Below are positions 1 to 64,000 of a stretch of 64,000 bases of DNA, piece by piece. Each line of letters opens with the position of its first letter. Position 1 is the stretch's first letter. Origin of the DNA: Pontibaca methylaminivorans (lineage in GTDB: Bacteria; Pseudomonadota; Alphaproteobacteria; Rhodobacterales; Rhodobacteraceae); assembly GCF_900156525.1 (NCBI RefSeq), contig NZ_FTPS01000001.1, forward strand, positions 1,116,001 through 1,180,000. The letters run 5' to 3'. Made by a program: the position numbers and the translations under genes. The notes beneath the pieces are model-generated. The model made no database searches, had not been told where the DNA came from, and saw only the letters and a list, made by a program, of their open reading frames with translations.

Positions 1-90
1 CTCGGGGCTGGCGAGCGACATGCGGATCTCGTCAAAGGTCTTGATCGGCGCGACCGGATTGAACGGGTTGTTGATCAGTTCCTGGTTCAT
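1..90 (-). CDS. rpoC: RNA polymerase subunit beta', N-terminal fragment (cut by window edge)
   Basis: Thirty codons read leftward from an ATG at 90 and run off the window. The peptide begins [12 protein letters not shown] and contains the conserved [12 protein letters not shown] block typical of the extreme N terminus of alphaproteobacterial beta'. A GAGG Shine-Dalgarno lies 7 nt upstream of the ATG. It follows rpoB on the same strand after about 100 nt, the usual rpoBC operon order. Only the N terminus is visible, so catalytic motifs cannot be checked. Confidence 0.95.
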
Positions 91-193
91 CTTGATACCT
101 CGATTATAGACGGGGAGGGCAGCAGGCGGGCGCGGTCATGCCGCGCCCCGCCACGGGCCGGAAACGCGGGACAGCCCCGCTGGCACCGGCCGG
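91..193 (-). promoter_or_regulatory. rpoB-rpoC spacer with a strong hairpin
   Basis: Between the rpoB stop and rpoC start lies a GC-rich inverted repeat (arms about 125-135 and 141-152, loop tcatg, one bulged C). There is no T-run on the rpoC-proximal side, so it is not an obvious terminator. It may be an mRNA processing or stability element between the two cistrons; that role is inference. Confidence 0.45.
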
Positions 194-4330
<4,137 letters not shown>

Positions 4331-4516
4331 GTCAGGGGTCACCTTTTCAGTTTCTCACCGGACAGGAAAACCGTCGGGCCTCGGCTTCCTGCCCATCCGA
4401 GAGGGCGGGTTCGGATCAATTCATGATCGCCGTCCCGGCCGGCGATCTCCCGATCCTGCGAACCTCGCCTGGGAAAACGCCCCTGCAAGGGGGCCCTTTC
4501 GCAGACAGGTTCGGCC

Positions 4517-4539
4517 GGAACCGGATATGCTCCGGTTCC
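4517..4539 (-). promoter_or_regulatory. Hairpin in the rplL-rpoB spacer (attenuator-like)
   Basis: A perfect 9-bp inverted repeat (4517-4525 with 4531-4539, 5-nt loop) sits in the roughly 250-nt spacer between rplL and rpoB. In Escherichia coli a partial terminator and RNase III site occupy this position and tune rpoBC relative to the ribosomal protein genes. The position match is established knowledge; the same role here is inference. No U-tract follows it, consistent with attenuation or processing rather than full termination. Confidence 0.5.
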
Positions 4540-4580
4540 AGCCCTTGTCTCATGCGCCACGCAGGGCACGAATATCCGGC

Positions 4581-4958
4581 TCAGGCCAGTTCGACCTCGG
4601 CACCGGCTGCTTCCAGCTTGCCCTTGATCTCTTCGGCCTCCTCCTTGGGAGCGCCTTCCTTGATCTTGCCGCCGGCCTCGACCAGTTCCTTGGCTTCCTT
4701 GAGGCCAAGTCCGGTGATGGCGCGGACTTCCTTGATCACGTTGATCTTGGACGAACCGGCGTTCTTGAGGACGACGTCGAATTCGGTCTTTTCCTCTTCG
4801 GCTGCGCCGCCGGCGTCGCCGGCAGGGCCGGCCATCACCACCGCACCGCCTGCAGCGGGCTCGATGCCGTATTCGTCCTTGAGGATGGTTTTCAGCTCTT
4901 GTGCTTCCAGCAGGGTCAGACCGACGATCTCTTCTGCCAGTTTTTTCAGATCAGCCAT
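4581..4958 (-). CDS. rplL: 50S ribosomal protein L7/L12
   Basis: A 125-residue L7/L12 stalk protein that binds L10 as dimers and recruits translational GTPases. The N-terminal dimerisation helix region ([20 protein letters not shown]) is followed by an Ala/Gly-rich hinge (about residues 35-52) and the globular C-terminal domain with the conserved [14 protein letters not shown] helix. The length is normal for the family. It lies 74 nt downstream of rplJ and should be co-transcribed with it. Confidence 0.99.
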
Positions 4959-5032
4959 TCTATCAGCTCTTTCCGTTTGCTCTATATGTGTCCCGGTGCC
5001 GCGGTTTCAACCATCGGCCGGTCTTGCGTTGC

Positions 5033-5548
5033 TCAGGCGGCCGCCTTGTCCTCGATGGTGGACAGGATGGACGCGATGTTGCTTGCAGGTGCGCCAATGG
5101 CCCCGGCGATGTTCGAAGCGGGTGCGCCGATGCTGGACACGATCTGAGCGATGAGCTCTTCGCGCGACGGCATCTTCGCCACGGCCTCGACTCCGGCCTG
5201 GTCCAGAGCGTTCTCGCCCATTGCCCCGCCAAGGATCTGGAACTTCTTGTTGTCCTTGGCAAAACCCGAGGCCACCTTGGCGGCGGCAACCGGGTCTTCG
5301 GAATAGGTAAGAACGGTCATGCCCGAAAGGAGCGATGTGATCGATTCACATGGCTTGCCCTCAAGGGCGATCTTGGCGAGCCTGTTCTTGGCAACACGCA
5401 CGGATCCGCCTGCTTCGCGTGCGCGGGCACGCAGATCCTGCATCTCGGCAACTGTCAGACCGACGTAGTGGGCAACCACCACGACACCAGAGCTTTCGAA
5501 GATCTGGCCGAGTTCCTCGACCACTTTCTCTTTCTGGGCTCTATCCAC
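5033..5548 (-). CDS. rplJ: 50S ribosomal protein L10
   Basis: A 171-residue L10, the base of the ribosomal stalk and typically the autogenous repressor of its own operon. I place the start at a GTG (5548, [14 protein letters not shown]), preceded by GGAG 7 nt upstream; this matches the usual L10 N terminus and length. A longer in-frame reading adds 32 residues that do not resemble L10. The rRNA-binding N-terminal domain ([11 protein letters not shown]...VRVAKNRL) and the Ala-rich C-terminal L12-binding helix are both present. It is followed directly by rplL. Confidence 0.97.
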
Positions 5549-5859
5549 AGTTTCACTCCAAAAATGGGGGTTTCCCCCCGGCTCTCGTTTTGCCCCGGCA
5601 GTGCGGGACATCGGGTCCGGTTCAGGGTCCGGAGCCAAAATCACCCGAAGGCATTTGTCTCGTTTCCCATCTCGGGAAGGAATTATTCACCCCGTGCGAC
5701 CTGGCGCCCGGTGCGAACCCTCCGTCTCGGACAGGACAGGGCCGTTTCCGGCCCTGCCGACCGCCAGCATCCGCGATTTCCCGGATGCTGGCGGATTCCT
5801 CATGGCCGGAACATCCCGGCCGCGACCCATGGAAGGCGGAAACCGCCCTCCGGGGATCA
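5549..5859 (-). promoter_or_regulatory. rplA-rplJ intergenic leader (probable L10 leader) with two tandem hairpins
   Basis: This 311-nt non-coding stretch lies upstream of rplJ on the transcribed strand. It holds a perfect 13-bp inverted repeat (5761-5773 with 5782-5794, 8-nt loop) and a perfect 8-bp inverted repeat (5737-5744 with 5749-5756, 4-nt loop). In many bacteria this spacer is the L10 leader, where the L10-L12 complex binds to repress rplJL translation. The structures are seen directly; the assignment rests on position and was not matched to a covariance model. The 13-bp hairpin could alternatively be a partial terminator after rplA, but no U-tract follows it. Confidence 0.6.
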
Positions 5860-6558
5860 TCACTCGGCGGTGGCCTCGGCCACGTCCAGGGTCACGCCGG
5901 GGCCCATGGTCGAGCTCAGCGCGATCTTTTTCATATAGGTGCCCTTGGCGCCCGTCGGCTTGGCGCGGGCAACGGCACCGATGAAGGCACGCACGTTCTC
6001 GGCCAGTCTGGCCGCGTCGAACGAGACCTTGCCGACACCGGCATGGATCACCCCGGCCTTTTCGACCTTGAACTGCACCTGACCGCCCTTGGCATCCTTG
6101 ACCGCCTGCGCGACATCCATGGTGACGGTGCCGACCTTGGGGTTCGGCATCAGGTTGCGCGGGCCGAGCACCTTGCCCAGCCGTCCGACGATCGGCATCA
6201 TGTCGGGCGTGGCGATGCAGCGGTCGAACTCGATCGTGCCGCCCTGGATGGTCTCCATCAGGTCTTCGGCGCCGACGATATCGGCCCCGGCCTCTTTCGC
6301 CTCGTCGGCCTTGGGGCCACGGGCAAAGACGGCGACGCGCACGTCCTTGCCGGTGCCGTTGGGCAGCCCGACCACGCCGCGCACCATCTGGTCGGCATAG
6401 CGCGGATCGACGCCGAGGTTCATCGCGATCTCGACGGTTTCGTCGAACTTGGCGCTGGCGGCCCCCTTGATCAGGGCGATCGCCTCCTCGACCGAAAGGT
6501 TTTCCTTGCCGGCGAAGGATTCGCGGGCCGTGCGGATACGTTTTCCAACTCGTGCCAT
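5860..6558 (-). CDS. rplA: 50S ribosomal protein L1
   Basis: A 232-residue L1 that binds 23S rRNA at the mobile L1 stalk and in many bacteria represses the rplKA mRNA. Conserved blocks visible include [33 protein letters not shown], the [17 protein letters not shown] motif and the C-terminal [17 protein letters not shown] signature. The start codon lies one base after the rplK stop, indicating a tight operon and probable translational coupling. Confidence 0.99.
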
Positions 6559-6559
6559 C

Positions 6560-6985
6560 TTACTTCACCTCGATGCCCATGGACCTGGCCGAGCCAAGGA
6601 TGATCTTCATTGCGCCCTCGATGTCGTTGGCGCTCAGATCCTGCATTTTCGCCTCGGCGATCTCGCGCACCTGCGCGACGGTGACGCTGCCTGCGGTGCC
6701 GCGCCCGGGGGTCTTGCCGCCCGACTTGAGCTTGGCCGCCTTCTTCAGGAAATACGCCGCCGGCGGCGTCTTGATGTCCATGGTGAAGGACTTGTCCTGA
6801 TAGTAGGTGATCACGGTCGGACAGGGCGCGCCCGGCTCCATGTCGGCGGTGCGGGCGTTGAACGCCTTGCAGAATTCCATGATGTTGATCCCGCGCTGAC
6901 CCAGGGCAGGGCCGACGGGCGGGCTCGGGTTGGCTTGCCCTGCAGGAACCTGCAGCTTCAGCGAGCCGACGATCTTCTTGGCCAT
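6560..6985 (-). CDS. rplK: 50S ribosomal protein L11
   Basis: A 141-residue L11, part of the GTPase-associated centre and the binding site of thiopeptide antibiotics. The N-terminal proline-rich [20 protein letters not shown] block and the C-terminal RNA-binding domain ([12 protein letters not shown]...MGIEVK) are intact. It begins the rplKA pair and is preceded by a spacer with a palindromic hairpin close to its ribosome-binding site. Confidence 0.99.
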
Positions 6986-7011
6986 GGGGCCGTCTCCTCT
7001 TTCTTCTCACC

Positions 7012-7029
7012 GGCGGAGCCTGCTCCGCC
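7012..7029 (-). promoter_or_regulatory. Hairpin just upstream of rplK
   Basis: A perfect 8-bp inverted repeat (7012-7019 with 7022-7029, extendable loop) lies 26-43 nt before the rplK start in the 172-nt nusG-rplK spacer. In E. coli protein L1 represses the L11 operon by binding near the rplK start, so a structured leader here is expected. The structure is seen; control by L1 is inference. Confidence 0.4.
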
Positions 7030-7157
7030 CCCGCCCCCGGAACGCGATCCGGTGGCTGATGTCGCGTGGTGCGGCAAGCGGCACGCGTGCCGCCGGCCTC
7101 CCACGAATGATCGGCACCCGAAGGCACCTTGCGGGATCCGCCCCCGCCTGCTTCGCC

Positions 7158-7691
7158 TCAGGCCTGTTTGGTGACCTGGGTGAATTCCAGCTCGACCGGC
7201 GTTTCCCGGCCGAAGATGGTCACGGCAACCTTGAGCCGCTGGTTTTCCTCGTCCACGTCCTCGACCAGGCCATCGAAATCCTCGAACGGCCCGTCGTTCA
7301 CCTTGACCTTTTCGCCAACTTCGAAATGGATCAGCGTGCGCGGGGCTTCCTCGCCCTCCTGAACGCGGTTCAGGATATGGTTCACCTCGGCATCGCGCAT
7401 CGGCATCGGGCGCCCCTGGGGGCCGAGAAACCCGGTCACGCGGTTGATCGAGTTGATCAGGTGATAACCCTCGTCGGACATCTCCATCCGCACGAGCACA
7501 TATCCCGGCATGAAGCGGCGCTCCGCCTTGACCTTCTTGCCGCGGCGCACCTCGATCACCTCTTCCGAGGGCACGAGAACCTCTTCGATCTGGTCGGACA
7601 GGCCGCGTTCGGCCGCCGAGGCGCGGATCTGCTCCGCAACCTTCTTCTCGAAGTTCGAGAGAACGCTGACCGAATACCACCGTTTCGCCAT
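7158..7691 (-). CDS. nusG: Transcription termination/antitermination factor NusG
   Basis: A 177-residue NusG, which binds RNA polymerase through its NGN domain and links it to Rho or the ribosome through a KOW domain. The start at 7691 (MAKRWYSVSVLSNFEKKVAEQ) is the family-typical one; an upstream in-frame extension is rejected. The NGN domain includes RRFMPGYVLVRMEM, and the C-terminal KOW motif is VGEKVKVNDGPFEDFDG. It sits between secE and rplK on the same strand, the universal neighbourhood. Confidence 0.98.
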   Translation of the reverse strand: MAKRWYSVSVLSNFEKKVAEQIRASAAERGLSDQIEEVLVPSEEVIEVRRGKKVKAERRFMPGYVLVRMEMSDEGYHLINSINRVTGFLGPQGRPMPMRDAEVNHILNRVQEGEEAPRTLIHFEVGEKVKVNDGPFEDFDGLVEDVDEENQRLKVAVTIFGRETPVELEFTQVTKQA

Positions 7692-7882
7692 GATCCCTGT
7701 CGCCCCTTGTCCAGCTCGGCCCCGTGATCTGACGCCGTTTGTCTTTCTTGCCACAGCGGGCAAAAGCCATCATCGCCTGAATGAAAAGCGGCGCGCGGCA
7801 CGAATCACCACACGCCCGCATCTGGCTGTTGTCCTGCCCTAACCTGCCCGCCTGCTCAGATCAAGGGGCCGCGGCCTCACAT

Positions 7883-8080
7883 CTAGCTGAAGAATCCGAG
7901 CAGAAGCTGCAGTCCGCTGCGGATCGCAAGGTCGATCAGCGCGAAGAACACCGCCGCGAGCGCCGCCATGACGAACACCATGACGGTGGTCAGAATCACC
8001 TCGCGCCGCGTCGGCCAGACGATCTTGGAGATCTCGGCACGGGTCTGCTGGATGAACTGGATCGGATTTCCCAGGGCCAT
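7883..8080 (-). CDS. secE: Preprotein translocase subunit SecE
   Basis: A 65-residue SecE with the short single-membrane-span form common outside the enterobacteria. It has an amphipathic N-terminal helix (IQFIQQTRAEISKIVWPTRREV, including the conserved VWPTRRE) and one transmembrane segment (about residues 29-62). It stabilises SecY in the SecYEG channel. Its place between tRNA-Trp and nusG is conserved in alphaproteobacteria. Confidence 0.97.
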   Translation of the reverse strand: MALGNPIQFIQQTRAEISKIVWPTRREVILTTVMVFVMAALAAVFFALIDLAIRSGLQLLLGFFS

Positions 8081-8307
8081 GGCGGTTCGTCTTTCGGTGC
8101 TTGTCGGCTTGCGGCCGTAACGGTCTCGGGCGGCGATGCGGGCCGCAACAGTCCCGGCGAATGGTCGCGGCGCCGGACGTCATCGGGATAGCCGTCCCGC
8201 GGCCCGGTTTCAAGCCGCTTCCACGACCTGGAACGCCATCGCCTGCCCTGGCCCGTGACGGCGCCGCCGGCTGATCCGGCATTGCGTCATGTTATTGCGT
8301 CATGTTC

Positions 8308-8383
8308 TGGCAGGGGTTGAGGGACTCGAACCCACGACCTTCGGTTTTGGAGACCGGCGCTCTACCAACTGAGCTAAACCCCT
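8308..8383 (-). tRNA. tRNA-Trp (CCA anticodon)
   Basis: A 76-nt tRNA on the reverse strand. The acceptor arms AGGGGTT and AACCCCT pair perfectly, the D-arm TAGCTCAGTTGGTAGAGC is intact, the anticodon loop reads CTCCAAA with anticodon CCA, and the T-arm is GGGTTCGAGTCCC. The 3' CCA is encoded. It lies upstream of secE, as in many alphaproteobacteria, although no tuf gene precedes it here. Confidence 0.97.
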
Positions 8384-8557
8384 GCGACGCGCTCTCTCCT
8401 ATTGGAGCGGCGCGCGATACTCAAGCGGAATCTCCCCCGCGCAGCCGCCTGGTCCGCCCCCGCAGGCAGGGCCCGCAGCGCAGGGAAACATTGCGCCGCC
8501 GCCGGTTTGCGGTATGAGAGGCCCCCGCAACAACCGGTCAGGAACGAGGATCATCGC

Positions 8558-9259
8558 GTGAGCCTGCGAAAGAAGATTGCGAACAGCGCCTGGTTCAACC
8601 GGTCGGTCGAGGGGCTCGTCGCCGGCTGGATCCGCCTGAGCGGCGGCACCACCCGATGGGAGCGCACGGGGTTCGGGCCGCTGCACGAACTGCTGGGCAG
8701 CGGCGAGCCGGTCATCATGGTTCTCTGGCACCAGAACCTGGCGATGGCGCCCTACATGTTCGACCTTTCCAGGGGGCCGCTCTGCACGCTCACCTCGGCG
8801 GCGCGGGCCGGGCGGCTGGTCGGGCAGGTGCTGGCCCGCTTCGGCTTCGACACCGTGCCGATGTCGCTCGACAAGCGTCACGTCACCCTGTCGCGCGCGG
8901 TGCTGCGCAAGATCCACGAAGGCAAGTCGATCGGCATCGCCATCGACGGGCCGAACGGTCCGGCACGCAAGGCCTCGGCGATCCCCCTGATGTGGGCGCG
9001 CACCTCGGGCTGCCGGATCTTCTGCGTCTCGTATTCCGCGCATCGGGCGATCCGGCTGCCCACCTGGGACCGCACCATCCTGCCCCTGCCCTGGACGCGG
9101 GGTGTCATGCTCTGCCGCGAGTGGGAACAGGCGGTGCCGCGCAAGGCGGGCCCGGAACAGATCGAGGCCCTGCGCCTCGATCTCGAAGCGGCCCTGAACG
9201 ACGTGGCCGACGCCTGCGATCGCGCCACCGGACAGCTACCGCGCCAGCCAGACAACTGA
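8558..9259 (+). CDS. DUF374 / lysophospholipid acyltransferase-like protein
   Basis: A 233-residue protein starting at a GTG (8558) preceded by GAGGA. It resembles the DUF374 family, distant relatives of membrane acyltransferases. Visible features are an HX-type catalytic block (LWHQNLAMAP, about residue 54), a central SLDKRHVTLSRAVL region and the conserved IAIDGPNGPARKAS block. The likely role is acyl transfer onto a lipid, but the substrate is unknown. It diverges from tRNA-Trp, whose 5' end lies about 175 nt upstream. An earlier in-frame start at 8402 exists but lacks a Shine-Dalgarno. Confidence 0.8.
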   Translation: MSLRKKIANSAWFNRSVEGLVAGWIRLSGGTTRWERTGFGPLHELLGSGEPVIMVLWHQNLAMAPYMFDLSRGPLCTLTSAARAGRLVGQVLARFGFDTVPMSLDKRHVTLSRAVLRKIHEGKSIGIAIDGPNGPARKASAIPLMWARTSGCRIFCVSYSAHRAIRLPTWDRTILPLPWTRGVMLCREWEQAVPRKAGPEQIEALRLDLEAALNDVADACDRATGQLPRQPDN

Positions 9260-9290
9260 AGCCTGATGAACCACTGAAGCCCGAATCATG

Positions 9291-9321
9291 AAAAACCCGC
9301 CGGCCGAAGTCGGCTGGCGGG
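9291..9321 (-). terminator. Rho-independent terminator (likely bidirectional)
   Basis: A 12-bp stem with one mismatch (9296-9307 with 9310-9321). Read leftward it is followed by TTTTT (9295-9291), so it terminates the Bax-inhibitor-like gene. It also lies 30-60 nt after the stop of the convergent acyltransferase gene and could serve both. Confidence 0.8.
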
Positions 9322-9363
9322 GAATTTCACAGCCGGGGCTGCCCGGCCCGGCGGGCCCGGCGC

Positions 9364-10113
9364 TTATTCGCGGTTGCCGAAAAGCTGCAGCAGGAACATG
9401 AACATGTTGATGAAGTCGAGATAGAGGCTCAGCGCGCCCATGATCGCGGCCTTGCCGAGCCATTCCTGATCGGCGGCCTGGGCATGGGCGATATACTCGG
9501 TCTTGATCCGCTGCGTGTCATAGGCGGTGAGCCCGGCGAAGATCAGCACGCCGAGGATCGACACGGCGAACATGATCGCCGGCGACTGCAGGAACAGGTT
9601 CACCAGCATCGCCACGACCAGCCCGATCACCCCCATGACCAGGAAGGTGCCCATGCCGGAAAGATCCTTCTTGGTCGTGTAGCCGACCAGCGACAGCCCG
9701 GCGAAGGCGATCGAGGTGATGAGGAACACGTTGGCAATCGAAAGCCCGGTGAAGGCCACGAAGATCCACGCCATCGACAGGCCCATGACCGCGGCGAAGA
9801 CGTAGAAGAACAACTGCGCCCCGGCGGCCGACAGGCGGTTCAGCGCGGCACCGAAGGCAAACACCATGATGAGCGGCGCGAACATGACGATCCAGCCAAG
9901 GATGTTCGGCCGCAGCGTGACCGGATCGCGGAAGATGGAGAGAAGCTCGGGCGAGGTCCCCACGGCCCATGCAACCAGGAAGGTCAGCAGCGTGCCGACC
10001 GACATGGTCGCGTAGACCTTGTTCATGTGCGCGCGCAGCCCCGCATCAATTGCGGCACTGCGCGCCCCCACCGCTCCATGGGTGGCATTCCGGAGTGTGT
10101 CGAATCTGGCCAT
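9364..10113 (-). CDS. Bax inhibitor-1 / YccA family integral membrane protein
   Basis: A 249-residue hydrophobic protein of the BI-1/YccA/TMBIM family with about seven membrane spans between residue 35 and the C terminus. Family hallmarks include the N-terminal amphipathic region (LRAHMNKVYATMSVG) and the C-terminal block LTAYDTQRIKTEYIAHAQ...GALSLYLDFINMF. Bacterial members have been linked to pH-sensitive calcium leak or to FtsH control; no specific role can be read here. The start at 10113 is supported by GGAG about 9 nt upstream; longer in-frame readings extend into apparent leader DNA. Confidence 0.9.
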   Translation of the reverse strand: MARFDTLRNATHGAVGARSAAIDAGLRAHMNKVYATMSVGTLLTFLVAWAVGTSPELLSIFRDPVTLRPNILGWIVMFAPLIMVFAFGAALNRLSAAGAQLFFYVFAAVMGLSMAWIFVAFTGLSIANVFLITSIAFAGLSLVGYTTKKDLSGMGTFLVMGVIGLVVAMLVNLFLQSPAIMFAVSILGVLIFAGLTAYDTQRIKTEYIAHAQAADQEWLGKAAIMGALSLYLDFINMFMFLLQLFGNRE

Positions 10114-10485
10114 ATGTCGTTTCTCCATGCTGGCAATGCGGGGGCGGATCCTGCCGCCGCTGGCTTTGCAGTGAATATCGGAGAGGAAAGGGCTCAGTTC
10201 AAGGCGGAATTCCGCTGTTTGCGGCATATTTTCGTGAGTGTCCCCCGATGGATGCGACAAGATGTCCCGGCCGGGGCCGTCCGGGTGTGATCGCGGATCC
10301 GGGCGCGGCGCTCTGAACCTGCGGGGGAAACCTGCCGGGGCGGGCCGGTCTTGACGGCGGGGACGAGGGGCGCTGCCCCTCGCGCTCCCCGGGATATTTC
10401 CGGCCAGAAGATGGCCCCGGGGACTCGGGGTGCTGGCGCGCGGTCATGTGCCCGGACCGCGTCCCGGATGGCGATCCCGACCGGT
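10114..10485. other. Intergenic region, 372 nt, containing a dispersed repeat
   Basis: This gap separates two leftward genes. It holds one copy of the family-wide intergenic repeat (10387-10411), listed separately, and the upstream region of the BI-1-like gene. A GC-rich palindromic stretch precedes the repeat (around 10368-10390). I see no convincing coding frame and no clear promoter. Confidence 0.5.
10387..10411 (+). repeat. Dispersed intergenic repeat, copy A
   Basis: Contains GATATTTCCGGCCAGAAGA, matching the core shared by copies at 41484-41509, 56447-56473 and 58918-58943 (last one inverted). The shared pattern is a G/C-rich stretch, then GATATTT, three variable bases, then GCCAGAAGA. 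It is always intergenic in this window. Here it lies downstream of the quinone oxidoreductase gene. Confidence 0.75.
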
Positions 10486-11445
10486 TCAGGGGCAGATCAC
10501 AACCTTTCCGGTCGCGGTGCGGCTGCGCAGGAGTTCCAGCCCCTCGGCCGCGCGATCGAGCGGCAGGACATGGCTCACATGGGGCCGGAGGCGGCCCGCC
10601 TCGTACCAGTCGAGCAGCCGCTCCATGCTCGCGCGCAGCACCTCGGGCCGCGCCTTGAGCAGACCGCCGATGTAGAGCCCCATCACCGTCAGGTTCTTCA
10701 CAAGAAGGTGATTGGCCGGGATCTGCGGCACCTCGCCGCTGGCAAATCCGATCGGCAGGATGCGTCCTTCGGGGCGGCAGGCCCGGAAGGCCGCCTTGAA
10801 CACCTCGCCCCCGACCGCGTCATAGACCACATCGACCCCGCCGAGATCGAGAAGTTGCCGGCGCAGATCGCCGCTGTCGGCCTCGATCAGGTGATCGGCG
10901 CCGGCCCTGCGGGCGACCTCGAGCTTGTCCGCGCCGCGCGCATGGGCGATCACCCGCGCCCCCATGAGCTTGCCGATCTCCACCGCCGTGAGCCCGACCC
11001 CGCCGGCGGCCCCGGTCACCAGCAGCGTTTCGCCCGGCTGCAGGCGCGCACGGTAATCCAGGGCCAGGTGGCTCGTGCCGTAGGCGATCTGGAAGGCGGC
11101 GGCATGTTCGAAGCTCATGACCTCGGGAATGGGGATCGCCCGCGCGGCCTCGAACACGCCGCGCGTGGCCAGACCACCCTGCCCGCCATAGATCATCACG
11201 CGATCGCCCGGCGCGAATCCCTCGACACCCTCGCCCAGCGCGCGAACCGTTCCCGCCGATTCGAGCCCGAGCGTGAAGGGCGGCTCGGGCGTATCCTGAT
11301 AGTTTCCCTTTACCATCAGCAGATCGGCAAAATTCAGCCCGCAGGCGCGAATGTCGATTTCGATCTCTCCGCGGCCGGGTGGCGCCAATGTCACGTCGCG
11401 CAGTTCCGGCTCTGCACCCGGGGCCGTGACCTGATATGCTCGCAT
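10486..11445 (-). CDS. Zinc-free MDR-type NADPH:quinone oxidoreductase
   Basis: A 319-residue member of the medium-chain dehydrogenase/reductase superfamily, quinone oxidoreductase branch. The N-terminal catalytic domain carries the CGLNFADLLMVKGNYQ block and the Rossmann fold has GAAGGVG at residues 145-151. The structural and catalytic zinc cysteine clusters of alcohol dehydrogenases are absent. The start at 11445 has AAGGAA six bases upstream; a second ATG five codons earlier overlaps that site. It probably reduces quinones or enones with NADPH. It is divergent from the XRE regulator. Confidence 0.88.
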   Translation of the reverse strand: MRAYQVTAPGAEPELRDVTLAPPGRGEIEIDIRACGLNFADLLMVKGNYQDTPEPPFTLGLESAGTVRALGEGVEGFAPGDRVMIYGGQGGLATRGVFEAARAIPIPEVMSFEHAAAFQIAYGTSHLALDYRARLQPGETLLVTGAAGGVGLTAVEIGKLMGARVIAHARGADKLEVARRAGADHLIEADSGDLRRQLLDLGGVDVVYDAVGGEVFKAAFRACRPEGRILPIGFASGEVPQIPANHLLVKNLTVMGLYIGGLLKARPEVLRASMERLLDWYEAGRLRPHVSHVLPLDRAAEGLELLRSRTATGKVVICP

Positions 11446-11629
11446 GATGTTTCCTTTCACGGCTGGCTACTTACGCGAACCTGTCCGGCAGGGAAAGCCG
11501 CAGGTTTCGCGGTCGCGATGCGGGCGCCCTTTTGCCGGCATGACCGCAGGTTCACCATGTCTGCCACCGGGCGACAAGCGGCACTCCGCACAACCTGCGG
11601 CAACATTCAGCCGACCCCGGACAACTACA

Positions 11630-11658
11630 TTGATAAATAGTTAACGGAGCCGGATAGT
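11630..11658 (+). promoter_or_regulatory. Candidate sigma-70-like promoter for the XRE regulator
   Basis: TTGATA (11630-11635), a 17-nt spacer and GATAGT (11653-11658) lie in an unusually AT-rich patch of the 334-nt divergent gap between the quinone oxidoreductase and the XRE gene (11446-11779). The -35 is good and the -10 weak. The rest of the gap shows nothing else I can name. Confidence 0.4.
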
Positions 11659-11779
11659 CATAATCAGGTGACCAGAATACGCGGATGCGTGCAGTTCCGG
11701 CGCGATGCGGGGCGGGCAGCAGATGTCCGGCCGGCCGCAGCGGTGCGGGAACATATCGGACAAGAGAGGAGTGCACCAC

Positions 11780-12151
11780 ATGAGCCACCCCGTAGATGTG
11801 CATGTTGGCAAACGCGTGCGACATCGCCGCTGGCTGATCGGCATGACGCAGCAGCAACTCGCCGAACAGGTCGGGATCAAGTTCCAGCAGATCCAGAAAT
11901 ACGAGACCGGCGCGAACCGCATCAGCGCCTCGCGTCTGTGGGACATCGCCGATGCGCTTGAAGTCCCGGTCAGCTTTTTCTTCGAGGGGTTGAAAGAGAC
12001 CGGCCAGGGCGCCCGCAAGAGCGATGTTCCCGACGACCTGATCGGCGACAAGGAGGCGCTCGACCTCGTGCGCTCCTATTACTCGATCCCCGAACACCAG
12101 CGCCGCCGCCTGTTCGACCTGGCGCGGGTTCTGAGCGACGACGCCGCCTGA
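11780..12151 (+). CDS. XRE-family helix-turn-helix transcriptional regulator
   Basis: A 123-residue DNA-binding protein. The Cro/C1-type HTH spans about residues 10-64 (GMTQQQLAEQVGIKFQQIQKYETGANRIS is the helix-turn-helix core), followed by a helical C-terminal tail with YYSIPEHQRRRLFDLARVL. This architecture is common and often multi-copy in Rhodobacterales. The start at 11780 has GAGAGGAG upstream. Its target is not apparent; it diverges from the quinone oxidoreductase and precedes hisN by 65 nt. Confidence 0.9.
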   Translation: MSHPVDVHVGKRVRHRRWLIGMTQQQLAEQVGIKFQQIQKYETGANRISASRLWDIADALEVPVSFFFEGLKETGQGARKSDVPDDLIGDKEALDLVRSYYSIPEHQRRRLFDLARVLSDDAA

Positions 12152-12216
12152 CCGGCCGCGGCCCGGTCCGCCGTGCCGGCTTGCGCAAGGCGACGCAAGT
12201 TGGCACATGGCGGACC

Positions 12217-13053
12217 ATGACGAACCAGCTTTCAGACCCCGCCGCCCATGACCGCACCCTTTCCGACGTCGAGCTGGCCCACCGGCTCGCCGATGCCGCG
12301 GGGGATGCGATCCTGCCGCATTTCCGGCAGCCGGAGCTGTCGGCGGTGAACAAGCTTGCCGCGCCCGGTGCCAGCGGCTTCGATCCGGTGACGGCAGCGG
12401 ATCGCGCGGCCGAAACCGCGATGCGCGAGATGCTGGCCCGCCACCGGCCGGACGATGGCATCTGGGGCGAGGAATTCGGCCGCATCCCCGGCACCAGCGG
12501 CCGGGAATGGGTGCTGGACCCGATCGACGGCACCCGCGCCTTCCTGAGCGGAGCGACCACCTGGGGCGTGCTGATCGCGCTGGGGGCCAGTAGCGGCCGG
12601 CCGGAACTCGGCATCATCGACCAGCCCTATACCGGCGAGCGCTTCATCGCCACCGATGGCGTTGCACAGTTGCAGGCCCCGCGCGAGGAGCGCCGGCTTG
12701 TCACCCGCTCCACGGCGGCTCTTGACCGCGCGATCCTGTTCTCGACCTTCCCGGGCATCGGCACCGCGGATGAGCGCGCCGCGTTCGACCGCGTGAGCGC
12801 GCGGGTGATGCTGACCCGCTTCGGCATGGATTGCTATGCCTATGCGCTGCTCGCCGCCGGCCATATCGACCTCGTGATCGAGGCCGGGCTCAACGCCTAT
12901 GACATCCAGGCCCCGATCGCCCTGATCGAGGCCGCCGGCGGGATCGTGACCGACTGGGCGGGCGCGCCGGCATGGGGCGGAGGACAGGTGCTTGCGGCGG
13001 CCAATCCGCGGCTCCATGCGGCGGCGCTCGACCTGCTGCGGGCGGGCGACTGA
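12217..13053 (+). CDS. hisN: Histidinol-phosphatase of the inositol monophosphatase family
   Basis: A 278-residue metal-dependent phosphatase matching the HisN type that replaces HisB-N-type histidinol-phosphatase in Actinobacteria and many alphaproteobacteria. Metal ligands are visible: DPVTAAD (about 56-62), GEEFG (84-88) and DPIDGTRAF (101-109), with the later NAYDIQAPIALIEAAGG block corresponding to the WDxAA motif. HisB in this window is monofunctional, so a separate phosphatase is required, which supports the call. Inositol monophosphatase activity is the alternative. The start has only a weak ribosome-binding site. Confidence 0.85.
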   Translation: MTNQLSDPAAHDRTLSDVELAHRLADAAGDAILPHFRQPELSAVNKLAAPGASGFDPVTAADRAAETAMREMLARHRPDDGIWGEEFGRIPGTSGREWVLDPIDGTRAFLSGATTWGVLIALGASSGRPELGIIDQPYTGERFIATDGVAQLQAPREERRLVTRSTAALDRAILFSTFPGIGTADERAAFDRVSARVMLTRFGMDCYAYALLAAGHIDLVIEAGLNAYDIQAPIALIEAAGGIVTDWAGAPAWGGGQVLAAANPRLHAAALDLLRAGD

Positions 13054-13109
13054 CGCAGCCGGCGGAACGCCGCTTTCACCGGGCATGCGGGGCTGTTATA
13101 CACCGCATC

Positions 13110-13673
13110 ATGAGTGATCACGACATCGACACGGAAAAGGCAGCGGCGCGCAAGGCGGCCCATGCCCGACGGGCCGAGGCCCACGCCCGCTCCGAACCGG
13201 ACGCATCGCGGCTGCTTGCCTCGACGCTCGCCGAATACCGCGGCCTGCCGCTTTCGGGCTATCTCGCGATTCGCAGCGAGATCGACCCGCTGCCCGCCAT
13301 GAGCGAGGCCGCCGCTTATGGTCCGGTCGGGGTGCCGGTGATCCCCGGGCCGGCGCAGCCACTGAAGTTCGCCCGCTGGACGCCGGAGACGGAGCTCGTC
13401 AAGGGCACCTTCGGGGCAATGGTCCCGGCCGATCCCGAATATTTCGAGCCCGAAGTCGTGATCGTGCCGCTTGTGGCTTTTGACGCGCGCGGCGGGCGGC
13501 TTGGCTATGGCGGCGGCTTCTATGACCGCACACTCGAGCTTTTGCGCTCGCGCCGCCGCACCATTGCCATCGGATTCGCCTATGACGAGCAGCAGGCGGG
13601 CTCGATCCCGCTCGAACCGACGGATCAGCCGCTCGACCTGCTGGTGACGCAAAGCCGGATCCTGCGGTTCTAG
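13110..13673 (+). CDS. 5-formyltetrahydrofolate cyclo-ligase
   Basis: A 187-residue member of the 5-FCL/YgfA family, converting 5-formyl-THF to 5,10-methenyl-THF with ATP. Diagnostic motifs are the N-terminal Arg/Lys-rich helix (AAARKAAHARR), the LVKGTFGAMVP block, and the nucleotide-binding GYGGGFYD at residues 132-139. It lies 56 nt downstream of hisN on the same strand and may be co-transcribed. The related E. coli gene ygfA follows 6S RNA, but no room for 6S RNA exists directly upstream here. Confidence 0.93.
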   Translation: MSDHDIDTEKAAARKAAHARRAEAHARSEPDASRLLASTLAEYRGLPLSGYLAIRSEIDPLPAMSEAAAYGPVGVPVIPGPAQPLKFARWTPETELVKGTFGAMVPADPEYFEPEVVIVPLVAFDARGGRLGYGGGFYDRTLELLRSRRRTIAIGFAYDEQQAGSIPLEPTDQPLDLLVTQSRILRF

Positions 13674-13688
13674 GAAAAGCGGCAAACA

Positions 13689-13715
13689 CCCCGGAACTGG
13701 CGAACCGCTCCGGGG
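13689..13715 (+). terminator. Weak hairpin between convergent genes
   Basis: A 7-bp inverted repeat (CCCCGGA at 13689-13695 with TCCGGGG at 13709-13715, 13-nt loop) falls in the gap between the cyclo-ligase and the convergent GlxA-type regulator. There is no T-run, so termination here is only a possibility. Confidence 0.3.
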
Positions 13716-13792
13716 CGGATCACGTGCAGCCGCCGGCATGAAAGCTGCTCTCACCGTTCCCGCGGGACATGAACGACCGCGCCCTGCCCGCG

Positions 13793-14764
13793 CTAGCTGG
13801 CGTGGCCGAAGCGCCGGCGATATTCTCCCGGGGTCAGCCCGATGAAACGGGCAAAGATCTTGCGGAACGCGCCCGGATCGGCATAGCCGACCTCCCAGGC
13901 GATCTGTTCGACCGTCTTGGCGCTGAACTGCAACAGTTCGCAGGCCCGGCCGACGCGCAGCCGCTGCCCGTATTCCGAGGTCGTCATGCCCGTCGCCGCG
14001 CGGAAGCGGCGCAGGAAGGTGCGCCGCTCCAGCCCCGCCTTCGCCGCCAGCCTTTCCAGCGAAATGTCCCGGGCCTCGGTGTCCTGCAGCCAGCGCTGCA
14101 CCGCGAGCACGGCAGCATCGCCATGCCCCGTCCGGGGCGAAAAGATACGGTAATAGCGCTGTTCCCGCCCCGGCGGATCGACCAGCAGGAAGCGGGCGGT
14201 CTGGGTCATCACCTCGGCCCCTCGCAGCCGCTCGACCAGGCGCAGGCAGAGATCGGTCCAGGACATGACGCCGCCCGCGGTCAGGATCTGCCCGCCGTCG
14301 ATCAGCAACCGGTCCACATCGACCGGCACATGGGGAAAACGGGCGCGGAACTGGTCTTCCAGGAACCAGTGCGTTGTCGTTGGCCGCCCGTCCAGCAGGC
14401 CGGTTTCCCCCAGCAGGAACGCACCGGCACAGACCGAGGCCAGGATGGTGCCGGCGGCATGACGATCGCGCAACCAGTCGAGATAGGGCGCCGCGATCGC
14501 GGCTGTGGCGGGTGAATCGAGGCTGGGCGGCAGGATCAGGACATCGGGCCCGGTTTGCGTGGGGGGATGGGTCTCGTGGACACGGCGCGGCGGGCCGTCC
14601 TCGGTCTCGATGCGCCAGTGGCTGACGGCGATCCGGTCCTGCCCCTGCGCGATCCGCGGGGCCGAAAACCGGTTGGAGACGATGAAAAGGTCTGTCATCG
14701 CGAGGACCGCGGACATCTGCACCCCGGGATAGATCAGGATCCCGACCTCTGCCTTAACGGCCAT
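13793..14764 (-). CDS. GlxA-type transcriptional regulator (DJ-1/PfpI + AraC HTH)
   Basis: A 323-residue two-domain regulator. Residues about 5-180 form a class I glutamine amidotransferase-like (DJ-1/PfpI) domain with a nucleophile-elbow Cys at position 112 (SVCAGAFLLGETGLL), usually a ligand sensor in this family. Residues about 220-320 are an AraC-type double HTH (ISLERLAAKAGLERRTFLRRFRAATG and VEQIAWEVGYADPGAFRKIF). It is divergent from the isochorismatase-like hydrolase across 106 nt and is the natural candidate to regulate it. Confidence 0.92.
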   Translation of the reverse strand: MAVKAEVGILIYPGVQMSAVLAMTDLFIVSNRFSAPRIAQGQDRIAVSHWRIETEDGPPRRVHETHPPTQTGPDVLILPPSLDSPATAAIAAPYLDWLRDRHAAGTILASVCAGAFLLGETGLLDGRPTTTHWFLEDQFRARFPHVPVDVDRLLIDGGQILTAGGVMSWTDLCLRLVERLRGAEVMTQTARFLLVDPPGREQRYYRIFSPRTGHGDAAVLAVQRWLQDTEARDISLERLAAKAGLERRTFLRRFRAATGMTTSEYGQRLRVGRACELLQFSAKTVEQIAWEVGYADPGAFRKIFARFIGLTPGEYRRRFGHAS

Positions 14765-14870
14765 TTGTCACTATTGCCCTCGATTATGTCGATACCGCCA
14801 ATGGGCATAGGGTGTTGCCCTGCATATTGTCCAGTCAACGCAATCTGAGCAGCCAAAGAAAGGGCAAGCC

Positions 14871-15419
14871 ATGAGCAAACGCGCCATCGTGGTCGTCGAT
14901 CTCCAGAACGATTACTTCCCCGGCGGAAAATATGAACTTGTCGGCATCGACAAGGCCGCCGCGAACGCCGCCCGGGTGATCGAAGCCGCCCGCAAAAAGG
15001 GCGACCGGGTGATCCATGTCCAGCATATCTTTCCCAGCCCTGATGCGCCCTTCTTCGCCCCCGATTCCGACGGTATCGCGATCAACCCGGTCGTGGCCCC
15101 GCACGAGGGCGAGACGGTCGTGGTCAAGAATTATCCAAACTCCTTCCTCAAGACCGACCTGAAGGACATTCTGGACGCCGACGGCGTCAGCGATGTCGTG
15201 GTCGTCGGCGCCATGAGCCATATGTGCATCGACGCCACCACCCGCGCCGCCAGCGATTTCGGCTACAAGACCACCGTGATCCAGGATGCCTGCGCCACCC
15301 GCGACCTGGAACACGAGGGCGTCACCGTCCCGGCGGCCTCGGTCCATGCGGCGATGATGTCGGCGCTCGGCTTCGCCTATGCGACGATCACCGATACCGA
15401 TGCCTACATCGCGCGGTAG
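14871..15419 (+). CDS. Isochorismatase-like cysteine hydrolase
   Basis: A 182-residue cysteine hydrolase with the family catalytic triad visible: Asp10 (VVVDLQND), Lys86 (VVVKNYPNSF) and Cys119 (SHMCIDAT, after a VGAMS block). Relatives hydrolyse nicotinamide, N-carbamoyl compounds, ureidoacrylate or isochorismate; the substrate cannot be told from sequence. The adjacent divergent GlxA-type regulator suggests a small inducible catabolic unit. Confidence 0.88.
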   Translation: MSKRAIVVVDLQNDYFPGGKYELVGIDKAAANAARVIEAARKKGDRVIHVQHIFPSPDAPFFAPDSDGIAINPVVAPHEGETVVVKNYPNSFLKTDLKDILDADGVSDVVVVGAMSHMCIDATTRAASDFGYKTTVIQDACATRDLEHEGVTVPAASVHAAMMSALGFAYATITDTDAYIAR

Positions 15420-15709
15420 TCGCCCTGGCCGGCCCGGTGATGGCCGCAATCACCGGGCGCCCGCATAAACGACACCCGTCGGCCGGGGCACCGGCAATGC
15501 CCCCGGCCGATGGCGCATCGGCTTGCGACGCCAGGTGCGCCGGCCATGCGCCGGTGCCGACGCCCGAAAATGCCCAGAGCTATCCCTACACGCCGCAGGA
15601 ACGGCGGATCATTGGCATGTAGGACGAAAGCGAAAGTCCGGATTGGGCTTTCGCCGCCTGTCGCGTCGTTAGGGAAATTCACGCGGCCGCAGCCGGCCGC
15701 ATCTCGGTT
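15420..15709. other. Intergenic region between convergent genes with two hairpins
   Basis: About 290 nt. A 9-bp perfect inverted repeat (15432-15440 with 15450-15458) lies 12 nt after the hydrolase stop and is a terminator candidate without a T-run. A second 10-bp hairpin with one G-T pair (15630-15639 with 15645-15654) lies nearer the UspA gene end. A short frame (15440-15622) crosses the region but its start sits inside the first hairpin and lacks a ribosome-binding site, so I do not call it. Confidence 0.5.
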
Positions 15710-16561
15710 TCATCTATACAGCAGAACCGGTATTTTCACCGACCTGATCATCGCCGTGGTCGTGGAGCCGATAATGAGGCTCCTGATCCTGCCATGGCCA
15801 TAGGCGCCCATCACCAGAAGGTCGAACCCCTCTTCGGAAACCAGCTTGTTCAGGGCGTCTTCGACTTCACCCGTCGCGATGCGAGAGGACGCCGTGATAC
15901 CGGCCGCATGAAGCGTCGCGACCGCTTCACCTGCCACTTTTCGCGCATGCGTACTGTCCTGCGCCGCAGTGAGCACGCAGACATCGAGATCCGCGAAAAC
16001 AGGGCTGGCCGCCATGCGCTCGATTGCGACCTTGGCGCTTGCGCTGCCATCATAGGCCACGAGAACCTTCGAAATTGGGCGGAATTCCCGCGATGCCACG
16101 AATACCGGCACCCTGGAGCTGCGCACGATCCGTTCAAGGTTCGACCCCAGGTGACCCGAGGCGAAATCGGCCCCTTCCCCGCGCTTGCCGATGATGATTG
16201 CACGACTTTCGTCTTCAAGCTCGCGAACCGCTTCCAGAAGATCACCCTTCTTGAGACGTAGAGTCACATCTGGAATCCCGTCTTGCTCGAGGATCGCTTT
16301 TGCATCTTCCAGAATGGCATGGCCCTTCGCCTGGGCAAGCTTTGCGCGCTGTTCGTCCAGCGCGGAAAGCTCTTCCAGAAGTGCGGTTCTGGCGCCCAGA
16401 CCCAGCGCACCCGAAAAATCCGCCGTAACCGCGCCTTCGCGGCGGCCCAGAACATGCATGGCCTCCACGCCGGCGTTGAGCCTGCGCGCGATCCATGCCG
16501 TATGCCGGCAGACACTCCTGGAATAGGCCGAGCCGTCCAGCAATGCCAGTATCCTGCACAT
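15710..16561 (-). CDS. Tandem-domain universal stress protein (UspA family)
   Basis: A 283-residue protein made of two Usp domains. The first spans roughly residues 1-150 (begins MCRILALLDGS; internal IIIGKRGEGADFASGHLGSNLERIVRSS) and the second about 160-283 (VLVAYDGSASAK ... GAYGHGRIRSLIIGSTTTAMIR). The G-2x-G-9x-G(S/T) nucleotide-binding pattern is present in the second domain. GGGAGG precedes the start. It follows the SulP transporter by 12 nt and is surely co-transcribed; SulP-Usp pairing recurs in proteobacteria and suggests stress-linked control of anion uptake. Confidence 0.93.
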   Translation of the reverse strand: MCRILALLDGSAYSRSVCRHTAWIARRLNAGVEAMHVLGRREGAVTADFSGALGLGARTALLEELSALDEQRAKLAQAKGHAILEDAKAILEQDGIPDVTLRLKKGDLLEAVRELEDESRAIIIGKRGEGADFASGHLGSNLERIVRSSRVPVFVASREFRPISKVLVAYDGSASAKVAIERMAASPVFADLDVCVLTAAQDSTHARKVAGEAVATLHAAGITASSRIATGEVEDALNKLVSEEGFDLLVMGAYGHGRIRSLIIGSTTTAMIRSVKIPVLLYR

Positions 16562-16573
16562 GATGGTCCTCCC

Positions 16574-18070
16574 TCAAGGCCCCGCCAACCCGTCGAGCGC
16601 ACCGGGCCTGTCATGAATGGCAAGCTTGTCGACGAGCGTTTCAGACGCCTCGTTCATGCCGATCACCTGGACTTCGACACCTTCGCGGCGGAACTTCAGA
16701 ATTGCCATGTCCAGCGCCTGAACAGAACTGATATCCCAGATATGCGCGCGGCTCACGTCGATGGTGACGCGATCCAGAACCTCGCTGAAGTCGAAGGCAT
16801 TCGCAAAATCCTCGGCCGAGCCGTAGAAAAGCTGCCCTTCAAGCACATATGTCCGCTCGCGCCCGTCATCCGAAAGCGTCGAGGACATGCGGAACAGTTG
16901 CGCAATCTTCCCTGCAAAGAAGATCCCTGACAGCAGCACGCCGACCAGAACGCCAATGGCAAGGTTGTGCGTGTAGACCACTGTAACAACCGTCGCGATC
17001 ATCACGATAGAGGACGAACGCGGATGGACTTTGAGGGCCTTGATCGAGGACCAGGAGAACGTCCCGATGGAAACCATGATCATGACGGCAACCAGCGCCG
17101 GCATCGGGATGCGGGCGACAAGATCACCCAGCCCCACGACGAGGGTCAGGAGCACGACGCCGGCTGTAAAGACCGAAAGCCGGCCCCGCCCCCCGGATTT
17201 CACGTTGATGATCGACTGGCCGATCATGGCGCAGCCTGCCATGCCGCCGATGAACCCGGTGCAGGTGTTTGCAATGCCTTGACCGATGCACTCCTGGTTC
17301 CGGTCGGACCGGGTGTCGGTCAGGTCGTCCACGATGTTCTGTGTCATCAGGCTTTCCAGCAGCCCCACGACGGCAACCCCGAGGGAATAGGGAAAGATGA
17401 TCAGCAGCGTTTCAAACGTCAGCGGAATATCCGGGATGAGAAAGACAGGCAGCGTATCGGGCAGCGCGCCCATATCGCCCACGGTCCGCACGTCCCAGCC
17501 CAGAGCGACCACCAGCGCCGTCAGCACGACGATCGTGACCAGCGGCGAGGGCACCGCGGTGGTGATGCGCGGGAACAGATAGATGATGGCCAGCCCCGCG
17601 GCCACCAACGCGTAGGTAAGCCATGTGACTCCGGGATTGCCGGGATTCAGTTCGGGCAGTTGCGCCATGAAGATCAGGATGGCGAGCGCGTTCACGAAAC
17701 CCGTCATGACGGATTTGGACACGTAACGCATGAACCGTCCGAGCTTCAGAAGACCGGCCCCGATCTGCAACAGTCCCGCCAGAACGGTGGCTGCCAGCAG
17801 ATACTGAAGCCCGTAATCCTTCACGAGCGTGACCATCAGCACGGCGGTGGCTGCCGTTGCGGCCGAGATCATACCCGGGCGCCCGCCAGTAAAGGCGATC
17901 AGCACCGCAATGGAAAAGGAGGCGTAAAGACCCACCTTGGGGTCCACGCCGGCGATGATGGAGAAGGCGATGGCTTCGGGAATCAGGGCCAGCGCCACGA
18001 CGATACCTGCAAGGATATCGCCGCGAATGTTACCGAACCATTGCTGTCGGTAATCGGAAACTGAAATCAT
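16574..18070 (-). CDS. SulP-family inorganic anion transporter with STAS domain
   Basis: A 498-residue SulP protein. The N-terminal membrane domain (about residues 15-390) shows the family blocks [28 protein letters not shown] and [26 protein letters not shown] cytosolic STAS domain follows (about 400-490, [30 protein letters not shown]). Transport of sulfate, bicarbonate or dicarboxylate is possible; the substrate cannot be assigned. It is the first gene of a two-gene operon with the Usp protein. Confidence 0.93.
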
Positions 18071-18410
18071 GTGAACAGTCCAATACCCTATGTCGAATGC
18101 CTCTTCCGAGACGATCCGGCATTGCAGTTTGGGCTTGTCTTAAGGGTTATCCGGCGGATCAGCGGCCGGAAGAGCCACCCGGGCTTTCACCGGGTCCAGA
18201 CGTTATCGAAGGTGCGTAAACCCTACCGGCAGGAAGAAATCAACCGCTATCGCTGCTGTTCGCATCGCGTGGCCGGGCCACTTGCCGCGTGGCAGGGCCT
18301 CGCGCGGCGGATGCTGGTAAGACGTTGCCCTCTGGCGGCGGGGAAATGCCGCGGCACCCGGCATGTCGTGACCCGAACGGCAAATGCCTGACTGGCGACA
18401 ATGGCCGATC
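18071..18410. other. Intergenic region, 340 nt, between sulP and tRNA-Pro
   Basis: This stretch lies upstream of the leftward sulP gene and downstream of the leftward tRNA-Pro. I see no coding frame of merit, no convincing promoter hexamers and no copy of the tRNA 3' end that would mark an attachment site. The sulP promoter must lie here or within the tRNA transcript. Confidence 0.45.
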
Positions 18411-18487
18411 TGGTCGGAGTGAGAGGATTCGAACCTCCGGCCCCTGCCTCCCGAAGACAGTGCTCTACCAGGCTGAGCTACACTCCG
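18411..18487 (-). tRNA. tRNA-Pro (CGG anticodon)
   Basis: A 77-nt reverse-strand tRNA. The acceptor pairs CGGAGTG with CACTCCG, the D-arm is TAGCTCAGCCTGGTAGAGCA, the anticodon loop TTCGGGA gives anticodon CGG, the T-arm is GGTTCGAATCC, and 3' CCA is encoded. The closed stems and invariant positions make the call secure. Confidence 0.97.
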
Positions 18488-18578
18488 ACACGAGGCGTGG
18501 GATAGCCCCACGAGCGGAGGCTGACAAGAGCGATTTTCGCGGCCGGCCGCGGAAGGACGCCCGCTTGCCGGCCGGTGG

Positions 18579-19643
18579 TCACACCACCGAAACGCCCGGC
18601 GCGCCGCTGCTTTCGCGGACGGTTCCGACCGGGGCCGCCTCTGCGAATCCGGCGCGCGCGAACAGCTCCATCACATCGCCCAGAACCTCGGGCCGGCAGG
18701 AGACCAGCAGCCCGCCGCTGGTCTGCGGATCGCTGAGCAGCGCCTGGTCCGCCGCGGCAAAGCCGTCGGGCAGCGTTACCCCCGTGCCATAGCTTGCAAG
18801 GTTGCGCCCCGACGCACCGGTCACGATACCCTCGGCCGCAAGCGGGCGGGCAGTTTCGAAAACCGGCACCGCCTGCCAGTCGATATGCAGGTCGCAGCCC
18901 GATCCCCGCGCCATTTCAAGCGCATGACCGCCCAGCCCGAAACCGGTCACATCGGTGATCGCATTCACCCCGTCGAGCGCGGCCAGATCCGGCCCCGGCC
19001 GGTTCAGGCGGGTCGTGCTCGCGATCAGTTCTTCATAGGCCGCCTCGCTCAGCACGCCCTTCTTCAGCGCCGCCGAGAACACGCCGATCCCGAGCGGCTT
19101 GCCCAGCACGAGGCAATCCCCGGGCCGCGCGCCGCTGTTGCGCTTGATGCGATCCGGGTGGACCAGTCCCAGCGCGACAAGGCCATAGATCGCTTCGACC
19201 GAATCGATTGTATGGCCACCGACGACCGGGATGCCGGCTTCGCGGCAGATCGTGGCCCCGCCTTCGAGGATCCGCCCGATCGTGACGGTGGAAAGACGAT
19301 TCACCGGCATGCCGACCAGCGCCAGCGCCATGATCGGCGTGCCGCCCATGGCATAGACATCCGAAAGCGCATTTGCCGCCGCGATACGGCCGAAATCGAA
19401 AGGATCATCCACGACCGGCATGAAGAAATCGGTAGTGGCGATCAGCGCCTGTTCGCTGTTCAGCCGATAGACCGCGGCATCGTCCGAGGTTTCGAGCCCG
19501 ACCAGCAGGTCTTCGGGAACGGGCATGGCGGCGGTATTGCGCAGGATCTCGGACAGCACCGCCGGCGCAATCTTGCAGCCGCAGCCGCCGCCGCGGGACA
19601 GCGAGGTCAGGCGCGGTTCGGCATCGTGTTCCGTGGTCTTCAT
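18579..19643 (-). CDS. selD: Selenide, water dikinase
   Basis: A 354-residue SelD that makes selenophosphate from selenide and ATP for selenocysteine or 2-selenouridine synthesis. The active-site segment GGGCGCKIAP is present, with the catalytic Cys at residue 21 and Lys at 24; a Cys, not a TGA-encoded selenocysteine, occupies the reactive position. AIR-synthase-like domains follow, with LIATTDFFMPVVDDPFDFGRIAAANALSD-type and ITDVTGFGLGGHALEMARGS blocks. The start at 19643 has AGGAA upstream; an ATG five codons earlier has none. No selA, selB, tRNA-Sec or mnmH is in the window. Confidence 0.95.
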   Translation of the reverse strand: MKTTEHDAEPRLTSLSRGGGCGCKIAPAVLSEILRNTAAMPVPEDLLVGLETSDDAAVYRLNSEQALIATTDFFMPVVDDPFDFGRIAAANALSDVYAMGGTPIMALALVGMPVNRLSTVTIGRILEGGATICREAGIPVVGGHTIDSVEAIYGLVALGLVHPDRIKRNSGARPGDCLVLGKPLGIGVFSAALKKGVLSEAAYEELIASTTRLNRPGPDLAALDGVNAITDVTGFGLGGHALEMARGSGCDLHIDWQAVPVFETARPLAAEGIVTGASGRNLASYGTGVTLPDGFAAADQALLSDPQTSGGLLVSCRPEVLGDVMELFARAGFAEAAPVGTVRESSGAPGVSVV

Positions 19644-19762
19644 GGCGGTTCCTGTCATGAATTCGGGCCCCGCCTGCAGCGGGCCGGTCGCGGGCAGTCA
19701 TAGACCCGCAAAACCGGAAGGCGCAAGATCATGGCGCCTCCGCGCCAGGCCGGCAGGGCGCC

Positions 19763-20959
19763 CTAGACTTCGGGCACGAGTTCCCGCTGCCGGGGCAGGA
19801 ATATGGTCAGCAGGCCGAGCAGCGGCAGGAACGAACAGAGGTGATAGACGAAATCTATCCCCCGGCGGTCGGCAATCACCCCGAGCACCGCCGCGGCGAT
19901 TCCCGCCATGCCGAAGGCGAGGCCGAAGAACATGCCCGCCACCATGCCGACCCGGCCGGGGACCAGTTCCTGCGCAAAGACCACGATGGCCGGAAAGGCC
20001 GAGGCCAGGATCACCCCGATCATGATCGACAGCGCCCCGGTCCAGAACAGGTTGGCATAGGGCAGCATGAGCGTGAACGGCAGCACGCCGAGGATCGACA
20101 CCCAGATTACCGTGAGCGATCCGACCCGGTCGCCGATCATGCCGCCGATCGCAACGCCCAGCGCCATCGCCCCGAGATACAGGAACATCATCAACTGCGC
20201 CGCCTGGGTCGAAAGGTCGAACCGCTCGATCAGGAAGAAGATGTAATAGCTCTCCATGCTGGCGATATAGATGTTCTTGGTAAAGACGAGCAGCGTCAGG
20301 ATCACCAGCGCCCAGACCACCCGCCGCCGCGAGAGCTGGATCGTGGGCCGCGTGCGGGTGGCCGCCTGCCGGCGCTGGAGCCGGGCATACCAGTGGCTGA
20401 CACGCGACAGGATCATGATGCCGAGCAGCGCCGCGATCGAGAACCAGACGATGCTGCCGCGACCAAAAGGCACGACGATGAAGGCCGCGAGCAGCGGCCC
20501 GACCGAGGTGCCGAAATTGCCGCCGACCTGGAACAGCGACTGCGCCATCCCGAACCGCCCGCCCGAGGCAAGCCGCGCCACGCGCGAGGCTTCGGGGTGG
20601 AACACGGAAGAGCCGAGCCCGATCAGCGCCGCCCCCGCCAGCAACAGGGAATAATGATGCGCGCTGGCCAGCAGGATCAGCCCGACCATGGTCGATCCCA
20701 TTCCGATCGGAAGCGAATAGGGAAAGGGCCGGCGGTCGGTCGCAAGCCCGATCAGCGGCTGCAGCAGCGATGCGGTGAAGCGAAAGGCAAAGGTCATGAG
20801 CCCGATCTGCCAGAACTCCAGCGCGAATTCGTCGCGCAGCAACGGATAGATCGCCTGCAGAAGCGACTGGATCACGTCGTTCAGCATGTGACACATGCTG
20901 ATGCCGAGAATGATCAGCCAGGCAGTGCCTTCCTGTTTCCGACTTTCGGGGTTGGTCAT
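19763..20959 (-). CDS. MFS transporter, fosmidomycin-resistance (Fsr) type
   Basis: A 398-residue major facilitator with about 12 membrane spans, resembling the Fsr subfamily. Features include the opening LGISMCHMLNDVIQSLLQAIYPLL, the loop FRFTASLLQPLIGLATDRRP and the VFHPEASRVAR segment typical of Fsr. The start at 20959 is chosen because AGGAG lies about six bases upstream; in-frame starts further out have no such signal. Its position just downstream of the carboxyspermidine genes suggests, but does not show, export of a polyamine or related amine. Confidence 0.85.
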   Translation of the reverse strand: MTNPESRKQEGTAWLIILGISMCHMLNDVIQSLLQAIYPLLRDEFALEFWQIGLMTFAFRFTASLLQPLIGLATDRRPFPYSLPIGMGSTMVGLILLASAHHYSLLLAGAALIGLGSSVFHPEASRVARLASGGRFGMAQSLFQVGGNFGTSVGPLLAAFIVVPFGRGSIVWFSIAALLGIMILSRVSHWYARLQRRQAATRTRPTIQLSRRRVVWALVILTLLVFTKNIYIASMESYYIFFLIERFDLSTQAAQLMMFLYLGAMALGVAIGGMIGDRVGSLTVIWVSILGVLPFTLMLPYANLFWTGALSIMIGVILASAFPAIVVFAQELVPGRVGMVAGMFFGLAFGMAGIAAAVLGVIADRRGIDFVYHLCSFLPLLGLLTIFLPRQRELVPEV

Positions 20960-21056
20960 GAAGCTCCTCATTGACCGGAACGCGACCATGGGCCGCGCAC
21001 CCGGTTCCCGAGGCGGCAAGCGGCGGGACGGAAAACATCACCGCCCCGCCGGCCGC

Positions 21057-22298
21057 TCATTCGTTCCAGGCGCGGTCGCCCTGTTCGTCGCGCACCCGTG
21101 TCGGCAGTCCGATCCGGTCAAGCACGGTGAAGAACGGCTTGGGATCAAGATCCTCGACGTTCTTCATTTCCTTCGCGTCCCATGGCCCCTCGGCGATCAG
21201 CAGGGCCGCGGCCACGGCCGGAACCCCGGCGGTAAAGGAAATCCCCTGGCTGCCGATCTCGGCATAGGCTTCCTCGTGGTCGGCGACGTTATAGACAAAG
21301 ACCTCGACCTCCCGGCCATCCTTCACGCCCTTGACCAGATCACCGATACAGGTCTTGCCGGTATAGCCGGGCGCAAGGCTCGCCGGGTCGGGCAGAACCG
21401 CCTTGACCACCTTGAGCGGCACCACCTCGAGCCCCTCGGCGGTGGTCACGGGATGCTCCGACAGCAGGCCAAGGTTGTTCAGGACGGTGAACACGTTGAT
21501 GTAGTGATCGCCGAAGCCCATCCAGAAACGCACATCGGCATCGGGATAGCGCGCCGCGAGACTGTGAATCTCGTCATGGCCGCAGAGATAGGCGCGCCGT
21601 GTGCCGACGACCGGCAGATCCCAGTCGCGCCCGACCTCGAACATCCTGTTTTCCTGCCACTTGCCGCCCTGCCAGGTGTAGACGGTGCCGGTGAATTCGC
21701 GAAAGTTGATCTCCGGGTCGAAGTTGGTCGCGAAATAGTGGCCGTGGCTGCCGGCGTTCACGTCGACGATGTCGATGCTTTTCACCTCGTCCATGAATTC
21801 ATCGACGGCAAAGCGGGCAAAGGCGTTCACCACGCCCGGATCGAACCCGGCGCCAAGGATCGCGGTCACGCCACGCTCGGCGCAGATGTCGCGTTTCTTC
21901 CATTCGTGGTTCGCATACCAGGGGGGCGTTTCGCAGATCTTGTCGGGTTCTTCATGGATCGCCGTGTCGATATAGGCCGCGCCGGTCTCGATACAGGCAT
22001 CGAGCACCGTCATGTTGACGAAGGGCGAGCCGACATTGATCACGATTCCCGCGCCGGTGTCGCGGATCAGCCGCGCCACCGCCGCGCTGTCCATGGCGTC
22101 GATCCGATGCGCCTGCAGCACCCCGTCCGCGAGTTTCAGCGCGGATTTCTCGCGCACCGAATCAAGGATCGCCTCGCATTTGAAAAGCGTCCGGCTGGCG
22201 ATATGGATGTCGCCCAGAACATCGTTGTTCTGGGCGCATTTATGCGCCACGACCTGCGCGACACCGCCCGCGCCGATGATGAGAACATTGCGTTTCAA
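21057..22298 (-). CDS. Carboxynorspermidine/carboxyspermidine dehydrogenase (saccharopine dehydrogenase-like)
   Basis: A 413-residue protein with an N-terminal Rossmann motif (GAGGVAQ, residues 9-15) and the saccharopine-dehydrogenase-like substrate domain. Conserved segments such as IHEEPDKICETPPWYANHEWKK, LGAGFDPGVVNAFARFA and FMGFGDHYINVFTVLNN-like blocks match CANSDH. It condenses putrescine with aspartate semialdehyde using NADPH to give carboxyspermidine. It lies 31 nt after nspC on the same strand, the usual two-gene arrangement. Confidence 0.93.
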   Translation of the reverse strand: MKRNVLIIGAGGVAQVVAHKCAQNNDVLGDIHIASRTLFKCEAILDSVREKSALKLADGVLQAHRIDAMDSAAVARLIRDTGAGIVINVGSPFVNMTVLDACIETGAAYIDTAIHEEPDKICETPPWYANHEWKKRDICAERGVTAILGAGFDPGVVNAFARFAVDEFMDEVKSIDIVDVNAGSHGHYFATNFDPEINFREFTGTVYTWQGGKWQENRMFEVGRDWDLPVVGTRRAYLCGHDEIHSLAARYPDADVRFWMGFGDHYINVFTVLNNLGLLSEHPVTTAEGLEVVPLKVVKAVLPDPASLAPGYTGKTCIGDLVKGVKDGREVEVFVYNVADHEEAYAEIGSQGISFTAGVPAVAAALLIAEGPWDAKEMKNVEDLDPKPFFTVLDRIGLPTRVRDEQGDRAWNE

Positions 22299-22329
22299 TC
22301 AAGTAACCCCCTTGTCCCTGAAGGTTGCA

Positions 22330-23424
22330 TCACGAGAGAGCAGCGGCAAAATCCGCATAGGTGAAATCGCGCACGCTGTGCAGGGTTCCATCGAGCTCGC
22401 GCAGCACGATCGCCGGCATCGCAACCCCGTTGAACCAGTTTTTCTTGACCATGGTGTATCCGGCCGCGTCCTCGACCGAAAGCCGGTCTCCGACCCGCAG
22501 CGGCGCCGGAAAGCGGAAGGTGCCGAACACGTCCCCGGCCAGGCAGGACTTGCCGCAGATCATCCATTCCTCGGGGCCCTCATCGGGGCGCATCTTCGCC
22601 GATTCCCGATAGATCAGCAGGTCGAGCATATGCGCCTCGATCGAGGCATCGACCACGGCAAGGTTGCGCCCGTTGTAAAGCGTGTCGAGAACGGTGACCT
22701 CGAGCGTCGTCGAATTGGTGATCGCGGCCTCGCCGGGCTCCAGATAGACCTGCGCGCCATATTCGCCGGCAAAGCGCCGCAGGCGCTCGGCAAGGCGCTC
22801 GATCGGATAGCCCTCGCCGGTGAAATGGATGCCCCCACCCAGACTGATCCACTCCATGCCCTTGATGACATGGCCGAACCGGGCCTCGATCCTCGACAGC
22901 ATGGCATCGAACCGGTCGAAATCCGCGTTCTCGCAGTTGTTGTGGAACATGAGCCCGCTGATGCGGTCGCGGTTCCGCTCGATCACCTTCGGGTCGTGCT
23001 CGCCCAGCCGGCTGAAGGGGCGCGCCGGGTCGGCCAGATCGAAATCGCTGCTCGAAACGCCGGGATTGACCCGCAGGCCGCGGATATGGCCGCGGCTCGC
23101 GGCGTCGAAGCGGTCGAGCTGGCTGGCGGAGTTGAAGATGATCTTGTCGCTGTTCGCCAGCGCCTCGTCGATCTCGTGATCGGCCCAGGCAACCGAATAG
23201 GCGTGGGTTTCGCCCGGAAAATGCTCGCGCCCGAGCTTTACCTCAAAGAGCGAACTCGACGTGGTGCCGTCCATGTACTGCGCCATGAAATCGAACACCG
23301 ACCAGGTGGCGAAACACTTGAGCGCCAGCAGCGCGCGTGCGCCCGACTGGTCCCGCAGCCACGCGATCTTTTCCAGATTGGGCAGCAGGCGGGATTTGTC
23401 GATAAGGTAGAACGGCGTCTGCAT
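22330..23424 (-). CDS. nspC: Carboxynorspermidine/carboxyspermidine decarboxylase
   Basis: A 364-residue PLP enzyme of the alanine-racemase-fold decarboxylases. The PLP lysine is Lys36 (LLALKCFATWSVFD). The C-terminal half carries WMICGKSCLAGD, with the Cys expected from the partner subunit's active site, and GGGIHFTGEGYP as the phosphate-binding loop. It removes the carboxyl group from carboxyspermidine to give spermidine. With the downstream dehydrogenase it forms the alternative spermidine pathway known in alphaproteobacteria, independent of S-adenosylmethionine decarboxylase. Confidence 0.94.
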   Translation of the reverse strand: MQTPFYLIDKSRLLPNLEKIAWLRDQSGARALLALKCFATWSVFDFMAQYMDGTTSSSLFEVKLGREHFPGETHAYSVAWADHEIDEALANSDKIIFNSASQLDRFDAASRGHIRGLRVNPGVSSSDFDLADPARPFSRLGEHDPKVIERNRDRISGLMFHNNCENADFDRFDAMLSRIEARFGHVIKGMEWISLGGGIHFTGEGYPIERLAERLRRFAGEYGAQVYLEPGEAAITNSTTLEVTVLDTLYNGRNLAVVDASIEAHMLDLLIYRESAKMRPDEGPEEWMICGKSCLAGDVFGTFRFPAPLRVGDRLSVEDAAGYTMVKKNWFNGVAMPAIVLRELDGTLHSVRDFTYADFAAALS

Positions 23425-23528
23425 GGCGAATCCCGGCCCCTGGAACGCATGAAAATCGCCCTATAGAGCCTCAACCACCCTGCTGCAAGCACCCTGTCCG
23501 CCGGTCCGGCGCCCGGCCTGCCGGGTTC

Positions 23529-23768
23529 TCAGAAGGCGTTGAAGGTGATGGTGGTCACGGTGCGCTCGATATCCTCGATCGTCAGCAGGTGATCGTTGAT
23601 ATACTTGCCGATGTCTTCGTTCGGGGGAACGTAGAGCTTCATCAGCAGGTCATAGTTTCCGCTCGTGGAATAAAGCTCGGAATGGATTTCGCGCAGGGCG
23701 ATGTCCTCGGCCACCTTGTAGGTGGTGCCGGGCTTGCAGCGGATCTGGACGAAGACGCAGGTTGTCAT
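23529..23768 (-). CDS. Stand-alone RAM (Lrp/AsnC ligand-binding) domain protein
   Basis: A 79-residue protein consisting only of the regulation-of-amino-acid-metabolism domain found at the C terminus of Lrp/AsnC regulators (VFVQIRCKPGTTYKVAEDIA ... LYVPPNEDIGKYINDHL). No HTH is encoded. GGAG lies seven bases upstream of the ATG at 23768. Similar single-domain proteins may bind small effectors or modify full-length Lrp oligomers. It is 105 nt upstream of nspC on the same strand, and divergent from hisB. Confidence 0.88.
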   Translation of the reverse strand: MTTCVFVQIRCKPGTTYKVAEDIALREIHSELYSTSGNYDLLMKLYVPPNEDIGKYINDHLLTIEDIERTVTTITFNAF

Positions 23769-23948
23769 GGAATGCTCCGTAAGCGTCGGGACCGGGCGCA
23801 GGCTGACACGGGCGGCGCGCCCTTGCAATCCCTGCCGGACCTGCCCCTGCCGGAACTGCCGCACCCGCGGCGACATGGCGGAACGTGCCGACTGGAAAGC
23901 GCCGCCCCCCTGCTGTAAGCAGGCGCAAACCGCGAAGGAGGGCGCGCC

Positions 23949-24536
23949 ATGCGCAAGGGCCGGATCAGCCGCAAGACCGCCGAGACCGAAATCAGCGTCG
24001 AGATCGACCTCGACGGCAGCGGCACCTATGACAACGCGACCGGTGTCGGTTTTTTCGACCACATGCTCGACCAGCTTGCGCGCCATTCGCTGATCGACAT
24101 GACGGTGCGCGCCAAGGGCGACCTGCATATCGACGATCACCACACGGTCGAGGATACCGGGATCGCGCTCGGCCAGGCGCTGCGGGCGGCGCTTGACGAC
24201 AAGCGCGGCATCAACCGTTACGGCTCGTGCCTGCTGCCGATGGATGACGCACTGGTGCGCGCGGCGCTCGATCTTTCCGGGCGGCCCTATCTGGTCTGGA
24301 ACGTCGATCTGCCCGCATCCCGGATCGGCACCTTCGACAGCGAACTCGTGCGCGAATTCTTTCAGGCATTCGCGACCCATGGCGGCATCACGCTGCATGT
24401 CACGGCGCTCGACGGGATCAACTCGCACCACATCGCCGAGGCCACGTTCAAGGCGGTGGCGCGGGCGCTGCGGGTGGCGGTAGAACCCGACCCGCGCCGG
24501 TCGGACGCGGTGCCATCGACCAAGGGCGCGCTCTGA
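23949..24536 (+). CDS. hisB: Imidazoleglycerol-phosphate dehydratase
   Basis: A 195-residue monofunctional HisB, catalysing the sixth step of histidine synthesis. Two similar half-domains carry the manganese-binding HHxxE-type motifs: [17 protein letters not shown] and [30 protein letters not shown] is also present. There is no N-terminal HAD phosphatase domain, in line with a separate hisN at 12217. It opens the local his cluster and is divergent from the RAM-domain gene. Confidence 0.98.
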
Positions 24537-24539
24537 CGC

Positions 24540-24570
24540 GCCCTTTCTTCCGGCCAGCAAGTGAAAGGGC
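24540..24570 (+). other. Inverted repeat in the hisB-hisA spacer
   Basis: A perfect 8-bp inverted repeat (GCCCTTTC at 24540-24547 and GAAAGGGC at 24563-24570, 15-nt loop) occupies almost the whole 40-nt spacer and includes the hisA ribosome-binding GAAAGGG. Pairing would hide the hisA Shine-Dalgarno, so it could tune hisA translation relative to hisB. That role is inference. Confidence 0.45.
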
Positions 24571-24576
24571 CTGCGG

Positions 24577-25305
24577 ATGATCCTTTATCCCGCGATCGAC
24601 CTCAAGGACGGACAGGCGGTGCGCCTCGTGCAGGGCGAAATGGAGCGCGTGACCGTCTTCAACGACGATCCGGCCGCACAGGCGCGCAACTTTGTCGAGG
24701 CGGGTTGCGAATGGCTCCACCTCGTCGATCTGAACGGGGCCTTCGCCGGCGAGCCGGTGAATGCCGCCTCGGTCGAGGCGATCCTCGCCGCCACCGATGT
24801 GCCGGCGCAGCTTGGCGGCGGCATCCGCGACATGAAGACGATCGAGACCTGGCTCGCCAAGGGACTCGCGCGGGTGATCCTCGGCACGGTCGCGGTCGAG
24901 AAACCGGATCTCGTGCGCGAGGCGGCCCGTGCGTTTCCCGGGCGGATCGCGGTCGGCATCGACGCGCGCGAGGGCCGCGTTGCCACGCGGGGCTGGGCCG
25001 AGGAAACCGACGTGCTGGCGACCGACCTCGCGCGGTCCTTCGAGGATGCGGGCGTGGCCGCGATCATCTATACCGACATCCTGCGCGACGGGGCGATGAA
25101 GGGCCCGAACGTGGATGCGACGGCGCATCTTGCCCGCGCCGTCTCGATCCCGGTCATCGCCTCGGGCGGCGTGTCGTCGCTGGATGATCTTGTCGCCCTG
25201 CGTGACTGCGGGGTTGCGCTTGACGGCGCGATTTCGGGCCGGGCGCTTTACGACGGTGCGCTCGACCTCGCGGCGGCGCTCGCAACGCTCAGGGGCGGCA
25301 CCTAG
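24577..25305 (+). CDS. hisA: 1-(5-phosphoribosyl)-5-[(5-phosphoribosylamino)methylideneamino]imidazole-4-carboxamide isomerase
   Basis: A 242-residue (beta-alpha)8 barrel isomerase of histidine synthesis. The catalytic Asp8 (YPAIDLKDG) and the second catalytic Asp in [14 protein letters not shown] are visible, as are the phosphate-binding loops LGGGIRDM and [11 protein letters not shown]. It follows hisB by 40 nt; in many relatives hisH would sit between them but does not here. Its stop codon overlaps that of the reverse-strand gene at 25302. Confidence 0.98.
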
Positions 25306-25619
25306 GCCGCAAGCGGATGCGTTTGGGCGGGCCCCTCATCCCGCGCGAGCGCATCGCGCTCGAAGGTGATCCAGACCTCCCCGTCCGGCCCGGCCTCGAT
25401 TGTCGCGTCGAGCACGATCCCGGCGCGGTCCGAGGGGCGCGGCCGGAACCGGACCCATCCGCCCTCCGCATCAAGCACCTGCGCACCGTTTTCCTTCAGC
25501 GCGCAGGTCAGCATGCGCAGGCTGCTGCGCGCATCAAGGTCGGAACGCAGCGCCTCAAGTTCCGCCGTGGCGGGGTTCGCCATCACGGCAAGGGCGGTAT
25601 CGGTGATCAGATCCTTCAT
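25302..25619 (-). CDS. Hypothetical protein on the opposite strand within the his cluster
   Basis: A 105-residue protein I do not recognise. It starts [37 protein letters not shown] and ends with a beta-rich stretch ([20 protein letters not shown] ... [11 protein letters not shown]). No signal peptide or membrane span is visible. GAGGAGAG precedes the ATG at 25619, which supports it being real. Its TAG overlaps the hisA TAG in the shared CTAG tetranucleotide. It separates hisA from hisF and is divergent from hisF. Confidence 0.7.
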
Positions 25620-25743
25620 GGCTGCTCTCCTCAATCTGCTTACGGGTGAACGCATATCGGAGCGGGCGAGTTCCGGATGAGCCGGCAAAGCCAATTGCGC
25701 GATGCCCGGAAAACGCATAAACCGGCGCCGAAAGGGGCACTCC

Positions 25744-26517
25744 ATGCATGATATCACCCGAAAGATTCGCATCATTCCCTGCCTCGACATGGCCGGTGGC
25801 CGGGTCGTCAAAGGCGTGAACTTCGTCGATCTCGTGGACGCGGGCGATCCGGTCGAAGCCGCCCGCGCCTACCAGGAAGCGGGGGCGGACGAGCTCTGCT
25901 TTCTCGACATCAACGCCACCAATGAAAACCGCCCGGCCATGCTCGATGTGGTGCGGCGCACGGCCGAAGTGTGCCACGTTCCGCTGACCGTCGGCGGCGG
26001 GGTGCGCAGCGCCGAGGACGTGCAGGCGCTGCTGGACGCAGGCGCGGACCGGGTGTCGCTGAACTCGGCGGCCGTGAACGACCCCGACCTGGTGGCGCGC
26101 CTCGTCGAGCGATTCGGCGGCGAGCGGATCACCGTCGCCATCGACGCAAAACCGGCCGGCCCCGGAAAATGGGAGATCGTGACCCATGGCGGACGCAAGA
26201 GCACCGGCATGGACCCGGTCGAATTCGCCCGCACCGTGGCCGCGAAAGGGGCTGGCGCGATCCTGCTGACCTCGATGGAGCGTGACGGGACGCGCGAGGG
26301 ATTCGACCTTGCGCTGACGCGCGCGGTCGCGGATGCGGTCGACCTGCCGGTGATCGCCTCGGGCGGTGTCGGCAATCTCGACCACCTGGTGGACGGCGTG
26401 CGCGAGGGCCATGCCAGGGCGGTGCTCGCGGCGTCGATCTTTCACTTCGGTGAATACACGATCCGGCAGGCGAAGGAACATCTTGCCGCTGCGGGACTCC
26501 CGGTAGACCTGCCGTGA
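25744..26517 (+). CDS. hisF: Imidazole glycerol phosphate synthase, cyclase subunit
   Basis: A 257-residue (beta-alpha)8 barrel cyclase that uses HisH-supplied ammonia to make IGP and AICAR. The catalytic Asp15 ([10 protein letters not shown]) and the second Asp in [12 protein letters not shown] are present, with phosphate-binding loops TVGGGVRS and ASGGVGN. AAGGGG lies seven bases before the ATG at 25744. Its glutaminase partner HisH is not encoded in this window. The TGA overlaps the hisE start in GTGA. Confidence 0.98.
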
Positions 26518-26831
26518 CGGTGCTGGACGACCTCTGGCGAACGATCGAAACCCGCAAGAGCGCCGATCCCGATACCAGCTGGACCGCGGCGCTGCTGGCG
26601 CGCGGGCCGGAGAAATGCGCCGAGAAATTCGGCGAAGAGGCGATCGAGGCGATCATCGAGGCCACGCGCGGCGACCGCGACGCGCTGGTGTCGGAGGCGG
26701 CGGATGCGCTTTATCATCTGCTGGTCATGCTCGCGTCGCGCGATGTGACGCTTGATGCCGTCCTTGCCGAACTCGGGCGCCGGCAGGGGCTCTCGGGCCT
26801 TGCGGAAAAGGCCGCGCGCCGCAATCCCTGA
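26514..26831 (+). CDS. hisE: Phosphoribosyl-ATP pyrophosphatase
   Basis: A 105-residue helical MazG-like pyrophosphatase performing the second step of histidine synthesis. It starts at a GTG overlapping the hisF stop by four bases, indicating translational coupling. Family signatures include the [24 protein letters not shown] region with the metal-binding EEA(I)EAIIEA helix and the [14 protein letters not shown] segment. No HisI domain is fused. Confidence 0.97.
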
Positions 26832-26841
26832 CCGAAGAAAA

Positions 26842-26869
26842 GGGCGCCCAAGGAGAACCTTGAGCGCCC
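26842..26869 (+). terminator. Hairpin after hisE
   Basis: A 12-bp stem with one mismatch (26842-26853 with 26858-26869, AGAA loop) begins 10 nt after the hisE stop and probably ends the hisFE transcript. There is no downstream T-run; AAAA on the left would act as a U-tract for leftward transcription. The remaining gap to 27056 shows nothing else clear. Confidence 0.55.
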
Positions 26870-27056
26870 AGTACGGAACGAGGGACAGTGATGTATCCAC
26901 GAGGGTTCCGGCCCCGTGGTGAAACATCATCTAATACCCCTTCGAGAAAGAAAAAGGGCGCTCGCGGATGTGTGATCAAAATCCCGCTTACGGCCTATCA
27001 TGCCTCTTGCCGACGCGGAATTCGGGCGCCTTCCGACGATTCTCACGCCCGGCTGC

Positions 27057-27857
27057 CTACCCTCTCCCGCCAGTCCGCATGGTGGCGTAAAGCGAAATCG
27101 CCGCCGCATTCGACACGTTGAGCGATCCGAACCCGCCGGCAGCCGCGATCCGCACCAGCTGATCCACCGTCTCGCGGGTGCGCGGCCGCAGCCCCGGCCC
27201 CTCGGCCCCGAGCACGAGCGCGACGGGCTGGTCGCCCCGCCCCTCGAGCGCGGCCTCGATAGTCATGGGCGCCTCGCCGTCAAGGCCGAGCACGAGATAG
27301 CCCATCTTCTGCAGGACGAGTATCGCATCGGAAAGGTTGCGCACGCGGATATAGGGCTGCCGCTCGAGCGCGCCGCTCGCGGCCTTGGCCAGCGCGCCGG
27401 TCTCGGGTGCGGCGTGGTGGCGCGTTGCGATCACCGCCCGCGCGCCCAGCACCTCGGCCGAGCGCAGGATCGCCCCCACGTTATGGGGGTCGCTCACCCG
27501 GTCGAGCAGCAGCAGACGCGGCGATCGGGTTCCCGGCGCGCAGACCTCCTCGAGCGAGCCCCAGGCCAGCGGCCGCACCTCGAGCGCCGCGCCCTGATGC
27601 ACCGATCCCGGATCGAGCGGCGCGGCAAAGCGGCGCGGATCCGCGATCTCGGGCGTGATGCCGGCCGCGCTGATCGCACCGGCCAGCCGGTCCTGCGCAT
27701 TCGGGGTCACCACCAGGCGCAGTTTCTCGCGGCGCGGGTTCAGCAGCGCATCGCGCACCGCGTGCAGCCCGAACAGCCACACGGTCTCGGCCGCGGAGGC
27801 GCGCTTTTCACGCTCTTTCCTGATGATCCACTCGGGTTTTCTGGTCTTTGCGCCCAC
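27057..27857 (-). CDS. rlmB: 23S rRNA 2'-O-methyltransferase of the RlmB/TrmH family
   Basis: A 266-residue SPOUT methyltransferase. The N-terminal substrate-binding domain (LFGLHAVRDALLNPRR) precedes the SPOUT core with the three motifs DRVSDPHNVGAILRSAEV, LVLGAEGPGLRP and SLNVSNAAAISLY, the last forming the knot. It probably methylates G2251 of 23S rRNA. I favour the GTG at 27857 (VGAKTRKPEW), which has AGGAG seven bases upstream; a longer reading adds a basic, low-complexity 36 residues. It is divergent from tRNA-Tyr. Confidence 0.92.
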   Translation of the reverse strand: MGAKTRKPEWIIRKEREKRASAAETVWLFGLHAVRDALLNPRREKLRLVVTPNAQDRLAGAISAAGITPEIADPRRFAAPLDPGSVHQGAALEVRPLAWGSLEEVCAPGTRSPRLLLLDRVSDPHNVGAILRSAEVLGARAVIATRHHAAPETGALAKAASGALERQPYIRVRNLSDAILVLQKMGYLVLGLDGEAPMTIEAALEGRGDQPVALVLGAEGPGLRPRTRETVDQLVRIAAAGGFGSLNVSNAAAISLYATMRTGGRG

Positions 27858-27987
27858 GTCTCCGCTCCTGCTTCCGCGTCGCGCCGGCCGGGGGACCGGC
27901 CTGCGGGTTTTTCCAGTTGACGCCCCAGATGGCCGCTTGTAAGCACGCCTTGGCCTCGGGCGCAACGTGCCCGTTGCCGCAAGATAT

Positions 27988-28071
27988 GGGCGACAGGCCG
28001 CAAGGTGTGGCAGGGGACTGTAAATCCCTCGCGGAGACGCACGCCTGGTTCGATTCCAGGGTCGCCCACCA
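27988..28071 (+). tRNA. tRNA-Tyr (GTA anticodon)
   Basis: An 84-nt class II tRNA. GGGCGAC pairs with GTCGCCC in the acceptor, the anticodon loop contains GTA, there is a long variable arm (CGCGGAGACGC region), the T-arm is CTGGTTCGATTCCAG, and 3' CCA is encoded. The long variable arm and GTA anticodon identify tyrosine. Confidence 0.97.
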
Positions 28072-28177
28072 TTTCTTCCGAAAAATCAGGCCGCAGCGCC
28101 ACGGTGGCGTGCTGGCGCATCCGGTAGCCGCCGATTCACGGGTCCGCTGGGCAGCCGGCCGGCCGGGCCGGTGCCGG

Positions 28178-28594
28178 TCAGATGTCGATCTCGTTGCTTT
28201 CCGGGGCTTTCAGCGGCGGTTTCGGCATGCTGCGGTCCGGCTTGTCATCCGGTTTTTCGGGAAGTTTCGGCGCATCGGGCTTGCGGCGGATGATGATGTC
28301 GCCGTTCGGCAGGATCTCGGGCTTTTCATAGGCGCTCCAGTCCTTGACCTGCCCCAGCAGATCCTTGAACGCGGGCCCCATCTCGGACAGGAAACTCTGC
28401 ATCGCAGGGCCGAATTCCTCGGTCAGGCTGCGCAGGCTTCTCACCGCGGGGGAGACCTCGTCGTTCAGCCCCTTCAGGAACAGTTCGATCCCGCGCTCCA
28501 TCAGGCTGCGCCCCTGCTCGGGGTCGCGCTCCTGCGCGGCGAGCGGCGCGGCGGCAAGGGAAAGACAGGTCAGAAGAGCGATTACGTGACGCAT
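28178..28594 (-). CDS. Secreted hypothetical protein
   Basis: A 138-residue protein with a clear N-terminal signal peptide (MRHVIALLTCLSLAAAPLAAQ, cleavage likely near residue 20). The mature part starts with an acidic helical region (GRSLMERGIELFLKGLNDEV ... MGPAFKDLLGQVKDW), followed by NGDIIIRRKPDAP and a Pro/Lys-rich tail. I know similar short periplasmic proteins from Rhodobacteraceae but no function. It precedes no gene in an obvious operon; the TerB/DnaJ gene lies 86 nt upstream on the same strand. Confidence 0.8.
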   Translation of the reverse strand: MRHVIALLTCLSLAAAPLAAQERDPEQGRSLMERGIELFLKGLNDEVSPAVRSLRSLTEEFGPAMQSFLSEMGPAFKDLLGQVKDWSAYEKPEILPNGDIIIRRKPDAPKLPEKPDDKPDRSMPKPPLKAPESNEIDI

Positions 28595-28680
28595 GCCCGA
28601 TCATATAGGCAGAGCGCGCGGGCGATCAATGAAAAGGCGCCTGCGACGGCGCGGATTGCGGCCGCGGGTTGAGACGCGCA

Positions 28681-29361
28681 TCAGGCGCTCTGGGCCTCGA
28701 TCTCCCGCCAGGCTCGGTTGATATCGACCAGCCGCTTGCCCGCGAGCCGGATCGCCTCGCGCGGGACGCCTCGTGCGATCATGCGGTCGGGGTGGTTTTC
28801 CCGCACCAGTCGGTGCCAGACCTTGCGGATCTCGGGAAGCGGCATATCGGGCGGCACGCCGAGCACCGCATAGGGATCCGGCGCGGAATCGGGTGCGAAA
28901 CGGGCACGGAGCGAGCGGAACTCGGCCTCGGAGAGGCCGAATATCCGGGCCACATCGGACAGGAAACTGTCCTCGGCGGCATGATAGTCGCCATCGGCCA
29001 GCGCGATGTGAAACAGCCCCTCCATGAGGTCGCAGAGCATCGGATGACTGCCGGAAAACATCCGCGCGATCTTGCGCGCGTAGGCGCGGTAGCCGGCAAT
29101 ATCCTGCCGCGCGAGGTTGAACACGCGTGCCGCGCCGGCCTCGTCCTCGGGCGCGATCAGGAACACCTCGCGGAAGGCCGCCACCTCGTTGCGTGTCACG
29201 CGACCGTCGGCCTTGGCCATCTTGGCACCAAGCGCGATCACGGCAATGGCAAAGGCCACGCTGCGTTCGGGGCGCTGGCGCAGGCGCTCGAACACCGAAC
29301 CGAGGCTTTCGCCGTTGCCGAGCGCCGAAAGCGCATCGAGAATTCGCGACCAGAGAGACAT
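28681..29361 (-). CDS. TerB/DjlA-type J-domain co-chaperone
   Basis: A 226-residue cytosolic protein with two domains. A TerB-like helical domain covers about residues 35-150 (AKMAKADGRVTRNEVAAF, ALADGDYHAAEDSFL with acidic metal-binding positions). A C-terminal J domain covers about 160-226 with the essential HPD tripeptide at 190-192. It resembles DjlA without the N-terminal membrane anchor and should stimulate a DnaK ATPase. Client and pathway are unknown. Confidence 0.9.
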   Translation of the reverse strand: MSLWSRILDALSALGNGESLGSVFERLRQRPERSVAFAIAVIALGAKMAKADGRVTRNEVAAFREVFLIAPEDEAGAARVFNLARQDIAGYRAYARKIARMFSGSHPMLCDLMEGLFHIALADGDYHAAEDSFLSDVARIFGLSEAEFRSLRARFAPDSAPDPYAVLGVPPDMPLPEIRKVWHRLVRENHPDRMIARGVPREAIRLAGKRLVDINRAWREIEAQSA

Positions 29362-29427
29362 GCGCCCTTCTAGCCGCTCAGCGCGCCGGTGTCAGCGCCA
29401 ACCACGCCGTTCCGTGCACCGCCCGCG

Positions 29428-29909
29428 TCAGAAGAACCAGACGAACCCGGCCCAGAGCGCGGCAAGGATCGTCGGAAAGGCGGTCGCCGCAGACCCGAGC
29501 GCGCGCAGGAAGGGCGAGACATGCGCGCCGATCCAGAACACGAGCCGCGCCGCCAGGAAGCTGCCGCCGAGCGCAAGAGCCAGCGCCCCGCCCTGCACCA
29601 TGGCCACGAGCGGCCAGAGCAGCAGGGCCAGAACCGCCTGCGCGGCGGTATCGTTCAGCACCCGCAGGTCGGTGTCCCCGCGGCTGCCGGGCGCCATCAT
29701 GAGATCCGCGCCCTGCCGCCCGAAAGCGCGCCGCAGGCCGACAACGCCGAGCAGGAGCGCAATGGACAGCGCCGGGCCCAGCCAGGCACCCGGCAGCGCC
29801 ACCGGCGCCGCCAGGTAACGCAGCCCGGCGGCTTGCATCCCGAACACCAGCACCAGCGCCCAGACCACGCCCAGCGCCGCGCCAAGCCAGATCTGCGTGC
29901 GCGGCCTCA

Positions 29910-29910
<1 letters not shown>
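29428..29910 (-). CDS. MAPEG-like small integral membrane protein
   Basis: A 160-residue protein with about four membrane spans (near residues 8-28, 40-60, 88-115 and 120-158). The segment RGDTDLRVLNDTAAQAVLALLLWPLVA resembles the MAPEG family (membrane-associated eicosanoid/glutathione proteins), but the match is moderate. The ATG overlaps the methylmalonyl-CoA mutase stop by one base (TGATG), so it is translationally coupled to it. Confidence 0.75.
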
Positions 29911-32036
<2,126 letters not shown>

Positions 32037-32195
32037 GGTATTCTCTTCCTCTTTTCAGGTCGCTGCCGGACAGGCACCTGCCTGTTGCCGGAGGGCATTC
32101 ATGCCCGTCCGTTCCCGGGCAGACGTGCGAAAGGTGCGAAAACAGCGGTCGCATTCGGACCGGGCATGTTTATATTCTGGCTGTCAGGAGTGCTC

Positions 32196-32642
32196 ATGAA
32201 AAACATATTATTGCTTGTCCTTGCCTTGCTGACCCCGCAGGCCCTCCATGCGCTCGACGCCGGTGGGGATGACGAAACCGAACTCATCCGCCCGGCCGGG
32301 GAAAACGACCTTGCCGAATTCCTCTGGGTCGCGCGGCCGATCATCATCTTTGCCGACAGCCCGTCGGATCCGCGCTTTCTTCAGCAGATCGAATATATCG
32401 AGGCCGATTCTCCGGCGCTGCTCGCGCGCGATGTGGTGGTGCTGACCGATACCAATCCGGGCGCCCGCCTGCCCCTGCGCCAGCAACTGCGCCCGCGCGG
32501 TTTCATGCTGGTGCTGATCGACAAGGAGGGCGCCGTGACCCAGCGCAAGCCCCTGCCCTGGAGCGTGCGCGAGATCACCCGCGCGATCGACAAGACGCCC
32601 GAGCGCCGCCGCGAGATCGACGAACGGCGCGGCCGGCACTAG
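32196..32642 (+). CDS. DUF4174 secreted/periplasmic protein
   Basis: A 148-residue protein with a short signal peptide (MKNILLLVLALLTPQALHA). The mature region resembles DUF4174, which has a thioredoxin-like fold: EFLWVARPIIIFADSPSDPRFLQQ, a central DVVVLTDTNP and FMLVLIDKEGAVTQRKPLPWSV. No CXXC is present, so redox activity is not indicated. AGGAG lies six bases before the ATG. It sits between, and antiparallel to, scpA and pccA. Function unknown. Confidence 0.85.
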   Translation: MKNILLLVLALLTPQALHALDAGGDDETELIRPAGENDLAEFLWVARPIIIFADSPSDPRFLQQIEYIEADSPALLARDVVVLTDTNPGARLPLRQQLRPRGFMLVLIDKEGAVTQRKPLPWSVREITRAIDKTPERRREIDERRGRH

Positions 32643-32681
32643 GGCATCAGGCGATGATGAAGGCGCGGCGCCCATGGGGGG

Positions 32682-34727
<2,046 letters not shown>

Positions 34728-34865
34728 GGATCGTCCTTCGGCTGGATTTGGAAAAAGCGCGAAAAGCCGCACCCGGCGCCTCTGCCGGATGCGGCCTCAT
34801 TCGATGAGAATATGTCGTTGCCCCCTGCGCGAGGCAGGGTCAGCCTGTTGCGGTTGCGCGCGTGA

Positions 34866-35072
34866 TCAGCACTTCCGGCCGGGGCGGCTCTGGCAATACA
34901 GCGTGTTGCCGGCGGCACCGATGGCTGCGCCCGCAAGAAGGTTGCCGTCCAGAACGGCAGCCGTCGCCGCACCTGCACCGGCGCCGATGACAGCCTGTTG
35001 CCCCATTGTGTCGCCGCAGGCCGTGACAGTGGCCATGGCGGCAAGAAGCGCTCCGATTTTGACGAGACGCAT
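34866..35072 (-). CDS. Small glycine-zipper lipoprotein
   Basis: A 68-residue protein with a lipoprotein signal (MRLVKIGALLAAMATVTAC, lipobox VTAC with Cys19). The remainder is rich in GxxxG/Ala spacing (AVIGAGAGAATAAVLDGNLLAGAAIGAAGNTLYC), a glycine-zipper-like membrane-associating pattern, ending in a Cys/Arg-rich tail. AAGGAG precedes the ATG at 35072. It lies 138 nt upstream of pccA on the same strand. Function unknown. Confidence 0.82.
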   Translation of the reverse strand: MRLVKIGALLAAMATVTACGDTMGQQAVIGAGAGAATAAVLDGNLLAGAAIGAAGNTLYCQSRPGRKC

Positions 35073-35469
35073 GATCCTGCTCCTTTGTTGAGAAACATGC
35101 CCACCAGCACAACACGTAATGCGGGCATCCGGTTCCATGACGGATATAGCCGGATCGGCCCGGAACCGGCAAGGCGCCACGCAGGGCGGGCAGCGGAAAG
35201 AGCGGGCTTTTGCCTTGCCGCACGGGCGAGAACCGCACGGACCGGCAGCAAGAAAAAAGCGGGCAGGACGGGCAACGAGGCCCGATCCCACCCGCGTAAG
35301 GAAGGGGTACGGAATAGATGGTGTGTAGCAGGCACCCGAAGCCGGATGTCGCCCACGGCGGCCACCGTGGCGCCGTTCACGTCCGGTACCAAGCGGGATC
35401 GCCCGACATGATCGCGGTCGGCCGGATGCCGCCGGTTTTTCGCGGCCGCCTGCGGATAAATGCCGAGCA
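35073..35469. other. Intergenic region, 397 nt, in the pcc cluster
   Basis: No credible gene is seen. There is a near-perfect 18-nt palindrome at 35353-35370 (CCACGGCGGCCACCGTGG, one mismatched pair) that could be a regulator site or small hairpin. The promoter for the small lipoprotein and pccA may lie here, since the upstream small gene ends at 35470. Confidence 0.4.
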
Positions 35470-35814
35470 TCACCGGAAGACCTCCGGGAAAGCGAGTCGT
35501 GCCACCGGTACGTCGATGCGCAGGCGCGCGTCATAGCTTTCCGGGTCGAACGGATCTTCAGCGGCGATCACCTCGCGCCCGAACAGCCACCCGAGCCGCC
35601 CGGCATCAAGATTGCCCCGCACGAACTCCGCCTCGCCGAAATGCTCCCAGAGCGCAGCCATGAACGCCAGGTCGGCGCGGCGATCCTCGGGGCGGCGGTC
35701 GGCATGGCGCCGGCGCGCGACCAGCGGGGTCGCGCCCTTCGGATTGGCGCGGCGGATGAGGAACTGGAAATCCGTTCCCGAAAGCCGGCTCGGGAAGCCG
35801 CGATGCTTCAGCAT
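35470..35814 (-). CDS. Hypothetical protein between pccA and pccB
   Basis: A 114-residue protein, basic in its first half (RLSGTDFQFLIRRANPKGATPLVARRRHADRRPEDRRADL) and then FMAALWEHFGEAEFVRGNLDAGRLGWLFGREVI. No signal peptide or membrane span is seen. I do not recognise it. Its placement among pcc genes may be conserved in relatives. A GGGGGC tract precedes the ATG at 35814. Confidence 0.65.
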   Translation of the reverse strand: MLKHRGFPSRLSGTDFQFLIRRANPKGATPLVARRRHADRRPEDRRADLAFMAALWEHFGEAEFVRGNLDAGRLGWLFGREVIAAEDPFDPESYDARLRIDVPVARLAFPEVFR

Positions 35815-35883
35815 GGCATCGCCCCCGTCGCCGGAGGGCCGTGAACCGGGGCCGGAGGTGTTCCCGGCCCCGCGGAGGCGTAA

Positions 35884-36021
35884 TCAGTATTTGCTGGTGT
35901 AGACCGGCTCGGACGAGACCGGGCTGGACACGACCGGCTCGGCCGGCTGCTGTTGCTTGCTGCATGCGGAAACGGCCGCAGCGAACGCAACCAGACCAAC
36001 GACTGTGACGATTTTTGCCAT
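35884..36021 (-). CDS. Very small predicted lipoprotein (45 aa)
   Basis: A 45-residue product with a typical lipoprotein signal (MAKIVTVVGLVAFAAAVSAC, lipobox VSAC with Cys20) followed by only 25 residues rich in Ser/Pro/Gln. AGGAG lies six bases before the ATG. It is too short for a folded domain and resembles small entericidin-like or orphan lipoproteins. Neighbouring genes belong to propionyl-CoA carboxylase. Confidence 0.78.
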   Translation of the reverse strand: MAKIVTVVGLVAFAAAVSACSKQQQPAEPVVSSPVSSEPVYTSKY

Positions 36022-36211
36022 CGGAGGCTCCTGACTGTCGGTTTCAAGGACGCAGGGCCAAACGACCCTGCCTGCCCCTCGGGGGGCAGGGTTGATGCGA
36101 CACAACCGCGCGTGACCATAGCCGAATTCAAGGGGCCGGCAACTATTCTTGTGCGGCAAACCGAAGATTTTGCCATAAGGGGCACCGGGCACACATTTTC
36201 GCGCAACATCT

Positions 36212-36613
36212 TCAGAGTCCTTCCCAGATGCAATCAGACGATTGGGGAAGAAAGCTTTCAAAAAGCTGCGCAATTCCGGAAGCGGGCTCACCGAAAGGGG
36301 TTTCGATTTCGGAAAAGGAAATCACGATGCGCGCGGGGTCGAGCCCGTAGGCGGCCATATAGGGCAGCGCCACCTCCTTGCAGAGAAACGCCGTGTCGGC
36401 GGCAGAGTCCTCCGCATCCGCCGCCCCCATTTCAGGGGCAATGAAACGAAACCGCAGCCAGAGTTCGCCGGGCGCATCATCCGTCAGCACCTCGTGCAGC
36501 TCGACCGGCTGGCCGGACGGCACGGCATAGGGCCCGGAAGCCATCGCCGCCGGTGCCGCCAGCAGAACCGCCAGGACCGCCGCCGTCGAGACAGCGGAAG
36601 CCGCAACCGACAC
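36212..36613 (-). CDS. DUF6497-like exported protein
   Basis: A product of about 133 residues from a GTG at 36613, giving a good signal peptide (MSVAASAVSTAAVLAVLLAAPAAMA). A GTG at 36673 would instead overlap pccB by 31 bases; neither has a strong Shine-Dalgarno, so the start is uncertain. The mature part (PVELHEVLTDDAPGELWLRFRFIAPEM ... VALPYMAAYGLDPARIVIS ... CIWEGL) resembles DUF6497, known mainly from Rhodobacteraceae. It directly follows pccB. Function unknown. Confidence 0.75.
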   Translation of the reverse strand: MSVAASAVSTAAVLAVLLAAPAAMASGPYAVPSGQPVELHEVLTDDAPGELWLRFRFIAPEMGAADAEDSAADTAFLCKEVALPYMAAYGLDPARIVISFSEIETPFGEPASGIAQLFESFLPQSSDCIWEGL

Positions 36614-36642
36614 CAGCGCGGACGCCGAAGCCGGGACAGCCG

Positions 36643-38175
36643 TCAGAGCGGAATATTGTCGTGCTTTTTCCACGGATTGCTCAGCTTCTTGTTGCGCAGC
36701 GAGGCAAAGGCGCGGCAAACGCGCTTGCGGGTCGAGCGGGGCTGGATCACCTCGTCGATAAAGCCGCGCTCGGCCGTCACGAAGGGGTTGGCGAAGCGTT
36801 CTTCATAGCTCGCGGTATGCTGCGCGATCTTTTCCGGGTCGCCAAGGTCGGCACGGTGGATGATTTCGGTCGCGCCCTTGGCGCCCATCACCGCGATTTC
36901 CGCCGTGGGCCAGGCATAGTTGAAATCGCCGCGCAGGTGCTTGGAAGCCATCACCACATAGGCACCGCCATAGGCCTTGCGGGTGATGACCGTGACCTTC
37001 GGCACCGTCGCCTCGCCATAGGCATAAAGCAGCTTGGCCCCGTGCTTGATGACGCCGCCATGTTCCTGACCGGTGCCCGGCAGGAAACCCGGCACGTCGA
37101 CGAAAGTGAGGATCGGAATTTCGAACGCATCGCAAAAACGCACGAAACGCCCGGCCTTTCGCGCCGAATCGATGTCAAGGCAGCCGGCAAGCACCATCGG
37201 CTGGTTGGCGACGACCCCGATGGTGCGCCCTTCGAGCCGGATGAAACCGGTAATGATATTCTTGGCGAATTCGGCCTGGATTTCGTAGAAGCTGCCCTCG
37301 TCGGCGACCTTCTCGATCAGTTCCTTCATGTCGTAGGGCGTGTTCGCATTGCTCGGAATGAGCGTGTCGAGGCTCGGCTCGATCCGGCCGGGATCGTCGA
37401 AGAACGGACGGATCGGCGCCTTGTCGCGGTTGTTGAGCGGCAGCAGGTCGATCAGCCGGCGCACCTCGGCCAGCGCCTCGACGTCGTTCTCGAACGCCGC
37501 GTCGGCCACGCTCGACTTGCGGGTATGGGTCGAGGCCCCGCCGAGTTCCTCGGCGCTCACCACCTCGTTCGTCACCGTCTTGACCACGTCGGGGCCGGTC
37601 ACGAACATGTAGGACGTGTCCTTCACCATGAAGATGAAATCGGTCATGGCCGGGGAATAGACTGCCCCGCCGGCACAGGGCCCCATGATGACGCTGATCT
37701 GCGGCACGACGCCGCTGGCCATGATGTTGCGCTGGAACACCTCGGCATAGCCGGCAAGGCTGGCCACGCCCTCCTGGATCCGCGCGCCGCCCGAATCGTT
37801 CAGCCCGATCACCGGGGCGCCGTTCTGCACCGCCATATCCATGATCTTGCAGATTTTCTGCGCATGGGTTTCCGAAAGAGAGCCGCCGAAGACGGTGAAA
37901 TCCTGGCTGAACACATAGACCATGCGCCCGTTGATCGTGCCCCAGCCGGTAATCACCCCGTCCCCGTAGGGGCGCTGTTCGTCCATGCCGAAATCGGTGC
38001 AGCGATGGGCGACGAACATGTCGAATTCCTCGAAACTGTCGTCGTCGAGAAGCAGCTCGATCCGCTCCCGCGCGGTGAGCTTGCCGCGCCCGTGCTGGGC
38101 GTCGATGCGGCGCTGGCCGCCGCCGAGCCGCGCCTCGTGGCGGCGATCTTCGAGCTCCTGCAGAATGTCTTTCAT
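36643..38175 (-). CDS. pccB: Propionyl-CoA carboxylase beta subunit (carboxyltransferase)
   Basis: A 510-residue carboxyltransferase with two crotonase-like halves. The N half has the acyl-CoA-binding blocks [19 protein letters not shown] and [13 protein letters not shown]. The C half has [25 protein letters not shown] and [27 protein letters not shown], with Asp consistent with propionyl-CoA preference, and ends in the typical [11 protein letters not shown] tail. It is divergent from pccR across a 179-nt gap containing six GCAAAT repeats. Confidence 0.98.
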
Positions 38176-38243
38176 GGCATAGGCCCCCTGTTCGGTTTGC
38201 GCGCACATTATGCGGAGGCCGCACGGAACCAAAGGGGAAATGG

Positions 38244-38297
38244 GCAAATTTGCAAATTCATGCAAATCAGGATATTGCAAATCGCAAATATGCAAAT
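38244..38297. promoter_or_regulatory. Cluster of six GCAAAT motifs, putative PccR operator region
   Basis: Six direct copies of GCAAAT start at 38244, 38252, 38262, 38277, 38284 and 38292 (spacings 8, 10, 15, 7, 8). GCAAATTTGC at 38244-38253 and TTTGCAAA at 38249-38256 are perfect palindromes. The cluster lies in the pccB-pccR divergent gap. PccR of Rhodobacter sphaeroides is known to regulate pccB, so operator function is a strong inference. The AT-rich block stands out against GC-rich surroundings. Confidence 0.8.
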
Positions 38298-38354
38298 TAC
38301 ACAACCGCGGGCGCTGCCGCCCAAGCCCGGACCGCAGCCACCGCGGGAATGCCA

Positions 38355-39749
38355 ATGGCCGTTCAGAAACTCTATGCCGGTGCGCGGCTGCGCGAGATGC
38401 GTGGCCAGTTCCAGCTGACACAAAAGGATTTCGCCGCCAAGCTCGGCGTCTCCCTGCCCTATCTCAACCAGATGGAAAACAATCACCGCCCGGTCAGCAC
38501 CACGGTGGTTCTGGCGCTGGCGCGCGAATTCGGCATCGACGTGACCGAACTGTCCACCGGCGACAGCGAACGCATGGTCAGCGATCTGCGCGAGGCGCTG
38601 GCGGATCCGGTGTTTGCCGATGCGATGCCCCCGCTCGCGGACCTGCGGCTTGCGGCATCGAACGCGCCGGCGCTCGCGCGGGCCTTCATCGAACTGCACC
38701 GCGCCTACCGCCAGACCCACGAGCGCCTTGCCTCGCTCGATGAGGCGCTGGGGCGCGAGGATACCCGCCTGCAGCCGAGCCCCTGGGAAGAGGTGCGGGA
38801 TTTCTTCCATTACTGCGACAACTATATCGACGCGGTCGACCGCGCCGCCGAAAGCTTTGCCCAGCGCGCCGGGCCCGACATCCGCGCCGGAACGCTGCGC
38901 CATCTCGCCACCAGCGGGGTGAGCGTCGTCTTTGCCGAGACCGGCCGGCTGCGAAGCTATGACGCGGAAAGCCGGGAATTGCGCCTTTCGGCCCGCACCG
39001 CGCCCTCGACCCAGCTGTTCCAGATGCTGCTGCAAAGCGCGCTGCTGGATCAGGACAAGCTGCTCGAGGCAACGCTCGACCTTGCCCGGTTCCAGAGCGA
39101 TGCGGCGCGCTCCATCGCCAAGCTGGGGCTTGCCAACTATTTCGCCGGCGCGGCGCTCATGCCCTATGGGGCCTTTCTCGAGGCCGCCGAAAGCTGCCGT
39201 CACGACCTCGAGATCCTCGCCACCCGTTTCGGCGCCTCGATCGAACAGGTGGCGCACCGGCTTTCGACGTTGCAGCGCCCCGGCGCCAAGGGGATCCCGT
39301 TCTTTTTCGTACGCGTCGATCAGGCCGGCACGATCACCAAGCGCCACAGCGCCACGCGGCTGCAATTTGCGCGCTTCGGCGGCGCATGCCCGCTCTGGAA
39401 CGTGCATCGCGCCTTTGAAACGCCGGGGCGTTTCCTGCGCCAACTGGCCGAGACGCCGGACGGGGTGCGCTATATCATCCTTGCGCGCAACGTGTCCAAA
39501 CCGGGCGGCACATGGGGCGCGCCGGTGCGGCGCTATGCGATCTCGCTTGGCTGCGAACTGCGCCATGCCTCGTCGCTGGTCTATGCCGATGACCTTGACC
39601 TCGGCAATACCGCGGCTTTCGAGCCGATCGGCATTTCCTGCCGCATCTGCGAGCGGACCAATTGCCATCAGCGCTCGGTGCCGCCGCTGGAGCGGCGCCT
39701 GTCCATCGACGCCAATGAACGCGGCGTGCTGCCCTACCGGATCGAATGA
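38355..39749 (+). CDS. pccR: Short-chain fatty acyl-CoA regulator PccR (XRE HTH, ScfR family)
   Basis: A 464-residue ScfR-family regulator. Residues about 8-62 form an XRE helix-turn-helix ([28 protein letters not shown]). A long helical region follows, then the family C-terminal domain with the cysteine cluster [12 protein letters not shown]. In R. sphaeroides PccR senses propionyl-CoA-related acyl-CoAs and controls pccB. Its divergence from pccB and the GCAAAT cluster between them match that arrangement. An ATG two codons upstream (38349) is an alternative start. Confidence 0.92.
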
Positions 39750-39764
39750 GGCACCGGTCAACGC

Positions 39765-41438
39765 CTAGCGCTGCGAGATTTCCCAGTCCGGGTTGATCCA
39801 GGGCTCGTCATTGGCACGCGGCAGCGGCGCGCGCTCCAGCAGATGATCCGACATCTTTTCGCCCACCATGATCGAGGGTGCGTTCAGGTTGCCGTTGGTG
39901 ATGCGCGGAAAGATCGAACTGTCGGCGACGCGCAGGCCCTGCACGCCGATCACGCGGCCCTCGGGATCGACCACCGCATCCGGATCGTCGGCGCGACCCA
40001 TGCGACAGGTGCCGCAGGGGTGATAGGCGCTTTCCACGTTGTCGATGAGGAAGGCATCGAGATCCTCGTCGCTCTGCAGCGCGCTGCCCGGCTGGATCTC
40101 GTGCCTGATGTAAGGCGCGAACGCCGGCTGGGCGAAGATTTCGCGGGTCAGGCGGATGCAACTGCGGAAATCTTCCCAGTCGTCGGGATGCGACATGTAG
40201 TTGAACCGGATCACCGGCGAGTCCGCCGGATCATTGCTGCGCAGGGTGACGCTGCCGCGGCTTTTCGACCGCATCGGCCCCACATGCACCTGGAACCCGT
40301 GCCCCTCGGCCGCGGCCTGCCCGTCGTAGCGCACCGCGATCGGCAGGAAATGATACTGGATGTCCGGGTATTGCACCCCGGCGCGGCTGCGGATGAAGGC
40401 GGCGCTTTCAAACTGGTTCGACGCGCCGAGCCCCGACCTGGTCAACAGCCACTGCAACCCGATCCGCCCCTTGCCGAACAGGTTCCAGTGCTTGAACAGG
40501 GTGATCGGCTGGCTTGCGGCCATCTGGATATAGATCTCCAGGTGGTCGTGCAGATTGGCGCCGACGCCGGGACGGTCGGCCAGCACCTCGATCCCGTGTT
40601 CGCGCAGCTGCATCTGCGGGCCGATTCCCGACAGCATCAGCAGCTTGGGCGAATTGATGGTGGATGCGGCAATCACCACTTCGCGGTTCGCGCGGATCAC
40701 GCGGCGCGTGCCGCCCAGGTCGATCTCGACCCCGACCGCGCGCCGGTCCTCGAACATCACGCGGGTCGCGAGCCCCCGCACAAGGGTGCAGTTGCCGCGC
40801 TTCAGCGCCGGGCGCAGATAGGCATTCGCCGCCGACCAGCGCCGCCCGTTCCAGACCGTCTGCTCCATCGGGCCGAAGCCCTCCTGCTGGCGCCCGTTAT
40901 AGTCGCCGGTGACCGGATAGCCGGCCTGCTTCCCCGCCTCGACGAAAGCCGCGAAAAGCGGGTTGCTGCGCGGCCCGCGCGTCACATGCAGCGGTCCGTC
41001 GCTGCCGCGCCATTCGGGATCGCCGCCATGGCCGCCGCTGTGCCAGCTTTCCATGCGCCGGAAATAGGGCAGCACATCGGCAAAGGCCCAGCCGCTCGCG
41101 CCCGTTTCCTCCCAGTGGTCGTAATCGAGCGCATGGCCGCGCACATAGACCATGCCGTTGATCGAGGACGATCCGCCGATCACCTTGCCGCGCGGGCAGA
41201 CCAGCCGGCGCCCGTTCAGATGCGGTTCGGGCTCGGAGACGAAGCCCCAGTCGTAGCGCGGCATGTTCATCGGATAGCTGAGCGCCGCCGGCATCTGGAT
41301 CAGGGGCCCGGCGTCGGAGCCGCCGTATTCGATCACGATGACCGAAGCGCCGGCCTCGGACAGGCGGTAGGCCATGGCGCTGCCGGCGCTGCCGGAGCCG
41401 ATGATGACGAAATCGGCGCTCTCGGTGCCCTTGCTCAT
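39765..41438 (-). CDS. betA: Choline dehydrogenase (GMC oxidoreductase)
   Basis: A 557-residue FAD enzyme oxidising choline to betaine aldehyde. The FAD motif GSGSAG is at residues 14-19 and the GMC signatures [19 protein letters not shown] and [18 protein letters not shown] are present. The C-terminal [10 protein letters not shown] with the catalytic His-region and [12 protein letters not shown] complete the family pattern. GGGGAA precedes the start at 41438. It follows betC on the same strand. Other GMC alcohol oxidases are alternatives, but the betI-betC context favours choline. Confidence 0.92.
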
Positions 41439-41483
41439 GTGTCGTTCCCCTTTCACGTTCGGGGCCGGAAACTTCATGCCTCC

Positions 41484-41509
41484 GGCGGGGATATTTCCGG
41501 CCAGAAGAA
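41484..41509 (+). repeat. Dispersed intergenic repeat, copy B
   Basis: Carries GATATTTCCGGCCAGAAGAA after a GGCGGG stretch, matching copies A, C and D. It occupies most of the 76-nt spacer between betC and betA. Transcribed leftward it would be part of the bet mRNA, so it might affect processing. Confidence 0.75.
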
Positions 41510-41514
41510 GGCCC

Positions 41515-43023
41515 TTACTCGCCCCGCGGGAAGCGTTGCGCCTCTTCCAGCGTGTTCAGGTTCATGTGGTTGCGCATGTAGCGTTCGGATGCCCGCTGCA
41601 GCGGCTGGTAATCCCAGGGGTAATGCCCGCCCTGCCGCAGGGCCTCGTAGACCACGCGGCGGCGCGCCTGGCTGGCCCGCACGTCGGCGTCGAAACGCGC
41701 GAGATCCCAGCGCCGGTCGCTTTCGGCGCGCAGCGCCGCAAGGGTTTCGGCATGGGCCGGGTCGGTCGCCAGGTTGACGGCCTCGTCCGAATCTGTGTCG
41801 AGGTCGAAAAGCTGTTCGGGGTCGGCGGCGCAGCGGATGTATTTCCAGCGTCCGCGCCGCAGGCATACCATGGGGGCGACCGAGCCTTCGGCTGCGTATT
41901 CCATCGCGACCGGGGCCTCGCGCGCGGCGCCCCGGGCCAGCGGGCCCAGATCGCAGCCATCGGTCCAGGGCGCGATGTCGTCGAGGGGGACGCCGGCGAG
42001 CGCGGCAAGGGTCGGCGTCACGTCAAGGGTCGACACCGGGGCGTCGATGCGCCCCGAAGGCAGGCCGGGAGCGGCGATCATCAGAGGAACCCGCGCCGCG
42101 CCTTCGCGGAAAGACATCTTGAACCAGAGGCCGCGCTCGCCGAGCATGTCGCCATGGTCGGAGGTGAAGATCACGACCGCCTCCTGCCGGGTATCGTCGA
42201 GCACCTGCAGGATCTGGCCGATCTTGTCGTCGACATAGGAGATATTGGCGAAATAGCCGCGCCGGGCGCTCGCAATGTCGGCATCGCCGATGTCAAATTC
42301 GCGCCAGTCGCAGGCATCGAGCAGGCGCTGCGAGTGCGGATCCTGTTCGTCATAGGGAAGCGCCGCGGTGCGGGGCGCAAGATGGCCGCAGTCGGCATAG
42401 AGATCCCAGAACCGGCGCCGCGCCACGTAGGGATCATGCGGATGGGTAAAGCTGACCGTCAGGCACCAGGGCCGCGCATCATGGCCGCGCGCGAGATCAT
42501 AGAGGCGCGACATGGCATGGAAGGCCACCTCGTCGTCATATTCCATCTGGTTGGTGATTTCCGCCACGCCCGCGCCGGTGACCGAGCCGAGGTTGTGATA
42601 CCACCAGTCGATCCGCTCATGCGGGCGGCGGTAATCCGGGGTCCAGCCGAAATCGGCCGGGTAGATGTCGGTGGTCAGGCGTTCCTCGAAACCGTGCAGC
42701 TGATCGGGGCCGACGAAATGCATCTTGCCCGACAGACAGGTGTGCCAGCCGGCCCGGCGCAGGTGATGCGCATAGGTCGGGATCTCGCTGCGGAACTCGG
42801 CTGCGTTGTCATAGACGCCGTTGCGCGACGGCAGTTGCCCGGACATGAAAGCCGCCCGCCCCGGGGCACAGAGCGGGCTTGGCGTATAGGCATTGGCAAA
42901 GCGCGTGCTGCGGGCGGCAAGCCGGCGCAGGTTCGGCGCATGGAGCCAGTCGGCGGGCCCGTCGGGAAACAGCGTGCCGTTCAGCTGATCCGCCATCAGG
43001 ATGAGGATATTCGGCGCGCTCAT
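41515..43023 (-). CDS. betC: Choline-sulfatase
   Basis: A 502-residue type I sulfatase releasing choline from choline-O-sulfate. The formylglycine site CAPGR (CxPxR, Cys52) is intact, so activation by a formylglycine-generating enzyme is expected. Metal-binding residues occur in ILMADQLNG and [11 protein letters not shown]. The C-terminal tail is the long choline-sulfatase type ([21 protein letters not shown]). The ATG overlaps the betI stop (ATGA), indicating coupled translation. Confidence 0.96.
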
Positions 43024-43589
43024 GGTGTCCTCCGCAGCATGGCGAGCACGCCGAGCGCATGGTCGACCGCGGCTTCGGGCGTGTCGGGATGGTTGAGCGC
43101 CGCGCGGATATAAAGCCCGTCGATCAGCGCCGAAAGCGTCATCGCGGCGGCGCGCGGATCGGCGCAATCGGGGCGCAGCGCGTGGACCAGGTTGCTGCGC
43201 AGGCGGCGGTGATAGACACGCCAGAGCCGCAGCGCCTCGGGATTCCTTTGCGCAAGCACATAGAAGGTCATCCAGGCGCTGATGGTTTCGGGGCGGAAGC
43301 TGACCGGGGCAAAGGACGCGCGGATGATCGCCTCGGCCCGCTCCCCCGCATCCGCATGCGCGAGTTCCTCGCGCACCACGGCGCCGAAATCCGACAGGAT
43401 CCGGCGCATGGCGGCCAGGAATATCTGCTCCTTTCCGCCGAAGTAATGATGGGCGAGCGCGCTGGACATGCCGGCGCGGCGGGCAATCTGCGACACGGTC
43501 ACGTCAAGCGTGCCGGCTGCGCCGATCTCGGCGATGGTGGCCTGAACCAGCGCCTCGCGGCGCCGCGGCTCGGCTCCGGTTCTCGGCAT
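43020..43589 (-). CDS. betI: TetR-family transcriptional repressor BetI
   Basis: A 189-residue TetR-type regulator with an N-terminal HTH (TLDVTVSQIARRAGMSSALAHHYFGGKEQI, about residues 26-58) and a BetI-like ligand domain (SAWMTFYVLAQRNPEALRLWRVYHRRLRSNL). It should repress the bet genes and release DNA on binding choline. It is the promoter-proximal gene of betI-betC-betA and is preceded by a palindrome overlapping a promoter-like sequence. GGGAGG lies before the ATG at 43589. Confidence 0.95.
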   Translation of the reverse strand: MPRTGAEPRRREALVQATIAEIGAAGTLDVTVSQIARRAGMSSALAHHYFGGKEQIFLAAMRRILSDFGAVVREELAHADAGERAEAIIRASFAPVSFRPETISAWMTFYVLAQRNPEALRLWRVYHRRLRSNLVHALRPDCADPRAAAMTLSALIDGLYIRAALNHPDTPEAAVDHALGVLAMLRRTP

Positions 43590-43634
43590 GATGCCCTCCC
43601 CCAAGGTTCACACCCTGAAGGTTAGAAAAAGTTT

Positions 43635-43648
43635 ATTGACTGGTCAAT
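43635..43648 (-). promoter_or_regulatory. Palindromic BetI operator overlapping a candidate promoter
   Basis: ATTGAC-TG-GTCAAT is a perfect inverted repeat located 46-59 nt before the betI start. Read leftward, the half-site supplies TTGACC as a -35 with TAACCT 17 nt downstream as a weak -10. A repressor bound here would block the promoter, as expected for autoregulation by BetI. Known BetI sites in other bacteria are similar AT-rich palindromes. Confidence 0.65.
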
Positions 43649-43675
43649 CAACTTTTCTGGCGGCGGCAGAACGGA

Positions 43676-43713
43676 AAACCCCCGACCGGGGCGCGCGGCC
43701 CGGATCGGGGGTT
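43676..43713 (-). terminator. Rho-independent terminator after yebC
   Basis: A GC-rich stem (43679-43690 with 43699-43711, one bulge) is followed leftward by TTTT (43678-43675 side), about 40 nt after the yebC stop. It separates yebC transcription from the betI promoter region. Confidence 0.75.
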
Positions 43714-43749
43714 CAGGGTGTGGGGCGGGAAATCCCGCCGGATGGCCGC

Positions 43750-44490
43750 TCAGAGCTGTGCCATCACCTCGTCGGGGGCTTCGAAATTGGTGGTGACGCG
43801 CTGCACGTCGTCGTCATCCTCGAGCGCCTCGATCAGCTTCATGAGCTTCTGCATGCTCTCGAGGTCCATCTCCGTCGTGGTCACGGGCTTCCAGACGAGG
43901 CGGGTCGCCGTGCTTTCGCCCAACTGCCCCTCCAGGGCCGAGGAGACGTCGTTGAGGTCGCTGTCCGCGCACCAGATGAAATGGCCGTCCTCGCTGCTTT
44001 CGACATCTTCGGCCCCTGCCTCGATCGCCGCCATCATGATGGTATCGGCATCGCCGGCCTCGGCCGGATAGACGACCTCGCCCTTGCGCTCGAACATGAA
44101 GCCGACGCTGCCGGTCTCGCCCAGGTTGCCGCCGTTCTTGGTGAAGGTCGAACGCACGTTGCTCGCGGTGCGGTTGCGGTTGTCGGTCATCGCCTCGACG
44201 ATCACGGCAACTCCGTTCGGGCCGTAGCCCTCATAGCGGATTTCCTCGTAATCGTCGCCCTCGCCCGCCTGCGATTTCTTGATCGCGCGTTCGATCACGT
44301 CCTTGGGGACGGAATTCGCCCGTGCCTCTTTCACCGCAAGGCGCAGGCGCGGGTTCTTGTCGGGATCCGGGTCGCCCATCTTGGCCGCGACGGTGATTTC
44401 CTTGCCGAGCTTGGAAAAAAGCTTGGCGCGCACCGCGTCCTGACGCCCCTTGCGATGCTGGATGTTTGCCCATTTGGAATGGCCGGCCAT
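43750..44490 (-). CDS. YebC/PmpR-family protein
   Basis: A 246-residue YebC-family protein. It opens with the invariant [19 protein letters not shown] and contains [28 protein letters not shown] and [23 protein letters not shown]. Members were named transcriptional regulators and more recently shown in some bacteria to help ribosomes translate proline-rich tracts. It is monocistronic here, with its own terminator. Confidence 0.96.
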
Positions 44491-44572
44491 ACGTCGATCC
44501 TTGTGCTGTCTGGCTGCTCGCGGCTCATATAGTCCCCTGCGGGCCGGCGGATCAAGAGAGCCCGCGCAACGC

Positions 44573-46351
44573 TCACAATGGCCAGATCAGCGGAATGATG
44601 GCCGAGGCCAGCAGCCAGATACAGATATTGAGCGGGATGCCGATGCGCAGGAAATCGGAAAAGCGGTAGCCGCCGGGACCATAGACCATCATGTTGGTCT
44701 GATAGCCGATCGGCGTCGCGAAGGAGGTCGAGGCCGCGCTCATCACCGCCACCACCAGCGGGCGCGGATCGAACCCCATGGCATTCGCCAGCCCGATCAC
44801 CACCGGCGTCATGATCACCGCCACCGCGTTGTTGCTGACCAGTTCGGTCAGGATCGAGGTCAGCAGATAGACCGCCGCGACCACAAAGAAGGGTGGCAGG
44901 CTTTTCAGGACGGGCGCCACCGAATCGACGATCATCTGCATCGCACCGGAACTTTCGAGCCCCGCCCCCACCGCGAGCATGGCAAAGATCAGCACCAGAA
45001 GCGGCCCGTCCACGAAGGAGAACGCCTCGTCCGCGTCGATGCAGCCGGTGACCAGAACGAGCGCCACCGCCAGCACCGACAAAAGCAGGATCGGCGCCAC
45101 GTTGAGCGCGGCGAGCGTCACAACCCCGATGATGGCCGCCAGCGCGATCGGCGCATGTCCCCGCCGGTAGGCGCGTTCCGAGGGGCGCGAGACCTCGACC
45201 ATGTCCATGTCGCTTGCGAGGCGTTCGATATCCGCCGGCGCGCCTTCGAGCAGGAGCGTGTCACCGACCCGCACCACGATATTGTCCATCTGCGTGCCGA
45301 TGTTCTGATTGCGCCGATGCGCCGCCAGCAGATAGACCCCGTAGCGCCGCCGCAGCCGGAGCGAGCCGAGCGTGCGCCCCACCATCTTGCAGCCCGGCGT
45401 GATCAGCACCTCGACGGTCGATGTGGGCACCGCCGACACCTGGTCGATGCGGCGCAGCTCCTTGTTGCGCTGGAGCGAAAGCAGTTCCGCCATCTGCGTG
45501 CGCAGCACCACCCGGTCCCCGACCTGGAGCCGCACCGCTTCCAGGTCGCGCCGCAACGACTGGTCGCCCCGGATCACGTCGATCAGACGCACGCCTTCAC
45601 GCTTGAACAGCTGCACCCCGGTCACTTCGCGCCCGATCAGGTTGGAATCGGGGGGGATGAACGCCTCGGTAAAGAATTTCATCTTCGAGCGGCTCGACAG
45701 CAGCGCCGCCATGCTCGGCCGGTCGGGCAGCAGACGCGGTCCCGCAAAGACGAGATAGATCATCCCGAACGCAAGCAGCGCAAGGCCAAGCGGCATGATC
45801 TCGAAGATCGTGAAAGGTTCAAGCCCCTGCGCCCGGGCCACCCCGTCCACCAGCAGGTTGGTCGAGGTGCCGATCAGCGTCAGCATGCCCCCGAGAATCG
45901 CGCTGTAGCTCAGGGGAATGAGCAGTTTGCTGGGGGCGATGCCAAGCGATCGCGCAACCTGCACGAAGACCGGCATCATCACCAGCACCACCGGCGTGTT
46001 GGCGACGAAGGCGGAAATTATCGCGACAAATCCCATCAGCATGACGATGGCGAGCCTTGGGCGCACCAGTGCCTGATGCTCGGCCAGTGTGGTGAAGGCA
46101 TGGAGCGCCCCGGTGCGCACCAGCGCGCCCATGATCACGAACATCGCCGCGATGGTCCAGGGCGCGGGGTTTGCCAGCACTCCGACCGCGACCTCATAGG
46201 GGAGGATGCCGCTGATCAGCATGGCCGAGGCGCTGACCAGCGCGACCACCTCGGCCGGGAGCGATTCGCGCAGGAACAGCAGGAACATGGCCCCGACGAT
46301 GACCAAAGCGAGAACCGCGCCGAAACTGTCGGAAAGCTGGAAAAGGGTCAT
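44573..46351 (-). CDS. SLC13/DASS-type permease with two RCK_C (TrkA-C) domains
   Basis: A 592-residue membrane protein. N- and C-terminal halves each have about five to six spans, with the DASS repeat blocks [22 protein letters not shown] plus [12 protein letters not shown], and [19 protein letters not shown] plus [23 protein letters not shown]. Between them (about 210-380) lie two cytosolic TrkA-C-type domains ([24 protein letters not shown]). Sodium-coupled sulfate or dicarboxylate uptake is plausible; the substrate is not determinable. It has no operon partner. Confidence 0.92.
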
Positions 46352-46495
46352 GATGCTCGCATTCCGCCCGTGCCCGCGGCCCGGTGTTCCGGCCAGAACG
46401 CAGTTAGACCGATCGGGAGACCTTGCGCAAGCGGCTGAAACAGGTGCGCGCGGACGATCCGCACCGTGCGCCGATCGGCCTCCTGCACCGGCGGT

Positions 46496-47308
46496 TCAGG
46501 GGCCCGAAGGCTCGAGCCGGCCGCCGATGCGCACCATGCGCAGCGCGCGCGCCATGCCGGTCGCATCATCGGTTTCGACCAGGATGCCGGAAAGCGTCGC
46601 CTCGCCCAATGCGGGGGAAAACCGCCCCTTCGGCATGCCGGTGATGAAGCGGCGCATGGGCTCTGCCTTGTCCATGCCGATCACGGAATTGTAGTCGCCG
46701 CACATGCCCGCATCGCTCTGATAAGCGGTGCCTGCGGGAAGGATCTGCGCATCCGCCGTCGGAACATGGGTGTGGGTGCCGACCACGAGGCTTGCGCGGC
46801 CGTCGCAGAAATGCCCCATCGCCATCTTTTCCGAGGTCGCCTCGGCATGGATATCGACAATCACGGCATCGGCCTGCCCGCCCAGCGGATAGGTCTTGAG
46901 AACCGGCTCCACCGCCGAGAACGGATCATCGAACTGGCGGTTCATGAAGACGCGGCCCAGCGCCTGCAGCACCAGCACCTTGCGCCCGGTCCGGGTCTCG
47001 AACAGGCGCGCGCCTCGGCCGGGTGCGGCCTTGGCAAAGTTCAAAGGCCGCAGCACGCGGTGCTCGGTCTCGATGAACTGCATCATGTCGCGCTGGTCGA
47101 AGGCATGGTCGCCAAGGGTGACGCAATCGGCCCCGGCCTCGAGGATCAGCTTCGCGTGGTCCCCGGTCAGGCCCATCCCGCCGGAGGCGTTCTCGCCATT
47201 CACCACCACGAAATCGAGCCGCCATTCCTTGCGCAATTGCGGGAGGCGGTCACGAATCGCGGCCCGGCCGGCACGGCCCACCACATCGCCCAGAAAAAGA
47301 AGTCTCAT
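46496..47308 (-). CDS. TIGR00282/YmdB-family metallophosphoesterase
   Basis: A 270-residue calcineurin-like phosphoesterase of the YmdB type. Metal-binding motifs are GDVVGRAGR (residues 7-15), VNGENASGGMGL, TLGDHAFDQRD, VDIHAEATSEK and GTHTHVPTAD, in the expected order. Bacillus YmdB hydrolyses cyclic nucleotides and affects RNA decay; the role in alphaproteobacteria is not settled. Confidence 0.95.
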   Translation of the reverse strand: MRLLFLGDVVGRAGRAAIRDRLPQLRKEWRLDFVVVNGENASGGMGLTGDHAKLILEAGADCVTLGDHAFDQRDMMQFIETEHRVLRPLNFAKAAPGRGARLFETRTGRKVLVLQALGRVFMNRQFDDPFSAVEPVLKTYPLGGQADAVIVDIHAEATSEKMAMGHFCDGRASLVVGTHTHVPTADAQILPAGTAYQSDAGMCGDYNSVIGMDKAEPMRRFITGMPKGRFSPALGEATLSGILVETDDATGMARALRMVRIGGRLEPSGP

Positions 47309-47373
47309 TCCGCCCTGTTACGGGGGATGGTTCCGCGCGGCAAGGCCGGGTTTCCCGCGGCCCCGGACCGGCA

Positions 47374-47982
47374 TCAGGCCGAGGCAACCACCCAGTCCGC
47401 CATCTGCGGCAGGACCGCGTTCAGCACCGTCTGCAACGCGGCCGCGATCGCCGGAGCGCCGTCATCCTGCGACGGGGCGGCATGACGCCAGATGCGGCTT
47501 GCGATCACCTGCTGGTCGGCATCGCGCAGCAGCGTCAGGGTCATGTCGAGAACGACCCGCACCTGATCACCCACAAGTTCGGCCTGGAACCCGTCGATCC
47601 GCGTCAGCAGGGCCAGATCGGGAACCGGCCCGCCGTCACCGCCGCCGACATAGGCGATGCGCCCGGTCCCGGCGATCGAGCGCACCAGCAGCGACTGTAT
47701 CAGTTCGGGCAGTTCATCCGACCAGCGCGATTCCCCGAGATAGGTGACCGCCTGCGGCGCCGGCTTGATCATGATCCGGTCGCCCGCGATCGCCGCAGCG
47801 GCATCGGGGCGCGCCACCACGAGCGTCCGGCCGCTGCGCCGCCCCGTGGCGGAACCGCTCGCCGGCAGGAGGTCATAGATATTACGCGCCGGCGTATTGA
47901 GCGCCGACAGCGCGCTGCAGCCGCCCAGGCTTGCGGCGGCGCCGAGAATGGCGAAACGGCGGGTCATGGTCATGGGTTGCAT
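47374..47982 (-). CDS. PqiC/DUF330-type ABC transport auxiliary lipoprotein
   Basis: A protein of about 202 residues with an N-terminal lipoprotein-like signal (MTMTRRFAILGAAASLGGCS, Cys within GGC). The body matches the ABC-type transport auxiliary lipoprotein family (IYDLLPASG ... VVARPDAAAAIAGDRIMIKPAP ... VTYLGESRWSDELPELIQSLLVRSI). It is an outer-membrane-facing partner of an MCE protein. Its start lies 4 nt after the mlaD-like stop; ATGs at the third and fifth downstream codons are alternatives. Last gene of a four-gene operon. Confidence 0.88.
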   Translation of the reverse strand: MQPMTMTRRFAILGAAASLGGCSALSALNTPARNIYDLLPASGSATGRRSGRTLVVARPDAAAAIAGDRIMIKPAPQAVTYLGESRWSDELPELIQSLLVRSIAGTGRIAYVGGGDGGPVPDLALLTRIDGFQAELVGDQVRVVLDMTLTLLRDADQQVIASRIWRHAAPSQDDGAPAIAAALQTVLNAVLPQMADWVVASA

Positions 47983-47986
47983 CCTG

Positions 47987-49681
47987 TCATCTCCGGTATT
48001 CGGGAACACGCTCATTCAGCAGGAACTGGGTCGGGTTGCGCTCGATCCGCCGTATCAGCCGCTCGAGCGAACGCAGAAGGCTGCGCCCCTCGCTGCCCAG
48101 GCGTGCGATCTCGGGCAGGCCGGTGCCGGCGAATTCGCGCACGCCAGGCGCCGAGGCGGCGACGGTGGACTGCACGTCGGCCACGACCGCATCGGCCCGT
48201 GCGATCAGCGCCTTCAGATCCTCGGTGACGCCCGGCAGGTCGTCGGACACGCGATTCGCGGCCGCTGCCACCCGGTCGCTCGCCGCGCGCAGATCGTTCA
48301 GCACCGGGTCGAGATCGGTGGCCATCACCCCGGTCGCGGTGTCAAAGGCGGTCTCGGCCGAGGCCAGCGCCCGGTCGCCGGCGGCAAGCGAGCGGTCGAG
48401 GTTGTCCATCGTCTGTCCGGCGCGATCAAATGTATGCCGGACCGATGCGAGCGTCTTTTGCGCGCTCTCGACCAGCGGGTCGAGCCGGCCGGTGGTGCTG
48501 GTCAGGTCGTTGGCGACACGTTCGATCGCGGCGCGGGCGGTGGTCACGCCCTCGCGGATGTCGTCGACCACCACCGGCACGTCCTCGTCGATCACGGATT
48601 CGATCGAGGCGATCGCCGCGCGCGCCTCGGCCACCAGCGCCTTGCCGTCGCCGCGAATGACCTCGTCAAGCCCGCCCGAGGCCGAGGACACCGCGGCAAA
48701 GGCGCTGTTCGCCTCGTCCAGCGTCGTTTCGAGCTCGGTCAGCCGCGCATTCATGAGCGCCGCCGTCTCGTCGAAGTTGTCGATCGTGCCGCTTGCCTTG
48801 GCGGCGATCTCCCGCACGCCGTCGTTGAGCGCGGTCACGGTTTCCGTGATCCGGGCAACGATGATCGGCACCTGGCCGGTTATCAGTTCCTCCACCTGCG
48901 CGAAGGCGGTCCTTGCACTTTCGATCGCATCGGTCGAGGCGGTGATGGTCTTTTCCGCCGCCTCGAATGCGCCGGTGGCCGATTCAAGCGTCTCGTCCGC
49001 ATAGACGAGCGTGGTCTCGGCCGAGGCCGCGACCGAATCGAGCCGGTCGGTGAACAGGCTGATCTGCTTGGTGGCCTCGCTCACGACGCCGGTGATGCGG
49101 GAAAAATCGCTGAGCGCCTGGTCGAGCCCGCCCGAGGCATGTTCGATATTGCTGAGGATGTTCTCGACATGGGCCTGGTTGCGCGGCCCGGCGATCCGCT
49201 GGAACTGCCGCAAAAGCTTGGTCGCCTCGGTGATCATGTCGGGCGCGTCCTCGACCAGTTGCTGCACGGTCGAGCGGCGCGAAGGAATGAGCGGAAGCTC
49301 CCCCGGCTCTGCGGTCAGCGGCTCGGCCTCGCTCTGGCGGTTGGTGAGCGAGATATAGGAAACCCCGGTGACACCCGAGGAACTCAGTTGCGCGATTGTG
49401 TCCTCGCGCACGGGGGTGTCCGCGGCCACCTGGATTTCGACATAGACCTTGGACGGATCCTCGTCGGAGATGCGCAGATCGACCACATGGCCGACCGAGA
49501 TCCCGTTATACAGCACATCGCCCGAGGAACTGAGCCCCGAGACATCCTCGAACAGGATGCCATATCTCGCGTATTGGCGGTCGAACTGAAAGCTCGCGAG
49601 CCAGATCATGAAACCGAGCGCCCCCAAGATGCCCAGAAGCGTGAAGGCTCCGATCAGGACGAAATTCGCGCGGGTCTCCAT
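47987..49681 (-). CDS. MCE/MlaD-family substrate-binding protein with long helical C terminus
   Basis: A 564-residue inner-membrane-anchored MCE protein. An N-terminal span (about residues 8-28, FVLIGAFTLLGILGALGFMIWL) is followed by one MCE domain (about 40-115, FEDVSGLSSSGDVLYNGISVG ... SSSGVTGVSYISL). The remaining ~400 residues are a long Ala/Thr/Asp-rich helical region suggestive of a coiled-coil tunnel. It is far longer than E. coli MlaD. The ATG overlaps the upstream ATPase stop (TGATG). Confidence 0.92.
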   Translation of the reverse strand: METRANFVLIGAFTLLGILGALGFMIWLASFQFDRQYARYGILFEDVSGLSSSGDVLYNGISVGHVVDLRISDEDPSKVYVEIQVAADTPVREDTIAQLSSSGVTGVSYISLTNRQSEAEPLTAEPGELPLIPSRRSTVQQLVEDAPDMITEATKLLRQFQRIAGPRNQAHVENILSNIEHASGGLDQALSDFSRITGVVSEATKQISLFTDRLDSVAASAETTLVYADETLESATGAFEAAEKTITASTDAIESARTAFAQVEELITGQVPIIVARITETVTALNDGVREIAAKASGTIDNFDETAALMNARLTELETTLDEANSAFAAVSSASGGLDEVIRGDGKALVAEARAAIASIESVIDEDVPVVVDDIREGVTTARAAIERVANDLTSTTGRLDPLVESAQKTLASVRHTFDRAGQTMDNLDRSLAAGDRALASAETAFDTATGVMATDLDPVLNDLRAASDRVAAAANRVSDDLPGVTEDLKALIARADAVVADVQSTVAASAPGVREFAGTGLPEIARLGSEGRSLLRSLERLIRRIERNPTQFLLNERVPEYRR

Positions 49682-50469
49682 CACCGTTTTCCTTTCGTAT
49701 CCAGCGCCGCCCGCGCCCTTGGCCCGTGGAAATACTCGCGCACCCAAGGGTGGTCGATTTCCATCATTTCGTCCATGGTCCCGACCGCAAGCACCCGTTT
49801 CTCCGCCAGCACCGCGATCCGGTCGCAGATGGCAAAGAGCGAATCCAGATCGTGCGTCACCATGAAGACGGTCAGCCCGAGCGTCGCCTGCAGCCGCGCG
49901 ATCAGCTTGTCGAACTCGGCCGCGCCGATCGGGTCGAGCCCGGCGGTCGGCTCGTCAAGAAACACAAGCTCGGGGTCGAGCGATATGGCGCGCGCAAGCC
50001 CGGCGCGCTTGCGCATCCCCCCCGACAGATCCGACGGGAATTTGTCATGGGCATTCTCCGGCAGGCCGGCCATGCGCACCTTGATCCCGGCAAGCGTCTT
50101 GCGCAGGTCGTCGGGCAGGGACAGTTGCTCGCGCATCGGGGCCTCGACGTTCTGGCGCACGGTCAGCGACGAAAACAGCGCCCCGTCCTGAAACATCACC
50201 CCCCAGCGGCGGCGCAACTGGCGATAGGCATCGCCCGACGTGTCGCGCACGTCCTCGCCGAACACCTCGATCTCGCCGGCATCCGGTTTCAGAAGCCCGA
50301 CGATCTGGCGCAGGAGCACCGACTTTCCCGTGCCCGAACCACCGACGATCCCCATGATCTCGCCCCGGCGCACGTCAAGGTCGAGCCCGTCGTGAACCGT
50401 ATGCGTGCCAAAGCTCTTGACCAGCCCGCGCACCCGGATGATGGGGTCTGACGATTGCTCCGCCATCAT
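49681..50469 (-). CDS. MlaF-type ABC transporter ATP-binding protein
   Basis: A 262-residue ATPase of the MlaF family. Walker A GGSGTGKS is at residues 43-50, the signature LSGGM at about 148-152, Walker B LVFLDEP at about 168-174, and the switch histidine lies in VTHDLDS. The start overlaps the permease stop (ATGATG; a second ATG one codon later is possible). It powers lipid movement with the adjacent permease and MCE protein. Confidence 0.95.
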   Translation of the reverse strand: MMAEQSSDPIIRVRGLVKSFGTHTVHDGLDLDVRRGEIMGIVGGSGTGKSVLLRQIVGLLKPDAGEIEVFGEDVRDTSGDAYRQLRRRWGVMFQDGALFSSLTVRQNVEAPMREQLSLPDDLRKTLAGIKVRMAGLPENAHDKFPSDLSGGMRKRAGLARAISLDPELVFLDEPTAGLDPIGAAEFDKLIARLQATLGLTVFMVTHDLDSLFAICDRIAVLAEKRVLAVGTMDEMMEIDHPWVREYFHGPRARAALDTKGKR

Positions 50470-51602
50470 ATCCCCACCAGCGCGAAAAAGACCGAAAATA
50501 TCGCGTCCACCACGATCACCATGAAGATCGCCAGGACCACCGAGGTCGATGTCATCTGGCCGAGCGATTCCGCATCGCCCCCGACCTTCATCCCCTCGTA
50601 ACAGCCGATGATGCCGATGATCACGGCAAAGAACGGCGCCTTGATCAGCCCGACCAGGAAATGCGACACGTCGGTGTTGCTGACCAGCCGGGTCTGGAAC
50701 ACCGAAGGCGAAACACCCAGTTCGATCCAGGACATGATCGCGCCGCCGATCAGCCCCGAAAAATCCGCGATCACCCCGAGCACCGGCAGCATCAGCATCA
50801 GCGCCAGCACCCGCGGCACCACCAGCACCACCGTCGGGTCGAGCCCGAGCGTGCGCATGGCGTCGATCTCCTCGCGCATCTTCATCGAGCCGACCGCGGC
50901 GGTAAAGGCGGACCCCGAGCGCCCGGCGATGATGATCGCGGTCAGCAGGATGCCAAGCTCGCGCAGCACCGAAATCGCGATCAGGTCGACCACGAACACC
51001 TCGGCCCCGAACTGACGCAATTGCGAAGCGCCCTGAAAGGCCAGCACCACCCCGATCAGAAAGGCCATCAGCGCAACGATGGGCACCGCGTTCCAGCCGA
51101 CCTGCTGCATGTGATGCACCAGCGACGTCATCCGCATCTTGCGCGGATGGATGACCAGATAGCCAAGCGTCGCGATCACCTCGCCGAAAAAGCTGACGAG
51201 TTCGAGCCCGATGCGCCCGGCATTGACCGTCTTGCGCCCGAGCCGCTCCAGCCAGTCGATGAAGCTGATCGGGCGTCCGGCTGCCCCGGCGTCCTCGGGC
51301 GGCATGTTGGCTTTGATCGTGTCGAGAAGGTCGCGTTGCGGCTGGCTTGCTCCCTCGATCGGAACATCGCCCTCCGCAGTCGCGCCAAGATGCTTGCGCA
51401 GGTCGAGCAGGAACCACGCACCCGCGGAATCCAGGTGCTCGACATCGCTTATGTCGATCCGGCGGATGTCGCCCTGTTCACGGTCGAGCAGCGCAATGGT
51501 GCCGATTCGCAGATCACCCGACAGGCGGTAGCACCCCTCCTCGAGGGTCGCCCGCAGAGCCGCGGTGCCGGCCTGATTCGCTTTCCTCCGCGCGCGGTTC
51601 AT
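50466..51602 (-). CDS. MlaE-type permease with fused N-terminal STAS domain
   Basis: About 378 residues from the ATG at 51602, which has GAGG five bases upstream; earlier in-frame ATGs at 51626 and 51689 are less supported. Residues about 15-110 form a STAS (MlaB-like) domain (DISDVEHLDSAGAWFLLDLRKHLG). The MlaE permease domain follows with GASQLRQFGAEVFVVDLIAISVLRELG and AGRSGSAFTAAVGSMKMREEIDAM. The fusion replaces the separate MlaB of enterobacteria. It starts a four-gene lipid-transport operon. Confidence 0.93.
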   Translation of the reverse strand: MNRARRKANQAGTAALRATLEEGCYRLSGDLRIGTIALLDREQGDIRRIDISDVEHLDSAGAWFLLDLRKHLGATAEGDVPIEGASQPQRDLLDTIKANMPPEDAGAAGRPISFIDWLERLGRKTVNAGRIGLELVSFFGEVIATLGYLVIHPRKMRMTSLVHHMQQVGWNAVPIVALMAFLIGVVLAFQGASQLRQFGAEVFVVDLIAISVLRELGILLTAIIIAGRSGSAFTAAVGSMKMREEIDAMRTLGLDPTVVLVVPRVLALMLMLPVLGVIADFSGLIGGAIMSWIELGVSPSVFQTRLVSNTDVSHFLVGLIKAPFFAVIIGIIGCYEGMKVGGDAESLGQMTSTSVVLAIFMVIVVDAIFSVFFALVGI

Positions 51603-51770
51603 CCGATCCTCATGCAGCGCCGTCATCGGTGCGGCCCGGTTTGCCGGGCCATGCGGACGTTCATATCCGCAGTTCCCGACCGTATCCATCGGAGAAACCG
51701 GAATTTTCCCGACCGTATCCCGCCTGCCCCATCGACGCGGCCCTCTGCATGGGCGCCAAACCGCGATAAC

Positions 51771-51799
51771 TTGACCTGAATTAAAGACAGGCGGACAAT
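51771..51799 (+). promoter_or_regulatory. Candidate sigma-70-like promoter
   Basis: TTGACC (51771-51776), a 17-nt spacer and GACAAT (51794-51799) sit 45-70 nt upstream of the start of the 134-residue gene at 51844. Hexamers and spacing are good for this GC-rich genome. Confidence 0.55.
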
Positions 51800-51843
51800 T
51801 CCACGTTATGCTGACGTTGCGTCAAATCATGGAGTGCAACGAG

Positions 51844-52248
51844 ATGCCCTTTTGGGACAAGCGCCAGGTGGCACCGGGTGTCCGGCTGCAATGGGGAGCA
51901 TTCTCCTTCCCACCTGTCATCGGCTGGCTGAGCATGCGTAACGCCATCGTGGACGAGGCGGAACAGTATTACGCGGGCTGGCTGAAGCGCCAGCAGAGCT
52001 TTGCCGAATATTCCGCACATACCGGGATAGAATTCACGCTGAGCGCGGCCGCCGACCCGGCCCATGCCCTGCAGCTGATGGGCGCTTATCAGAAGGCCGG
52101 GGTCGAACACCTGACCGAGGACCTGCGCGAACGCATCGAAGCAGCGGCGCGTTGCTTTGCCTGCCTGTGCCCGCCGGTCGTCGATACGCCTGACGACACC
52201 GCCCCGGATGCGGAACCGGCGCCGCCGGAAATCCCACGCGCCGCTTGA
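51844..52248 (+). CDS. Hypothetical protein, weakly phasin-like
   Basis: A 134-residue protein starting MPFWDKRQVAPG, with GGAG eight bases before the ATG; an in-frame ATG at 51808 has no ribosome-binding site. The middle is helical (MRNAIVDEAEQYYAGWLKRQQSFAEYSAHTG, ADPAHALQLMGAYQKAGVEHLTEDL), which is faintly reminiscent of phasins, and the tail is acidic and Pro-rich. No signal peptide is seen. The phasin idea is a guess. It is divergent from the Mla-like operon. Confidence 0.75.
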   Translation: MPFWDKRQVAPGVRLQWGAFSFPPVIGWLSMRNAIVDEAEQYYAGWLKRQQSFAEYSAHTGIEFTLSAAADPAHALQLMGAYQKAGVEHLTEDLRERIEAAARCFACLCPPVVDTPDDTAPDAEPAPPEIPRAA

Positions 52249-52558
52249 GCGGACTGCGCGCACTCGCCTGAATACCCGTGCTGCGGCCGTGGACGGCCGG
52301 GGCACGGGAAATGGATCCACGACGCGGGGTTCTGGGCAATCCGCCGCCCCGTCGAACAGCGCCGCGCGCCCTGCCCTGAGCAAACGCGCGACGCTGTTTC
52401 CTTGCCTCCATGACAGCAGCGGCCGGCCCGCGCCCTGACTCCGGGCGGGGCGGCTCGCGGCCTGCCGGAACGTCGGTTTGCAGTCGCAATCCCGGCCCCG
52501 ACCCATTAAAGCGGGGCTGAATCCTGCCGGTTTGAACGATCCATCGAGGTAACAGCCC
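52249..52558. other. Intergenic region upstream of mgtE with a two-tier hairpin
   Basis: About 310 nt. At 52275-52308 a nested structure is evident: an outer 7-bp stem (52275-52281 with 52302-52308) and an inner 5-bp stem with a TGGA loop. It could terminate the upstream gene (no T-run) or form part of an mgtE leader. I see no M-box or other known magnesium riboswitch pattern and no coding frame of merit. Confidence 0.5.
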
Positions 52559-52560
52559 AT

Positions 52561-53902
52561 GCGCGATGCCAGCACGCAGTCGGAACGCCAGATTCCCGAT
52601 GCCGATGCCGCTCCCGACATCGTCGAAGCCTTCCTTGGCACGGCGCACCGGGTCGATATCGCCGCATGGCTTGCCGACCTGCCGCGACGCACGGCGCTCG
52701 AATACCTGTCCGCCATGGGGCTTGACGAACGCACCGAGGTTTTCAGCTTCATGCCGCTGAACGCCCAGGTCGATTTCGCAACCGCGATCGCCCCGAGCGA
52801 GCTGGCGCAGATCGTCACCGTGATGGACGCCGACGACCGCGCCGACCTGTTCAACGAGCTGGACGAGGACTTGCAGAACCGGCTGATGCGCCACCTCGCC
52901 CAGTTCGAGCGCGAGGACATCCGCCGGCTGGCCGGCTATGCCGAGGCCACCGCCGGCGCGATCATGACGACCGAATATGCGACCCTTCGCGCCGACATGA
53001 CCGCCCAGCAGGCGATCACCGAACTGCGCCGCGCCGCGCCGGAAAAGGAAACGATCTATCGGTCCTATGTCCTTGACGACGGGCGCCGCCTGATCGGCTC
53101 GGTGCGGCTGCACGAACTGATCCTCGCCCCGGCCGAGAGCCTGATCGGAACCATCATGAACGATGCCCCCGTGTCGGTGCGGCTCGACAGCAGCCAGGAA
53201 GAGGTCGCCAACACCATCGCGCGCTATGACCTGCTGGTGCTGCCCGTGCTGGACAACGAGGGGCGGCTCATGGGGATCGTCACCCATGACGACGCCATGG
53301 ACGCGATGCAGGAGGAAACCACCGAGGACTATCAGCGGATCTCGTCGGTCCTGCCCTTCACCGAAAGCCTGCGCGACGCCGGCATCGCGGTGCTGTATTC
53401 CCGCCGCGTGGTCTGGCTCGTGCTGCTGATCTTCGGCAACCTGTTCTCGGGCGCGGGCATCGCCTATTTCGAGGAAACGATCCTTGCCTATGTGGCGCTG
53501 GTGTTCTTCCTGCCGCTGCTCATCGACAGCAGCGGCAACGCCGGATCGCAATCGGCGACGCTCATGGTGCGCGCGCTGGCCACCGGCGAGGTCACCCTGC
53601 ACGACTGGCGCAACCTGATCCTGCGCGAACTGATGATCGCCGGGGCGCTCGGCGCCACCATGGCCATCATTGTCTATCCGCTCGGCGTCTGGCGCGGCGG
53701 ATATGACGTGGCCCTGGTCATCGCCCTGACGATGTTCCTGGTCGTGCTCGTCGGCAGCATGGTGGGGATGTCGCTGCCGTTCCTGCTCAGCCGGCTGAAG
53801 CTCGACCCGGCCACCGCGAGCGGCCCGCTGGTGACGACGATCGCGGACGCCGCCGGCGTGATCGTCTATTTCTCGATCGCGACATCGCTGCTTGCGCTCT
53901 GA
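52561..53902 (+). CDS. mgtE: Magnesium transporter MgtE
   Basis: A protein of about 447 residues. The cytosolic N domain (LPRRTALEYLSAMGLDERTEVFSFM) and two CBS domains (TTEYATLRADMTAQQAITEL; VRLDSSQEEVANTIARYDLLVLPVLD) gate a five-span membrane domain starting near residue 280. The pore-lining LLIDSSGNAGSQSATLMVRAL and the conserved SRLKLDPATASGPLVTTIAD block are intact. GAGGT lies eight bases before the ATG; the first base of the codon is at about 52559-52561. Neighbours give no operon. Confidence 0.96.
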
Positions 53903-53951
53903 CCGCCGGGTCGGACACCGGAAACGAACGCTTTGAAACAGGATTGATCCC

Positions 53952-54308
53952 ATGCTGGAAACTGCGCTGCTCATATTGTCGATCGGCACCGGCGACACGG
54001 TGCAGATGAGCCTTGCCCGAACCGATTCGCCGGCCGCCTGCCTCGAGCGGGCCGATGCCCTGGCCGAGGTGCTGACCTCGGCCGGATATACCATCGCCGG
54101 GATGCGCTGCGGCGAAAGCCCGCTCGCGCTCACGCCATACGAACATGGCCATGACGAGGGTGATCTGCGCTGGCACTATCACGTCACGCTGAAGGGGTCG
54201 GACACCGGCGACGGCTTCACCTTCGAGCCCGTTGCAGAGGGCACCTGCGAAGCCGTGGCCACGAACGAGTTCTGCGCCGTCTCCGCCCAGCAGCCGACCG
54301 GAGAGTGA
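53952..54308 (+). CDS. Small hypothetical protein
   Basis: A 118-residue protein with a hydrophobic N terminus ([21 protein letters not shown]) but no clear cleavage site. It contains three Cys residues beyond the N terminus ([33 protein letters not shown]), possibly forming disulfides in the periplasm. I do not recognise the family. It follows mgtE by 49 nt and is bounded by a bidirectional terminator. Confidence 0.65.
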
Positions 54309-54405
54309 TCCCGCACCCGCCGATTCATCGCCGCCCGCGCCGCCGCACGGCAAACCGCATCGGCCGGCACCATGTCCGCACAGAAAACAGCACATGTGCC
54401 GACAA

Positions 54406-54439
54406 GAAAGGCCGCCGTCCCGGAGACGGCGGCCTTTTT
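54406..54439. terminator. Strong bidirectional rho-independent terminator
   Basis: A perfect stem (about 54407-54419 with 54425-54437, 5-nt loop) flanked by AAAG and TTTTT works in both directions. It ends the rightward gene at 54308 and the leftward tuf transcript ending at 54493. Confidence 0.92.
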
Positions 54440-54492
54440 CATGTCAGACCCGGACCCGACTGGCGCGCGCTTGGGGCGCGCGCCATTGGCGG

Positions 54493-55668
<1,176 letters not shown>

Positions 55669-55756
55669 CGCCTTTGCGCCCTTTTTGCCATGGTCGGGTC
55701 GTGCGGCGACCCGGTTTGCTTCACCGCGCGCCACATATTGAGTTCAGGAAGGAAAA

Positions 55757-56353
55757 TCAAGCACCGGATGCGCCTGTTTCGGGGCCGGCCCCGCCCTCGG
55801 GCGCGTCCCCCTCGCGATGGTCGAACCAGCCTTCTTCGCGGTGCTGCTGTTCGAGCCATTTTCCGATCTGGTCCATCGCGTTCTCGGCCAGCCCCTGCAT
55901 CTGTTCCTCGCGCGTGCGATGACGCCCCGAACCGCCGATCGCGGTCTCGGGAGTGGTGCTCTCCAGCACCTGGAAGGTCTTCGGCTTTTCGTTCAGCTTC
56001 TTCCCGGCCGCATCGTCCCAGACGGTCAGGTTGATGATCAGCATCGAGCGCGGGTTGAAGAGCAGCGGCACGCCCTTGGGTGCGAGCATGTATCCCTCGA
56101 CGCTCATGCCGAAGTGATAGAGCTGGCCACCGTCGAACCCGCCGAAGCGGCGTTCGACCGCGTCCTGCAGCACGTCCACCCATTCTTCCGCCGTCGCATC
56201 GCGCGACACCGGCCCCTGGCGCATCTTGCTGGCGATGACGATATTGTGGCCGAGATGGAATTCGCCCAGATCGTCAGGCGGCTCTCCGGCATCGGGATTG
56301 GCGCAGGCCCCGGCGAGCACCAGGAGGGCGAGGAAGGCAATGATGCGCGTCAT
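55757..56353 (-). CDS. Predicted lipoprotein, unknown function
   Basis: A 198-residue protein with a lipoprotein-type signal ([17 protein letters not shown]). The mature part ([40 protein letters not shown] ... [27 protein letters not shown]) is conserved-looking, ending in an acidic/Gly tail. I do not recognise a named family. GGAG precedes the ATG at 56353. It lies between tuf and parC on the same strand. Confidence 0.82.
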
Positions 56354-56446
56354 GGCTGTCTCCGGTTCAGGCGGGCCGGCGGTCGGGACAGACCGCCCGC
56401 CGCTGCGGCATCGGGGGCTGCCGCCCCCGCCCGCCTGCGGCGGACT

Positions 56447-56473
56447 CCCCCGCGGATATTTTTGGCCAGAAGA
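56447..56473 (+). repeat. Dispersed intergenic repeat, copy C
   Basis: Carries GATATTTTTGGCCAGAAGAA preceded by CCCCGCG. It lies just downstream of the parC stop. With copy D it brackets parC in inverted orientation. Confidence 0.75.
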
Positions 56474-56480
56474 ATGACGC

Positions 56481-58844
<2,364 letters not shown>

Positions 58845-58917
58845 GGAGGGTGTGATACGACGGTCGCGCGCAGCCGTAAAGCCGCGCGCTCCGTATTCTT
58901 CTGGCGCTCGTCCGTCA

Positions 58918-58943
58918 TTCTTCTGGCGAGAAATATCCCCGCC
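58918..58943 (-). repeat. Dispersed intergenic repeat, copy D (inverted)
   Basis: On the reverse strand it reads GGGGATATTTCTCGCCAGAAGAA, matching copies A-C. A partial copy of the right end (GCCAGAAGAAT, reverse strand) lies 30 nt away near 58894-58904. It is in the parC-SDR divergent gap. Confidence 0.72.
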
Positions 58944-59023
58944 GGAGGCCCCCGCCGGTGCCCCTTGCCTTGAACGCCGGGCGGCGCCATAGCAGTGGCA
59001 ACCTGTCGTTACCTGGTTTGTCC

Positions 59024-59851
59024 GTGCAGAAATCCATCCTCATCACCGGCTGCTCCTCGGGGATCGGCGCCGATGCGGCCCGCGGGCTGGCGGCGCGGGG
59101 ATGGCGGGTTTTCGCCTCGTGCCGGCAGGAACGGGATTGCGCCCATTTGCGTGCCGAGGGGTTCGAAAGCCCGCGTATCGACTATTGCGACGAGGAGTCG
59201 ATACGCAGCGGGCTGGCAGAGGTGCTTGCCGCGACCGGCGGGCGGCTCGATGCGCTGTTCAACAACGGCGCCCACCAGCTGGCCGGGCTGGTCGAGGATC
59301 TGCCCCGCGACGGCCTGCGCGCGATTTTCGAGGCCAACCTGTTCGGCTGGCACGACCTCACGCGGCGGGTGATCCCCATCATGCGCGAACAGGGGCAGGG
59401 GCGGATCGTTCAGTGTTCCTCGGGGCTCGGCCTCGTGGCGCTGCGCTGGCGCGGCGCCTATGTGGCGACGAAATTCGCGCTTGAGGGGCTCACCGATACG
59501 TTGCGGGCCGAACTGTCGGGCAGCGGCATCCATGTGGTCCTGATCGAGCCCGGCCCGATCACCACCATGTTCCGCGAAAAGGGCATCCCCCATTTCGAGC
59601 GTTACATCGACTGGAAGGGCTCGGTCCGGCGCGCGGATTACGAGGCCAGCCTGATCCCGCGCATGTACCGTCCCGGCGGGCGCGACATGTTCGAACTTGC
59701 ACCCGCGGCGGTCACGGCAAAGCTTTTGCAGGCGCTCGAGGCGCGGAACCCGCGGCCCCGCTATTACGTGACCGGGGCCACCTATATCGGTGGCTACCTG
59801 CGCCGCGTTCTCTCCACCCGGATGATCGACCGCATCGTGACCCGGCTCTGA
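59024..59851 (+). CDS. Short-chain dehydrogenase/reductase
   Basis: A classical SDR of about 275 residues. The NAD(P) loop TGCSSGIG is at residues 8-15, NNGA at 80-83, and the catalytic Ser132/133, Tyr146 and Lys150 (SSGLGLV ... YVATK) are all present. I choose the GTG at 59024 (VQKSILITG) to fit the family length; an ATG at 58958 would add 22 residues, and neither has a strong ribosome-binding site. The substrate is unknown. Confidence 0.88.
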   Translation: MQKSILITGCSSGIGADAARGLAARGWRVFASCRQERDCAHLRAEGFESPRIDYCDEESIRSGLAEVLAATGGRLDALFNNGAHQLAGLVEDLPRDGLRAIFEANLFGWHDLTRRVIPIMREQGQGRIVQCSSGLGLVALRWRGAYVATKFALEGLTDTLRAELSGSGIHVVLIEPGPITTMFREKGIPHFERYIDWKGSVRRADYEASLIPRMYRPGGRDMFELAPAAVTAKLLQALEARNPRPRYYVTGATYIGGYLRRVLSTRMIDRIVTRL

Positions 59852-59924
59852 AAAAGCGGATCGCTTTTGCGCGCGTCATGCGCTAGACCCCGTCGCAAAG
59901 ACAGCAAATGACAGCGGGCGCGCG

Positions 59925-60128
59925 ATGGACGACCCTTTCTTCTTTGTCGTGGTGGGGACGGTCGTCTTGACCGCCATCGTCCTGATGATCGGTCTCGGCG
60001 CATTCACCCGCGGCGGCGAATTCAACCGCAAATACGGCAACCTGCTGATGCGCCTGCGCCTGCTGGCGCAGTTCATCGCGGTGGTGCTGATCGCGCTATA
60101 CGTCTGGATACACGGGTTTGGAGGCTGA
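59925..60128 (+). CDS. Twin-transmembrane-helix small protein (HIG1-like)
   Basis: A 67-residue protein with two hydrophobic helices (about residues 5-27 and 45-62) linked by a basic loop GGEFNRKYGNLLMRLRLLAQ, the pattern of HIG1-domain-like small proteins. In mitochondria HIG1 proteins associate with cytochrome oxidase supercomplexes; in bacteria the role is unsettled. It lies 4 nt before the cobalamin adenosyltransferase start. Confidence 0.88.
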   Translation: MDDPFFFVVVGTVVLTAIVLMIGLGAFTRGGEFNRKYGNLLMRLRLLAQFIAVVLIALYVWIHGFGG

Positions 60129-60132
60129 ACGC

Positions 60133-60705
60133 ATGGTGGTCCTGAACAAGATTTACACGCGCACCGGCGACAAGGGGCAGACCGCGCTCGGCAATGGGGC
60201 GCGGGTCGAGAAGTATTCGGCCCGCGTTGCCGCCTACGGCACCACGGACGAGCTCAATTCCTTTGTCGGCGTCGCCCGGCTCGAGGCCGCGGGCGAGACC
60301 GCGAACGCGCTGTCGCGCATCCAGAACGACCTGTTCGACCTCGGCGCCGATCTCTGCCGCCCCGGGATGGACAAGGATGCCGAGGCCGAATACCCGCCGC
60401 TGCGGGCGGTGCCGGAAATGGTGGACCGGCTCGAAGCCGAGATCGACGTCATGAACAAGAGCCTCGACACGCTGCGCAGCTTCATCCTTCCGGGCGGCAG
60501 CGCGCTCTCGGCGCATCTTCATGTCTGCCGCACCGTTGCCCGCCGCGCCGAGCGCCACGCGGTCGAGCTCGCCGCATCCGAGGACGTCAACCCGGTCGCG
60601 ATCCGTTACCTCAACCGGCTGAGCGACTGGTTCTTCGTCGCCGCGCGCATGGCGAACAACGGCGGCAAGGACGATGTGCTCTGGGTTCCCGGCGCAAACC
60701 GCTGA
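60133..60705 (+). CDS. PduO-type cob(I)alamin adenosyltransferase
   Basis: A 190-residue ATP:cob(I)alamin adenosyltransferase. The N-terminal ATP-binding TRTGDKGQTALG and RSFILPGGS, and the C-terminal YLNRLSDWFFVAAR signature, are intact. It makes adenosylcobalamin, the cofactor of methylmalonyl-CoA mutase at 29910. GGAGG lies eight bases before the ATG at 60133. It is co-directional with the upstream small protein. Confidence 0.95.
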   Translation: MVVLNKIYTRTGDKGQTALGNGARVEKYSARVAAYGTTDELNSFVGVARLEAAGETANALSRIQNDLFDLGADLCRPGMDKDAEAEYPPLRAVPEMVDRLEAEIDVMNKSLDTLRSFILPGGSALSAHLHVCRTVARRAERHAVELAASEDVNPVAIRYLNRLSDWFFVAARMANNGGKDDVLWVPGANR

Positions 60706-60835
60706 AAACGACGCTTTTCGCACAAGAACGGGGGCATTTTGCCCTGTTTCCACCGCTCCGGCGCGGCTATCAGATGCGTCGGAGATTCTGGAATCGAGTC
60801 GGGGGCGGCTCGGCAACACGAGGAGATAACCGCAG

Positions 60836-61594
60836 ATGAAGGTATTGGTGCCTGTCAAGCGTGTGATCGACTATAACGTGAAGGTCCGTGTCAAGGCGGA
60901 CGGGAGCGGTGTCGATCTGGCCAATGTCAAGATGTCGATGAACCCGTTCGACGAGATCGCCGTCGAAGAGGCGATCAGGCTGAAGGAAGCGGGCCAGGCC
61001 GAAGAGATCGTCGCGGTCTCGATCGGGGTCAAACAGGCGCAGGAGACGCTGCGCACGGCGCTCGCCATGGGGGCCGACCGGGCGATCCTGGTGGTTGCGG
61101 CCGATGACGTGCACCAGGACATCGAGCCGCTCGCCGTGGCCAAGATCCTTGCCGGGGTGATCGAGGACGAACAGCCGGGCCTCGTGATCGCGGGCAAGCA
61201 GGCGATCGACAACGACATGAACGCCACCGGCCAGATGCTGGCGGCGCTGCTCGGCTGGAGCCAGGGCACCTTCGCGAGCAAGCTCACGATCGAGGGCGAT
61301 CACGCGCTGGTCACGCGCGAGGTGGACGGCGGGCTGCAGACGGTGAAGGTCAGGATGCCGGCCATCATTACCGTCGATCTGCGCCTGAACGAGCCCCGCT
61401 ATGCCTCCTTGCCGAACATCATGAAGGCCAAGAAGAAGCCGCTCGAGGAAAAGACCGCGGGCGATTACGGGGTCGATGTCTCGCCCCGGCTCGAGGTGGT
61501 CGGCACCACCGAGCCGCCCGAGCGCGCGGCCGGGATCAAGGTGGGCTCGGTCGACGAACTGGTTGCGAAACTGAAAGAAAGCGGGGTTGTCTGA
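60836..61594 (+). CDS. etfB: Electron transfer flavoprotein beta subunit
   Basis: A 252-residue ETF-beta. [23 protein letters not shown] and the ETF-beta signature region [22 protein letters not shown] are present, and [10 protein letters not shown] is near the C terminus. It transfers electrons from acyl-CoA dehydrogenases to ETF-ubiquinone oxidoreductase. It overlaps etfA by one base (TGATG). Confidence 0.98.
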
Positions 61595-62523
61595 TGGCTG
61601 TTCTTCTTCTTGCCGAAGTGAGCGATGGCGAACTGGCGCTGGATGCGACCGCGAAGGCGATGACCGCGGCGGCCCGGCTGGGCGATGTGACGGTGCTTTG
61701 TGCCGGGGCGAATGCCGCCGCCGCGGGTGATGCCGCGGCCCGGATCGCCGGAGCGAAAAAGGTGCTGGTGGCCGAGGATGCGAGCCTCGGGCATCGGCTT
61801 GCCGAGGCGACGGCGGCGCTGATCGTGAGCCTTGCGGGTGACTACGACCACATCGTCGCCCCCGCCACCACCGATGCCAAGAACGTGCTGCCGCGGGTTG
61901 CGGCGCTGCTTGACGTGATGGTGATCTCGGACATTTCGGGCGTGGTCGACGGCGACACGTTCGAGCGCCCGATCTATGCCGGCAACGCGATCCAGACGGT
62001 GCGGTCGAAAGACGCGAAGAAGGTGGTCTCGATCCGCACCTCGACCTTCGATGCCGCCGGCGAACAGGATGCGGTCACGGTCGAACCCGTCGCGGTTCCG
62101 GCCGATCCGGGGCTGTCGGAATGGGTCGAGGACAAGGTGGCCGAAAGCGACCGCCCCGAACTGACCAGCGCCGGTGTCGTGGTGTCGGGCGGGCGCGGCG
62201 TCGGGTCGGAAGAGGATTTCGCCCTGATCGAAAAGCTGGCCGACAAGCTCGGCGCGGCGGTCGGCGCCTCGCGCGCGGCGGTCGATTCGGGCTTTGCCCC
62301 GAACGACTGGCAGGTGGGGCAGACCGGCAAGGTGGTGGCGCCCGAGCTTTACGTCGCGGTCGGCATTTCCGGCGCCATCCAGCACCTTGCGGGGATGAAG
62401 GATTCGAAGGTCATCGTCGCGATCAACAAGGACGAGGAGGCCCCGATCTTCCAGGTCGCCGATTACGGTCTGGTCGCCGACCTGTTCACCGCCGTCCCCG
62501 AACTGATCGAAAAGCTCGGCTGA
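61594..62523 (+). CDS. etfA: Electron transfer flavoprotein alpha subunit
   Basis: A 309-residue ETF-alpha with the FAD-binding C-terminal domain: [38 protein letters not shown], and the ETF-alpha signature [35 protein letters not shown]. It forms a heterodimer with EtfB. The ATG overlaps the etfB stop. It is followed by a strong hairpin. Confidence 0.98.
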
Positions 62524-62546
62524 CGCCCCGTCCCTTACGACAGCCG

Positions 62547-63407
62547 TCACAGCAACGGCCCGCCGGAACCGGCGGGCCGTTTGCCGTTCATCTGCCGCAG
62601 CATCGGTTCCGCCAGCAGGCGCGTGGCGATCGCCCGGTGCATGGCCGGGCCGATCAGCCGCTCCGCCACGGCCAGCCGGAACGGCGGGCAGGTCATGCCG
62701 GCAAGTTCCCCGGCTGCCGCCGACGACATGACCGGGATGTCCAGCAGCCGCGCGCCGCCCGCCGCGTCGAGCATGCCCCGCGTGAGCGGCACGAGGTCGC
62801 CGGGCGGCTCTGTTCCATCTGCGCCGGACACCTGCTCGTAACGCAGCCAGAGCAGCAGGGCCGGCACATTGATCGCCTTGACCAGGTTGCGCATCCGCGC
62901 GGTCCAGGTCCGTTGCAGCTCGGCCCGCACCTGCGCGAAACGCTCGGGAGAGACCCGGTTCAGCCCGGCCAGAAGATGGTTGATGAAGTGGAACTCGGTG
63001 AAGTCCACCTCGGGGAACAGCGCCATCAGCCCCGGTTCGGCCATCAGGAAACGATCGTTGCGCCGCGGATGCACCCGGTAGAACCGGTTGCCGAGATTCT
63101 GCGCGGCCAGCGGCTGGATCACCACCAGATCCGCCGCCCCGGCCATGGCCAGCAGATCCTCGTCGTGAAGATAGGCATCAAGCCCCCCGTTCACGCAGCC
63201 GAGATTGACGCAATCGCGCCCGAGGCCGCTTTCCACCAGGGTGACGAAAGGTTCGGGGACGAAACGGCCGAAGGTCTCGTCCCCGCCGAGAAAGGCGATA
63301 TACCCCGGCGCCGGGCGGCGCAGCGGCCCGCGGCACTGCAGGCGCGAGGCGCCATAACGGCAGGAGATGTCCTCCGCCGCCGCCGTATCTCTGCTTTCAA
63401 AGCTCAT
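62547..63407 (-). CDS. DUF6473-like protein
   Basis: A 286-residue protein. The N-terminal part has PAPGYIAFLGGDETFGRFVPEPFVTLVE, then NLGCVNGGLDAYLHDEDLLAMAGAADLVVIQPL and LSPVERF-like helical segments, matching DUF6473 from Rhodobacteraceae, which resembles GSCFA/SGNH-like folds. No signal peptide is seen. GGAG lies four bases before the ATG at 63407. It is divergent from the 3-hydroxybutyryl-CoA dehydrogenase. Function unknown. Confidence 0.82.
   Translation of the reverse strand: MSFESRDTAAAEDISCRYGASRLQCRGPLRRPAPGYIAFLGGDETFGRFVPEPFVTLVESGLGRDCVNLGCVNGGLDAYLHDEDLLAMAGAADLVVIQPLAAQNLGNRFYRVHPRRNDRFLMAEPGLMALFPEVDFTEFHFINHLLAGLNRVSPERFAQVRAELQRTWTARMRNLVKAINVPALLLWLRYEQVSGADGTEPPGDLVPLTRGMLDAAGGARLLDIPVMSSAAAGELAGMTCPPFRLAVAERLIGPAMHRAIATRLLAEPMLRQMNGKRPAGSGGPLL
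62554..62581 (+). terminator. Terminator-like hairpin after etfA, inside the convergent gene's 3' end
   Basis: A perfect 13-bp inverted repeat (62554-62566 with 62569-62581) begins 30 nt after the etfA stop and is followed by TTTGCC. It lies within the last codons of the DUF6473 gene (stop at 62547), whose tail KRPAGSGGPLL it encodes. Confidence 0.75.
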
Positions 63408-63569
63408 CGCGCTCCACCTGCCACCGTCACTGGTTGGTGCAATCTCGCGCCCTGAACGTTGCGATTCGGTCAATCCGGGGATTTATGAAAAATTCGCGGC
63501 ATTCCCGGCCCTTGTGACCTGCCCCGCATGACCTGTAAGCTGCATCCGGACAGGACGGGAGCACTGCTG

Positions 63570-64000
63570 ATGGACGTTCGGACTATCGGGGTGATCGGCG
63601 CCGGACAGATGGGCCACGGCATTGCCCATGTGCTGGCGCTGGCAGATTATGACGTGCTCATGACCGACATCAGCCCCAGCGCGCTCGATCAGGCGATGAC
63701 GCAGATCGAGGCCAACATGGGCCGGCAGCTTCGCCGCGAGATCATCACCCGCGGCGACATGGAAGCGGCACTCCGGCGAATCCGCACCACCCACAAACTG
63801 GCCGATCTCGGCCCCTGCGACCTGATCATCGAATCGGCGACCGAACGCGAGAGCGTGAAGCGGGCGATCTTCGAGGATCTGCAGCCGCACCTCGGGCCCG
63901 GCACGATCCTGACGTCGAATACCTCGTCGATCTCGATCACGCGGCTTGCCAGCGGCACCGACCGGCCCGAGCGGTTCATCGGCTTTCATTTCATGAACCC
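63570..64000 (+). CDS. 3-hydroxybutyryl-CoA dehydrogenase, N-terminal part (cut by window edge)
   Basis: An open frame from an ATG at 63570 to the window end. It encodes the NAD-binding domain: IGVIGAGQMGHGIAHVLA (GxGxxG, residues 8-13), then CDLIIESATERESVKRAIF and the substrate-binding SNTSSISITRLA. GGGAG precedes the start. With etfBA it points to short-chain fatty acid or polyhydroxybutyrate metabolism. The C-terminal domain is outside the window, so the exact subfamily is uncertain. Confidence 0.93.
   Translation, partial: MDVRTIGVIGAGQMGHGIAHVLALADYDVLMTDISPSALDQAMTQIEANMGRQLRREIITRGDMEAALRRIRTTHKLADLGPCDLIIESATERESVKRAIFEDLQPHLGPGTILTSNTSSISITRLASGTDRPERFIGFHFMN

Follow-up and report, generated by a model that had tools for sequence, protein, structure and literature searches.

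Six copies of GCAAAT are arranged within 54 bp (38244..38297) between the divergently oriented genes pccB and pccR of Pontibaca methylaminivorans. This array is most probably (rough probability 0.87) an operator, at the pccB promoter, of PccR, which regulates propionate breakdown; it is organized in two boxes, through which pccB would be activated when the CoA ester of propionate accumulates. Five of the six word positions recur in a nearly fixed register in relatives, and the array stays with pccB even where pccR lies on another contig and co-occurs with PccR. The names pccB and pccR were taken from the literature and from a preliminary description of this DNA.

The array and its surroundings

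The array is located in the pccB-pccR gap of the window, that is, the whole stretch of 64,000 nucleotides analysed. On its left, the minus-strand gene pccB (36643..38175) encodes the carboxyltransferase subunit of propionyl-CoA carboxylase (PF01039, E 7.9e-198), and beyond it lies pccA (32682-34769, minus strand), with biotin carboxylase, PCC_BT and biotinyl domains. Between the two genes, window positions 36212-36715 on the minus strand hold a frame whose residues 54-166 match a DUF6497 domain; this frame overlaps the end of pccB, and its true start is therefore probably further in. On the right, pccR (38355..39749, plus strand) encodes an ScfR-family regulator with HTH_3, Peptidase_M78 and ScfRs domains. 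Its start is most likely 38355 and not 38349, because a start codon is found at the position of 38355 in 140 of 144 sequences and at that of 38349 in 2 of 144.

The preliminary description had reported six direct copies of GCAAAT, two palindromes and a high AT content, and all of these were confirmed. The copies start, on the plus strand, at 38244, 38252, 38262, 38277, 38284 and 38292, so that the reported spacings of 8, 10, 15, 7 and 8 are correct. A seventh GCAAAT lies on the minus strand at 38248-38253 and overlaps copies 1 and 2, and for this reason the two palindromes, GCAAATTTGC (38244-38253) and ATTTGCAAAT (38248-38257), overlap and share bases. The array has a G+C content of 31%, compared with 57% for the gap and 66% for the window. 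Counted from the first base of the array, the words of the predicted operator stand at offsets 0, 8, 18, 33, 40 and 48. Box 1 (GCAAATTTGCAAAT; 38244..38257) comprises copies 1 and 2 and includes the palindrome TTTGCAAA at 38249-38256, which is the core expected upstream of pccB in a PccR operator. Copy 3 occupies 38262..38267 (plus strand), and box 2 (38277..38297, plus strand) comprises copies 4, 5 and 6 at offsets 33, 40 and 48.

The six-copy array is well beyond chance. The maximum number of GCAAAT copies per 54 bp was two across 100 second-order Markov copies of the window, and the 173-bp gap held at most two copies in 20,000 base shuffles and at most five, reached once, in 20,000 first-order Markov strings. 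GCAAA-N3-GCAAA occurs four times in the 2.65-Mb genome, twice inside the array. A whole-genome search for three GCAAA words with gaps of up to 20 gave six matches, four of which overlap within the array. Each of the two remaining places has just one triple, and two matches were obtained with the reversed pattern as a control. One of these places, at window positions 55661-55688 on the minus strand, has three GCAAA in 28 bp, and the reversed control matches as many as both non-array places together.

Nine other TTTGCAAA places in the genome were read in eight stretches, and for eight of them there is no additional exact half-site up to 60 bp away. A wider PccR regulon was not found among these exact TTTGCAAA places. 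In one stretch (L202:601-617), TTTGCAAA is accompanied by a GCAAA at a distance of 9 bp; judged by eye, the pair apparently falls within a coding frame of the minus strand. This is probably chance, and no tie of the site to propionate genes was established. When the gap was used as a query against plasmids, only carboxylase coding matches were retrieved, in four Shinella plasmids.

Conservation of the layout and co-occurrence with PccR

A total of 109 distinct pccB-upstream regions were kept from 195 loci (L001-L195), after loci with too short a flank, repeat stretches of the same genome and loci with pccB elsewhere were left out. Of these, 107 regions, including the window, were anchored at the TTTGCAAA upstream of pccB or, failing that, at its closest variant there, and two (L023 and L025) were dropped for want of a usable anchor. 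Owing to how the regions were fetched, this sample is tilted toward loci with pccB near pccR. Offset 0 stands at a median of 68 bp from the pccB start.

Among the 107 anchored regions, which are related by descent so that the counts are not independent events, GC.AA is found at offsets 0, 8, 18, 33, 40 and 48 in 79, 101, 9, 50, 77 and 85 regions, respectively. The counts at offsets 0 and 8, which for GCAAA are likewise 79/107 and 101/107, are partly fixed by the anchoring, and those at 33, 40 and 48 are independent of it. Elsewhere, the GC.AA background averages 0.9 per offset, with the largest value (20) at offset -16. No more than 5/107 regions carried the word at offset 33, 40 or 48 in 1000 within-region base shuffles, and a similarity-thinned subset retained it at these offsets in 44, 69 and 74 of 94 regions. 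Slippage is small: GC.AA is absent at offsets 39, 41 and 47 and occurs at 34 in one region, at 49 in five and at 32 in nine.

The common layout is thus that of the window, with the exception of offset 18. This position reads GGCAA in 15/107 regions, and copy 3 as exact GCAAA is present in only 8/107, the window included. Exact GCAAA at copy 4 is found in 18/107. The window alone has exact GCAAA at all six offsets; the same-genus locus L137 and L078 have five. Conservation of the copies and their spacing had been set as a test of the array in the preliminary description. Five of the six positions pass it, recurring in a nearly fixed register, and copy 3 (38262) does not. The proposal that the array is more than a single dimer site is borne out by the same five positions.

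Of 394 genomes sampled from the family, 324 yielded a PccR orthologue (E 1e-130 or better), and a genome with no match at E 1e-130 was treated as PccR-less. Twenty of the 70 PccR-less genomes were tested; 17 have a pccB match and three do not. Within the stretch of up to 250 bp upstream of pccB, TTTGCAAA is absent in all 17, and the best lattice score among them is 2 of 6 (L239 and L246).

For comparison, 12 PccR-containing genomes in which the pccB start fell outside the first fetched stretch were searched. Eleven have pccB, G025 giving no match, and ten are usable, since the pccB 5' end of G136 is off the contig. TTTGCAAA is present upstream of pccB in nine of these ten. The exception, L259, has no exact TTTGCAAA there and a lattice score of 4, and L258 has TTTGCAAA with a score of only 2 of 6. 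Six of the ten have pccB and pccR on one contig, a few kilobases apart; the other four have them on different contigs, and all of these four keep TTTGCAAA at pccB. Among the genomes searched, G002, a member of the same genus, has pccB with the array on contig C5 and the MFS transporter gene with pccR on C11 (L252, L212); its lattice score is 5, and a GCAAA is also found at the place of copy 3.

PccR had been named as the binder in the preliminary description, and the conservation of the layout together with its co-occurrence with a PccR orthologue lends good support to PccR as the predicted binder. Some PccR-less genomes contain ScfR paralogues of about 40% identity. Such paralogues were considered as a second source of the layout and dropped: none of 16 stretches upstream of ScfR paralogues (35-43% identity, various genomes) carries TTTGCAAA, which left nothing to compare; two carry TTCGCAAA. 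The true operators of these paralogues may lie elsewhere.

The regulator, the candidate promoter and readings of the array

Neither a protein search nor PF09856 found any ScfR-family protein in the genome besides PccR. The regulator scores above the cut-offs of PF01381, PF06114 and PF09856, corresponding to an N-terminal HTH, a Peptidase_M78-like part and the C-terminal ScfRs domain, and its residues 71-464 are related to the solved MtPrpR. Its score against the NCBIfam RamB equivalog is 431.8 bits, below the cut-off of 700, so it is not identified as RamB. The ligand-gate residue and Fe-S ligands of MtPrpR are described in the accessible text of PMC6765138. PccR residues C347, C431, C434 and C439 align with the Fe-S cysteines (C-X2-C-X4-C plus one upstream) and are thus putative cluster ligands. 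The bulky aromatic W146 aligns with the gate residue Phe155 (PMPFEEVRDFF), whose position in MtPrpR was inferred from M153 and E156 named in that text.

A candidate pccB -35 element, CTTTGG, lies at 38229..38234 on the minus strand, where each base of the plus-strand AAAG at offsets -13 to -10 is kept in 71-94% of regions. For the candidate -10 element, TAATGT (38205..38210, minus strand; consensus TATGGT), 86-87% of regions share the plus-strand T at offset -35 and A at -34. On the pccB strand, the conserved bases are CTTTGG at offsets -10 to -15 and TATGGT at -34 to -39. A scan of the gap with a sigma-70 consensus found no promoter. With these candidate elements, box 1 would lie 9 bp upstream of the -35, a usual place for an activator.

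We infer from this arrangement that several GCAAA words, grouped in the two boxes, are contacted by PccR, which is probably tetrameric, as is the related MtPrpR. Box 2 would be placed about three helical turns further from the candidate -35 than box 1, the distance being 33 bp from offset 0 to 33 and 32 bp from offset 8 to 40. Four DNA-binding heads are plausible because MtPrpR is a tetramer according to the available part of PMC6765138. As propionyl-CoA, the presumed ligand, rises, PccR held at the boxes would activate pccB. A point against this model is that boxes 1 and 2 are similar, not identical.

The words could instead belong to an AT-rich promoter element, a slippage repeat or the sites of another regulator. 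The array is indeed AT-rich and beside the promoter region, and the word is short. Such origins are nevertheless very improbable, given a spacing that is irregular yet nearly fixed across many genera, the absence of TTTGCAAA upstream of pccB in all 17 PccR-less genomes with a pccB match and the scarcity of GCAAA triples elsewhere in the genome. A narrower reading keeps PccR as the binder and restricts function to two boxes, copies 1-2 and copies 5-6, with copies 3 and 4 as functionless decoration. The low frequency of exact GCAAA at both copies agrees with it, as does Paracoccus RamB, which works with two boxes as far as described in the accessible part of PMC10370305. However, GC.AA at offset 33, the position of copy 4, recurs in about half of the regions against a background averaging below one per offset, and we place this reading on the unlikely side. 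The operator model with copy 4 as part of box 2 is preferred.

Locus arrangement and comparison with known systems

In 102 of the 109 loci, pccB and pccR have an MFS transporter gene between them, as in L032, where it encodes an MFS_1 transporter of 404 aa; none was found in seven loci, including the window. The conserved place of this gene suggests a functional connection of the transporter to propionate or methylmalonyl-CoA metabolism. In 10 of the 17 PccR-less genomes (L235-L238, L240-L242, L244-L246), an MFS-like gene, recognized by similarity, is still around pccB, and the transporter may therefore outlive the regulator. The genome of the window yielded no orthologue of the MFS gene, the best match having 29% identity. 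The MFS gene adjoins pccR in both sampled same-genus relatives; together with the poor match here, this makes a loss of the gene in this lineage the most likely explanation.

The regulator gene usually has sites of its own. When 144 distinct sequences upstream of pccR were compared, the 60 bp next to the start contained TTTGCAAA in 130 of them and a half-site of some kind in 141. The commonest spacing of these pccR-proximal sites is 30 (50 sequences), followed by 22 plus 8 (18 sequences). The first site often falls in the apparent core promoter and the last near the start codon, which suggests autorepression. The window departs from this pattern: the 57-bp stretch before pccR (38298..38354) is without the usual TTTGCAAA, and no GCAAA or TTTGC is found within 55 bp of pccR. 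Only three of the 144 sequences (the window, L005 and L179) lack a half-site within 55 bp. The array was also considered as belonging to pccR in general; this was rejected, since it stays with pccB even when the two genes are on different contigs.

The preliminary description had suggested that the array may control both divergent promoters. As a usual role this does not hold, given the intervening MFS gene, the separate pccR sites and the split loci of G002, but it is possible in this genome: the MFS gene and pccR's own site are both missing, and pccR may therefore share the pccB array. With the transporter gene and the separate operator missing in this lineage, pccR stands beside the array. 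That the array here controls both genes, the operator of pccR having been lost along with the MFS gene, is a tentative reading that falls somewhat short of even odds. It is favoured by the end of the array lying 57 bp before the pccR start, by the rare lack of a pccR-proximal half-site, by the missing MFS orthologue and by offsets 18, 40 and 48, whose distances of 22 and 8 match a common spacing of pccR sites. This match may be coincidence, however, and the same-genus genome G001 has copy 3 yet keeps the MFS gene and a pccR-proximal site. No pccR promoter was recognized, and the array accompanies pccB also in the four genomes with pccR on another contig. A further step is unlikely: these losses would have rewired the circuit, so that pccR, formerly autoregulated through sites of its own and probably negatively, now shares the control exerted by the pccB array, possibly as a positive feedback on propionyl-CoA, with the six exact copies sharpened for double duty.

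Control of pccB by PccR has already been published, and the array illustrates well a type of switch that is already known. The PccR motif of R. sphaeroides, in the work of Carter and Alber from 2015, is reportedly TTTGCAAA-X4-TTTGCAAA. That spacing is not found here, where there is one full TTTGCAAA and no two copies 12 bp apart. The PccR-pccB system of Cereibacter (Rhodobacter) sphaeroides otherwise resembles the present one in the kind of regulator, the target and the TTTGCAAA core upstream of pccB. That PccR controls pccB in this species is stated in the accessible part of PMC12632250 (citing Carter and Alber 2015), and control of pccB or its pathway in that of PMC10370305 (citing the same work).

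Two further systems invite comparison, each as far as described in the accessible text of its source. The MtPrpR site at prpD-prpR of Mycobacterium tuberculosis has a TTTGCAAA core in a 25-bp footprint (PMC3420887). It shares with the array an ScfR-family protein and this core, but it is shorter, consists of two 8-bp palindromes one base apart and serves a methylcitrate cycle target (PMC3420887). RamB of Paracoccus denitrificans recognizes two nearly identical boxes separated by an 18-bp spacer, and was studied with an 80-bp probe with 17-bp ends (PMC10370305). The boxes derived from this probe are 14 bp long, which gives a period of 32 bp, the same as from offset 8 to 40 here. RamB is an activator and needs both boxes; its target and ligand are different (PMC10370305), and the two sites are likened by spacing, not by box letters. 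In spacing, the 32-33 bp period fits a possible RamB-type arrangement, but the boxes here are only similar to each other. A literature search, which covered little of the subscription literature and is weak evidence of absence, found no report of the six-word layout or of the loss of the MFS gene.

The array offers a precise and testable layout for how an ScfR-family regulator may read DNA, with several GCAAA words in a nearly fixed register over 54 bp. Such a layout is more readily explained by a tetramer with several heads than by a single dimer. The locus is also a natural experiment, in which the self-control of a metabolic regulator may have been altered by the removal of a single gene.
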